From: Candidatus Heimdallarchaeota archaeon
GTDB lineage: Archaea; Asgardarchaeota; Heimdallarchaeia; Heimdallarchaeales; Heimdallarchaeaceae
Direction: 5' to 3'
Length of the DNA: 41,666 nucleotides
NCBI GenBank assembly: GCA_023705905.1
Contig: BPTK01000007.1
Coordinates: 1-41,666, forward strand
Shown piece by piece: positions 1-41,666 of this stretch; the stretch's first letter is position 1, and every line of letters begins with the position of its first letter. Both the position numbers and the translations under genes were made by a program. The notes below the pieces were generated by a model. The model made no database searches. It was not told the DNA's origin and worked only from the letters and a program-made list of their open reading frames with translations.

Positions 1-76
1 CAAAAATAGAAGATATTTCACCCTTAGAATTAAGAAGTAAATATTTAAAATCCTCTTTAGAAAATTTTGCAAACAT
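1..76 (-). CDS. winged-helix regulator paralogue, N-terminal fragment (cut by window edge)
   Basis: The start codon is the ATG whose complement lies at 74-76, and the gene runs off the left edge, leaving about 25 codons. The visible protein (MFAKFSKEDFKYLLL...) matches the first 25 residues of the complete gene at 296-751 with two differences and no gap. It is therefore the downstream member of a tandem duplicate pair on the same strand. It is very likely the same kind of DNA-binding protein, but the remainder is outside the window. Confidence 0.7.
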   Translation of the reverse strand, partial: MFAKFSKEDFKYLLLNSKGEISSIF

Positions 77-103
77 TTTATTCCTACTTAATTAAACCAA
101 AGT

Positions 104-118
104 GAATTATTTAAACAT
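104..118 (-). promoter_or_regulatory. TATA-type promoter of the leftmost wHTH paralogue
   Basis: On the minus strand this reads TATGTTTAAATAATTC, an archaeal TATA-like element. It is centred about 36 bp before the start codon at 76, which implies a leader of roughly 10 nt. The same element at the same distance precedes the paralogue at 296-751. Confidence 0.5.
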
Positions 119-295
119 AAGTAAATCTATAGAGATTCTGAAGCTTTTCTAATCTGGAAATGCAAAATCATAATGCTGAAAAATGTAAGCCAATTATAAA
201 ATTAACAAAATCCTTGAAGCATCTGCTATCTGAGGACAAGATAAACTTGTTCAAGACAGACATTTATATTCATCTACTTGTTGAAGAATTATTTT

Positions 296-751
296 TCACC
301 AAGTCCGGTAACGAGAACCCAAAATTATGCCTTTGCCCTTATTCTTTTTTCTCTCTTCCTTGAATTTTGTTAACTCTTTCTTCCCTACTTGTTTAGTTAA
401 GATTTTCTTCATTTTTTCATCTGCAATCTCATTATTGAGAAATGCACCAAAAACTAGCTGAACAGTTATTTTAAGGAATTCTCTACCAGTTTTTGATAGT
501 TGATATCTATCCTTTTTATCTAGTTCAATAATCCTAAAATCCCACAATTTTACAACATAATTTGACAAGATGTTTTTACCAAAATATGAAAACTCTGTTT
601 TTAGTGTGTTATATGTGGCTTTTTCGTAGTACAGGAAAGACAATATATCTAATGCTTCTGGTTCGTCTAGCAAGTCAAAAATAGAAGATATTTCACCCTT
701 AGAATTAAGAAGTAAATATTTAAAATCCTCCTTAGAAAGTTTCCCGAACAT
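296..751 (-). CDS. winged-helix (ArsR-like) DNA-binding protein
   Basis: This is a 151-residue protein. The middle (about residues 25-100) reads as a winged helix. A helix carrying EPEALDILSFLYYE comes first, then a probable recognition helix (FGKNILSNYVVKLWDF). A beta-wing and final helix follow (IIELDKKDRYQLSKTGREFL), typical of archaeal ArsR/PadR-like regulators. The last 40 residues are very basic. I infer a transcription regulator with unknown target. It is the upstream member of a tandem pair (see 1-76) and is divergent from nikR, with a shared 119-bp intergenic region. The overlapping plus-strand ORF at 160-363 is probably spurious. Confidence 0.65.
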   Translation of the reverse strand: MFGKLSKEDFKYLLLNSKGEISSIFDLLDEPEALDILSFLYYEKATYNTLKTEFSYFGKNILSNYVVKLWDFRIIELDKKDRYQLSKTGREFLKITVQLVFGAFLNNEIADEKMKKILTKQVGKKELTKFKEERKKNKGKGIILGSRYRTW

Positions 752-778
752 TTGTAACCTATATATTTATGCTATATT

Positions 779-852
779 GATTTATTTAAACATACTTAAT
801 TCTGAAGTGAAAAAAATAGTATAATAAAGTAGGAAGTTTTTTATGAATTAAG
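779..852. promoter_or_regulatory. divergent control region between wHTH gene and nikR
   Basis: A minus-strand TATA element (TATGTTTAAATAAATC, about 779-794) lies 36 bp before the wHTH start. A perfect 8-bp inverted repeat, CTTAATTC (795-802) and GAATTAAG (845-852), brackets the middle of the region with 42 bp between the arms. It could hold an operator for either regulator. It does not match the GTATGA-type NikR box. Confidence 0.35.
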
Positions 853-870
853 AGTTTCAGTTGTCTGAAC

Positions 871-1296
871 ATGAAATCTGATAAGAAGGAATTAGTTACA
901 CGAACAGGCGTATCCTTTGATCCTGAACTATTAATAAAATTTGACAAATGGATTGAGGAAAAAGGATTTCCAAATAGATCTGAGGCCATCAGATATATCA
1001 TTAGAGAATATCTAGTTAAAACTGATATTGAACAGAATCCTCAGATGGAGGTAGTAGGGACACTTACGTATATTTTTGATAATCATAATTTTGATAGCTC
1101 AGCAAAACTAACAGAACTTCAACATAATAATGATAATCTAATTATTTCCACAATGCATGCTCACGTTTCTCATGAGTTATGTTTAGAGACCACTATTCTA
1201 CGTGGAAAGTATCACGAATTGCAGAAATTTAAAGACGATATCCTTTCTTTCAAAGGAGTACTCACAGGTGACATAGTTATCGCATCAATCAAGTAA
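871..1296 (+). CDS. nikR: nickel-responsive regulator NikR
   Basis: The 141-residue protein has the NikR layout. An N-terminal ribbon-helix-helix DNA-binding domain (about residues 9-50, with VSFDPELLIKFD and NRSEAIRYIIREYL) is followed by an ACT-like nickel-sensing domain. The high-affinity nickel ligands are all present with exact family spacing: His85, His96, His98 and Cys104, corresponding to E. coli His76, His87, His89 and Cys95. NikR forms tetramers and represses nickel uptake or other metal genes when nickel is bound. No nickel transporter or hydrogenase gene lies in this window, so its targets are elsewhere or it may control the divergent neighbour. Confidence 0.93.
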   Translation: MKSDKKELVTRTGVSFDPELLIKFDKWIEEKGFPNRSEAIRYIIREYLVKTDIEQNPQMEVVGTLTYIFDNHNFDSSAKLTELQHNNDNLIISTMHAHVSHELCLETTILRGKYHELQKFKDDILSFKGVLTGDIVIASIK

Positions 1297-1369
1297 CACC
1301 CTTTTACACATCGTAACACTTATTTATTGTTGAAAGAGGCGTTCCCTAAATTTAAGCCGTGCATAAGTA

Positions 1370-2572
1370 ATGATAACTGAAAAAAGTAAAGAAATGATGG
1401 TCAAATCTTTTCAGAAAACTGTTTATAGATACGAGAAAGTTCCAGATGTTGTAATCAAAGGTTCCTTTGGTGTATATTTGCATGTTCCTTTTTGTTTTTC
1501 AAAATGTTCTTTTTGTCCGTTCTATAAAGAAATCTACAATGAAAAGAAGAAAGAACAATATATTTCTGCAATAATTAAGGAAATTGAAGACAGAGGATTG
1601 AAAGGTGAAGCAACATGGTTATACATTGGCGGAGGAACACCAAACACACTAAAGATTCCAGAACTAAAAAAGATAATTAATAAAATTCACGAAAACATTA
1701 CTGTTTCTACCATGGGAATAGAACTTCTCCCTTCAATACTAGATGAGAAGTATCTAGAAGGACTTCATGATATTGGTTTCACCAAAATAAGCGTAGGTGT
1801 AGAAAGCCTATCTGCTGTAACTCTATCTAAAAGTGGAAGAACAGTTACCAAGAAAGAAAAAATCGGAAAAATAATTGAAAAAGCTCAAGAGCTTGGACTT
1901 TGGGTGAATGTGGATTTGATGATAGGGCTTCCAGAACAACGACCTAGTTCATTCCTTCACGACATAGAACAAATTTCCTTACTAAACCCAAATCAAATTA
2001 CAATTTATCCTTTTATGCAAATTGGAGAATTAGCTGTACAACCAAGTTTGTCAGATGAGGATCAATTTGTGTTTATTGAACAGGCTAACGAAATAATGAT
2101 GAAACACGGATACAGTAGAAAGGGGATATGGATTTTTGCTAAAGGGGAAGAAGTGTATGATTCTTCAAGAGATGAGTTAGTTGAAGATTATTTTGGATTT
2201 GGACCAGCAGCTTTCTCAACATATGGTTCATGGAAAGTTGTTAATCCTGAGCTGGATATATATTTACAAAACTTCGAGACTAACAAGAAAAAGGCACTTG
2301 TCGCATTAAAAGATAAATCTAGTGACGATTGGCGAAAGTTTGCAAGAATGCTTTATGATTTGAAAGGAACTATTGATGGTGAGGTAAACTGTGGAATCAA
2401 ATTCTTTGTATCTGTACTGAAATTGATGGGATATATTAAGAACAATACAATGTCAAAAAAAGGCATAATGTTTACCCACAAAATCACTAAAACAGTTGTT
2501 GAAACATTACCATACCCATTACAAAATACGCACTATGTTGAAAATTATGAAGAATATCTAGAAAACAAGTAG
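1370..2572 (+). CDS. HemN/HemW-family radical SAM protein
   Basis: This 400-residue protein has the radical SAM cysteine motif CFSKCSFC (Cys42, Cys46, Cys49) inside the HemN-type context YLHVPFC. A GGGTPN segment follows near residue 86, and VGVESLS and DLMIGLP segments come later in the barrel. These define the coproporphyrinogen dehydrogenase/HemW family, which also includes haem chaperones and HutW/ChuW haem-degrading enzymes. The C-terminal 150 residues are not clearly a HemN C-terminal domain. The exact reaction cannot be assigned, and no haem biosynthesis gene is adjacent. It lies 73 bp downstream of nikR on the same strand, so co-regulation by nickel is possible but unproven. Confidence 0.75.
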   Translation: MITEKSKEMMVKSFQKTVYRYEKVPDVVIKGSFGVYLHVPFCFSKCSFCPFYKEIYNEKKKEQYISAIIKEIEDRGLKGEATWLYIGGGTPNTLKIPELKKIINKIHENITVSTMGIELLPSILDEKYLEGLHDIGFTKISVGVESLSAVTLSKSGRTVTKKEKIGKIIEKAQELGLWVNVDLMIGLPEQRPSSFLHDIEQISLLNPNQITIYPFMQIGELAVQPSLSDEDQFVFIEQANEIMMKHGYSRKGIWIFAKGEEVYDSSRDELVEDYFGFGPAAFSTYGSWKVVNPELDIYLQNFETNKKKALVALKDKSSDDWRKFARMLYDLKGTIDGEVNCGIKFFVSVLKLMGYIKNNTMSKKGIMFTHKITKTVVETLPYPLQNTHYVENYEEYLENK

Positions 2573-2646
2573 TCAAGATTGTCTTCTCTGAGTTCTTTAT
2601 ATTATACTACAGAAATATAGTGTTGAACATGTGTTGAGATTTTTAA

Positions 2647-2850
2647 AGCTGTGAAGAAGTTCAATATTCTTCTAAGAGTAAATATATAGCAAGTGATATT
2701 AGGAGTAATGATTCACAAACTGAATCTGAAATAAGATCTTTTTTTGATGGCTTTGTTGAAGCATACCCTAAAGATGACCTAGATAGATATCTAAATCTTT
2801 TTTCACAAGATGAAAATCTTGTTATGTTTGGTTTGATGAAAAATGTCTAA
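2647..2850 (+). pseudogene. SnoaL/NTF2-like gene remnant (N-terminal part only)
   Basis: An open frame without a usable ATG, GTG or TTG start encodes ...SEIRSFFDGFVEAYPKDDLDRYL followed by SQDENLVMFG. This resembles the first helix pair and first strand of SnoaL_3/DUF4440-type NTF2-like domains, in which an acidic helix is followed by Asp-Leu-Asp and a 'D-x-x-V-x-x-G' strand. The frame ends at TAA 2848-2850, and the domain is broken near 2820, where a different gene tail begins. I infer a degraded gene fragment. Confidence 0.5.
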
Positions 2851-3050
2851 AAGGCAATTTTTGGGATGATTATTCTGGAGAAGGAGCTTATGAAATATTT
2901 GGTTCTGCCAATTCTACAGACCCCTATCCTCTCTTAGAAATTCCTGTTTACATTGAACCGAATTATTTTGCATACTATTTCTCCGCAATCCTCATAGTTC
3001 CTTTAGTGACTTTTACTATGATTAAACTCATTTCAAAAAAGAAAAAGTAA
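2817..3050 (+). pseudogene. truncated C-terminal tail of a NosD-like surface protein
   Basis: In the frame ending at TAA 3048-3050 the sequence encodes WFDEKCLKGNFWDDYSG, then TDPYPLLEIPVYIEPNYFAYYF, a membrane segment and a KKKK tail. It aligns with the end of the intact protein at 3145-4962 (WFEESSREGNFYSDWSG, TDPYPLSEPAVYTEPNYFAIYF). An in-frame stop at 2811 and the absence of any beta-helix sequence upstream show that only the tail survives, joined to the SnoaL-like fragment. It is a deletion or recombination remnant of a second copy of the neighbouring gene. Confidence 0.75.
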
Positions 3051-3144
3051 ACAACAAGGTTGTATCACTTAGATTCAGAGAAATCTTTTTTCATTATAAT
3101 GAAAAAGACTTATTAATTCTTGTGACTTCTATTTACTGATATTC

Positions 3145-4962
3145 TTGAGACTAAAACACTTAATTTTGGTTCTTTTATTTTTTACACCAGTAGTGTTTAA
3201 ACACTCATCAAATATCTCATATGGTTTGGAACTATCTGAACCCATTGAAGTTACTGAAGTTCCTAGATCAAAATTTGCATTTAGTATAGTTAAAAAGGAA
3301 GCAGAACTGAACTATGTAACTCATTCTCCTATCACAATTCTTTCTGACGATGATTTCGGAAACTATAGTTTTCCAGGACTTGGAACTAATACTGAACCTT
3401 ACATCATAACGAACTTGAATATAACAACTTCAAACACATCAGCTATTTTTATTGCCAATACAACAAGATCTTTTATCATAACAAGCTGTTTTCTGAGTGC
3501 GATTAATTTTGGTATTTATCTATTCAATGTATCAACTGAAATTTGTCTGATAGAGAGTAATAATTGCACAGCAAACATATTTGGGATTTGGGGGAAGTAT
3601 ACCAATGATATCCAAATCATGAACAACACCTGCTCAAACAATGACATGAACGGAATTCTTCTGAAAGAGTGTCATGGATGCATTGTAGAAGAAAATACTA
3701 TCGAATGGAACTCAGATGTAGGAATTTATCTTGAAAATTGTATGGGTTCTCAGTTAGAAGATAACATTGTAATCGAAAATGGTAGGTGGGGAGGAATACA
3801 AATTCGCTATTCCAACAATTCAAGAGTAAATGGTAATATTTGTATTAACAATCGTTATACCGGTATTTATTGTCAAAGTTCAAATGGATCTATAATCGAA
3901 CAAAATTATGCATACAGTAATAATGGATGGAACGGAATAGTTGTGACAAATTCCTATAGTGTTACAGTCTTAAATAATTCTGCTATATCTAGTATTTCAT
4001 CACTAACTGTTCATCTTTCTCCAGAAATAACTATAGTCCAGAACAATTTGTTCATTACAGGTTTATATTTATCTGACGATTACTATGAGAATTATCTGGA
4101 GTATGAAATTCACGATAATTTTGTAAATGATTATAAACTAGGATTCTTTCTTGGACTAAAACGAACCGATTTAACAGAACCCATATATGGTCAGGTTATC
4201 ATAGTTAATGGTTATAAAATCGGAATCAGGAACCAACTCAGTACTCCAGATTTCTGTGGAGTCACTTTATTCAACTGTAAGAAAATTATCATTTCCGATT
4301 TTAAACTAATTGCATATAATCACACAACCAGATATGCCATCAAGATTGTAAGCAGTAGAGATGTTGAAGTGAGTAATATAATCTGCAAGAACTGGAGAGT
4401 GGGAATAAGAGTATATAAGAGTGAACACATAGTAATAAGATCAAATCTAGTTGAGAATAGTCGATACTCAGGTATCATGGTACTGCACTCAAATTCAATT
4501 TCACTAATTAACAATACGATTATAGAGAATACAGGTGGAGGGATTGTGTTTTATAATTCTGATGAGTGTGAGATAAGTTATAATAACATTGTTAGGAATA
4601 ATAGGTATTATGAACCTGGATTGAGATTAGATTCGTCTGACCATAATATCATCCATCACAATAATTTCCTTGAAAATGATTTGGATGGATCAGATCAAGC
4701 AATGGACTTTGGAGATACCGAAAACACCTGGTTTGAAGAATCATCCAGAGAAGGAAACTTTTATTCAGACTGGTCTGGTTCAGGTCCTTATTCCATCAAG
4801 AGTTGGACAAATGTTACCGACCCTTATCCCCTCTCTGAACCTGCGGTCTATACTGAACCAAATTACTTTGCAATCTACTTCTCTGTTATTCTCATATTTC
4901 CAATTGTTGTCACTGTGGTAATCCAACTAAGAACCAGAAGTAAGAATTTGTCAAGAATTTAG
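3145..4962 (+). CDS. NosD-like right-handed beta-helix surface protein
   Basis: The 605-residue protein starts at a TTG with a positively charged and hydrophobic signal peptide (RLKHLILVLLFFTPVVF). The body consists of PbH1-type repeats rich in N-N-x-x and G-I-x-L units (for example NGILLKECHGCIVEENTIEWN), typical of the NosD/periplasmic copper-binding and carbohydrate-binding parallel beta-helix family. A final membrane helix (about residues 572-595, YFAIYFSVILIFPIVVTVV) and a short basic tail anchor it, so most of the protein lies outside the cell. Many N-x-S/T sequons fit surface glycosylation. The function may be adhesion or polysaccharide binding, and no catalytic residues can be named. 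Remnants of a sister copy lie just upstream. Confidence 0.8.
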   Translation: MRLKHLILVLLFFTPVVFKHSSNISYGLELSEPIEVTEVPRSKFAFSIVKKEAELNYVTHSPITILSDDDFGNYSFPGLGTNTEPYIITNLNITTSNTSAIFIANTTRSFIITSCFLSAINFGIYLFNVSTEICLIESNNCTANIFGIWGKYTNDIQIMNNTCSNNDMNGILLKECHGCIVEENTIEWNSDVGIYLENCMGSQLEDNIVIENGRWGGIQIRYSNNSRVNGNICINNRYTGIYCQSSNGSIIEQNYAYSNNGWNGIVVTNSYSVTVLNNSAISSISSLTVHLSPEITIVQNNLFITGLYLSDDYYENYLEYEIHDNFVNDYKLGFFLGLKRTDLTEPIYGQVIIVNGYKIGIRNQLSTPDFCGVTLFNCKKIIISDFKLIAYNHTTRYAIKIVSSRDVEVSNIICKNWRVGIRVYKSEHIVIRSNLVENSRYSGIMVLHSNSISLINNTIIENTGGGIVFYNSDECEISYNNIVRNNRYYEPGLRLDSSDHNIIHHNNFLENDLDGSDQAMDFGDTENTWFEESSREGNFYSDWSGSGPYSIKSWTNVTDPYPLSEPAVYTEPNYFAIYFSVILIFPIVVTVVIQLRTRSKNLSRI

Positions 4963-5009
4963 CTATAAATTCTCTATTGTACGGAAAAAGTATTTCAATG
5001 CTAGTGTGA

Positions 5010-5969
5010 ATGTTAACAGTAATGAGAGAGCAGCAGATAGAGGACATTGAAGCATTTCTAGATAAGGTTCAAGAGTTCTACCATAATGGAAATCTGAAGA
5101 AAGCTACAGAATTATTAGAGAAAGGCGAAACAGTCGTACTTGAGGAAGGGTTTGAGGAATATCTCAAGATACAATTTTACTTATTATATTGTGAGGTTCT
5201 AGTTGTTGAGATTCTGATGGAAGATAGTAGTTTTGATTTAGTTTCGGAAAAACTTCTAATTTGTCAGAAACTCATTCAAGAAGCTCAATCAGTGGAATGT
5301 GCTCGATTAAATATTCAATATGCTATAGCCTGGGATTACAAACAGGTTTCAACTCCCGAAGATAAAATTGTCAACCTTAATGTAGCAATCGACTATATTA
5401 TCAAAGCAATTGAGATATTAGAGGTAGTTAAGAACACAAAGTACCTAAGCATGGCATACTTCTATCGTGGTTTATTTTTTGAGAGAGGGGAGCTATTTGA
5501 AGAAGCAAGTATGTGGTATAATAATTCATACTATTTAGCTAAAAACACCAACAATCCAATAGAGATGTCCTTTGCCGGAAGACACTTAGGGTTTTTAGAA
5601 CTAAGAAAGGGAGAACTAGATAAGGCCGAAAAATTCTTGGTGGAGTCATTAAAACTTAGAGATGAAGCAGGATTTAAAATTGGGGTTCCTTTCTCAATCC
5701 TTAGCCTTGGTGACTTACATATAAAAAAGAAAGATTATCAAAAAGCGATGGAATTCTATAAATCGGGATATGAAGCCGCGTTAAAAATAGGAGTTAAAAT
5801 GGCACAGGCAATAGGATCCATCTCGATTGGTAGAACCTTCATTAGATTGGATCAGTTCGATAAATCAGTTCCCTATTTGGAAAGAGGTATTGAACAAGCA
5901 GAAAAAATAAGCAATCAAGACTTGGCATCTTGGGCTAGAAAAACACTTGAAACTAAAAGTGTTGAATAA
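5010..5969 (+). CDS. tetratricopeptide-repeat protein
   Basis: This is a 319-residue, entirely helical protein. From about residue 145 onwards it contains several TPR units with the usual small and aromatic spacing (LSMAYFYRGLFFERGELFEEA, RHLGFLELRKGELDKAEKFL, SLGDLHIKKKDYQKAMEFY, and SISIGRTFIRLDQFDKSVPYLERG). The N-terminal part is a less regular helical array. TPR proteins are scaffolds for protein-protein contacts, and the partner is unknown. Two starts are possible, ATG 5010 and ATG 5022; I kept the first. It is co-directional with the flavoproteins that follow, but 97 bp and a TATA-like sequence separate them, so they are probably separate transcription units. Confidence 0.8.
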   Translation: MLTVMREQQIEDIEAFLDKVQEFYHNGNLKKATELLEKGETVVLEEGFEEYLKIQFYLLYCEVLVVEILMEDSSFDLVSEKLLICQKLIQEAQSVECARLNIQYAIAWDYKQVSTPEDKIVNLNVAIDYIIKAIEILEVVKNTKYLSMAYFYRGLFFERGELFEEASMWYNNSYYLAKNTNNPIEMSFAGRHLGFLELRKGELDKAEKFLVESLKLRDEAGFKIGVPFSILSLGDLHIKKKDYQKAMEFYKSGYEAALKIGVKMAQAIGSISIGRTFIRLDQFDKSVPYLERGIEQAEKISNQDLASWARKTLETKSVE

Positions 5970-6066
5970 CGAAACAGATTCTTCATAAAGATAAGCAATC
6001 AATTAACTACGAATGATAGAACTTCTTTTGCATAGATATTTATAGAAAAAAATCTACCGATAATTA

Positions 6067-6636
6067 ATGAGTTACATAATTTTAAATGGAATGAGTTCCG
6101 ATGACGAATTCATTCCTAAAGTAAACCAGATAATCTCTGAAGAATTCCAGCAAAAAGATATCAGAGGAGACACTATCATTCTTCATGATAAAGAGATTAA
6201 ACCTTGCTTGGGTTGTTTCAAGTGTTGGGTTCAAACACCTGGAATTTGCATTATTGATGATTTTGGAAGAGAAACTGCCAAGAAGATGATTCAATCAGAT
6301 ATTCTGGTTTATCTTACTCCTATCACTTACGGGGGCTATTCTGCCGAACTGAAAAAAGCTGTTGATAGATCATTGGGCTTAATTTCACCTTTTTTCCGTG
6401 TTCATGAGAACGAAATTCATCATGAGATGCGATATGATAAATATCCGAATCTAGTAGTAGTCGGGATTTTAGATAAACCTAATCCTAACCAAGAAGAGAT
6501 CTTTACTACATTAGTTAAAAGGAATGTACTTAATCTCTTCTGTCCAAAATACTCAACTCAAGTAATTTATGCAGATGATGATGAAATTACGATCAAGAAG
6601 AAAATTGAGGAAAGCCTAAGAGAGGTTGGTGCATAA
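6067..6636 (+). CDS. flavodoxin-fold oxidoreductase with compact cysteine motif
   Basis: The 189-residue protein has a flavodoxin-like fold: strand 1 (SYIILNGMS), an FMN-site segment (YLTPITYGGYSAELKKAVDRS) and a late strand. A compact cysteine motif, Cys47-x2-Cys50-x2-Cys53-x7-Cys61, sits after the second strand. It resembles the cluster-binding motif of archaeal iron-sulfur flavoproteins (Isf) and the 'CxGCxxCW' motif of FMN-reductase relatives. It probably moves electrons using FMN, and a [4Fe-4S] cluster is possible. The stop codon is one base before the ATG of the next flavodoxin-fold gene, so the two form an operon and may act as a pair. A TATA-like TTTATAG lies about 30 bp upstream. 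Confidence 0.75.
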   Translation: MSYIILNGMSSDDEFIPKVNQIISEEFQQKDIRGDTIILHDKEIKPCLGCFKCWVQTPGICIIDDFGRETAKKMIQSDILVYLTPITYGGYSAELKKAVDRSLGLISPFFRVHENEIHHEMRYDKYPNLVVVGILDKPNPNQEEIFTTLVKRNVLNLFCPKYSTQVIYADDDEITIKKKIEESLREVGA

Positions 6637-6637
6637 T

Positions 6638-7366
6638 ATGAGTAAGCAATTAACATTTCTAATGTGCAGTCCAAGAGGAGATAAAAGTGCCTCTCACACG
6701 ATTGGTTCATATGTAGTAAGTTTATTTGAAGAGAAAAATATCGTTGTGAAGACCTTTGAAGTATACAAGACACTAAGGAAACAAGAAAGAATAGAAGAAA
6801 TGATCAAATCCATAGATGAATGTGATATCATCTTACTTTCATCCCCACTTTACATAGATCAGGCACCATATATGACCATTAAACTAATGGATATCATATC
6901 AGAAACTTTCAAACAAAGTAAGATTCAAAACAAGACTCGCCACCTTTTTGCAATTTCGAATGCTGGTTTTCTTGAATATTATCATAATAATTTAGCTTTG
7001 AAAATATATGAGCAATTTGCAATACAAAACGAACTGATTTGGGCTGGCGGATTACCAATTGGCGCTGCTGGCACATATGCAACCTATCCCATTCCAGAAT
7101 CCTTGAAGATGTTGGCACAGTTACCAGAGGATGATCATAGGCAGGAAATTTATCACAAACCTACAAAAATTCTTGATAGTGTTATAAAAACTTCAGTAGA
7201 TCACTTGAGCAAAGGAGAAATTGTCCCTAAGGATGAACTTCAAAAACTTGAATTCATTCCTATGCCTTTAGAAGCATATGTTGAGGGTGGGAAGAAGGGA
7301 TGGCTAGAAGCAGCAGAAGAACTCGGAACTGCAGATAAACTGCGAGACAAACCCTATGAAAGATGA
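6638..7366 (+). CDS. NAD(P)H-dependent FMN reductase-like flavoprotein
   Basis: This 242-residue protein begins at ATG 6638, preferred over the track's TTG at 6626 because GAGGT lies about 12 nt upstream and the gene then abuts its neighbour. The N-terminus (LTFLMCSPRGDKSASHTIGSYV) is the flavodoxin_2/FMN_red phosphate-binding strand-loop-helix. LLSSPLYIDQAPYMTIKLMD is the second flavin loop. Unlike its operon partner it has no cysteine cluster. About 80 extra C-terminal residues follow the fold. I infer a cytosolic flavin-dependent redox enzyme working with the product of the preceding gene; the substrate is unknown. Confidence 0.7.
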   Translation: MSKQLTFLMCSPRGDKSASHTIGSYVVSLFEEKNIVVKTFEVYKTLRKQERIEEMIKSIDECDIILLSSPLYIDQAPYMTIKLMDIISETFKQSKIQNKTRHLFAISNAGFLEYYHNNLALKIYEQFAIQNELIWAGGLPIGAAGTYATYPIPESLKMLAQLPEDDHRQEIYHKPTKILDSVIKTSVDHLSKGEIVPKDELQKLEFIPMPLEAYVEGGKKGWLEAAEELGTADKLRDKPYER

Positions 7367-7438
7367 ACAAGAAAATTACAAAACAGGGGAATTAAGAATC
7401 TAAGAAAGAAATATTAAGCCTATGTCCAATGTGTTCCT

Positions 7439-7885
7439 ATGAGTTATCAAATATCCCGAAAGGCGTTAATTGGAGCTCTTTCACTGATTTTTGTTGTAGT
7501 AGCCTCTAGTATTCCTATAACATATTTTGTAACAAGAGATCATTACATAAATGAAATTGATGGGAATCATGTTGTAAAATGGGACTTGGATAAAATCAGA
7601 GTTAACGGTAACTTTTCCACTGGGGAACAAGTTATCTTCACTCTGGAAGTGACTTTTCCAACAGGAGGATATGAGATCTTGCCCCCAACTGTACTATTTC
7701 CAGATTCGCTCCTAGCTCGTGTTCTTTGGATTAAATTGTATGTAATAGAACCAACCGGAATAGTATCTTTAGCTATACAAGAATATTCAGTTCAACAAAT
7801 TGTTATTTTCTCTTTATCTGGCAATTGGACAGTTTATTGTAATAATTTAAGTGTGGATGTTGAGATTGAATCTTGTAATTGTTGA
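7439..7885 (+). CDS. small membrane-anchored extracellular protein, unknown
   Basis: This 148-residue protein has an N-terminal membrane segment (residues about 10-30, LIGALSLIFVVVASSIPITYF). A domain of alternating hydrophobic strands of about 110 residues follows, including an FSTGEQVIFTLEVTFPTGG segment like an immunoglobulin-type beta sandwich. It ends in a cysteine-rich tail (ESCNC), with another Cys in VYCNN, so disulfides are possible. I infer an exported or anchored surface protein. I do not recognise a family. Confidence 0.55.
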   Translation: MSYQISRKALIGALSLIFVVVASSIPITYFVTRDHYINEIDGNHVVKWDLDKIRVNGNFSTGEQVIFTLEVTFPTGGYEILPPTVLFPDSLLARVLWIKLYVIEPTGIVSLAIQEYSVQQIVIFSLSGNWTVYCNNLSVDVEIESCNC

Positions 7886-8011
7886 CTTCGAAAAAACATT
7901 GTATGAGATTCAAGTATAATTCGTTTTCATCTTATGAAACAGCATTTTAATAAATAAGAAGTTTAACTTCAACAAAAACTTAAACACAGCGCTTCTAAGA
8001 GTAGAGTTACT

Positions 8012-8845
8012 ATGATCATTGATTCATTTGAAGCTGAGAGGATTATTAACGCGCATCAAAAGAGGAAAACCTCGATTAAAGTAAAGCTAGATCTTGGATT
8101 AACTAAACAAATTGTTTATCTTAAGGGAGACAATATCAAAATTGGAGATTTTACTTATACTCTGAAAACGATTAAGAAACTTGAGAAAGCTCAGGCAGCA
8201 TTTTTACTTGAAAAAAAACCAAGAAAGATTGCTTTTTTTGATGAATGTTTTTACAAATTAGAACCAATCAAAGGAACAGTTCCAACTATAGAAATTGATG
8301 GGATTCGGATGCATCGAACAAAACATATGACTCCTTTAGAAGATGCTGAAAGAAAAATAGAATATGTGAAAGTTAGATCGTCAGATATAGTGCTTGATAT
8401 ATGCACAGGATTGGGATACACAGCGATTCAAGCTAAGAAGAAAAATGCAGATATCACAACTATAGAGAAAGACCCCAATGTATTGGAGATAGCTGGATTC
8501 AATCCTTATTCAAGAGAACTATTTGATGGTATTGAACGGGGAACAATCAAATTGATCAATGAAAATGCAGCAGATTCAGTTAAGAAATTCGATAACGATT
8601 CCTTTAGTGTCATTCTTCATGATCCTCCTCGATTCTCTTTCGCAGGTGAGTTGTATTCTGAAGAGTTTTATGAGGAATTGTATCGTATTCTAAAACCTAG
8701 AGGAAGATTATTACATTATGTGGGTAACCCTGGCTCAAAATATCGAGGGAAAGATTTTGTGAAGGGTGTCCAAAATAGACTAAATTCAGTAGGTTTTCGT
8801 ACAAAGAAAACACCAGATGGTGAGAGTGTTCTTGGGTATAAATAA
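8012..8845 (+). CDS. archaeal class I SAM-dependent methyltransferase (COG2521-like)
   Basis: In this 277-residue protein an N-terminal region of about 110 residues precedes a Rossmann methyltransferase domain. Motif I is VLDICTGLGYTAIQA, the acidic residue after strand 2 is in TTIEKDPNV, and motif IV is VILHDPPRFSF. GRLLHYVGNPGSK lies in the later strands. This arrangement, with DPPR and a following glycine-rich G-N-P-G loop, fits a group of archaeal predicted methyltransferases of unknown substrate. It stands alone, with a TATA-like TTTAATAAAT about 65 bp upstream. Confidence 0.75.
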   Translation: MIIDSFEAERIINAHQKRKTSIKVKLDLGLTKQIVYLKGDNIKIGDFTYTLKTIKKLEKAQAAFLLEKKPRKIAFFDECFYKLEPIKGTVPTIEIDGIRMHRTKHMTPLEDAERKIEYVKVRSSDIVLDICTGLGYTAIQAKKKNADITTIEKDPNVLEIAGFNPYSRELFDGIERGTIKLINENAADSVKKFDNDSFSVILHDPPRFSFAGELYSEEFYEELYRILKPRGRLLHYVGNPGSKYRGKDFVKGVQNRLNSVGFRTKKTPDGESVLGYK

Positions 8846-8857
8846 AAGAGAGCTTAT

Positions 8858-8874
8858 TTATCTCTTCGAGATAA
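8858..8874 (+). terminator. hairpin downstream of the methyltransferase gene
   Basis: TTATCTC-TTC-GAGATAA is a perfect 7-bp stem with a 3-nt loop, starting 13 nt after the stop codon. It is followed by A-rich rather than T-rich sequence, so it may be an RNA 3'-end structure rather than a classical terminator. The rest of 8846-9110 is AT-rich with T-runs around 8980-8996 and shows no gene. Confidence 0.35.
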
Positions 8875-9048
8875 GAAAAATGGAATTTTAGAGAGAACCT
8901 TTTAGGAGGATGTATGTTTTTAGTCCATTATATCTCTCTATCTTGAGTTCTTTTTGGATTTTCATTTTTATTGCTGTTTTTTGGGTCATTTTTTTGCACC
9001 TATCTTAACATCAGCATCCCTTTTAAAAAGGATTGAACACAGAAAGAG

Positions 9049-9063
9049 GTCACAAGTTGTGAC
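9049..9063. promoter_or_regulatory. perfect dyad upstream of the isochorismatase operon
   Basis: GTCACAA-G-TTGTGAC is a perfect 15-bp inverted repeat, 48 bp before the first start codon of the operon. It lies just downstream of a TATA-like TTTTAAAAAG (about 9021-9030), at about the expected transcription start. This is a good position for a repressor operator. The binding protein is unknown. Confidence 0.45.
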
Positions 9064-9110
9064 ATTTTCTGCAAAACAACATTATTAAAGGGTAAGACAT
9101 TGTTTCCTTA

Positions 9111-9761
9111 ATGATGAAGGAAATCTATCTAACTGAACAAAACAGAGAGGAGAAGGTCAACTATTGGTTAGATGAGTGCAAGAAAATTAAAACATATCGT
9201 CCTTTTAAACTAAATCTAAAGAAAGCAGCGCTTCTAGTTCTGGACATGCAAGATTACTTCGTTAATGAAGAGTCTCATGCTTTCGTTCCTTCTTCAATAA
9301 ACACAATAGCCCCAATCCAAGAGATTTCTAAGATTATTCAAAAGTTGGGAAACAAGATAATATTCTCCAGACATTTAGATACTGAAAACGAATCGAGTAC
9401 AATGAATAGATGGTGGAAAGACAACATTAAACCTGAGAATAATCTATCTAAAATCGCCCATTTGCTAAACACGCAAGCAATAGAAATTATAGAGAAGAGC
9501 CAATACAGCGCATTTTATGAGACGAAACTTGAAGCTATACTCAAGGATAATGATATTGAACAAGTTATCATAACTGGAGTGATGACACATCTTTGTTGCG
9601 AGACAACTGCACGAGATGCATTCATGAGAGGATTTGAAGTATTCTTTGTGGTAGATGCTACAGCTACATATACAGAAGAACTGCATATAGGAGCTCTAAG
9701 AGCAATATCACATGGTTTTGGAACATGTGTATCAACAGAGGAAATAATCAATGAAAAATAA
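9111..9761 (+). CDS. isochorismatase-family cysteine hydrolase
   Basis: The 216-residue protein has the isochorismatase/nicotinamidase fold with its catalytic triad visible: Asp45 (LLVLDMQDYF), Lys129 (EKSQYSAF) and Cys162 (GVMTHLCCETTARDA). Members hydrolyse amides or vinyl ethers, for example nicotinamide, isochorismate, ureidoacrylate or N-carbamoyl amides; substrate cannot be told from sequence. It has an N-terminal extension of about 35 residues before the first strand. The last 11 bases overlap the next gene. It is first in a three-gene operon with a flavoprotein and a radical SAM enzyme, so its substrate may be a product or precursor in that pathway. Confidence 0.85.
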   Translation: MMKEIYLTEQNREEKVNYWLDECKKIKTYRPFKLNLKKAALLVLDMQDYFVNEESHAFVPSSINTIAPIQEISKIIQKLGNKIIFSRHLDTENESSTMNRWWKDNIKPENNLSKIAHLLNTQAIEIIEKSQYSAFYETKLEAILKDNDIEQVIITGVMTHLCCETTARDAFMRGFEVFFVVDATATYTEELHIGALRAISHGFGTCVSTEEIINEK

Positions 9762-10680
9762 ATTAATAACAAAAGTTGCTTTGATTGGTGGAGGACCTGC
9801 ATGTGCGACAGCTGCGATTCAACTAGTTAGATCAGGAATAGAAATAATACTTGTTTCTAAAGAAATAGGAGGAACAATTAAGAATGCTAATCTTGTAGAA
9901 AACCTCATAGGATATCCTGAAGGTGTGGTTGGATTAGATTTCGCTAAATCATTTCAATTACAACTGACAAAAGTTGGAGTTCCAATCGTTCTGGAGGAAG
10001 TGCTAACCGTTGAGCAAATTGGTAATAAGTACATAACCAAAACAGCTGAAACAGAAATAATAAGCGAATATCTCATCATAGGTACTGGATCTATCCCGAA
10101 GAAGCTAGATGTTGAAGGTGAAGAAGAAGCTAATTTGAATGGAAAATTGTTTTATGAAATTTATAATGTTAAACAGTTTATAGACAAAAAAAATATCGGT
10201 ATAATAGGGAGTGGGGATGTAGCTTACGACTATGCGCTAAATCTTCAAAATGCAGCGAATAAAATTTCAATTATACGTAGAACTGCCAAAACATCGAGTC
10301 TTCCAATTTTACAAAAACGAGTGAAGAGTACAGAGAACATTGTTGTTCTCAATAATCATGTAATAAAGAAAATAGAGCTTAAAGAAGATAAAATACACCT
10401 TGAAATCGAGAAGGAGGGGAATCTTGTTACTCTAATAAAAGACTTGATTTTAGTTGCTATAGGTAGAAAACCAAATTACGATTTTCTCTCTGAAGGTATA
10501 ATCTCTGAATACACTAATCCAAAATCAGATTCGAAACTTTACTTTATTGGTGACGTTAACAAAAATAATTTCAGACAAGTATCAATAGCTATGGGGGATG
10601 GAATGAAGGTTGCTATGGAAACAGTAAAAAACATTGCAGAAAAAGAAGGATATCATGGAGCTTCTAGGCAAGTATGGTAA
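9751..10680 (+). CDS. thioredoxin reductase-like flavoprotein lacking the redox Cys pair
   Basis: The 309-residue protein has an FAD-binding N-terminus (VALIGGGPACATAAIQL), an NAD(P)H-binding Rossmann motif near residue 150 (IGIIGSGDVAYDYALNL), and a C-terminal FAD segment (LYFIGDVNKNNFRQVSIAMGDG). This is the order of the thioredoxin reductase/AhpF family. The active-site CxxC is absent. Only a single Cys in the first glycine motif is evident, so it should act like ferredoxin/flavodoxin-NAD(P) reductases of this fold rather than on a disulfide. It overlaps its upstream neighbour by 11 nt and its downstream neighbour by about 26 nt. I infer that it supplies electrons to the radical SAM enzyme encoded next. 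Confidence 0.8.
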   Translation: MKNKLITKVALIGGGPACATAAIQLVRSGIEIILVSKEIGGTIKNANLVENLIGYPEGVVGLDFAKSFQLQLTKVGVPIVLEEVLTVEQIGNKYITKTAETEIISEYLIIGTGSIPKKLDVEGEEEANLNGKLFYEIYNVKQFIDKKNIGIIGSGDVAYDYALNLQNAANKISIIRRTAKTSSLPILQKRVKSTENIVVLNNHVIKKIELKEDKIHLEIEKEGNLVTLIKDLILVAIGRKPNYDFLSEGIISEYTNPKSDSKLYFIGDVNKNNFRQVSIAMGDGMKVAMETVKNIAEKEGYHGASRQVW

Positions 10681-11599
10681 AGAAGATTTAGCAATTCTTT
10701 ACATAGCTAAACAAGAAGATAAAATTGTAGAATTTGTTGAAAGTCTACAACCTCCTATTCCTAGAAAAGAAAAATGGGTTCTGGTTATATCTACCATGTA
10801 CGGGTGCCCTGTTGGATGTTTAATGTGTGACGCAGGAGAGTATTACCATGGTAATGTCCCTAAAGAAGGGATGTTAGAAGAAATTGATTATATGGTTAGA
10901 GCTCGTTTTCCAGAAGGTAAAATTCCAATTGGGAAATTTAAGGTTCAGTTTGCTAGAATGGGAGAACCTTCTTTGAACAAAGCTGTTTTAGAAGCCTTGA
11001 AAGAATTACCAAAAATTTATGACGCTCCAGGTTTGATGCCTTGTATAAGTACAATAGCACCCAATGGAGGAGAAGATTTTCTAAACGAACTTATTTCAGT
11101 AAAAGATGAGTATTATCCAAATGGTAATTTCCAGCTTCAATTTTCCATACACTCTACTGATGAAAATGTAAGACATAAGTGGATAACAAAAAATATCTGG
11201 AGTCTTGAGGAAATTTCTAAATATGGTGAAAAATGGTTTAAGGAAGGAGATAGAAGGATAACCCTGAATTTTGCAGTTGCAGCTGATTCTATAATTGATC
11301 CGGAAGTAATTTTTAAGCACTTTAATCCTTCAAAGTATTGGATAAAACTCACACCCGTCAATCCAACCAGCAAAGCACAGAGAAATAAATTAAAGAGTGG
11401 AATTACTGAAGAAAATTCTGAATTCTTTCCTTTGGTTAAATCTTTTCGAGAAAGAGGTTTTGATGCTGAAATCAGCATAGGTGAATGGGAAGAGAATGAT
11501 ATTGGTACAAATTGTGGCCAATTTGCAACAAAATACATCAATGGTGAAGTAGGTATCAAAGAATCCTATACCACTACAGAATACAAAATGGATCAATAA
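10655..11599 (+). CDS. RlmN/Cfr-like radical SAM enzyme, atypical
   Basis: Starting at ATG 10655 (GAAGG about 10 nt upstream) rather than TTG 10634, the protein has 314 residues. The radical SAM motif is GCPVGCLMC (Cys51, Cys55, Cys58). FARMGEPSLN, FSIHST and a late NCGQFAT match the RlmN/Cfr family, which methylates C2 or C8 of adenosine in RNA through a methyl-cysteine intermediate. The C-terminal Cys (Cys287, NCGQ) corresponds to the methyl-carrying Cys355 of E. coli RlmN. The resolving Cys118 position, seven residues before the first cluster Cys, is Val here. It also lacks a recognisable N-terminal accessory RNA-binding domain. An RNA or small-molecule substrate is possible. Confidence 0.75.
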   Translation: MELLGKYGKEDLAILYIAKQEDKIVEFVESLQPPIPRKEKWVLVISTMYGCPVGCLMCDAGEYYHGNVPKEGMLEEIDYMVRARFPEGKIPIGKFKVQFARMGEPSLNKAVLEALKELPKIYDAPGLMPCISTIAPNGGEDFLNELISVKDEYYPNGNFQLQFSIHSTDENVRHKWITKNIWSLEEISKYGEKWFKEGDRRITLNFAVAADSIIDPEVIFKHFNPSKYWIKLTPVNPTSKAQRNKLKSGITEENSEFFPLVKSFRERGFDAEISIGEWEENDIGTNCGQFATKYINGEVGIKESYTTTEYKMDQ

Positions 11600-11645
11600 A
11601 TTCTGAATCAGTGAGTTCAATCAGTCATTTTTATGAAAAAGATTT

Positions 11646-12323
11646 ATGCAAATTTCTCTGATTTTATGTATGGAGAAAAAAGGAAAACGAATCATACTCA
11701 TTAGTTCTTTATCAGTTTTATACCTAACAGTATTTCTGATTTATATATTAAGGTCTCTTGGTCCATTCATAGAAGAATTTCTGAGATTTCTAGCTTTATT
11801 TGGGCTTCTATCATTGTTTGTTTCAAGTATAATGGCAGCTTTTACTCGGGAGATATTCCAAGTATTTGGAAAGCCCTTCAAGAAAGTTCATCACATCATT
11901 GCTCTAACAGCACTAGGTTTGGTAACATTACATCCTATTTTCGTTGTGATATTCTACAAAAATGCTTCTTTGTTCCTTCCCAATTTTGACAGTTTGTCTT
12001 CCTTTATGACCTTTGCGGGAGCCCCCTCTTTATACCTAATACTTCTTGCAACTTTAGCAGGTTTTTTCCAGAGAAGAATACCTAAATTCTGGAGATATGT
12101 TCATGGATTAAACTATGTGGCTCTGATATTTGGTGTTATACATGGAATTAAGATTGGAGCAGATTTGAGTTCATCAAGTGCATTAAAAATAATATACATC
12201 CTAATGTTGGTATTAACAACCGGAGCATTTGTTTTCAAGAGATACAGAAATTACAAGAAAAAACAGAGAATTAAGGAAAAACAAGAACAAAGGAAGTTAA
12301 AAGAAGAAACAATAAAAGTTTAA
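11646..12323 (+). CDS. ferric reductase-like transmembrane haem protein
   Basis: This is a 225-residue membrane protein with five or six hydrophobic helices and a long basic coiled tail (KKKQRIKEKQEQRKLKEE). Two His pairs with the 13-residue spacing of bis-haem ferric reductase/NOX/MsrQ domains are present: His83 with His96, and His153 with His166. It therefore probably carries electrons across the membrane by two b haems. There is no attached FAD/NAD domain, so a separate donor would be needed; the flavoprotein gene two positions upstream is a candidate. An alternative start is ATG 11670. It ends convergently, overlapping the fumarase alpha stop by 4 bp. Confidence 0.75.
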   Translation: MQISLILCMEKKGKRIILISSLSVLYLTVFLIYILRSLGPFIEEFLRFLALFGLLSLFVSSIMAAFTREIFQVFGKPFKKVHHIIALTALGLVTLHPIFVVIFYKNASLFLPNFDSLSSFMTFAGAPSLYLILLATLAGFFQRRIPKFWRYVHGLNYVALIFGVIHGIKIGADLSSSSALKIIYILMLVLTTGAFVFKRYRNYKKKQRIKEKQEQRKLKEETIKV

Positions 12324-13199
12324 TGAGGATGCCACTCAACGTTTCCTTCTTTGTCTATTGTTGCACTAGCATGCCTTAATGCCCAACAAGATATTACAAC
12401 ACCTACAGGTAAACTTGCAGGATGCCGAGCTGCGAATTCCATATGAACATCTAATACTGAAGGTCCTTCTCCAAGGCCCATAGCACCAATTTCAAGTCTG
12501 TTCAAAATTTGTAGCATCTCTTTTTCTAAATCTGCTATCTTTTCATCCTCATGATATTCATAAAGAGGTCGTAAGAGAGCTTTCTTAGCAATATTCATAC
12601 ACATATCCTCACCACCTCCAACACCTACGCCAACTGTATATGGCGGACAGGCTAGAAGGTCCTGCAGCAGCTACTGCTTCAATTACAAATTCTTTGACAC
12701 CTTTGATACCTTTTCCTGGTGGTATCATCTTCATTTTTCCAACATTACTGGATCCTCCACCTTTAGGTAGGGCAATGATTTCGCACTTATCTCCTTCTAC
12801 TAAATCAATATAGAACCAAGGAACATATCCCCTTAATCCAACATTGTTTTTTGTGTTACCTTTGAACATATCTACAGCATTAGGTCGGAGAGGGATGTTA
12901 GAAGTTGCTTTCTTTGTTGCTTTTATCAGAGCTGTTTTTACTTCGGATCTAATTGGGAATTTATCACCGATTTTAATGAAAAATGCTACAAGTCCAGTAT
13001 CCTGACACATAGGTTTACTTTGAATTTCAGCGATGTGAACATTTTCATTAATTGCATGTAATTGAGACTTACCTAAACGACCTTTTGTCTCTACTTCATC
13101 TGTGATCAATGTGTTTTTTACCTGTGTAGGTAATATTGTTGCAGCGATTTTTAGTAATTGTGCAGCTGTATCTTCTACTACTTGTACTATATCCTTCAT
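12320..13199 (-). pseudogene. class I fumarate hydratase alpha subunit, single-base frameshift
   Basis: Two adjacent frames (13199-12609 and 12604-12320) together encode a complete alpha subunit of about 292 residues for the [4Fe-4S] class I fumarase/tartrate dehydratase family. The first frame has QSKPMCQDTGL; the second restores CPPYTVGVGVGGGEDM and ends with ISCWALRH and WHPH. Reading GGACCTTCTAGCC as GGACCT-CTAGCC, that is removing one T near + position 12656, rejoins the frames to give AAAGPLACPP. All three cluster cysteines are then present. It could be a true recent mutation or an assembly error. The beta gene lies directly upstream with one base between, so the pair is an operon. Confidence 0.85.
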
Positions 13200-13200
13200 A

Positions 13201-13800
13201 CTAGTTCAGCTCCTGCAAAATCTTATCACGATTTGCAGCAATATTCTTCTTTGAATCTTCAGTAAAGTTTCCACCGTGAGTATCAATGGTAACAGTAAGA
13301 GGTCCAAACTCTTCAACATCGAAAACCCATAAGCATTCGGGCATTCCTAGTTCATCATACCAAAAAACATCTCTTACCTTCTTTATTCTGTCGGCTGCTA
13401 ATAGAGCTGCTCCACCAGTGAAGTAACCATAGATACAAGTTTCCTCTTGACATGCTTTCGCAGTTCTTTTTCCCATTCCACCTTTACCTATGATGATTCC
13501 AGGATGAAATGCTTTAATGAATTCATCTTGAAATATTTCCATTCTTGCGGATGTAGTTGGTCCAGCGGCAACAACTATCCATTCATCTTCTTCATTCTTT
13601 TTCATTACTGGACCGCAATGGAAAAGTCCATTTCCTGTAAAATTCACAGGTGGTTCTTTATTTTCATTATGGAGACCTAATGCTTTAAGATGAGCATCAT
13701 CACGAGCAGTGATAACTGTACCTGTAAGGTATACTATATCCCCAATCTGAATTTTTTTCAGTTCCTCAGGAGGTATTGGAGTGGTTAAATGATATTCCAT
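13201..13800 (-). CDS. class I fumarate hydratase beta subunit
   Basis: From ATG 13800 (MEYHLTTPIPPEELKKIQIGDIVYLTG) the protein has 199 residues, matching the usual start of this family; the track's start 24 nt upstream adds eight residues not expected in relatives. Signature segments are TARDDAHLKAL, GLFHCGPVM, AAGPTTSARME and IIGKGGMGKRT, followed by GYFTGGAALLA and DTHGGNF. With the alpha subunit it converts fumarate and malate, or a related hydroxy acid, in the cytosol. It is complete, while its operon partner is frameshifted. Confidence 0.9.
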   Translation of the reverse strand: MEYHLTTPIPPEELKKIQIGDIVYLTGTVITARDDAHLKALGLHNENKEPPVNFTGNGLFHCGPVMKKNEEDEWIVVAAGPTTSARMEIFQDEFIKAFHPGIIIGKGGMGKRTAKACQEETCIYGYFTGGAALLAADRIKKVRDVFWYDELGMPECLWVFDVEEFGPLTVTIDTHGGNFTEDSKKNIAANRDKILQELN

Positions 13801-13852
13801 AAACCCACTAAAAACTAGACACATGTAAATCTTTCTGAATGGACTTACAAAA

Positions 13853-13916
13853 CCTTAAACAGCCTTCTGGACTGCTTTAGGTGTTATGGCCTATGAGAGC
13901 TTAAAATATTAAATAT
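13853..13916. promoter_or_regulatory. divergent fumarase/sirtuin control region with imperfect dyad and TATA box
   Basis: CCTTAAACAG (13853-13862) and CTGCTTTAGG (13872-13881) form an imperfect dyad (8 of 10 positions) around a 9-bp spacer, between the two divergent genes. A plus-strand TATA element (AAATATTAAATA, about 13904-13916) predicts transcription starting near 13936-13940. That gives either a leaderless message for ATG 13936 or a leader of about 35 nt with a Shine-Dalgarno-like GGAG 8 nt before ATG 13972. Confidence 0.4.
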
Positions 13917-13971
13917 AACCTCTACAAATATAATCATGACTTTGTTCGGACAGAGTTACGGAGTGAACCTT

Positions 13972-14739
13972 ATGGATACAAATGACGATATCATAAGAAT
14001 GATTGCCAAACACATGTTAGAAGCAGATACAATCATTTTCTTCACTGGTGCTGGTACAAGTGTTCATAGTGGCATTCTCGATTTTCGTTCCGAAGGAGGA
14101 CTGTGGGAAAAATACGACCTTTTTGAGGTAGCAACTATTAGTGCTTTTAGAAGAAACCCTGAGAAAGTCTGGGAGTTCTTTCGCATAATTTATGAAGATT
14201 TTCAACCTGTGGAACCCAATAAAGGTCACCACGCTATCACAGAGATTCAACAGATAAAAGGAGGGGACAAGGTGCACATTGCTACACAGAATATTGATGG
14301 TCTTCATCAAAAGTCTGGATCTATAAATGTTTACGAATTACACGGTAATCCTGACATAATGCACTGTATTAGATGTTCTCATGAGGAGCAAATGAATTAC
14401 GAAAAACATATTAAACCAGACAAATACCCCTTGTGTCCTAAATGCGAAAATCCTCTAAAACCTAAAGTTATACTTTTTGGAGAACCTTTAGACATGGACG
14501 TTTATAATTCAGCATTAAGAGTTGCAAACAGAAGTGAGATAGCTGTAGGGGTTGCTACTAGTTTAGAAGTTTTTCCAGCTGCTAACATTCTTTTATCTCC
14601 ACCCCCTACAACAAAAAAGGCACTTTTCAATCTCACACCTACCCTATACAATGGACAATTAGATTATTATGTTGAGGGGGACATTATTGAAACCTTGCCT
14701 ATTTTGGCTAAAATTCTGAAAGAATTAAACAAAAAGTGA
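13972..14739 (+). CDS. SIR2-family NAD-dependent protein deacylase (sirtuin)
   Basis: The protein contains the sirtuin NAD-binding motif FTGAGTSVHSG followed by DFRS, the catalytic TQNIDGLH and YELHGN segments, and two Cys pairs for structural zinc (CIRC and CPKC). The late FPAAN and DYYVEGD segments also fit. It removes acyl groups from lysines using NAD+, acting on chromatin-like or metabolic proteins in archaea. I chose ATG 13972 because GGAG sits 8 nt upstream and family N-termini start about 20 residues before FTGAG; ATG 13936 would add 12 residues and could be used if the mRNA is leaderless. GILDFR replaces the usual GIPDFR, a mild variant. Confidence 0.9.
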   Translation: MDTNDDIIRMIAKHMLEADTIIFFTGAGTSVHSGILDFRSEGGLWEKYDLFEVATISAFRRNPEKVWEFFRIIYEDFQPVEPNKGHHAITEIQQIKGGDKVHIATQNIDGLHQKSGSINVYELHGNPDIMHCIRCSHEEQMNYEKHIKPDKYPLCPKCENPLKPKVILFGEPLDMDVYNSALRVANRSEIAVGVATSLEVFPAANILLSPPPTTKKALFNLTPTLYNGQLDYYVEGDIIETLPILAKILKELNKK

Positions 14740-14810
14740 AACTTTTCTAGCTAATCTAGAAGAAACATAGAAAATTTAAAGTATTGAGTCTATTATAATA
14801 AGCTGTAAGG

Positions 14811-15887
14811 ATGATAAAAATGTCTGAAGAAAAAGAACAGAGTAGCTTTGAAGAGACAGTAAAAGATGTTGTTGAAGAGATAAATGAGATGGAAGATGCT
14901 CAATCTGAAAATGCTCAGTTATTCGACAAAGAAGAAGATATGACTCAGAGGGAGAACAAATTGGATGACGACATGTTCGTGCAAGAGGAAGAAGAGAAAA
15001 TGACACAAGAAAGCGTTGAAGAAGAATCCGTAGTAGAAGTGGAAGAAGTTACAGCTGAAGAACCAGAAGTTGTAGCTGCAAAATCTACAGAGAAAAAAGA
15101 AGAGAAGAAAAAAGAAGAACGAGTAGTTTATGCTCACTTCGATGTTGACCTTTGGAGAACTAAAATGCACCGAGAAGAATGGGGTATTCGTTTAGATGCT
15201 CAAAGAGCTCAAAAAGATCGCCAATGGACTCGTGACATGGATATGATTGGTGAGGTTAAAAAAGACGGTGAACCTTATGGTTTTCTTGGTCAAAGAGAAA
15301 AACTATGGAAAGATAAAGACCCTCTTGAGAGAAGATTTGTCATGAAAATGTTCTCAAGTGGTGGTTATTGGCGAGGAAGTATAGAAAGATTGCAAGGAGA
15401 AAGTTTCGCAAATTCTCACGCATCTAAGGAACCTTGTCCATCATATGTTTGTATTTTCAAGCACACCAGAAATCTATACAGAATCAAGAGATTGGCCCAT
15501 TTCCCCAGATTCCAAGGAGAAGTATTCGGTTTCAGTTTTCTTGATGAAAATGATATATTTCAAATATTTGTGATAGATGACAAAAGGCTTACCTTCGGAA
15601 GCGATTGGATGATCAAAGATATTCACAACAAGGTTATTGCCAAAATTGATGGTAAATTCATGAACCTGGGTGGAAGATTCAAAATCGATATTTTCGATGA
15701 AATACTAGCAAATGACAAGACATTTTTCAATATGTTAATTCTATTTAGCGCTACACTTCGTTTCCATAAAAATATCAAGAAAAATATCAAGAAAGCTCTA
15801 AAAGAACTCAGGATTACAGATGCTAAAGTTAAATTAGATGATAGTGAATCTAACTTATATTTGAATCCTCGAAAACTCTCAGTTTAA
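14811..15887 (+). CDS. LURP/tubby/scramblase-like domain protein with acidic N-terminal tail
   Basis: This is a 358-residue protein. The first 105 residues are low-complexity, rich in Glu and Lys, and probably disordered. A middle region rich in Arg and Trp follows (DLWRTKMHREEWGIRLDAQRAQ). The last 140 residues read as a beta-barrel in the style of LURP-one-related, tubby C-terminal and scramblase domains, with successive strands such as FGFSFLDENDIFQIFVIDD, SDWMIKDIHNKVIAKIDG and NLGGRFKIDIFDE. The domain family binds lipid headgroups or nucleic acid. This assignment rests on pattern only. The gene is bounded by promoter-like AT sequence, and T-rich sequence at 15890-15920 follows the stop. 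ATG 14820 is an alternative start. Confidence 0.5.
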   Translation: MIKMSEEKEQSSFEETVKDVVEEINEMEDAQSENAQLFDKEEDMTQRENKLDDDMFVQEEEEKMTQESVEEESVVEVEEVTAEEPEVVAAKSTEKKEEKKKEERVVYAHFDVDLWRTKMHREEWGIRLDAQRAQKDRQWTRDMDMIGEVKKDGEPYGFLGQREKLWKDKDPLERRFVMKMFSSGGYWRGSIERLQGESFANSHASKEPCPSYVCIFKHTRNLYRIKRLAHFPRFQGEVFGFSFLDENDIFQIFVIDDKRLTFGSDWMIKDIHNKVIAKIDGKFMNLGGRFKIDIFDEILANDKTFFNMLILFSATLRFHKNIKKNIKKALKELRITDAKVKLDDSESNLYLNPRKLSV

Positions 15888-15956
15888 TTCTTTCTACTAT
15901 TTTTTTCTTTACTTTTTATATGTAAATCATGTTAAATAACTGTAGGATGCGGAAAG

Positions 15957-17357
15957 ATGAAAAAGCTCTCAATTCGTTTCAGAGTAGGATTTGATTTAAT
16001 AATCGAAGCTGAAGAAGAGATAACAGACTCAGCTCTACTAAAGATAATGAAAATAAATCCCAAAAAAGAGAATGAATATCGAGCTGCACCCCACAAATAC
16101 AAAGAAATTACTAGCATCCTTAAAGAAAAAAATGTAACATTAATTACTGATATCTTAAAGGATTCAGCTCTTACTCATGAATATGTAACTAGAATGAAAC
16201 TTAAGCTAGATCTTAGGCCTTATCAAGAACAAGCTATTTCTGAATTTTCTGAAAACAAAGGTAGGGGGGTTGTAATCTTGCCAACAGCAGCAGGGAAAAC
16301 AATCATAGGTTTCAAGATAATCGAAAAACTCAAACAGAAAACACTAATTATCGTTCCCACAAAAAACTTGCTGTATCAATGGATTGATCATTTGACTAAG
16401 TATACCTCTTTATTAAAAAATATGATTGGTCAAGTAGGAGATAATGTCAAAGAAATTAAGGAAATCACTGTTACTACATATGATAGTGCGAGACTAAATC
16501 TCAATTTATTCAGAAAAATATTCAATTTGGTAATTCTAGATGAGGCACATCATGCAGCAGCAAAAGAAACAATTAAGGTACTTGAAGGGCTTCCAGCTGA
16601 ATATAGGTTAGGATTAACTGCTACTCCTGACAGATCTGACAAGGGGGAAGAGTTACTTTTCAAATTTATTGGAAAACCAATTATTGTAGCTAAGATTTCT
16701 GATTTAGCTGAAAACGGTTTTATTGCAAAACACCAGCTGAAAACAGTAAAAGTCCCACTAACTGAAGAGGAGAGGGTGCAATATGACAAAAAGATGGGAA
16801 TATACCGAGGATATTTGAGGAAAAGAAAAATTCAGATACGTTCTCCAGAAGATTATGAACGCTATCTTATCTTTAGAGTCAATCAAGACGTGGAAGCGAA
16901 AGAAGCTCTGGATGCTCATAGAATCGCAAGAAATATTGTCTATTCGTCTCAATCTAAGCTAGACAAGATGGAGGAATTATTAGATAAACACAGTAAAGAC
17001 AAAATGATCATATTTTCTGAATTCAATGATATGGTGTACTCTATTGGAAGGAAACATCTGATACCAATTATTACACATGAAACAAAGAGCTCTGAACGAG
17101 AGGAGATCCTGAATATGTTTAGTTTAGGAGAATACACTAAGATTGTAACTGGAAGAGTTCTTGATGAAGGATGGGATTGTGGGTCTGTTAATGTTGGTAT
17201 TATCGTAAGTGGTACTGGACAAGCTAGACAGTTTATACAGAGATTAGGGAGAATTCTTAGACCGAAGGAAGGAGAAGCGATCCTCTATGAATTAGTTACA
17301 CCTGATACGATAGAAACAGGGACAGTAAAACGAAGAAAGAAGGCTGATGTGATATAA
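15957..17357 (+). CDS. xpb: XPB/Rad25-type superfamily 2 DNA helicase
   Basis: The 466-residue protein has the SF2 motifs in order: Q-like LRPYQEQAI, Walker A PTAAGKT (Ala replaces the common Gly), DEAH box LDEAHHA, TATP, and motif VI QFIQRLGRILRPKEG. An N-terminal damage-recognition-like region of about 80 residues precedes the first RecA lobe, as in archaeal XPB. A basic insert between the lobes (YRGYLRKRKIQIRS) may correspond to the thumb. The downstream gene for Bax1 overlaps by one base (TAATG), the classic XPB-Bax1 pair. The helicase and nuclease act together on DNA bubbles in repair. The protein is cytosolic. Confidence 0.92.
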   Translation: MKKLSIRFRVGFDLIIEAEEEITDSALLKIMKINPKKENEYRAAPHKYKEITSILKEKNVTLITDILKDSALTHEYVTRMKLKLDLRPYQEQAISEFSENKGRGVVILPTAAGKTIIGFKIIEKLKQKTLIIVPTKNLLYQWIDHLTKYTSLLKNMIGQVGDNVKEIKEITVTTYDSARLNLNLFRKIFNLVILDEAHHAAAKETIKVLEGLPAEYRLGLTATPDRSDKGEELLFKFIGKPIIVAKISDLAENGFIAKHQLKTVKVPLTEEERVQYDKKMGIYRGYLRKRKIQIRSPEDYERYLIFRVNQDVEAKEALDAHRIARNIVYSSQSKLDKMEELLDKHSKDKMIIFSEFNDMVYSIGRKHLIPIITHETKSSEREEILNMFSLGEYTKIVTGRVLDEGWDCGSVNVGIIVSGTGQARQFIQRLGRILRPKEGEAILYELVTPDTIETGTVKRRKKADVI

Positions 17358-19084
17358 TGAGACTTGCACTATCAGATTTTGAGTTTGACATACGCGGATC
17401 AGGATCTACTGCTGTATTTTTACCTTTCTATCTAAAATACGAGGATAATAACAGGGTTCAAACTTTTATCAATCTACTTGAAGATAATTTGCTCAAGAAA
17501 AGGTCAGAAATACCTTTAGAATCATTAGAAGGTCTGTTTATTACTGAAAAAATCTCTAAAGCTTTGTTAACCTCATTAAACAGATATTACCAATTCCAGA
17601 GTCAAACTATTAACGAAATAGTGGGACTAGAGGTGAAAGTAGGGACAGAATCAAAGGAGGGGTCAGTAGATATAGCAAAGTTCCTGACACAAGCAAGTGA
17701 TATAAACAAAGATATTAGCAGAATGTCTGCCGCTCAGATCAGATCAGTTGTTTTTGAAATTGTAAACAGAAACAATAAGGGTTATGTTAAATTAGCTGAA
17801 AGAGAAGAAATAATCAAACAGATTGAGAAGAATCTCAAAATTCCGAAAAATTCGCTAGATAAACTCCTTTATCACGATGTTGATTCTGAAAGAAAATTGG
17901 TTAAAAGAGAGGTTGTTGAAACCGCTAAGGTCATCGGATGGTATAATTATGATGCTATAGAAACCACTTTAGCTTATGCATTAGATTTACAAATTAAAAC
18001 TCCCAAACTTCCAGGTTATATTGCGAAGAATGTTGTTTATATTTCTAAGAGAAATTATGTTTTTACAGAAATAGCTTTGGAGGGAGATGGGTATGTTTTA
18101 ACTATAATTCCTCCGCTTGAGATGTTTAAAGAGAAAGGAGGATGGGGTAAGAACATCAGTAATGTTGCCATGTATATTATACGAAATTTGCTAAAGGAAA
18201 AAATTGAGTTTCAACTTCAAGCAATTATAATGCCAAGAAAAAGAAAAGCGGTTTTTACTTTAAATTCAAAAAATCTACCTGTTCTCCCCACATTCAGAAC
18301 AGAAGATGATGATACAATTAAGCCTGAGATTGATTCAAAAATAGAAGATAGATTCTTGAAAACATGGAAGAACTATCAAGGATGGAAAACTCAACCAGAG
18401 CCAGATGCACTTATCATAGGTAAGAAAATGTATATCCCAGATTTCTTACTTGAAAGAGGTGGAAAAAACATATATGTGGAGATTGTAGGGTTTTACACAG
18501 CAAAGTACATCCAAAAGAAGAAGAGCCAGATGAAAGAACTATCTAAGCTAAATATGCCAATTCTGTATTTAGTAGATCAAAACATCTTACCAAATTTCAC
18601 CGACTTAAGAGATGTTATCTTACTACCCTATATTGGAACAACGGTTCCTTCTAGTGAACTAGTGAAAATATTAGAGAGCAATTATTCAGACTTTGAAGAA
18701 AGACTACCTAAATTCATGGAAATTATAGGAGAGATATGCTCTGATTTAAACGAGAAAAAAAGCCTTATCACTCTACAACAAGTTGAAGAAAAATTACATG
18801 CTTATTCAGCTAAAGAAGTAACAAGAGTACTCGCAGAAGTTAAAATTAAACAGCTCATTCAGAAGAATTCAATTGTAACTATCCCTAGTTTTGGATTAGT
18901 TTCAGAGAAAATTATTACGGAAGTTGAAACATATCTCAAACAGATGAAGAGAGTGCTATTAACTACACTTAAAGAAAAGTTTCCCAACTATAAGGAGGCT
19001 GCAATAGCTATCAGTCAGCACATTGGGTGTAGAATTCATTGGAAATCAATTGAAGTAGTGGAAATAATAGCACCAAGGAAGTAA
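17357..19084 (+). CDS. bax1: Bax1 nuclease, XPB partner (DUF790)
   Basis: This 575-residue protein follows XPB with a TAATG overlap, so translation is probably coupled. An N-terminal helical segment (LSDFEFDIRGSGSTAVFLPFY) is typical of DUF790. A restriction-enzyme-like nuclease core lies near residues 350-390, with YIPDF and IYVEIVGFYTAKYIQKK giving the D...E-x-x-G-F arrangement and a catalytic lysine region. In characterised archaeal pairs Bax1 binds XPB, stimulates its unwinding and cuts DNA at bubble junctions. About 100 C-terminal residues (KKSLITLQQVEEKLHAYSAKE onward) resemble a helix-turn-helix array. No truncation was seen. Confidence 0.9.
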   Translation: MRLALSDFEFDIRGSGSTAVFLPFYLKYEDNNRVQTFINLLEDNLLKKRSEIPLESLEGLFITEKISKALLTSLNRYYQFQSQTINEIVGLEVKVGTESKEGSVDIAKFLTQASDINKDISRMSAAQIRSVVFEIVNRNNKGYVKLAEREEIIKQIEKNLKIPKNSLDKLLYHDVDSERKLVKREVVETAKVIGWYNYDAIETTLAYALDLQIKTPKLPGYIAKNVVYISKRNYVFTEIALEGDGYVLTIIPPLEMFKEKGGWGKNISNVAMYIIRNLLKEKIEFQLQAIIMPRKRKAVFTLNSKNLPVLPTFRTEDDDTIKPEIDSKIEDRFLKTWKNYQGWKTQPEPDALIIGKKMYIPDFLLERGGKNIYVEIVGFYTAKYIQKKKSQMKELSKLNMPILYLVDQNILPNFTDLRDVILLPYIGTTVPSSELVKILESNYSDFEERLPKFMEIIGEICSDLNEKKSLITLQQVEEKLHAYSAKEVTRVLAEVKIKQLIQKNSIVTIPSFGLVSEKIITEVETYLKQMKRVLLTTLKEKFPNYKEAAIAISQHIGCRIHWKSIEVVEIIAPRK

Positions 19085-19166
19085 AAATAAAGAATCCTGC
19101 AATAAATCACTGTTTTTTCATTAAAAATGCGAAAAGTTCTTTTAATTTCAGTGTAAACAAAGGATA

Positions 19167-19958
19167 ATGTCTGAAAAAATAGCTATAATTGGTGGATCAG
19201 GGGTTTATGATCTAATCAAGAAAGCAAGTAAGGTATCCGTCAAAACCCCATATGGGAAAGTAGACACTATTAAGAAAACTATGTATAAGGAAAAAACGAT
19301 TTATTTTCTTCCTCGGCATGGACCAAAACATTCCGTTCCACCTCATCTCATAAATTATAGAGCTAACATATATGCTCTCTACAGTCTAGGTGTGAAAAAA
19401 ATCTTTTCTACAAATGCAGTAGGCTCTATTGATTTAAGCATTAAACCAGGAGATTTTGTGGTGCCTGACCAGATAATTGATATGACAAAGGTTAGACCGC
19501 TGACATTTTTCGATGGGACTACAAAAGTTAAGTTTGAAGATGGTTCCATCAGAAAGGGTGTTGTACATCTAGATTATACTGATCCTTACTGCACAAATCT
19601 TCGAAATATGTATATTAAAGCTGTTGAGGACATAGGAGAGATGGTTTACACAAAGGGAGTCTATGTTTGTTCTGAAGGACCTAGATTTGAAACACCAGCG
19701 GAAGTCACTATGTATCAAAAGATGGGTGGAACCTTAGTAGGAATGACTACAATTCCTGAAGCAATTCTGGCAAGGGAATTGAAGATGTGTTATTCAACTC
19801 TCTGTCTCATAACTAACTTTGGTGCGGGTATGCAAGAAAAAATAACCCATGAAGAAGTTGTAGGAATTTTTGAACAAAAGACAAATCAAGTTAAGGAGAT
19901 AATGAAGAAAATTATTGCAGCAGAAATTTCAACTGTTAAGTGTACTTGCATAAATTAG
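19167..19958 (+). CDS. mtnP: S-methyl-5'-thioinosine/adenosine phosphorylase (PNP/MTAP family)
   Basis: The 263-residue protein matches the MTAP/PNP family: IAIIGGSGVYDL with the phosphate-loop Ser, FLPRHGPKHSVPPH, NAVGSI, EGPRFETPAE and GMTTIPEA. The base-binding loop is LITNFGAGM. In this family an Asp-Tyr-Asp loop marks 6-aminopurine (methylthioadenosine) enzymes, while Asn at this place marks 6-oxopurine ones. So inosine-type or 5'-methylthioinosine substrates are more likely. The C-terminal Cys-x-Cys (KCTCIN) recalls the disulfide motif of thermostable archaeal homologues. It acts in methionine and purine salvage in the cytosol and stands as a single gene upstream of TBP. Confidence 0.85.
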   Translation: MSEKIAIIGGSGVYDLIKKASKVSVKTPYGKVDTIKKTMYKEKTIYFLPRHGPKHSVPPHLINYRANIYALYSLGVKKIFSTNAVGSIDLSIKPGDFVVPDQIIDMTKVRPLTFFDGTTKVKFEDGSIRKGVVHLDYTDPYCTNLRNMYIKAVEDIGEMVYTKGVYVCSEGPRFETPAEVTMYQKMGGTLVGMTTIPEAILARELKMCYSTLCLITNFGAGMQEKITHEEVVGIFEQKTNQVKEIMKKIIAAEISTVKCTCIN

Positions 19959-20004
19959 CAAAGCATTAAAGTAGAATAATGAAAAAAACAATTTTACCGG
20001 AAAT

Positions 20005-20021
20005 AGAGTAGAAGCTACTCT
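20005..20021. terminator. hairpin between the phosphorylase and TBP genes
   Basis: AGAGTAG-AAG-CTACTCT is a perfect 7-bp stem with a 3-nt loop, 47 nt after the phosphorylase stop. It may end the upstream transcript or bind a regulator. No long T-run follows directly. Confidence 0.35.
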
Positions 20022-20074
20022 TACCCATTCTATTTGTTAAAGATTGATAGTTTGATTTCTCACTTTTGCAAAAA

Positions 20075-20120
20075 GCTTTATAAAGCGATGTTGATTTGTT
20101 GCACATATCTTATATAAATA
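20075..20120 (+). promoter_or_regulatory. TBP promoter: TATA box plus upstream TATA-containing palindrome
   Basis: CTTATATAAATA at 20109-20120 is a strong TATA box about 25-30 bp before the start codon at 20142, implying an almost leaderless mRNA. Upstream, GCTTTATAAAGC (20075-20086) is a perfect 12-bp palindrome that itself contains TTTATAAA. It could be a second TATA element, or a site where TBP controls its own gene. Confidence 0.55.
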
Positions 20121-20141
20121 ACTTAGAGTTGGAATATCAAA

Positions 20142-20720
20142 ATGGCCCCTAAACTTGATTTTGGAATAGTAATACAAAATGTTGTTGCAAGTATCAATCT
20201 TTTTACAACCATTGATCTTGTTACTTCGTACCAAACTTTGATAGATGATGATGAACTTTTCGTCAGTTATAATCCTGAAACATTTCCAGGTCTCATCCTA
20301 AAGATTAAGAATCCAAAGATTTCCAGTCTTGTTTTCAGTTCTGGAAAACTAGTTTTAACTGGAGCTAAATCCACACAAATGGTTCATGAAGGAGTACTAC
20401 AAATGATTAAAATACTCCGTACAGTTGGAACAAAAATTACCGAAGAACCAGAAATCATTGTTCAAAATATCGTTGCTTCTGGTCATTTCAATCACAGAAC
20501 CATTAACTTAGAGTTAGCTGCATTATGGCTTGAGCACTCCATGTATGAACCAGAACAATTCCCAGGTTTGATTTATAGATTAGCTGAACCTAAAACAGTA
20601 CTATTATTGTTCCAATCTGGAAATCTTGTTTGTACAGGTGCAAAAACAGAGGAACAAGTACGTCAAGCTGTTGAAAACACCTACAACACACTCGATGAAA
20701 TCAATGCATTTGATTTCTAA
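20142..20720 (+). CDS. tbp: TATA-box-binding protein
   Basis: The 192-residue protein shows the twofold TBP repeat. Repeat 1 has IVIQNVVASINL, YNPETFPGLILKIKNP and FSSGKLVLTGAKS. Repeat 2 has IIVQNIVASGHF, YEPEQFPGLIYRLAEP and FQSGNLVCTGAKTEEQ. It binds the TATA box and recruits TFB and RNA polymerase. Length equals that of other archaeal TBPs, and the acidic C-terminus (DEINAFDF) is usual in archaea. It is monocistronic, with a strong TATA box just upstream and T-rich sequence (CTCTTTTTTCTTTTCC) after the stop, where it meets the convergent PLP-enzyme gene. Confidence 0.97.
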   Translation: MAPKLDFGIVIQNVVASINLFTTIDLVTSYQTLIDDDELFVSYNPETFPGLILKIKNPKISSLVFSSGKLVLTGAKSTQMVHEGVLQMIKILRTVGTKITEEPEIIVQNIVASGHFNHRTINLELAALWLEHSMYEPEQFPGLIYRLAEPKTVLLLFQSGNLVCTGAKTEEQVRQAVENTYNTLDEINAFDF

Positions 20721-20744
20721 CAACTCTTTTTTCTTTTCCTTTAT

Positions 20745-21941
20745 TCATACTATTTTTGAGAGAGCTTGATCCATATCCTCAATTAAATCATCAATATCCT
20801 CAAGACCTATTGACATTCTTATCATTGTATCAGGTATTTCTATTGCTAATCGCTCTTCTTTTGTAAGTTGTTGATGAGTGGTGAAAGCTGGATGTGTAGC
20901 TAGGGTTTTTGTAGTACCGAGATGACCAGTGTGGATAATTAAATCAAACGCATCAATTACATTTTTTGCATCTAGAAGTTCCCCTTTTGTTACAAATGAA
21001 AGAAGAGAACTAAATCCTGATAGTTGCTTCTTTGCTAATTCATGTTGAGGATGACTTTTCAGTCCTGGATATTGAACTGTTTCAACTTTGGAATGATCTT
21101 CAAGATATTCTGCAAATGCTTGGGTATTTTCACAATGCTTCTTCATTCGGAGACTTAAGGTTTCCATTCCAAGAAGTAATAACCAGCTATTGAAGGGGCT
21201 GATTGAAGGACCGATATTTCTATAATCTTTTTCTCTTAGTTCATCTATATACTCACTTGATCCTGCAACTACACCAGATATACAAGTAGAGTTACCGCTC
21301 AAGTACTTAGTTGCTGAATGAACAATTATGTCTGCACCTAATTTTACTGGCTGTTGAAGAACAGGAGTAGCAACTGTATTATCAACAATAAGAGGTAGCT
21401 CGTTCTCATGAGCTAATTTTGCTAGAGCAGGAATATCTGCAACAAACAGATTCGGGTTAGAAGGAGTTTCAACATAGAGAAACTTAGTTTCTGAACTGAT
21501 AGCTTCAGACCAATCTTCTATGTTCTCTGGATTAGAGACAAACCTCGCTTGAAAACCCATTTTGGGAAATGTTTCAGAAAAGAGTTTGTTTGAACCGCCA
21601 TAAATTTTACTAGGGCTTAAGAAACTATCTCCTTTGTTTAAAAGTTGTAAGCAAGCAATAAAAATTGCAGACATGCCAGAAGATGTGGCTAGAGATTTGT
21701 CAGTTAATTCGAGAGCTGCAAGTCTCTCCTCAAAAATAGCATTCGTAGGGTTATCCATTCTTCCATACATGTGACCTTCGATCTCATAACGGAAGAGTTT
21801 AGCAGCATATTCAGCACTCTCAAATGGATAAGCTACACTCTGATATATAGGAGGAGCGATAGTATTTGTTTTTAGAACATCGTGTCCAGCATGAACACAC
21901 AGAGTATCAAACTTGTACTTTCGTTTATCTAACTCAGGCAT
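20745..21941 (-). CDS. Cys/Met metabolism PLP-dependent enzyme (gamma-synthase/gamma-lyase type)
   Basis: The 398-residue protein is a full-length member of the cystathionine gamma-synthase/gamma-lyase/O-acetylhomoserine sulfhydrylase family. The PLP lysine is Lys212 in HSATKYLSG, and Asp187 in IVDNTVATP pairs with the cofactor nitrogen. MYGRMDNPTN and SSGMSAI hold the phosphate contacts, and KTLATHPAFTTH is the C-terminal substrate loop. It handles homocysteine, cystathionine or O-acyl-homoserine chemistry. The exact activity is not decidable by eye. It is divergent from the RING-type gene, sharing a 100-bp promoter region, and could link with the 5'-methylthio-purine salvage enzyme nearby in methionine metabolism. 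Confidence 0.9.
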   Translation of the reverse strand: MPELDKRKYKFDTLCVHAGHDVLKTNTIAPPIYQSVAYPFESAEYAAKLFRYEIEGHMYGRMDNPTNAIFEERLAALELTDKSLATSSGMSAIFIACLQLLNKGDSFLSPSKIYGGSNKLFSETFPKMGFQARFVSNPENIEDWSEAISSETKFLYVETPSNPNLFVADIPALAKLAHENELPLIVDNTVATPVLQQPVKLGADIIVHSATKYLSGNSTCISGVVAGSSEYIDELREKDYRNIGPSISPFNSWLLLLGMETLSLRMKKHCENTQAFAEYLEDHSKVETVQYPGLKSHPQHELAKKQLSGFSSLLSFVTKGELLDAKNVIDAFDLIIHTGHLGTTKTLATHPAFTTHQQLTKEERLAIEIPDTMIRMSIGLEDIDDLIEDMDQALSKIV

Positions 21942-21996
21942 GAATTGCTCTTCATGTCGTACTTCTTAAGGTTTTCAGAAATTTCATAAGTAGAAC

Positions 21997-22017
21997 AGTA
22001 TATGCGATAGTATATAA
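21997..22017. promoter_or_regulatory. bidirectional promoter with repeated AGTATAT
   Basis: AGTATAT-GCGAT-AGTATATAA places two copies of AGTATAT 5 bp apart between the divergent PLP-enzyme and RING-type genes. Read forward, AGTATATAAGT lies about 25 bp before the start at 22042; read in reverse, ACTTATATACT serves the PLP gene. The two transcripts probably compete or are co-regulated. Confidence 0.45.
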
Positions 22018-22041
22018 GTTGGGAAAATAAATAATTAGACA

Positions 22042-23070
22042 ATGACAGAGAGAAAAAAGAAACAAGTTAATTTTATGGATAAAATACTTGGACCTGCACA
22101 AAAAGAGGCAGGTTTTGGCATCTTTATAGCATTTGGAGAGGAAGAATCGAAGGATTTGCGTTCAGAACAAAGAAAAATTTATGGGGATTCGGGACTAAAA
22201 GCTGAATCTGTAATCACATACACAATTGATGGTTATATTGCAAAAATAGAAGAAGAACTGAAGAGAGAAGCACTAAACGATGAAGAGAGATCTGTAAAAA
22301 CAGAGAATCTGTTATTTGCTACAAACATCAAGGTATCTTTACGGAGTTTAGATATTCCAGATGTTAAAATAACAGAAATTAACAATGAATTTAGATTATC
22401 ATTTGATTCTTCAAAACAGACCAAATATCCTTTCTTTTTGCAGTTTTTTATCAGATATGAACGAGATGGTAGTATAGTTCTAGATGGACTTTTCAAGAAA
22501 ATTCATCCCTTTAAGGTTTCAATAAGATCTTTTGAGGATAAAGCTAAGAAAGAAGGTCAAGATAGTTTTGAAGATCTTAATGATCAGTTCCTCATAAATT
22601 CTAATGACGATTTACTTGTTAAATCTCTATACCAGAATTCAAGAATAACTCAGAAGTTAATTGCATTATCGTCAAATCTTGAGTTAATCATGGTTAATCG
22701 AAAATATTTTGTTGTAACGTTTTACGATGTTGGGAATTTAATTGAAGTAATAGACTTACTAGGAGAACTGTATAATGAATTTGTGAATCAACAAACTGGT
22801 TTGAAATCTGTAACTTACATCAAATGTTTCGATTGTGGAGAGGATCTTGATGAAAATGACGAGAAATGTCCTAACTGTGATGCGAATAGACCTAGATGTG
22901 CTATCTGTTTGTTAGACTTACAACCTGCTGAAAAAGAAGAAATTGTTCAAATGCCTTGTTGTGGAGTTTATGGGCATAGAGAACACGTTCTGATGTGGGT
23001 CGAAAGAGCTCATACTTGCTCAAATTGTAAAACAAAAATGATTGATTGGTTGGATGAGTTAAATCGTTAG
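22042..23070 (+). CDS. RING-type zinc finger protein
   Basis: The 342-residue protein has about 255 residues of unrecognised mixed alpha/beta sequence followed by two zinc modules. The first is a zinc ribbon (Cys262-x2-Cys265, Cys276-x2-Cys279). The second has RING-type spacing: Cys286-x2-Cys289, then Cys306/Cys307, His312-x2-His315, a W-rich helix (VLMWVERAH) and Cys326-x2-Cys329. The MPCC...H..H..MW...TCSNC pattern closely follows a RING-H2 E3 ligase core (LPC.H.FH..C...W....TCP.C). In eukaryotes such domains recruit E2 enzymes. Asgard archaea have ubiquitin-like systems, but no ubiquitin, E1 or E2 gene is visible here. A structural zinc protein without ligase activity is also possible. Confidence 0.65.
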   Translation: MTERKKKQVNFMDKILGPAQKEAGFGIFIAFGEEESKDLRSEQRKIYGDSGLKAESVITYTIDGYIAKIEEELKREALNDEERSVKTENLLFATNIKVSLRSLDIPDVKITEINNEFRLSFDSSKQTKYPFFLQFFIRYERDGSIVLDGLFKKIHPFKVSIRSFEDKAKKEGQDSFEDLNDQFLINSNDDLLVKSLYQNSRITQKLIALSSNLELIMVNRKYFVVTFYDVGNLIEVIDLLGELYNEFVNQQTGLKSVTYIKCFDCGEDLDENDEKCPNCDANRPRCAICLLDLQPAEKEEIVQMPCCGVYGHREHVLMWVERAHTCSNCKTKMIDWLDELNR

Positions 23071-23126
23071 GTTTAACACTGTTTTTTCCCAACAATCCTT
23101 TTAAAACTAGAACCTTTTTTCTTCTC

Positions 23127-24464
23127 ATGAGCATTAATGATGTTTTTGAAAACATTGATGGTAGAAAACAAGAAAGTCAGAACATTCTTTTTGATTTACT
23201 ACGAATACCTAGTGTTGCTGCAAAAAACACTGGTCATGATGAAGCTATTGAATATCTTTCAAAGATATTTAGTGATGCAGGGTTTGACTATTTTATTGGT
23301 GAAACACCTACAAAACCCGTTTTCTGTGCAGAAATGAATGTTGGTGCCGATAAAACAATTCTGTTTTATGATCATTATGACGTTCAACCTGAGGATCCTT
23401 TAGATTTATGGGAATCTCCTCCCTTCGAACCCACTATCAGAGATGGTAAAATCTTTGCTAGAGGTGTATCTGACAATAAGGGAGAAATCGTCTGCCGACT
23501 ACAAGCGATTAAAGCTTACAATAAAATATATGACAAACCTCCAATTAACATCAAGTTTCTTATAGAAGGAGAAGAGGAAATCGGTTCTCCCAATTTGCCT
23601 TATTTCATTGAAAACAACAGAGATTTTGCTCTTAATGCTGATGGATGTGTTTGGGAGTTCGGCGGACGTACCAAGGAAGGGATTCAACAAATTTACCTAG
23701 GTGTAAAGGGGATTCTCTATATGCATTTTAGAACAAAAACCATTGAAAGAGATGTCCACAGTGGATATACACAATTTGTAGATAATGCTGCATATGAATT
23801 AACTTGGGCGTTATCCCAATTGAAGAACCGTGATGATGTTGTCTTAGTCCAAGGATTCTATGATAACATACCTGAACCAACTGAAGATGAACTAAAGGAA
23901 ATTGAGGAGTTTGATCTAAAAGAAAAGGAAATGAAAGAAACTTTTGGAATTGAATCATTCCGAATGGGTTTATCTGGTTTAGATATGAAAAAGAAATATT
24001 TCCTTGAACCAACTCTAAACATCTGTGGACTTTGGGCGGGATATCAAGGAGAGGGTAGTAAAACTGTAACTCCTAATGAAGCATTTGCAAAAGTGGATTG
24101 TCGGCTTGTACCTGGACAAGACGCAACAGATTTAGTTAGTAAAATCAGAGCACAACTAGATGCACTTCAGTTCAATCACATAGAAATTAGTAGTTGGGAT
24201 GGGTATCCTGCTGCAAAAACAAAGAGTACAACCCCTTTTGCTCAAGCCATTATTCAAACCTTTAGAGATGTTTACAAACATGAACCAATTGTGTGGCCCC
24301 TTGTAGGTGGATCTGGACCAATGTATCTTTTCGAGAATATTCCATGTGTTTCTATAGGAACGGGTCATCCAGATGGGAATGCTCATGCACCTAATGAGAA
24401 TCTGATAATAGAAGATTGGATTCAAGGGATGAAAACAATAGCTACTTTAATTCATACTTTTTAA
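23127..24464 (+). CDS. M20-family metallopeptidase (dipeptidase/deacylase)
   Basis: The 445-residue protein shows the M20/ArgE/DapE pattern. The first metal His and Asp are in FYDHYDVQP, the bridging Asp in GVSDNKGE, and the catalytic Glu pair in EGEEEIGS. A dimerisation lid domain follows in the middle (SGYTQFVDNAAYELTWAL). The final His is in GTGHPDGNAHAPNEN. The family removes C-terminal residues or acyl groups from peptides using two zinc ions. It resembles the carnosinase/CPG2 branch. It sits 56 bp after the RING-type gene and before a C69 peptidase, suggesting a small peptide-turnover group. Confidence 0.9.
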   Translation: MSINDVFENIDGRKQESQNILFDLLRIPSVAAKNTGHDEAIEYLSKIFSDAGFDYFIGETPTKPVFCAEMNVGADKTILFYDHYDVQPEDPLDLWESPPFEPTIRDGKIFARGVSDNKGEIVCRLQAIKAYNKIYDKPPINIKFLIEGEEEIGSPNLPYFIENNRDFALNADGCVWEFGGRTKEGIQQIYLGVKGILYMHFRTKTIERDVHSGYTQFVDNAAYELTWALSQLKNRDDVVLVQGFYDNIPEPTEDELKEIEEFDLKEKEMKETFGIESFRMGLSGLDMKKKYFLEPTLNICGLWAGYQGEGSKTVTPNEAFAKVDCRLVPGQDATDLVSKIRAQLDALQFNHIEISSWDGYPAAKTKSTTPFAQAIIQTFRDVYKHEPIVWPLVGGSGPMYLFENIPCVSIGTGHPDGNAHAPNENLIIEDWIQGMKTIATLIHTF

Positions 24465-24520
24465 ATTTTTAAGTTGGGAGAGCAAATTCTTTTTTAGTAA
24501 GTTAGATTTAACATTACTTG

Positions 24521-25912
24521 ATGTGTGACACAGTAGTTGCAGTAGGTAAGTCTACCAAAGATGGTAGTGTTATTTTAGGTAAAAATTCAAATCGTGTTCC
24601 TAATGAGGTTCATAATATTGAATATGTTAAAGGGAAAAAGCATGGTGCTAATGCCAAGGTTAAATGTACCTATATCACAATTCCACAAGCAAAAGAAACA
24701 TACGATGTTCTTTTATTGAAACCATTCTGGATGTTTGGTTGTGAAATGGGCAGTAATGAGTTTGGAGTAACTATAGGTAATGAAGCTGTTTGGAGCAAGG
24801 AACCTATCCGCGACAACGGTTTACTTGGTATGGATATGATACGTCTAGCACTAGAGCGATCAAAAACTGCAAAGGAAGCACTTGAAACAATAACCGACCT
24901 TTTAGAGAAATACGGACAAGGAGGGCAATGTACTTATGGAGTCAAAGGTCGTGATTATCATAATTCATTCATTATTGCAGATTCAAAAGAAGCTTGGATT
25001 CTGGAAACAGCTGATAGGTTTTGGATAGCAGAGAAAGTGAAAGGAATACGAACAATATCCAACACTCTCTCAATAGGTAGCGACTATGACCTTATTCATC
25101 CAGAGCTAATAGATCATGCCATCAACAAAGGTTATTGTAAAAGCAAAGATGATTTCCATTTTGCTAATAATTTTATCCCTAAATTCCGCATTTATCATGC
25201 TGTAAAAGAGTCTCAACCTAGATCACAATATTTTGCAAAAGGATTTGACAGGCAACAATGTACTACAGCTCTTCTCCTAAGAAACAAAGGAAAGATAACT
25301 CCAGAAGACGTGATGGAAGTTCTTAGAAATCACAATGTTAAACCAGAAGAAGAAGCTACTTGGTCAGCTTCAAAAGCTTCTGCTAAGAGTCCTTGTCAAC
25401 ATGCGACAGGTATGACTGTGCCTAGTCAATCTACAGGTTCCATAGTTTCTCATCTGAAAAAAAACATACAAGTTCACTGGGTTACAGGTACATCAAGCCC
25501 ATGTACAAGTACATTCAAACCTGTATTCTTGCCTAATGCAGGATTCAGTAAAAAACCAATTTTGGGAGATGAAAAATACAATGAGAAAGCTCTCTGGTGG
25601 CAACATGAGAAACTTCACCGATTGGTTTTATTAGACTACCAAAAAAGGTTAGGAACATACAAAGAAGATCGAGATAAGTTTGAGAAAAAATATGTTAAAA
25701 AGGTTAATACAATTCTCAAAGGTTTACCAGTAAAACCAACAAAAGCTGATTTAACAAAAATGAAGAAAATTACAGCAGATTCATTTAAAGAAAGCCGAAA
25801 GTTAACAGGTGAATGGATAAATAATATAAGCAATCTTCCAATCGAAACAGGTACAGGCAGGCTCTATCGAAGGTTTTGGAATAAATACAGCAAAGCTGAT
25901 GGTTTAGAATAA
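24521..25912 (+). CDS. C69-family N-terminal-nucleophile dipeptidase
   Basis: The start is ATG 24521, not the track's TTG 24518, because C69 enzymes need Cys directly after the initiator Met: M-CDTVVAVGKSTKDGSVILGKNSNR. Removal of Met exposes Cys as the nucleophile. GQGGQCTYGVKGRDYHNSF and WILETADRFW follow the family pattern of PepD-like dipeptidases. The protein has 463 residues. It probably cleaves dipeptides in the cytosol and complements the M20 peptidase encoded 56 bp upstream on the same strand. Confidence 0.88.
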   Translation: MCDTVVAVGKSTKDGSVILGKNSNRVPNEVHNIEYVKGKKHGANAKVKCTYITIPQAKETYDVLLLKPFWMFGCEMGSNEFGVTIGNEAVWSKEPIRDNGLLGMDMIRLALERSKTAKEALETITDLLEKYGQGGQCTYGVKGRDYHNSFIIADSKEAWILETADRFWIAEKVKGIRTISNTLSIGSDYDLIHPELIDHAINKGYCKSKDDFHFANNFIPKFRIYHAVKESQPRSQYFAKGFDRQQCTTALLLRNKGKITPEDVMEVLRNHNVKPEEEATWSASKASAKSPCQHATGMTVPSQSTGSIVSHLKKNIQVHWVTGTSSPCTSTFKPVFLPNAGFSKKPILGDEKYNEKALWWQHEKLHRLVLLDYQKRLGTYKEDRDKFEKKYVKKVNTILKGLPVKPTKADLTKMKKITADSFKESRKLTGEWINNISNLPIETGTGRLYRRFWNKYSKADGLE

Positions 25913-25935
25913 AATAAAGAGTAGCGTAAACTCAG

Positions 25936-25979
25936 AGGTGCCGTTCTTTACATTGCCATAGGCTCAAACGGTAAAACCT
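25936..25979 (+). other. imperfect stem-loop in the intergenic gap
   Basis: AGGT-G-CCGTT (25936-25945) can pair with AACGG-TAAA-ACCT (25967-25979) around a 21-nt loop that itself contains GCCATAGGC. The gap 25913-26073 otherwise shows no gene. A TATA-like AAGTTTAATTTTTAT near 26040 serves the next gene. Function, if any, is unknown. Confidence 0.2.
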
Positions 25980-26073
25980 TCATCATAATTCACGCTATTT
26001 AACAAATTATTGCCTCATAAAATAAGTTTACCTTTACGATAAGTTTAATTTTTATGAATTCTCTATCATAGAT

Positions 26074-27825
26074 ATGAAAGAGAGTATCACTCAATTCTTA
26101 GAGAAGGAATATCTCGAAACTGTAAGAATTCATCAGCTTCGTCAATTGTTTGAAAGGTATCGAAATTTAAATTCAGAGATGGTCGAAAAATTCGAACAAG
26201 AATATTCGAAGCCAAAGAATTTGATAGTATCTGCTCTATATACAGCTGATTATATAATAATGTCATCAGAAGTAAAATTTGAACTTGAAGATGATGCCAG
26301 AAGGAGAGAGATTATAGAATTCTGGATAAACTTGAACATAACTAATGATGAGATATGGTATGAACTAACTTACATTGTAGCTTTTTCATATAGAGTTGCT
26401 TCGATGCTCAGAAAACGTTACTATTATTTGATGGATAGAGGAGTTGCTAAGCAAATTGCTGCATCATTGGTAGCAGATTACTTCATTCGACACCATCTAG
26501 CATACATTTCTGATAAATTAAATATCATCCCAAATTGGTGGATAGTTTTTCTAATGGAAACTGCGATGTGTCAAACAATATTTTCAACAACTCAAAAGAA
26601 GTGGGATAACAGCCAAGAAATACTCCATTCTAATGAAAATGGCTTATTAGCACAGATAGTTGCAAATAACTTCATAGGGGAAGCTGTAGGGGAACCTAAT
26701 CAAGCAGTTCCAATACCTTATTTCAAGGATTCTTCTATATTCTATTACGCTTCATGGATGAAAGACACATCCAAAAAAGATCGGTTTGAATCACTATTAA
26801 AAGCTAAAGATTCAACTACAGTTCATAAAGAATTCAAGAAGTGTACTCCATTAATGGATGCGAATAACCCCCATATATTGAAATATATGAGACTTGCTGG
26901 AAAACACGCTATATCTTCTCCTGAAATAAATTTCATTGTTGTGAATTCTCAGACTACAGACGCTGAGGGTTGGGTTGGGCTACTTACACCTTTAGACGAT
27001 ATTAATATGAAGGAGATAGAAACTTTGTTGAAGCTAAAATTAGAGGATGTAAAAGCTTTTGAGAAATATTTAAAATATCTTCCAACAATCCAAGTCTTTC
27101 AAAGAGAAGTAAAAGAAGAGCGTGAAGTTGCTGAGGAAAAAATCGTAATAGAGGAGAAGAAGGGATTCTTCAAGAGATTATTTTCAAGATCCAAGAAAGA
27201 GAAGAAACCTGCGCCCGTTAAAGCTGTAAAAACGCCTCAAGCAATTGATAAGTGGTATAGATTGATTTTAGATGAATTACTCATCGCATGTGTTTCAGGA
27301 ATAGGATTAGGTTTGGAAATTTATGATTCGTATCGAGAAGATAATTTCGTTATAAGTGGATTAATTGAATCGGAACAAAAAGAAACTCAACCAACAGTCT
27401 TCTACTCCGAAGCTAGTGTGCCTTTTCCATCTGAATTTCTTGATCCCATTATAGGTCTTGTTGAAGTAGGTAAGCTATTTATTGGAGCTGTAAAAAATGT
27501 GGCTACAATCTCAGTTATTCCTGAAGAAGCATTCTATCTCGATAGACAAAATGAGGATCTTTATAGACTTGTAGAATTTGTTTTCGGTGAAAAACTATTA
27601 GTTGGCATATTAGCGGAAAAACAAGCTAAAACAGCAATGACACTCGCCAGACCAGAACCAAAATATCAAAGAAGATCACTTCAAAGAAAAGCCAACGAGT
27701 TCGTACATGCAAGAAGAGTCAACAAAACTGACGATGTAGGTAAGAGAACGCTTTCAAGAGAGATAAATTGGGATACGGTTAAATTAAGTTACGAGGAAAA
27801 ACCATTATTTTACAAGAAAAATTAG
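26074..27825 (+). CDS. unrecognised 583-residue helical protein with basic linker
   Basis: I do not recognise a family. The N-terminal 330 residues are helix-rich and aromatic (RYRNLNSEMVEKFEQEY; WWIVFLMETAMCQTIFSTTQ) but not clearly membrane-spanning. A charged linker near residues 350-390 (KKGFFKRLFSRSKKEKKPAPVK) separates them from a C-terminal domain of about 190 residues. That domain contains small-residue strands (ACVSGIGLGLEIYDSYREDNF, VGKLFIGAVKNVATISVIPEE) that could suit a longin- or roadblock-like sensory fold, but this is a guess. The basic linker could touch membrane or nucleic acid. It has its own TATA-like promoter and is followed by a T-rich stretch at 27826-27851. Confidence 0.55.
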   Translation: MKESITQFLEKEYLETVRIHQLRQLFERYRNLNSEMVEKFEQEYSKPKNLIVSALYTADYIIMSSEVKFELEDDARRREIIEFWINLNITNDEIWYELTYIVAFSYRVASMLRKRYYYLMDRGVAKQIAASLVADYFIRHHLAYISDKLNIIPNWWIVFLMETAMCQTIFSTTQKKWDNSQEILHSNENGLLAQIVANNFIGEAVGEPNQAVPIPYFKDSSIFYYASWMKDTSKKDRFESLLKAKDSTTVHKEFKKCTPLMDANNPHILKYMRLAGKHAISSPEINFIVVNSQTTDAEGWVGLLTPLDDINMKEIETLLKLKLEDVKAFEKYLKYLPTIQVFQREVKEEREVAEEKIVIEEKKGFFKRLFSRSKKEKKPAPVKAVKTPQAIDKWYRLILDELLIACVSGIGLGLEIYDSYREDNFVISGLIESEQKETQPTVFYSEASVPFPSEFLDPIIGLVEVGKLFIGAVKNVATISVIPEEAFYLDRQNEDLYRLVEFVFGEKLLVGILAEKQAKTAMTLARPEPKYQRRSLQRKANEFVHARRVNKTDDVGKRTLSREINWDTVKLSYEEKPLFYKKN

Positions 27826-27935
27826 TCTCTTTTTCCAACTTTTTCTTCTTATTCGCGGAATAAACTACTAGAAACTATATATTAAATCGCGTGAATCCAT
27901 GTATAGAAAGGTAAGTGGGCTAGGGGCAAATATGT

Positions 27936-28736
27936 ATGAATGACCATAATACCAATGCTAATTTCTTCTTTTTGCGAGGAAAGGATGGATTCCTCAAAGG
28001 AAATTATCAGAATTGTATAAAGGATTTAATGTATGCTCAAGAGATGTATACAACGATAGGTAATAAAGAGAAATCTGCAGAAAGTTCACTTCTTCTAGCT
28101 TCTGCATACTTTAACATCACTCGTTTTGATCAATCAAGATTGATGTTTGCTAGAGCATATTCGAGGTTCAAAGAACTTAACAAATTAGTGAAATTAGGAG
28201 AATGTGCGTTAGCTCTTGGCGAGATTTATAAGGAAGAAGGGGAGTTCAAGCAAAGTAGACAGTATCTATTAGAATCCATACATATGTTTACAAATCTAAA
28301 AGATACAGAAAAAATAGCTGATTCATGGAAGCAACTAGCTGAAGCATATCAGATGGATCTTTCAGATTCGCATGATCATCAAGTAAGTATTGTTGAAGCT
28401 TACAAAACAGCACTTGATTATTATAAAAAGGCAAAAAATAACAGAATGAAAGCAGAATGTGAATTTGATTTAGGTCATGTTTTAATCTCCCAATCTAATC
28501 ATTCAGAAGCTTTGAAATTTCTTTCTCCAGCATTCAACTACTTCAAGGAAACAAATAATCACGATAATGTAATTACTATTGCAATACTAATTGGTCGAAT
28601 ATATTTTGAACTTAGGAAAAAACCTAAAGCTAAGGAATACATGTTCGAGGCTATAAATCAGATGAAAAAGGCTAATTATAATCCAGAAAAAATTAGTTCT
28701 GTACAAAATACAATTGTTGCCATGTTTGCGGGTTAA
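27936..28736 (+). CDS. tetratricopeptide-repeat protein
   Basis: This 266-residue helical protein is built of five to six TPR units, seen as FFFLRGKDGFLKGNYQNCIK, LLLASAYFNITRFDQSRLMF, LALGEIYKEEGEFKQSRQYL, DLGHVLISQSNHSEALKFL and LIGRIYFELRKKPKAKEYM. It resembles the TPR superhelices of Asgard and eukaryotic adaptor proteins, and the partner is unknown. An ATATATTAAAT element (about 27878-27888) precedes it. Its stop is separated by one base from the stop of the convergent TPR-like gene, so the two transcripts likely overlap at their 3' ends. Confidence 0.8.
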   Translation: MNDHNTNANFFFLRGKDGFLKGNYQNCIKDLMYAQEMYTTIGNKEKSAESSLLLASAYFNITRFDQSRLMFARAYSRFKELNKLVKLGECALALGEIYKEEGEFKQSRQYLLESIHMFTNLKDTEKIADSWKQLAEAYQMDLSDSHDHQVSIVEAYKTALDYYKKAKNNRMKAECEFDLGHVLISQSNHSEALKFLSPAFNYFKETNNHDNVITIAILIGRIYFELRKKPKAKEYMFEAINQMKKANYNPEKISSVQNTIVAMFAG

Positions 28737-28737
28737 G

Positions 28738-30336
28738 TTAGCTCTTCAGAGCTAATAGTTGTTTATAGGATATTGCTATATCGTCAATTGGGATTAAAAT
28801 TTCAATCTTTTTGAAACGTTGTGGAGCTCGCAAAAGATCGTTTACAAATTTAATATCAAAATCCTCATTATGTTTATTTTCTCTGAGCTTCTTGGGTAAA
28901 ATGTGTCCAATTACTTGATATCCTGAGAATACCTTTCGTTTTTTCCTTAAATCTTTTTCATCCATTGTTGAACCTACAAACAAAAGAGACTGTATATCAT
29001 CATCATGGTTTAAAGCGGTAATAACAAAGATTTCCAAATTTACTAGTATGTCATCCTTACTATCTCTGTAGAAAAATTTGCTTATATTGTTCTTCAATAC
29101 GTACCTATCTTTAATTGAAATAAGTAATTTCTCTTCTATCAAGTTTCTCGAAAGTGCAAATGTGGCATCTGAATCACTGACAGCATTAGCAAATTCCACA
29201 CTTTTAGCGTTGTCACTGATTAAACATGAACTGGTGAATTTCAATGTTAGCTTTTTCAGTGACTGAGTTGTTTGTGAAGATGAAGCAAGATCATAAACCA
29301 TGGGTATCCCTAGAAGCTGAGCGAGGGTATATGCGTAACCTTTCCTAATCTTTCTTTGTTCATCATCATTTGTATAAAAAGAGAATTCTATCGCTTTTTC
29401 AAAATGAACTAAAGCTAATTTATACTCCTTGTATTCTGCAATACCATGAGCTATGGCAGAATAAAACATCGCTTTCTTATTGCGTTTTAATCCTTTTATG
29501 AAATCATCTATTTGTTTTATTGATGGTTCTAGTAAGCTTTCTGAGAGTTTCAAAATACTTGCAAGTATAGTTAAGCGTCTAGTTGCTTCATAATCTGACT
29601 TTAGAAACTTAATGGCTCGTAAAACAACACTTACACCTTTTAGTATTGTTTCTTTATTCTTCGAAACAACAGCAAGTTCGGGGTTATCAGAAAACAATTG
29701 TAAGAAGAAATCTGAAGGCATTATAATTTTTTCGTTGGGATAAGGTTTTGAAGTAATTATATCAATTATATTGGAGCAAAACTCTATTGCTTTGTTTGTT
29801 TCTTTTTTGAATAGATGCAGTAGACCTATGTTGACATCGCAAAATACGATGTTCTCATATATATTGTGTTCTTCTGACAATTCTTTAGATTTAAGAAGAA
29901 AACCCATTGCTTTTTCTTTTCCAATTGTCCTATTTATGACAAACAACATGTTGTAAACCTTAATCTGTATCTTTGGATCCTTCAATTTCTTAGCAAGAAC
30001 ATCTGCTTTTAAAACCGCTTTTTCAGCTCCCTCATAATCATTAGAAAGCAAGAATGAATCTGCTAATGCTAGGTAGAAAAATGCAGTCAATACTTTAGGA
30101 ACTAAAGGAAGTAAAACCTTTACATGACGTAATATTATCATTCCTTCATCTTTATTTTCCAAATTGAACTGTTTTTTACACTCGGTTAACATATATTCTA
30201 CAAGATCTATTATAGTCAGATTCTTTTCCAGCTGTAAATCATCCAAAATTTTAGCGAACTTAGATTTATCCTTTACTTTATTTGCGAAGGTTTGAGGTTT
30301 TGTAGACTTAAGGTAATTGTGTAATAACACGGTCAT
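28738..30336 (-). CDS. TPR-like protein with C-terminal unknown domain
   Basis: In this 532-residue protein residues about 80-350 form helical hairpins with TPR spacing (AFFYLALADSFLLSNDYEGAEKAV, CDVNIGLLHLFKKETNKAIEF, IAHGIAEYKEYKLALVHFEKAI). The last 180 residues (from about TLKFTSSCLISDNAKSVEF) look like a separate alpha/beta domain with strands such as LVNLEIFVITALNHDDD and KIEILIPIDDIAISY. I cannot name it. It faces the TPR gene at 27936 and lies upstream of, and on the same strand as, no close partner; hisS is 76 bp away. Confidence 0.65.
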   Translation of the reverse strand: MTVLLHNYLKSTKPQTFANKVKDKSKFAKILDDLQLEKNLTIIDLVEYMLTECKKQFNLENKDEGMIILRHVKVLLPLVPKVLTAFFYLALADSFLLSNDYEGAEKAVLKADVLAKKLKDPKIQIKVYNMLFVINRTIGKEKAMGFLLKSKELSEEHNIYENIVFCDVNIGLLHLFKKETNKAIEFCSNIIDIITSKPYPNEKIIMPSDFFLQLFSDNPELAVVSKNKETILKGVSVVLRAIKFLKSDYEATRRLTILASILKLSESLLEPSIKQIDDFIKGLKRNKKAMFYSAIAHGIAEYKEYKLALVHFEKAIEFSFYTNDDEQRKIRKGYAYTLAQLLGIPMVYDLASSSQTTQSLKKLTLKFTSSCLISDNAKSVEFANAVSDSDATFALSRNLIEEKLLISIKDRYVLKNNISKFFYRDSKDDILVNLEIFVITALNHDDDIQSLLFVGSTMDEKDLRKKRKVFSGYQVIGHILPKKLRENKHNEDFDIKFVNDLLRAPQRFKKIEILIPIDDIAISYKQLLALKS

Positions 30337-30412
30337 TATAACACAAATAAAGAATTGGAATAAATTTCTTTTGTTCTTCCATTTTTCTTAAAGATGGAGA
30401 AAAACGGATTTT

Positions 30413-31915
30413 TTATATGCTAATTCGCTTCTTTAGTTCTTTTGTTAAATCAGAGATTAATACTAGAGATTCTTCTCTTGTTTCTAGATCTTTAAGAGTT
30501 ACACTCTTATTTTCTAAATCTCTTTCACCAACAATAACCATATAGGGAATATTTCTGTTTATAGCATCTTGGAATTGTTTCTTACGGTTCCAGCCAAATG
30601 GGTTAAACAATGTTGCAAAGTCAGCTCTTAGAGTCGCAACTATTTCAGCTGCAACATCAGTGACATCTTTTGTCATTGATGTAACATAGACCATAGCGGG
30701 ATGTTTATACTTATCTAGCTTTCCTTGCTCTTTTAGAATGGAATAGAGAACGGTTTCACCCATACCTATTCCAGTACAAGGAATTTTTCCACCACCAAAG
30801 TTCTCTACAAGTTGATCATATCTTCCTCCTCCAGCGATTGCCCTCACAACGGAACCTGTAGTGTCATAGAATTCGAATACTATTCCTGTGTAGTAATCTA
30901 GACCTCGTGCTACTGAAGCATCGTAAATGCAAGTATCAATAACTCCAAACATTTTCAAATGGACAGCAAGCTCATTCATTTTATCTAGAACTTCTATGGT
31001 TGCTTCATCTAAATGAATCTCATTTTGCATTTGTTCAATGAAAGCTTCTGGTTTACCTCTGATATTAGAAAATGCATATAGCTGATTTGATTGTAAATCT
31101 GTTAAACCTAGTTCTTTGAATGATTTCTTGATTACGTTCTCAGCAATCTCTTGTAAGCTATCAACATAAGGAGTCAGGTTAGAATCCTTCTGAAGTATTG
31201 AACTGTATTTTTCTAACTTTGGATCCTGCATCCATACAGTTCTAACTATCATAGAAAGATCTTCAGCTTTTTCTTTCTTAATTTTCTTATCTATTAAATC
31301 CTGTTTAATGTAACTTTGAATGTGTTTTTCACGAGAATCTATAGCTCTTATGACATCAGGTATATTTTCAATACCCAGGTGATTCAGATAATTTTGAACT
31401 AATTCTCTACTATTGATTGTACAAACAAACTCGTCTTCCTTTAGTCCAGCGAGCTTAATTACTTGCGTAGTAAGAGCAATAATCTCAGCATCAGCCCCAA
31501 CGTGGTCTACACCTATAATATCAGCATTGAATTGAAAGTGTTCTTTAACCCTTCCCCTTTGAGGTGTTTCATCTCGGAAAATTCTTGGAATGGAAAACCA
31601 TCTCATAGGTTTGGGATACCTTTGATGTTGGTTAGTAATTAATCGTGCTAAAGTAGGAGTTTGTTCTGGTCTAAGAACTAATCTGCGCTTTTCTCGATCT
31701 TCCAGACTGTATATTTCGTCATACAATTCCTGTCCAGACTTGTGCTCAATTAATTTAGCATATTCTAGGGAAGGTCCCTCGTATTCCTCAAAGCCGAACT
31801 TAGTAGAAACTTCGCGCATAATATTTAGAATCTTATTGATTTCAGCATAATCCTCAGGATAGAAGTCTCTGAATCCTTTGATACCTTTAAGAATCTCTTT
31901 TAGTTCAGAATCCAT
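30413..31915 (-). CDS. hisS: histidyl-tRNA synthetase
   Basis: The 500-residue class II synthetase has motif 1-2 segments (KGFRDFYPEDY, LVLRPEQTPTLARLI, WFSIPRIFRDETPQRGR). It also has the His-specific motif VARGLDYYTGIVFEF, motif 3 (GIGMGETVLY) and a C-terminal anticodon-binding domain (PAMVYVTSM to PYMVIVGERDLENKSVTLKDLETREE). It charges tRNA-His in the cytosol. It is longer than bacterial HisRS because of an insertion between motif 2 and the His motif (residues about 170-330), as expected for archaeal and eukaryotic forms. The Arf-like GTPase gene lies 80 bp upstream on the same strand. Confidence 0.95.
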   Translation of the reverse strand: MDSELKEILKGIKGFRDFYPEDYAEINKILNIMREVSTKFGFEEYEGPSLEYAKLIEHKSGQELYDEIYSLEDREKRRLVLRPEQTPTLARLITNQHQRYPKPMRWFSIPRIFRDETPQRGRVKEHFQFNADIIGVDHVGADAEIIALTTQVIKLAGLKEDEFVCTINSRELVQNYLNHLGIENIPDVIRAIDSREKHIQSYIKQDLIDKKIKKEKAEDLSMIVRTVWMQDPKLEKYSSILQKDSNLTPYVDSLQEIAENVIKKSFKELGLTDLQSNQLYAFSNIRGKPEAFIEQMQNEIHLDEATIEVLDKMNELAVHLKMFGVIDTCIYDASVARGLDYYTGIVFEFYDTTGSVVRAIAGGGRYDQLVENFGGGKIPCTGIGMGETVLYSILKEQGKLDKYKHPAMVYVTSMTKDVTDVAAEIVATLRADFATLFNPFGWNRKKQFQDAINRNIPYMVIVGERDLENKSVTLKDLETREESLVLISDLTKELKKRISI

Positions 31916-31995
31916 GGTTTATTCAAATTAAAGAATAATAGAAATTATTTAACATTATTGTTTAGCAATTGGTGTAAAAGTTTACTTGATAACCA

Positions 31996-32988
31996 CTAAT
32001 TGTTATCTAAATAGGAGATTTCAAACAATGGCATCTCTTTATCGGACCAGAAGGATTGGTTGTCAATCAAGTATTTCATTAGATAACCTGTCAAATCAGA
32101 TTCTGATATATTAGCACCTTTATTCTCTCTCAATCCTTGTATTTCCATGATGAATTCCGTTAATAATTTCATCAATAAACTGGCACCCTTTATTTCTTTA
32201 TTCTGATCAATCATATTTGTCATCAACCAACAGGATGTTTGATTGTCAGCAGCCATTACTACTTGTCGCCCGTTAAGAGTCATATAGTCAAGAATTGACT
32301 CATTACCAGATGCAAATTTGTAGCGAATGACAGGAAACATCCCTTCAGTATCATTAATTACGGATGGAGTGCGAATTCTTGCTTCAATTATACCATTATC
32401 AGTTTTAAGATAAGCAACAAAAGACTCTACAGATACTCCTGTGCTAATTAGATTTGTGATAATTGTGTTAGCTAACCAATCAATTGTTTTATTTAGATTT
32501 TCACCAGTAATCGGAGATACATTTAAACATTCAATCAATTGTCGAGGAGATGAAGATTTAAACAAATTGGAAACCTCATTGATTTCTTTCTGGTTAATCT
32601 TTTTATTCCATGTATTAATTAAAACAAGTATTGGTGAATCTTTCTTAATCCATTTCAAGGAACGAGTGAACCACTTCTTTGATTCTTTAATCTGATGTTC
32701 TTTAGTTGCATCAACAACAAAAATAAGCGCATCGGAACGAGAGATATAACTAGGCCAAAGAGAGTTTCGAAAAGGTTCTTTACCTCCCAAATCTGTCAAA
32801 CCAAGCTTCAATCCATTGATATTGACTAGTTCTTGATTAATACCATATGTTGAGTAGGTTTCAGTAATCTCTTCGTTAAGGAGCTTGTTGATAATAGTAG
32901 TTTTCCCAACACCGTCTAATCCAGCGACTGATATAGAAACATCTCTATCATCTGACAACCAAGTTGAATTTGAATTAAGATCTAACAA
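31996..32988 (-). CDS. Arf-like small GTPase with extra C-terminal domain
   Basis: The 330-residue protein begins with a TTG start, since no in-frame ATG is close. Residues 17-180 form a small-GTPase domain of Arf/SR-beta style. Walker A is GLDGVGKT (23-30), the switch I Thr is near residue 47 (YSTYGIN), and switch II is DLGGK (66-70). The G4 position reads NTWN (125-128) instead of NKxD, and G5 is SPITGEN. The catalytic Gln expected after DLGG is Lys. About 150 C-terminal residues (VESFVAYLKTDNGIIEARI ... ASLLMKLLTEFIMEIQGL) form an additional alpha/beta domain that could be longin- or roadblock-like. It is a eukaryotic-signature protein typical of Asgard archaea; its partner is unknown. Confidence 0.8.
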   Translation of the reverse strand: MLDLNSNSTWLSDDRDVSISVAGLDGVGKTTIINKLLNEEITETYSTYGINQELVNINGLKLGLTDLGGKEPFRNSLWPSYISRSDALIFVVDATKEHQIKESKKWFTRSLKWIKKDSPILVLINTWNKKINQKEINEVSNLFKSSSPRQLIECLNVSPITGENLNKTIDWLANTIITNLISTGVSVESFVAYLKTDNGIIEARIRTPSVINDTEGMFPVIRYKFASGNESILDYMTLNGRQVVMAADNQTSCWLMTNMIDQNKEIKGASLLMKLLTEFIMEIQGLRENKGANISESDLTGYLMKYLIDNQSFWSDKEMPLFEISYLDNN

Positions 32989-33011
32989 ACTATATTCACT
33001 TCTTTCCCTTC

Positions 33012-33034
33012 TTCACACTAACAGTGTGTGGTGA
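33012..33034. promoter_or_regulatory. inverted repeat between GTPase and thermosome genes
   Basis: CACACT-AAC-AGTGTG (33014-33028) is a perfect 6-bp dyad with 3-nt spacer, flanked by TTCAC and GTGAA. It lies about 25-45 bp before the GTPase start on the minus strand, where a repressor could block transcription. Beyond it, 33040-33238 carries the thermosome promoter: AAATATATAAGA (about 33131-33142) and TTATATATC (about 33170) are TATA candidates, and GAGGT lies 8 nt before ATG 33239. Confidence 0.35.
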
Positions 33035-33238
33035 ATCATCAGAAAACACCTAAATATTTATTGGTAATCTAATCTTAAAAATATATGCAGTTAGGTAATT
33101 AAGTCGGGAAAGTATGCTAGAAAAACAAAGAAAATATATAAGAGAATATTTTTTTCAAAATAGCAACAGTTATATATCAATGATTAGAAAAACAACTTGA
33201 AATTTATACTCAATCACTATTAGAGTGAGGTAAAAAAT

Positions 33239-34864
33239 ATGTATGGTGCTCCCGTTTATATTATGAAAGAAGGTACTGAAAGAACTCGTGGTAAAGATGC
33301 TCAAAGAAATAACATCCTTGCCGCTAGAGCAGTATCTGAAGCTATTCGTTCAGCTCTTGGTCCTAAAGGTATGGATAAAATGCTGATAGACAATTTTGGA
33401 GATACAACTGTAACAAATGATGGAGCTACAATTTTGAAAGAGATTGAAGTCAGTCATCCTGCAGCAAAATTTCTTATTGATTTATCTAAAACACAAGATC
33501 AAGAAACTGGTGATGGAACAACTACCGTTGTAGTGCTTGCTGGAGAATTACTTAAGCAAGCTGAAGAATTATTAGATATGGAGGTTCATCCCAGTATCAT
33601 TGTTGAAGGTTACAAGAACGCCCGATTTAAGGCTATTGAAATTCTAGAAGATATGGCTATAGACGTATCATTTGAAGATGATGACATTTTAAATTATGTC
33701 TCCCAAACTTCTATGTCTTCCAAAATAGTCAGTGGTGAGAAAGAGAAACTCTCTAAGATTATTGTTAAAGCTGTTAAATCTATCACTGAGGAAAAAGATG
33801 GCGAATATGTTGCTAACATTGACAATATCCAAATTCAGAAGAAGAAAGGCGGAAGTATTGATGATACAGAACTCATCGATGGAATTATCCTCGACAAAGA
33901 ATTCGTACATTCTGATATGCCCAAGAAAGTAACTGGTGCTAAAATTCTGCTTCTAGATAAGGGGCTTGAATTGAGTAAGACAGAAATTGACGCTAAAATA
34001 AACATTACAAGTCCTGACCAAATTCAAGCATTCTTAGATAATGAACAAAATATGCTCAAAGAGATGGCTGATAAAATCATTGCTTCTGGTGCTAATGTAG
34101 TACTTTGTCAGAAAGGTATTGATGACATTATTCAACATTATCTTGCAAAGGAAGGAATTTCAGCGGTTCGTAGAATTAAGAAAAGCGATATGGATAAGTT
34201 AGCAAAAGCAACAGGTGCTCAAGTTACAACAAGTCTTGATGATTTAGATCAATACATTGGAAACGCTGCACTTGCAGAAGAGAAATCTATCAGTGATGAC
34301 AACATGATCTTCATTACAGGTTGCACAAATCCTAAAGCAGTATCTATTGTTATCCGAGGTGGAACAGAGATGATAGTCAATGAAGCCGAAAGAGCAATTC
34401 ATGATGCTCTCTGTGTCGTTAGACAGGTCATTCAGGACAAAAAGGTTGTTCCAGGTGGTGGAGCTCCAGAAATTCAAATGAGTCAAAAACTTGGTGAATT
34501 CGCTAAAGCTCATACTAGCAAAGTTCAATTAGCTATTGAAAAGTTCGCTAAGGCTGTAGAAATTATCCCAAGAACTTTGGCAGAAAATGCTGGACTTGAT
34601 CCTATTGATGTGCTTGCTGAACTACATGTTCAACATAGCAATGTAGGTAATGTCTTTGGAGTTAATCCTTTTGCTTCTAAAGTAGATGACATGTCTAAAC
34701 TCAATGTTTGGGAACCAATTTCAGTCAAATTACAAGCTATCAGTAGTGCTGCTGAAGCAGCAGAAATGATCTTAAGAATTGATGACGTTATTGCCGCTAA
34801 AGAGCTATCCGGTGGTGGCCCACCCATGCCTCCTGGCGGCGGTGGAATGCCCGAAGATTATTAG
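33239..34864 (+). CDS. group II chaperonin (thermosome) subunit
   Basis: The 541-residue protein is a complete thermosome/CCT-type subunit: RNNILAARAVSEAIRSALGPKGMDKM, NDGATILKE, ETGDGTTTVVVLAGELL with the ATPase Asp, VVPGGGAPEIQ, and the flexible glycine- and methionine-rich C-terminus (PPMPPGGGGMPEDY). It forms double-ring cages that fold proteins with ATP and a built-in lid. Codons are slightly richer in favoured forms than in the neighbours, as expected for an abundant protein. A clear GAGGT ribosome-binding site 8 nt upstream fixes the start. It is followed by a strong hairpin and T-run terminator. Confidence 0.97.
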   Translation: MYGAPVYIMKEGTERTRGKDAQRNNILAARAVSEAIRSALGPKGMDKMLIDNFGDTTVTNDGATILKEIEVSHPAAKFLIDLSKTQDQETGDGTTTVVVLAGELLKQAEELLDMEVHPSIIVEGYKNARFKAIEILEDMAIDVSFEDDDILNYVSQTSMSSKIVSGEKEKLSKIIVKAVKSITEEKDGEYVANIDNIQIQKKKGGSIDDTELIDGIILDKEFVHSDMPKKVTGAKILLLDKGLELSKTEIDAKINITSPDQIQAFLDNEQNMLKEMADKIIASGANVVLCQKGIDDIIQHYLAKEGISAVRRIKKSDMDKLAKATGAQVTTSLDDLDQYIGNAALAEEKSISDDNMIFITGCTNPKAVSIVIRGGTEMIVNEAERAIHDALCVVRQVIQDKKVVPGGGAPEIQMSQKLGEFAKAHTSKVQLAIEKFAKAVEIIPRTLAENAGLDPIDVLAELHVQHSNVGNVFGVNPFASKVDDMSKLNVWEPISVKLQAISSAAEAAEMILRIDDVIAAKELSGGGPPMPPGGGGMPEDY

Positions 34865-34898
34865 AGAAAATTTTTCTCTTTTTTTATTTTTATTTTTC
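34863..34898 (+). terminator. hairpin plus T-run after the thermosome gene
   Basis: AGAGAAAA-T-TTTTCTCT forms an 8-bp stem overlapping the stop codon region, followed by TTTTTTTATTTTTATTTTTC. The T-rich tract suits archaeal termination. Transcription from the convergent HEAT-like gene ends close by. Confidence 0.6.
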
Positions 34899-34924
34899 AA
34901 AAATATAGTAAAACTAAGTTCACT

Positions 34925-35155
34925 TCAAGAATAGGTCTTTAGTGCTTGAGTAACTTTGCTTAGCATTTCTTCAGTAACTTGATCTGATTCCATCTCCACT
35001 ATTGAAACCCAAGTAGAATATGCTGCCTCTCTCACACCTCTATTTGTGTCTGACATTCCTTCCACAATTATTTCTACAACCTCGTTTGTAAGTTTTAACC
35101 CACTCTCTATTGTTACTTTTTGTTGTAGATAAGTCATCTTAGTATCAATTTTCAT
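34925..35155 (-). CDS. small helical HEAT-repeat-like protein
   Basis: This is a 76-residue protein, almost all helical. LTNEVVEIIVEGMSD followed by NRGVREAAYSTWVSIVEM has the alternating pattern of one HEAT/ARM repeat, including the Asp and Arg at the expected turn positions. A TATA-like ATTTTAAACA lies about 30 bp upstream on the minus strand. The gap 35156-35277 between it and the flavodiiron gene holds only this promoter. Partner and role are unknown; it could be an independent small protein or an adaptor. Confidence 0.5.
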   Translation of the reverse strand: MKIDTKMTYLQQKVTIESGLKLTNEVVEIIVEGMSDTNRGVREAAYSTWVSIVEMESDQVTEEMLSKVTQALKTYS

Positions 35156-35277
35156 TAAGAATTTAAAACTTTTGTCCTAGAATTGTTTAAAATAGGTATG
35201 AGAGCAAGAGATTAGAGTTTAAAATGAAAGTAATGCAACAAAAAATGAGAAAAAGGTGTAGATATAGAAGTTGTATG

Positions 35278-36459
35278 TTACTCCTTTGTCATCTCACCTA
35301 TTTTCTTACCTAATTCTTTGGCTTGCTGCAAAACTTCCTCTGTCGCCGCTCCTCTGAATTCTAGTAATGGTTCAATAATTTCCCAATCTAACTCTTTCAG
35401 TTGTTCAGAAGCTTGAAGTAATGCGCGACCACTCCACAATGATGATCCAAAGAATCCCACTATCTTTTCACGTAAGTTCTTCCTCTTCATTAAATGTAAG
35501 TAATATGAGGCACCCAAAAATGGGCCTCCATCATATGTGGGAATTCCGAGTATAACACCTTTATTTTTCCATGACTCTTTCAGTAGATAACTTAGATGGT
35601 GTCTAGAAAAGTCAAGCACGGTTACAGGAACACCTGCTTCTTTAACACCTTCCACAACATAATCCACAACATGTCTTGTATTTCCGTACATTGATCCCCA
35701 AATGATTACTACTCCTGGGAGAGATTTTCTTGCAGCCAAATCAACATATAAATCAATAATTCTTTGTGGATTAGTTCGCCAGATAATACCATGAGAAGGA
35801 GCTATCATCTTGATGGTTAGAGAAGTAAGTTTTGCCATGGCTTTTTGAACATATTTCACATATTTTGCTACTATATTACTGAAGTATCTTATTGTTTCTT
35901 CATAATATTCATCTGGATTGACCTCATCGTCGAAGATTCCAACATCTAAAGCCTTATACGAACCGAAAGCATCACAGGAAAAAAGTATCTGATCCTTATC
36001 ATCATAAGTTAACATTGTTTCAGGCCAATGCACTAATGGATCCATATAAAAAACAAGTTTTCTACCCCCTAGATCAAGTTCATCACCCTCACCAACAACA
36101 ATTATGTTTTCAGTTACTCTGTAAAAATCATCTAGCATACCTTTTGCTTTTTTAGTACACACAATTGTTATCTGTGGAGCTTTTTCAAGTAATCTTAAGA
36201 GAGAGCCACTATGATCTGGTTCAATGTGATTCATAACTATATAATCAATTTCTTCAAAAGAGACCCTCTTCTCAATATTTGTTAGAAATTCGTCAACAAA
36301 CAGTATTTTCACAGCATCTATTATAGCAACTTTTTCTGTTCCTTTTACTAAATAACTATTATAGCTGACACCTTCCGGTATTGGCCATAAACCTTCAAAT
36401 AAATCTGTTTCATGGTCATTCACACCGATATAGTAAACATCTTCTGTTATTTCTTTCAT
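35278..36459 (-). CDS. A-type flavodiiron protein (FprA-like)
   Basis: The 393-residue protein has an N-terminal metallo-beta-lactamase-like domain carrying the diiron ligands: H-x-E-x-D-H at residues 78-83 (NHIEPDHSG), a His in DPLVHWPET, an Asp in FSCDAFGS and a His in APSHGIIWR. A C-terminal flavodoxin domain binds FMN (IIWGSMYGNTRH, GIPTYDGGPF). Such enzymes reduce O2 to water or NO to N2O using coenzyme or rubredoxin electrons, protecting anaerobes. The end lacks a rubredoxin domain, so a separate donor is needed. A dyad overlaps its promoter. Confidence 0.93.
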   Translation of the reverse strand: MKEITEDVYYIGVNDHETDLFEGLWPIPEGVSYNSYLVKGTEKVAIIDAVKILFVDEFLTNIEKRVSFEEIDYIVMNHIEPDHSGSLLRLLEKAPQITIVCTKKAKGMLDDFYRVTENIIVVGEGDELDLGGRKLVFYMDPLVHWPETMLTYDDKDQILFSCDAFGSYKALDVGIFDDEVNPDEYYEETIRYFSNIVAKYVKYVQKAMAKLTSLTIKMIAPSHGIIWRTNPQRIIDLYVDLAARKSLPGVVIIWGSMYGNTRHVVDYVVEGVKEAGVPVTVLDFSRHHLSYLLKESWKNKGVILGIPTYDGGPFLGASYYLHLMKRKNLREKIVGFFGSSLWSGRALLQASEQLKELDWEIIEPLLEFRGAATEEVLQQAKELGKKIGEMTKE

Positions 36460-36477
36460 TTACTCACCAAATTTTCG

Positions 36478-36498
36478 ATATCATACTGATACTGATAT
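36478..36498. promoter_or_regulatory. dyad in the flavodiiron gene promoter
   Basis: ATATCA (36478-36483) and TGATAT (36493-36498) form a 6-bp dyad with a 9-bp spacer that includes TACTGATAC. It sits 20-40 bp before the start, at or just after the expected transcription start downstream of a CTTTAAAAC TATA-like element on the minus strand. A GATATCATC half-site recurs at about 36529. This suits an oxygen- or redox-responsive repressor. Confidence 0.35.
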
Positions 36499-36663
36499 GT
36501 GTTTTAAAGAGTGGTTAAACCCTTAAAAGATATCATCAAAACGCGTGAAACAGAATATAAAAAGATTAGTGTTTATCTACTATTCATTAGGTAAATAGGT
36601 CAAAATAAATTTTTTTACCCAAAGTTTTTAACAAGCATTTATTACTTCAATATTGATAAGCAA

Positions 36664-37611
36664 ATGGATCTTGAAGGAATCGATAAGAAAGTATTAGAAG
36701 AATTGAAAACTGCTGGATTTACTACTGAAAGTTTGTCCATTTTGACATCAGAAGAGCTTTCCTCTAAGATAGACATAGACATTGCAGAGGCAAAAAAAAT
36801 CATTGATAAAGCCCAACATAAGCTTGGTATTCAACCTATTTCAGCTATGAAATTCTTGGAACTTGAATCTAAAAGAGGTAAAATCACCACATCGTCAAAT
36901 GAATTTGATGGCATACTTGGAGGAGGTGTGTGGACTCAAGAGTTAACAGAATTAGCTGGTGGATTTGGTTCTGGTAAAACACAACTATGTTTTCAATTAT
37001 GCATAAACGTACAATTGCCTTTTGAAGAAGGAGGATTGGAAGGTAATGCCTTTTTCATTGATACTGAGAGAACATTTTCTCCGCGTAGAGTGGTAGAAAT
37101 GGCATCGTACCGAGAACTAGATGTTGAAGAAATACTTAACAACATTTACATCAGCTCAGCTGTTAATACTCACCATCTATTTGGCATAGTCGACCAATTA
37201 GATGAGATTATACCAAAGAATAACATTAAATTACTAATTATTGATTCTTTAGCTTCACACTTTCGTTCTGAATTTATTGGGAAAGGAAAACTTGTAGAAA
37301 GACAACAAAAACTCATGAAAATTGCTGAACTACTTATTGTGGTCGCTGTAAAATATGACATTGCAATTGTTGTAACCAACCAAATTATTGCAAATGTTGA
37401 AGAATTCTTATTTGGAAGCCCTGAAGAACCCGCCTTAGGCTTTGCCTGGGCTCATCGACCTCAACAAAGAGTTTTTCTAAGAAAATCAAGAGGTAGTTCA
37501 AGAATTGCTAGGTTGTTTGATAGTTCTAGGATGCCTGAGAGGGAAGCATTGTTTTATGTTACAGAAAGTGGTATAACAGATGCCCCTTACTCTACTGAGC
37601 TTTTTGAATAG
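36664..37611 (+). CDS. radA: RadA-type recombinase (divergent)
   Basis: The 315-residue protein has an N-terminal helix-hairpin-helix domain (about residues 5-55) and a RecA-like core: Walker A GGFGSGKTQ, FFIDTERTFSPRRV and Walker B LLIIDSLASHFR. RQQKLMKIAELLIVVAVKYDIAIVVTNQI and a C-terminal RIARLFDSS follow, all in RadA order. It catalyses strand exchange in homologous recombination. Compared with usual archaeal RadA, the FxxA oligomerisation motif region reads FLEL and the following G in the STG segment is replaced (ITTSS). Loop 2 (PEEPALGFAWAH) also differs from the common NPVGG form. It may be a paralogue rather than the main RadA. Confidence 0.85.
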   Translation: MDLEGIDKKVLEELKTAGFTTESLSILTSEELSSKIDIDIAEAKKIIDKAQHKLGIQPISAMKFLELESKRGKITTSSNEFDGILGGGVWTQELTELAGGFGSGKTQLCFQLCINVQLPFEEGGLEGNAFFIDTERTFSPRRVVEMASYRELDVEEILNNIYISSAVNTHHLFGIVDQLDEIIPKNNIKLLIIDSLASHFRSEFIGKGKLVERQQKLMKIAELLIVVAVKYDIAIVVTNQIIANVEEFLFGSPEEPALGFAWAHRPQQRVFLRKSRGSSRIARLFDSSRMPEREALFYVTESGITDAPYSTELFE

Positions 37612-37675
37612 AAATAAGTTGAAAATAAAACAATCTATTGAAATCGTAATTGTATGAAAAATAGTTAATTCAAGA

Positions 37676-37975
37676 TTATTCAGCAGCTGGTTTTTCACTT
37701 GCAGCAGAATAAACACTTGTTCTTTTTGATTTACTGATTCGTTTAATAATATTGTTTGCTTCAGCTTCTCTTAGAATTTTTTTTGCAGCGCTAACTCTAA
37801 TATTATACTTATCTGCAAGGTAAGCTGGTGTTACTCCCTTTGCTCTGGTTAGTTCTCCATCAATCTTTTTCTTTGTATCTTCATCTGGGGCAAGATCACG
37901 GATGACAGGTATAAATTCAAACACTAACCCAAATTTTTTCTTCTTTCTTATTACTTTCCTCTCGCGTAATGACAT
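37676..37975 (-). CDS. ribosomal protein eS25-like winged-helix protein
   Basis: The 99-residue protein has a basic N-terminus (RERKVIRKKKKFG) and a winged-helix domain near residues 42-90 (KGVTPAYLADKYNIRVSAAKKILREAEANNIIKRISKS, ending SVYSA). This matches the eS25 pattern of 'ITPS-LAerl-I--SlAr--Lr-L---G-I--V----iY'. eS25 lies in the head of the 30S subunit and is present in many archaea and all eukaryotes. A winged-helix DNA-binding protein remains possible, as the N-terminus is unusual. It diverges from the UROD-like gene. Confidence 0.65.
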   Translation of the reverse strand: MSLRERKVIRKKKKFGLVFEFIPVIRDLAPDEDTKKKIDGELTRAKGVTPAYLADKYNIRVSAAKKILREAEANNIIKRISKSKRTSVYSAASEKPAAE

Positions 37976-38074
37976 CGCTCTCGAACTCTGGATTTTCCGC
38001 GGATTTTTAAGTTATTCGATTGAAAGGTTTTTCACTTACCACAATCTTGATAATTTCCTCTTCTAAGATACCTT

Positions 38075-39103
38075 ATGGATAAATTGGAATTGTTACTTAA
38101 CACATTCAAAGGGAGGAATACAGAATATCCTTTGTTCAGTTTGTGGAAACATTTTCCTCATGATGACAGGCACTATGAGAGATTAGCTGAAGCTCACATT
38201 CAATTCTATGAGCATCATCAATTCGATTTGATGAAAATATCTCCTCATGGAAGATATCCTGTTGTAGATTATGGATGTAAGGTAGCAAAAGAATTTGACC
38301 CAATTACTGGCAGTACTAGTTGTGAAGAATGTACAATACACAGTATTGAGGACTGGGAGGCATTGGAACAAGTCAATGTAAATGACGGAGAATTTGGTGA
38401 CCAAGTTAAAACGGTCAAAATACTTGGTAAAAAACTAGAAGAGTTACCTAAAATGATGACAATATTTTCTCCTCTGATGGTTGCTTCTAAAATGGATAAT
38501 AATCTTGTAGCACATCTGCGAGAGGATAAGGTGAAATTGAAAAACGCACTTTTTGTAATATACAGAGATCTTTTAGAATTTGCGCAATCATCAATTGATG
38601 CTGGTGCTAACGGTTTATTCATTGCATCACAACATTTCCGAAAAACCGATCTAACTTGGGAAGAAGTAGACAATTTCGAGATTTATTTTATCAAGAAATT
38701 GATACAAGAAACTAGGAAGAAATCAGATTTCAACATCATACACATTCATGGACAAGAAATCAATTTCAATAAAGTTGTAGAAAATATTGATGCAGATGGT
38801 CTTAATTGGCATGACCAACTGACATGGCCACCAATACCAGAAGCAGCGGATATCTTTTCGAAGGGTCTCCTAGCTGGAATAGATGAAACCCAAAGTTTAG
38901 TTGATGGGGATGAGGAGAAAATAAAGAATAACATACAAGAAGCTATAGAGATGTCTAAGAAGCATGAGAATAGAGTTATAATCTCACCAGGATGTGTAAT
39001 CCCTATTACTGCAACAGATGAATCCATTGAGATGATTTCAAAAACCATGCACAAATCAAGAAAGAGGGTTAAAAATGGCAGAAGAAGAGAAACAATCAGC
39101 TGA
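38075..39103 (+). CDS. uroporphyrinogen decarboxylase/MtaA-family protein
   Basis: This 342-residue TIM-barrel protein of the UROD superfamily shows SPLMVASKM, SIDAGANGLFIASQ, a IIHIHGQEI segment and a final SPGCVIP loop. In corrinoid methyltransferases such as MtaA and MtbA, zinc is held by H-x-C and a later Cys. Here the residues are His223-x-His225 and Cys307. It is therefore more like a metal-binding methyltransferase than a haem-pathway decarboxylase, but the cysteine-to-histidine change is unusual. The gene overlaps the next gene by 29 nt, so they are co-translated. It heads a run with a homologue of a C1-cofactor enzyme. Confidence 0.75.
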   Translation: MDKLELLLNTFKGRNTEYPLFSLWKHFPHDDRHYERLAEAHIQFYEHHQFDLMKISPHGRYPVVDYGCKVAKEFDPITGSTSCEECTIHSIEDWEALEQVNVNDGEFGDQVKTVKILGKKLEELPKMMTIFSPLMVASKMDNNLVAHLREDKVKLKNALFVIYRDLLEFAQSSIDAGANGLFIASQHFRKTDLTWEEVDNFEIYFIKKLIQETRKKSDFNIIHIHGQEINFNKVVENIDADGLNWHDQLTWPPIPEAADIFSKGLLAGIDETQSLVDGDEEKIKNNIQEAIEMSKKHENRVIISPGCVIPITATDESIEMISKTMHKSRKRVKNGRRRETIS

Positions 39104-39749
39104 GAAGAATAATGTTGAAACGATTTTAACAAAAAAATCAACAAGATTTGGATGGAGAGATTTCACTCTTAACCTAGTCTTTACTCTTATTATGGTCGCA
39201 AGTTTCATTGTCTTTATATTTATTCAGCCCCCAGAAGAGGGAGATTTAGCATCGTGGTTTTCATTAATCCTTGTTATTGTATTACCCTTGTTAATCTTTG
39301 GGAATCGATTAGTAAGAGAATCAATCTATCAGTATGATTTCATTATGATTAGTGGAAACTCTATCAAATATCGTTCAACACCTCTTCTCTTTACTGGAAT
39401 TAGAACGAAAAAAAACGAAGTTGATATACGAGACATAAGAAAATTCGGAATTTCTAAAATTCCTAGAAAATTCTCACTTGATTTGCGAAAATATAAGAAT
39501 AAAGCAATGTTAATACTTAATCTCAAAGACGGTAAAGAACACTTATTCGGCGAATATTTCCTTAACGATGATTTAGTCGAAGTTTGTGTATACATCAATA
39601 AAATTTATCCCAGAGCTAAGTTGATAACTAATCTTGGAGAGGAATATCCACAACTTGCGGAACTGCAGAAAAAAGTTGCATCATCAAAGAAGGTTAAAGA
39701 ATTAGAGGATGATGGAGAACCTGAAGGCGTAGAAATTCGACGAAAGTAG
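39075..39749 (+). CDS. membrane protein with two N-terminal helices and a PH-like domain
   Basis: The 224-residue protein overlaps the UROD-like gene by 29 nt. Residues about 28-50 (FTLNLVFTLIMVASFIVFIFI) and 62-80 (FSLILVIVLPLLIFGN) are membrane helices. A cytosolic beta-rich region (about 90-190) follows, with strands FIMISGNSIKYRS, DIRDIRKFGIS and AMLILNLKDGKEHLFGEYFL. This suggests a bacterial-PH-like (bPH) domain; the tail is acidic and basic. I infer a membrane anchor or scaffold; no catalytic residues are seen. Confidence 0.6.
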   Translation: MAEEEKQSAEKNNVETILTKKSTRFGWRDFTLNLVFTLIMVASFIVFIFIQPPEEGDLASWFSLILVIVLPLLIFGNRLVRESIYQYDFIMISGNSIKYRSTPLLFTGIRTKKNEVDIRDIRKFGISKIPRKFSLDLRKYKNKAMLILNLKDGKEHLFGEYFLNDDLVEVCVYINKIYPRAKLITNLGEEYPQLAELQKKVASSKKVKELEDDGEPEGVEIRRK

Positions 39750-39798
39750 GCGGGAGTATCTCTACTTTTATTAATGATTTCTTCGAAATAATTACGTG

Positions 39799-40860
39799 AT
39801 GGCATCCAATCAATCAGCAGCTTTTATGGCAACAAAAAAGAACATTGCAGTTCTTGATTTTGGTCTAACAATACATAGAATCATCATTATAGACCCAGCT
39901 CATCCAGAAGAACCATTAAATTTTCAAAAAATTTATTTGCCTTTGAGAACAAAAAAGGAAGAATTGGAAGGCATTCTTAAAACATTATTACGTTCCTATT
40001 CTGATTATCACATTCGAAAATTCATCATTACTACTTCAAGCTCTTTCTACTCTTCTGCGAAAGAAACAATTGATTTTGTTATTCAATCTGTTACAAAATT
40101 CATTCAAAGCATGAATATGTTGTGCTATACTATAGATGGTGAGTTTATATCAATTGAAGAAGCAATAAAAATCCCTGAGAAAATAGTAGCAGCGGGGTGG
40201 AAAGCATTAGGAGAGGGTATTTGGGAGTTAGTGGGAAAAGATGCCTTAATCGTTGACTTCTCCACACGAACAACTAGTTTCCTACCAATAAAAGAAGGTA
40301 AGATCCTATCAATTTCATCGTCTGATCATGATAGAATGAAAAACAGTGAATTGTTGTATTATGGACTTCTTGAAACAAATGCAGCATTCATAAAACCAAA
40401 ATTTGAATACAAAGGTGAGGTATTCAATCTACCTTTTGAACCTCACGCAGTATCAGCAGATGTTTTCCTTATAACAAACGATTTACCTCAAACAGACTAT
40501 ATTATTGATACCCCTGATAAAAAAGCAAAATTCAAGGAAGATGCAATAAATAGGATACGAAACATGTTATGTATAGTAGACGAATGTTTGGAAGAAGAAG
40601 ATTTAGTCGAAATAGCAGAACAACTTAAATCTCATATGCTTGAAGAAATTAATACAAATATTAAAAGAAAATTAGAGGAGTATAATTTAAACAGAGTGAT
40701 AATAACTGGTTCTGGAACAAATGTACTCTACCAATATTTAAAAAATAAGATGATATATGGTGAATTAATACAAGCAACAGATATAATAAAATCAGCTGAA
40801 ATAAATCCAGCATATTGTATCGCATATCTTTATGCAAAAAAGATGATTGTGAATGGATGA
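39799..40860 (+). CDS. COG1548/MfnF-like hydantoinase-fold ATPase
   Basis: Starting at ATG 39799 (a TATA-like TTTATTAA lies about 30 bp upstream, fitting a leaderless mRNA; GTG 39796 is the track start), the protein has 353 residues. WKALGEGIWELVG, ALIVDFSTRTTSFLPIKEGKI, ELLYYGLLETN and PHAVSADVFLITNDLP resemble the family called the H4MPT-linked C1-transfer pathway protein. The DTPDKKAKFKEDAINRIRNMLC segment does so as well. This is the MfnF family of methanofuran biosynthesis. The first phosphate loop (LDFGLTIHR) differs from the usual DIGGAN. It is related to hydantoinase/actin-fold ATPases. The next gene overlaps its stop by 8 nt. Confidence 0.7.
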   Translation: MASNQSAAFMATKKNIAVLDFGLTIHRIIIIDPAHPEEPLNFQKIYLPLRTKKEELEGILKTLLRSYSDYHIRKFIITTSSSFYSSAKETIDFVIQSVTKFIQSMNMLCYTIDGEFISIEEAIKIPEKIVAAGWKALGEGIWELVGKDALIVDFSTRTTSFLPIKEGKILSISSSDHDRMKNSELLYYGLLETNAAFIKPKFEYKGEVFNLPFEPHAVSADVFLITNDLPQTDYIIDTPDKKAKFKEDAINRIRNMLCIVDECLEEEDLVEIAEQLKSHMLEEINTNIKRKLEEYNLNRVIITGSGTNVLYQYLKNKMIYGELIQATDIIKSAEINPAYCIAYLYAKKMIVNG

Positions 40861-41666
40861 AAGATCGGATCTTCGAAATAGAATCAATGTGATGTTGTTT
40901 CACTTTGACCAAAGATTAGGACCTAGGTTACTCTTTAACGTAGCTGAAATACAAGATACAAGAATAACAGCTTCTCTGACCAGACTAATGGATTTCAATT
41001 TCTTAGAAGAAATGAAAGCATTTGTCAATGCAATGGCAAACGTAGTTTACTCTAGTATGTTTTTCTCAATTTCTAATCCAATGGCTAGGGGAGGAGTAGA
41101 ACAATTCATGCTTTCCTTTGTTATATTTGACCCTACAATTACTGAGTATCTCACTATTTCTTCACTCGAAGAGGAAATGAATAAAACAATCAGCAGACTG
41201 ATTGTATTATCAGAAATGTTTATTGTTATAACTTATGCGAATCCTATTCTAGATGATTTTCCAGAGGTGGAAGATTGCTTAGCTTCTCTTAAAGACAATG
41301 CAATCAGTATTTTTCAAGAATTGTTCTATGGCCAATTTGAGGGTCGAAAAGACGCAATTTCACAGATTCTAGGTAAAATAGGAAATGATGCCGGTAAAAA
41401 GATAATTATGCGTCATCAACCCAAACAAGATGATTCTTTGCGAGTATATCTCAACACAATTCTCACATCTCCTATTGTTTCTAGATGGGGAGAGATTAGT
41501 GTTTTACATTTTGATCCTGATGAAAAGGTTGCTACAGTTTCATTAAAAAACTCAATCTGGACAGAATCGCTAGGTGTAATTGCTACCAAAGCTTGTGCTT
41601 ATGTGGAAGGAATGTTAGAAGCTATATTCAGTCAACTATTAAACGAACCAATTGTCTGCAGTGAGA
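40853..41666 (+). CDS. longin/roadblock-like plus V4R-domain protein, cut by window end
   Basis: This gene is missing from the ORF track because it runs off the right edge; 271 codons are visible from ATG 40853, overlapping the previous stop. The N-terminal half starts INVMLFHFDQRLGPRLLF, the strand-turn-strand opening seen in longin/roadblock-like regulatory domains ('F-x-x-x-G-P'). The C-terminal half (SQILGKIGNDAGKK, WGEISVLHFDPDEKVATVSL, WTESLGVIATKACAYVEGMLEAIFSQLL) reads as a V4R domain, the family that shares its fold with the Bet3/TRAPPC3 subunits of the TRAPP tether. I infer a cytosolic sensor or tether component. The remaining C-terminus is outside the window. Confidence 0.6.
   Translation, partial: MDERSDLRNRINVMLFHFDQRLGPRLLFNVAEIQDTRITASLTRLMDFNFLEEMKAFVNAMANVVYSSMFFSISNPMARGGVEQFMLSFVIFDPTITEYLTISSLEEEMNKTISRLIVLSEMFIVITYANPILDDFPEVEDCLASLKDNAISIFQELFYGQFEGRKDAISQILGKIGNDAGKKIIMRHQPKQDDSLRVYLNTILTSPIVSRWGEISVLHFDPDEKVATVSLKNSIWTESLGVIATKACAYVEGMLEAIFSQLLNEPIVCSE

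Follow-up and report, generated by a model that had tools for sequence, protein, structure and literature searches.

In eukaryotes, the GEF TRAPP and the GAPs GATOR1/FLCN are both built on longin dimers. The asCOGs already include an 'NPRL2-like longin domain' (PMC9834061), and Tran et al. (2024; PMC10933270, Fig. 9g) presented an AF2 model of the Heimdall protein MBD3190748.1 with an N-terminal longin and a C-terminal TRAPPC3 domain, and pointed out its parallel with TRAPP. The first-pass annotation of the DNA studied here described a fusion of a longin/roadblock-like and a V4R domain as a striking evolutionary link to TRAPP. A longin and a V4R domain do occur in one archaeal protein, but a Heimdall longin-TRAPPC3 fusion was thus published in 2024 and the architecture is not new. 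The protein described here is predicted to consist of three parts, an N-terminal longin, a V4R domain and, at the C-terminus, a four-cysteine domain. Neither this three-part family, nor an NPRL2-type longin with an invariant arginine joined to V4R, nor the corresponding operon was found in the open-access literature, and the family appears to be an undescribed variant in its NPRL2-type longin, extra cysteine domain and operon.

The window, i.e. the whole stretch of DNA analysed, is the entire contig BPTK01000007.1 (41,666 nt, hereafter C7) of a genome of 3.74 Mb in 396 contigs. It ends in a genuine Heimdallarchaeal gene which is cut by the contig end. The open reading frame at 40853..41665 (+) starts with ATG and has 271 codons, with FDQRLGPRLLF at residues 18-28, and these 5' codons of the longin-V4R gene (40853..41666, +) run off the contig, as had been noted from the sequence. 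The remainder is found at the beginning of contig C90 of the same assembly, which opens in frame with residues 275-415 (G000:C90:3-428, locus L080). Alignment of both contig ends with the homologous locus L034 leaves a gap of about 6 nt between C7 and C90, so the split is an assembly gap and not biology. Downstream of the C90 fragment are genes encoding a formyl-THF ligase and an AN1-finger membrane protein, and the same genes follow longin-V4R in its relatives, where the full-length proteins, such as that of L051 in Ca. Heimdallarchaeum endolithica, have about 409-416 amino acids. Orthologues have 61-97% identity over the full 271 residues, with E-values as low as 1e-171, and their presence in many genomes rules out a chance ORF or a translation in the wrong frame.

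The gene was found in 22 other searched genomes of the same GTDB family, in two of which it is present just as a fragment at a contig end, and a homologue with 29% identity was present in a single sister-family genome. Nearly all of the sequence relatives are named Candidatus Heimdallarchaeota or Heimdallarchaeum, one being an 'Asgard group archaeon'. Among 228 genomes of the phylum, the three-part protein occurs in Heimdallarchaeaceae-type genomes (three genera) and in the one sister-family genome. V4R was present in 195 of the 228 genomes and the NPRL2-type longin family in 135, and in each Heimdallarchaeaceae genome the three-part protein is the only member of this longin family detected.

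The N-terminal 155 residues (40853..41317, +) had no match in a Pfam search, and their assignment as a longin domain of the NPRL2/FLCN type is based on AF2, Foldseek and the family alignment. With an alignment of this region and other Asgard longins (23 rows), AF2 gave a model with pLDDT 87 and pTM 0.85, in which the order of elements, b1-b2-a1-b3-b4-b5-a2-a3, is the canonical one for longins. A roadblock/LC7 fold, the other reading suggested from the opening motif, is ruled out by this strand and helix order, the N-terminal helix being short (residues 2-8). The top Foldseek matches of the model in PDB were longins, and all 17 matches at E<=1e-3 were GATOR1/SEA (NPRL2/3 type) or FLCN/FNIP/Lst4 structures or a Lokiarchaeal longin, followed by C9orf72-SMCR8 and DENND10. 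The TM-scores to NPRL2 and FLCN were moderate (0.5-0.6). None of the TRAPPC1/2/4 (Bet5/Trs20/Trs23) longins was among the best 50 PDB matches, and a TRAPP-type longin was rejected on this ground. When the longin profile was compared with PDB sequences, NPRL2 was the sole longin matched, weakly (E 1.4), at FHPTLGPKITYQVPE, with the NPRL2 start FFSEFHPTLGPKITYQVPE aligned to LFHFDQRLGPRLLFNVAE. By hhalign, the match of the profile to NPRL2 had an E of 1e-3 and a probability of just 21%; the human NPRL2 query was identical, letter for letter, to 6CES. The predicted longin thus resembles the NPRL2/folliculin type of nutrient signalling rather than the TRAPP type.

Arg79 (codon at 41087..41089, +) is in the loop between the predicted strands b4 (residues 64-74) and b5 (82-92). 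It was present in all 80 Asgard longins retrieved by profile, including all 40 which were outside the set used for building the profile, whereas the adjoining Gly80 varies. Arg78 of NPRL2 was one column off Arg79 in four MAFFT modes, so that the positional equivalence is approximate; on these alignments Arg79 may correspond to NPRL2 Arg78, which is in the matching stretch. Arg147 of SMCR8 is an arginine finger, seen in a trapped complex, and arginines of NPRL2 and FLCN have been proposed to act in the same way (PMC8213707).

The C-terminal claim of the first-pass annotation, a V4R domain, also holds. Residues ~137-290 (41261..41666, +, the window reaching just residue 271) are predicted to form a V4R/Bet3-fold domain, as judged from Pfam, profile-profile comparison and fold. 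On the window fragment the Pfam V4R match (PF02830, residues 229-271, E 4e-4) was below the cut-off because the gene is truncated. V4R was matched in 13 of the 13 full-length members (best E 3e-8), the first one scanned having 29.8 bits against a cut-off of 31. The profile of this domain matched that of other Asgard V4R domains over 122 columns with an E of 2.5e-15 (hhalign), and the NCBIfam match was to the V4R region of MsvR. No match to Pfam TRAPP (PF04051) was observed at E<=1 in the full-length members. The AF2 model of the whole chain, made with an alignment of the 13 full-length sequences, was of moderate quality (pLDDT 71), and in it residues 137-290 form helices followed by bb-helix-bb, as expected of V4R/TRAPPC3. 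Extension of the contig and fold prediction of both halves, as proposed with the earlier claims, therefore gave a longin and a V4R domain rather than other folds. The Foldseek matches of the V4R domain were TRAPPC3 (Naegleria, Thorarchaeota and mammals), PoxR/MopR and MJ1460, about equal and near E 1e-3, and a viral library gave nothing useful. Of the structures named for comparison in the first-pass annotation, TRAPPC3 and V4R were found among the neighbours of the V4R domain, and TRAPPC2/4 were absent from the best 50 of the longin.

The third region, residues ~295-415, lies beyond the window and was missing from the first description. It contains the invariant cysteines C367, C378, C381 and C403 in the 13 full-length sequences, and its predicted order of helices and strands is V4R-like. 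As a second V4R domain it had no support by sequence, there being no significant profile match to V4R, and it is left unassigned. Elsewhere in the same genome, L001:811-2376 (+) (G000:C133) codes for a protein of 521 amino acids that combines two V4R domains with an N-terminus which, by eye, is thioredoxin-like, and similar proteins are present in other genomes of the class.

At least two further classes of longin-V4R fusion occur in the phylum, among V4R proteins which were sampled in part. In three other Asgard families, L146, L147 and L148 code for fusions of 308-326 amino acids with an NPRL2-type longin. Fusions of ~300 amino acids are coded by L149-L157 in family f28 and in two Heimdall genera, for example at L151:638-1510 (-) in the Heimdallarchaeum genome G022 and at L153:747-1646 (+). 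The N-terminus of the L151 protein is weakly similar to MON1/FUZ/HPS1 longins (PF19036, E 0.02) and its V4R domain weakly TRAPP-like (PF04051, E 0.01). Judged by sequence, a TRAPP-like ancestor would more plausibly be sought in the L151-type class than in the three-part protein, and MBD3190748.1 may belong to the ~300-amino-acid class (L151, L152) instead.

NPRL2-type longins of other Asgards are fused directly to GTPase domains (L086, L093, L094 and L098, P-loop read by eye), and others are joined to regions that contain no GTPase, receiver-like and PAS-like ones among them, the domain names being partly read by eye. In sister families of the order, L028, L030 and L031 have a receiver-like (response-regulator) N-terminus and a C-terminal NPRL2-type longin. 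Families f5 and f7 also have matches to the NPRL2-type longin with 'P(E/Q)ARGG' (L109-L116, L120, L121 and L124), within open reading frames whose length ranges from about 560 to about 8800 codons, which suggests giant proteins bearing a longin domain.

The longin-V4R gene follows three other genes of a conserved operon. The gene upstream (39796..40860, +), whose last 8 bp are shared with the start of longin-V4R, codes for an ASKHA/hydantoinase-like protein (PF01968) related to TIGR03123/MfnF (E 1e-49), possibly a repurposed C1-pathway ASKHA protein. It is preceded by a gene for a protein with hydrophobic N-terminal segments (39075..39749, +, read from the sequence), which is probably membrane-anchored and has no family match, and by one for a URO-D fold protein (38075..39103, +; PF01208, E 3e-23) related to the MtaA/MtbA methylcobamide methyltransferases (PRK06252, E 4e-17). 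The NCBIfam assignments of these neighbours, TIGR03123 and PRK06252 included, are under the curated cut-offs. The order URO-D/MtaA-like, membrane protein, MfnF-like and longin-V4R was kept in every relative with enough flanking sequence, in three genera, the operon carrying an insertion at L054. No match to the operon genes was detected in the 3.8-kb locus of the sister-family homologue (L026), and the operon has no GTPase gene. The genome has 36 matches to the Arf profile and 17 to the Rag/Gtr profile, the two sets overlapping. Rag-like and Arf-like GTPases are coded, for example, on contigs C58 and C32. An Arf-like GTPase with a C-terminal extension of ~150 amino acids is coded at 31996-32988 (-) and is 8-11 kb from longin-V4R in several genomes of the same genus; this constant place is explained by general synteny within the genus and was not counted as evidence.

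The reading which we tentatively prefer, at somewhat less than an even chance, is that of a Heimdall signalling protein in which the longin would dock on a Rag/Arf-type GTPase or speed up its GTP hydrolysis and a ligand of V4R would gate this activity, making the protein a relative of the GATOR1/FLCN GAPs and not a TRAPP GEF. A role in GTPase regulation is proposed because the same longin is fused to GTPase domains, NPRL2-like longins are among the asCOGs and the genome contains the Arf and Rag matches. The longin would bind a small GTPase of the Rag or Arf kind, and Arg79 could be inserted into the active site of this GTPase, resulting in faster GTP hydrolysis, or the longin might at least dock there. 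The longin would be gated by the V4R domain through binding of a small ligand, hydrophobic or similar to a tetrapyrrole, or of a redox-sensitive metal; sensing is proposed because of the V4R homology and the ligand cavities contained in V4R/TRAPPC3 (PMC10933270). The signal might come from C1/cobamide cofactor metabolism, since the operon suggests so. The complete form of this reading, a ligand-gated small-GTPase GAP in which an arginine-finger longin fused to V4R reports C1/cobamide status as a one-chain forerunner of the GATOR1/FLCN-FNIP Rag GAPs, appears rather unlikely. GAPs of the NPRL2/FLCN class act as longin heterodimers, and no partner longin was identified.

The link to TRAPP drawn in the first-pass annotation named both domain types correctly, but with a longin of the NPRL2/FLCN type and no Pfam TRAPP match it is weaker than was claimed. 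A one-chain TRAPP-like GEF, in which the longin (in the role of TRAPPC1/C4) and the Bet3-like domain (in that of TRAPPC3) exchange nucleotide on a Rab-like GTPase, would agree with the composition of TRAPP from longin and Bet3-fold subunits (PMC10933270) and with TRAPPC3 of Naegleria and Thorarchaeota being among the top fold matches of V4R. The nearest longin structures are of the other class, however, and no TRAPP-specific feature was found, so this activity is improbable; a GAP-like function is preferred because the structural neighbours and the conserved arginine both point to NPRL2/FLCN. Another possibility, if on balance doubtful, is a ligand or redox sensor or scaffold with neither GAP nor GEF activity, in which the longin would only dimerise or dock and V4R, together with the cysteine domain, would serve the C1 operon by sensing a metabolite, a cobamide or the redox state. 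Archaeal V4R relatives are sensors (cf. the NCBIfam match to MsvR), the same longin occurs with receiver-like, PAS-like and other regions lacking a GTPase, and the operon is metabolic, but this would leave unexplained the longin-GTPase fusions and the conservation of Arg79, which few residues of the longin family match in constancy. The operon order conserved in three genera would also suit a housekeeping assembly factor that chaperones, for example, either the corrinoid methyltransferase or the MfnF-like protein and uses its longin for protein-protein contact. The sister-family locus without detected operon genes and the otherwise regulatory appearance of the V4R and longin families speak against this function, which we regard as likewise improbable.

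A longin and V4R in one chain do not by themselves make a TRAPP ancestor, and that tempting misreading is corrected here. Parts such as a GATOR1/FLCN-type longin and a Bet3-fold sensor were, on the domain assignments above, already combined in Asgards, and the protein, single and expressible, allows one to ask if the arginine-finger GAP mechanism in nutrient signalling is older than eukaryotes. NPRL2 (GATOR1) and folliculin are its nearest solved longin folds and share the 'F...GP' opening motif and an arginine in the same b4-b5 loop region, but have only ~10-17% identity to the Heimdall longin, in which a GAP role is putative; they are not known to carry V4R and have C-terminal domains of another kind. 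The V4R proteins of PF02830 (MJ1460, MsvR, PoxR/MopR) are similar in fold, sequence profile and cysteine pattern (at 248/274/284), whereas MJ1460, PoxR and MsvR have no longin. Asgard TRAPPC3 (Thorarchaeota, 7YH3) and eukaryotic Bet3/TRAPPC3 have the same fold (Foldseek E ~1e-3) but are stand-alone proteins, and the Heimdall V4R domain is without a Pfam TRAPP match. MBD3190748.1 is likewise an Asgard (Heimdall) protein in which a longin at the N-terminus is combined with a V4R/TRAPPC3-fold domain; it was described as having two domains, whereas the three-part protein is ~120 residues longer and has four invariant cysteines, the two being set apart by description only.
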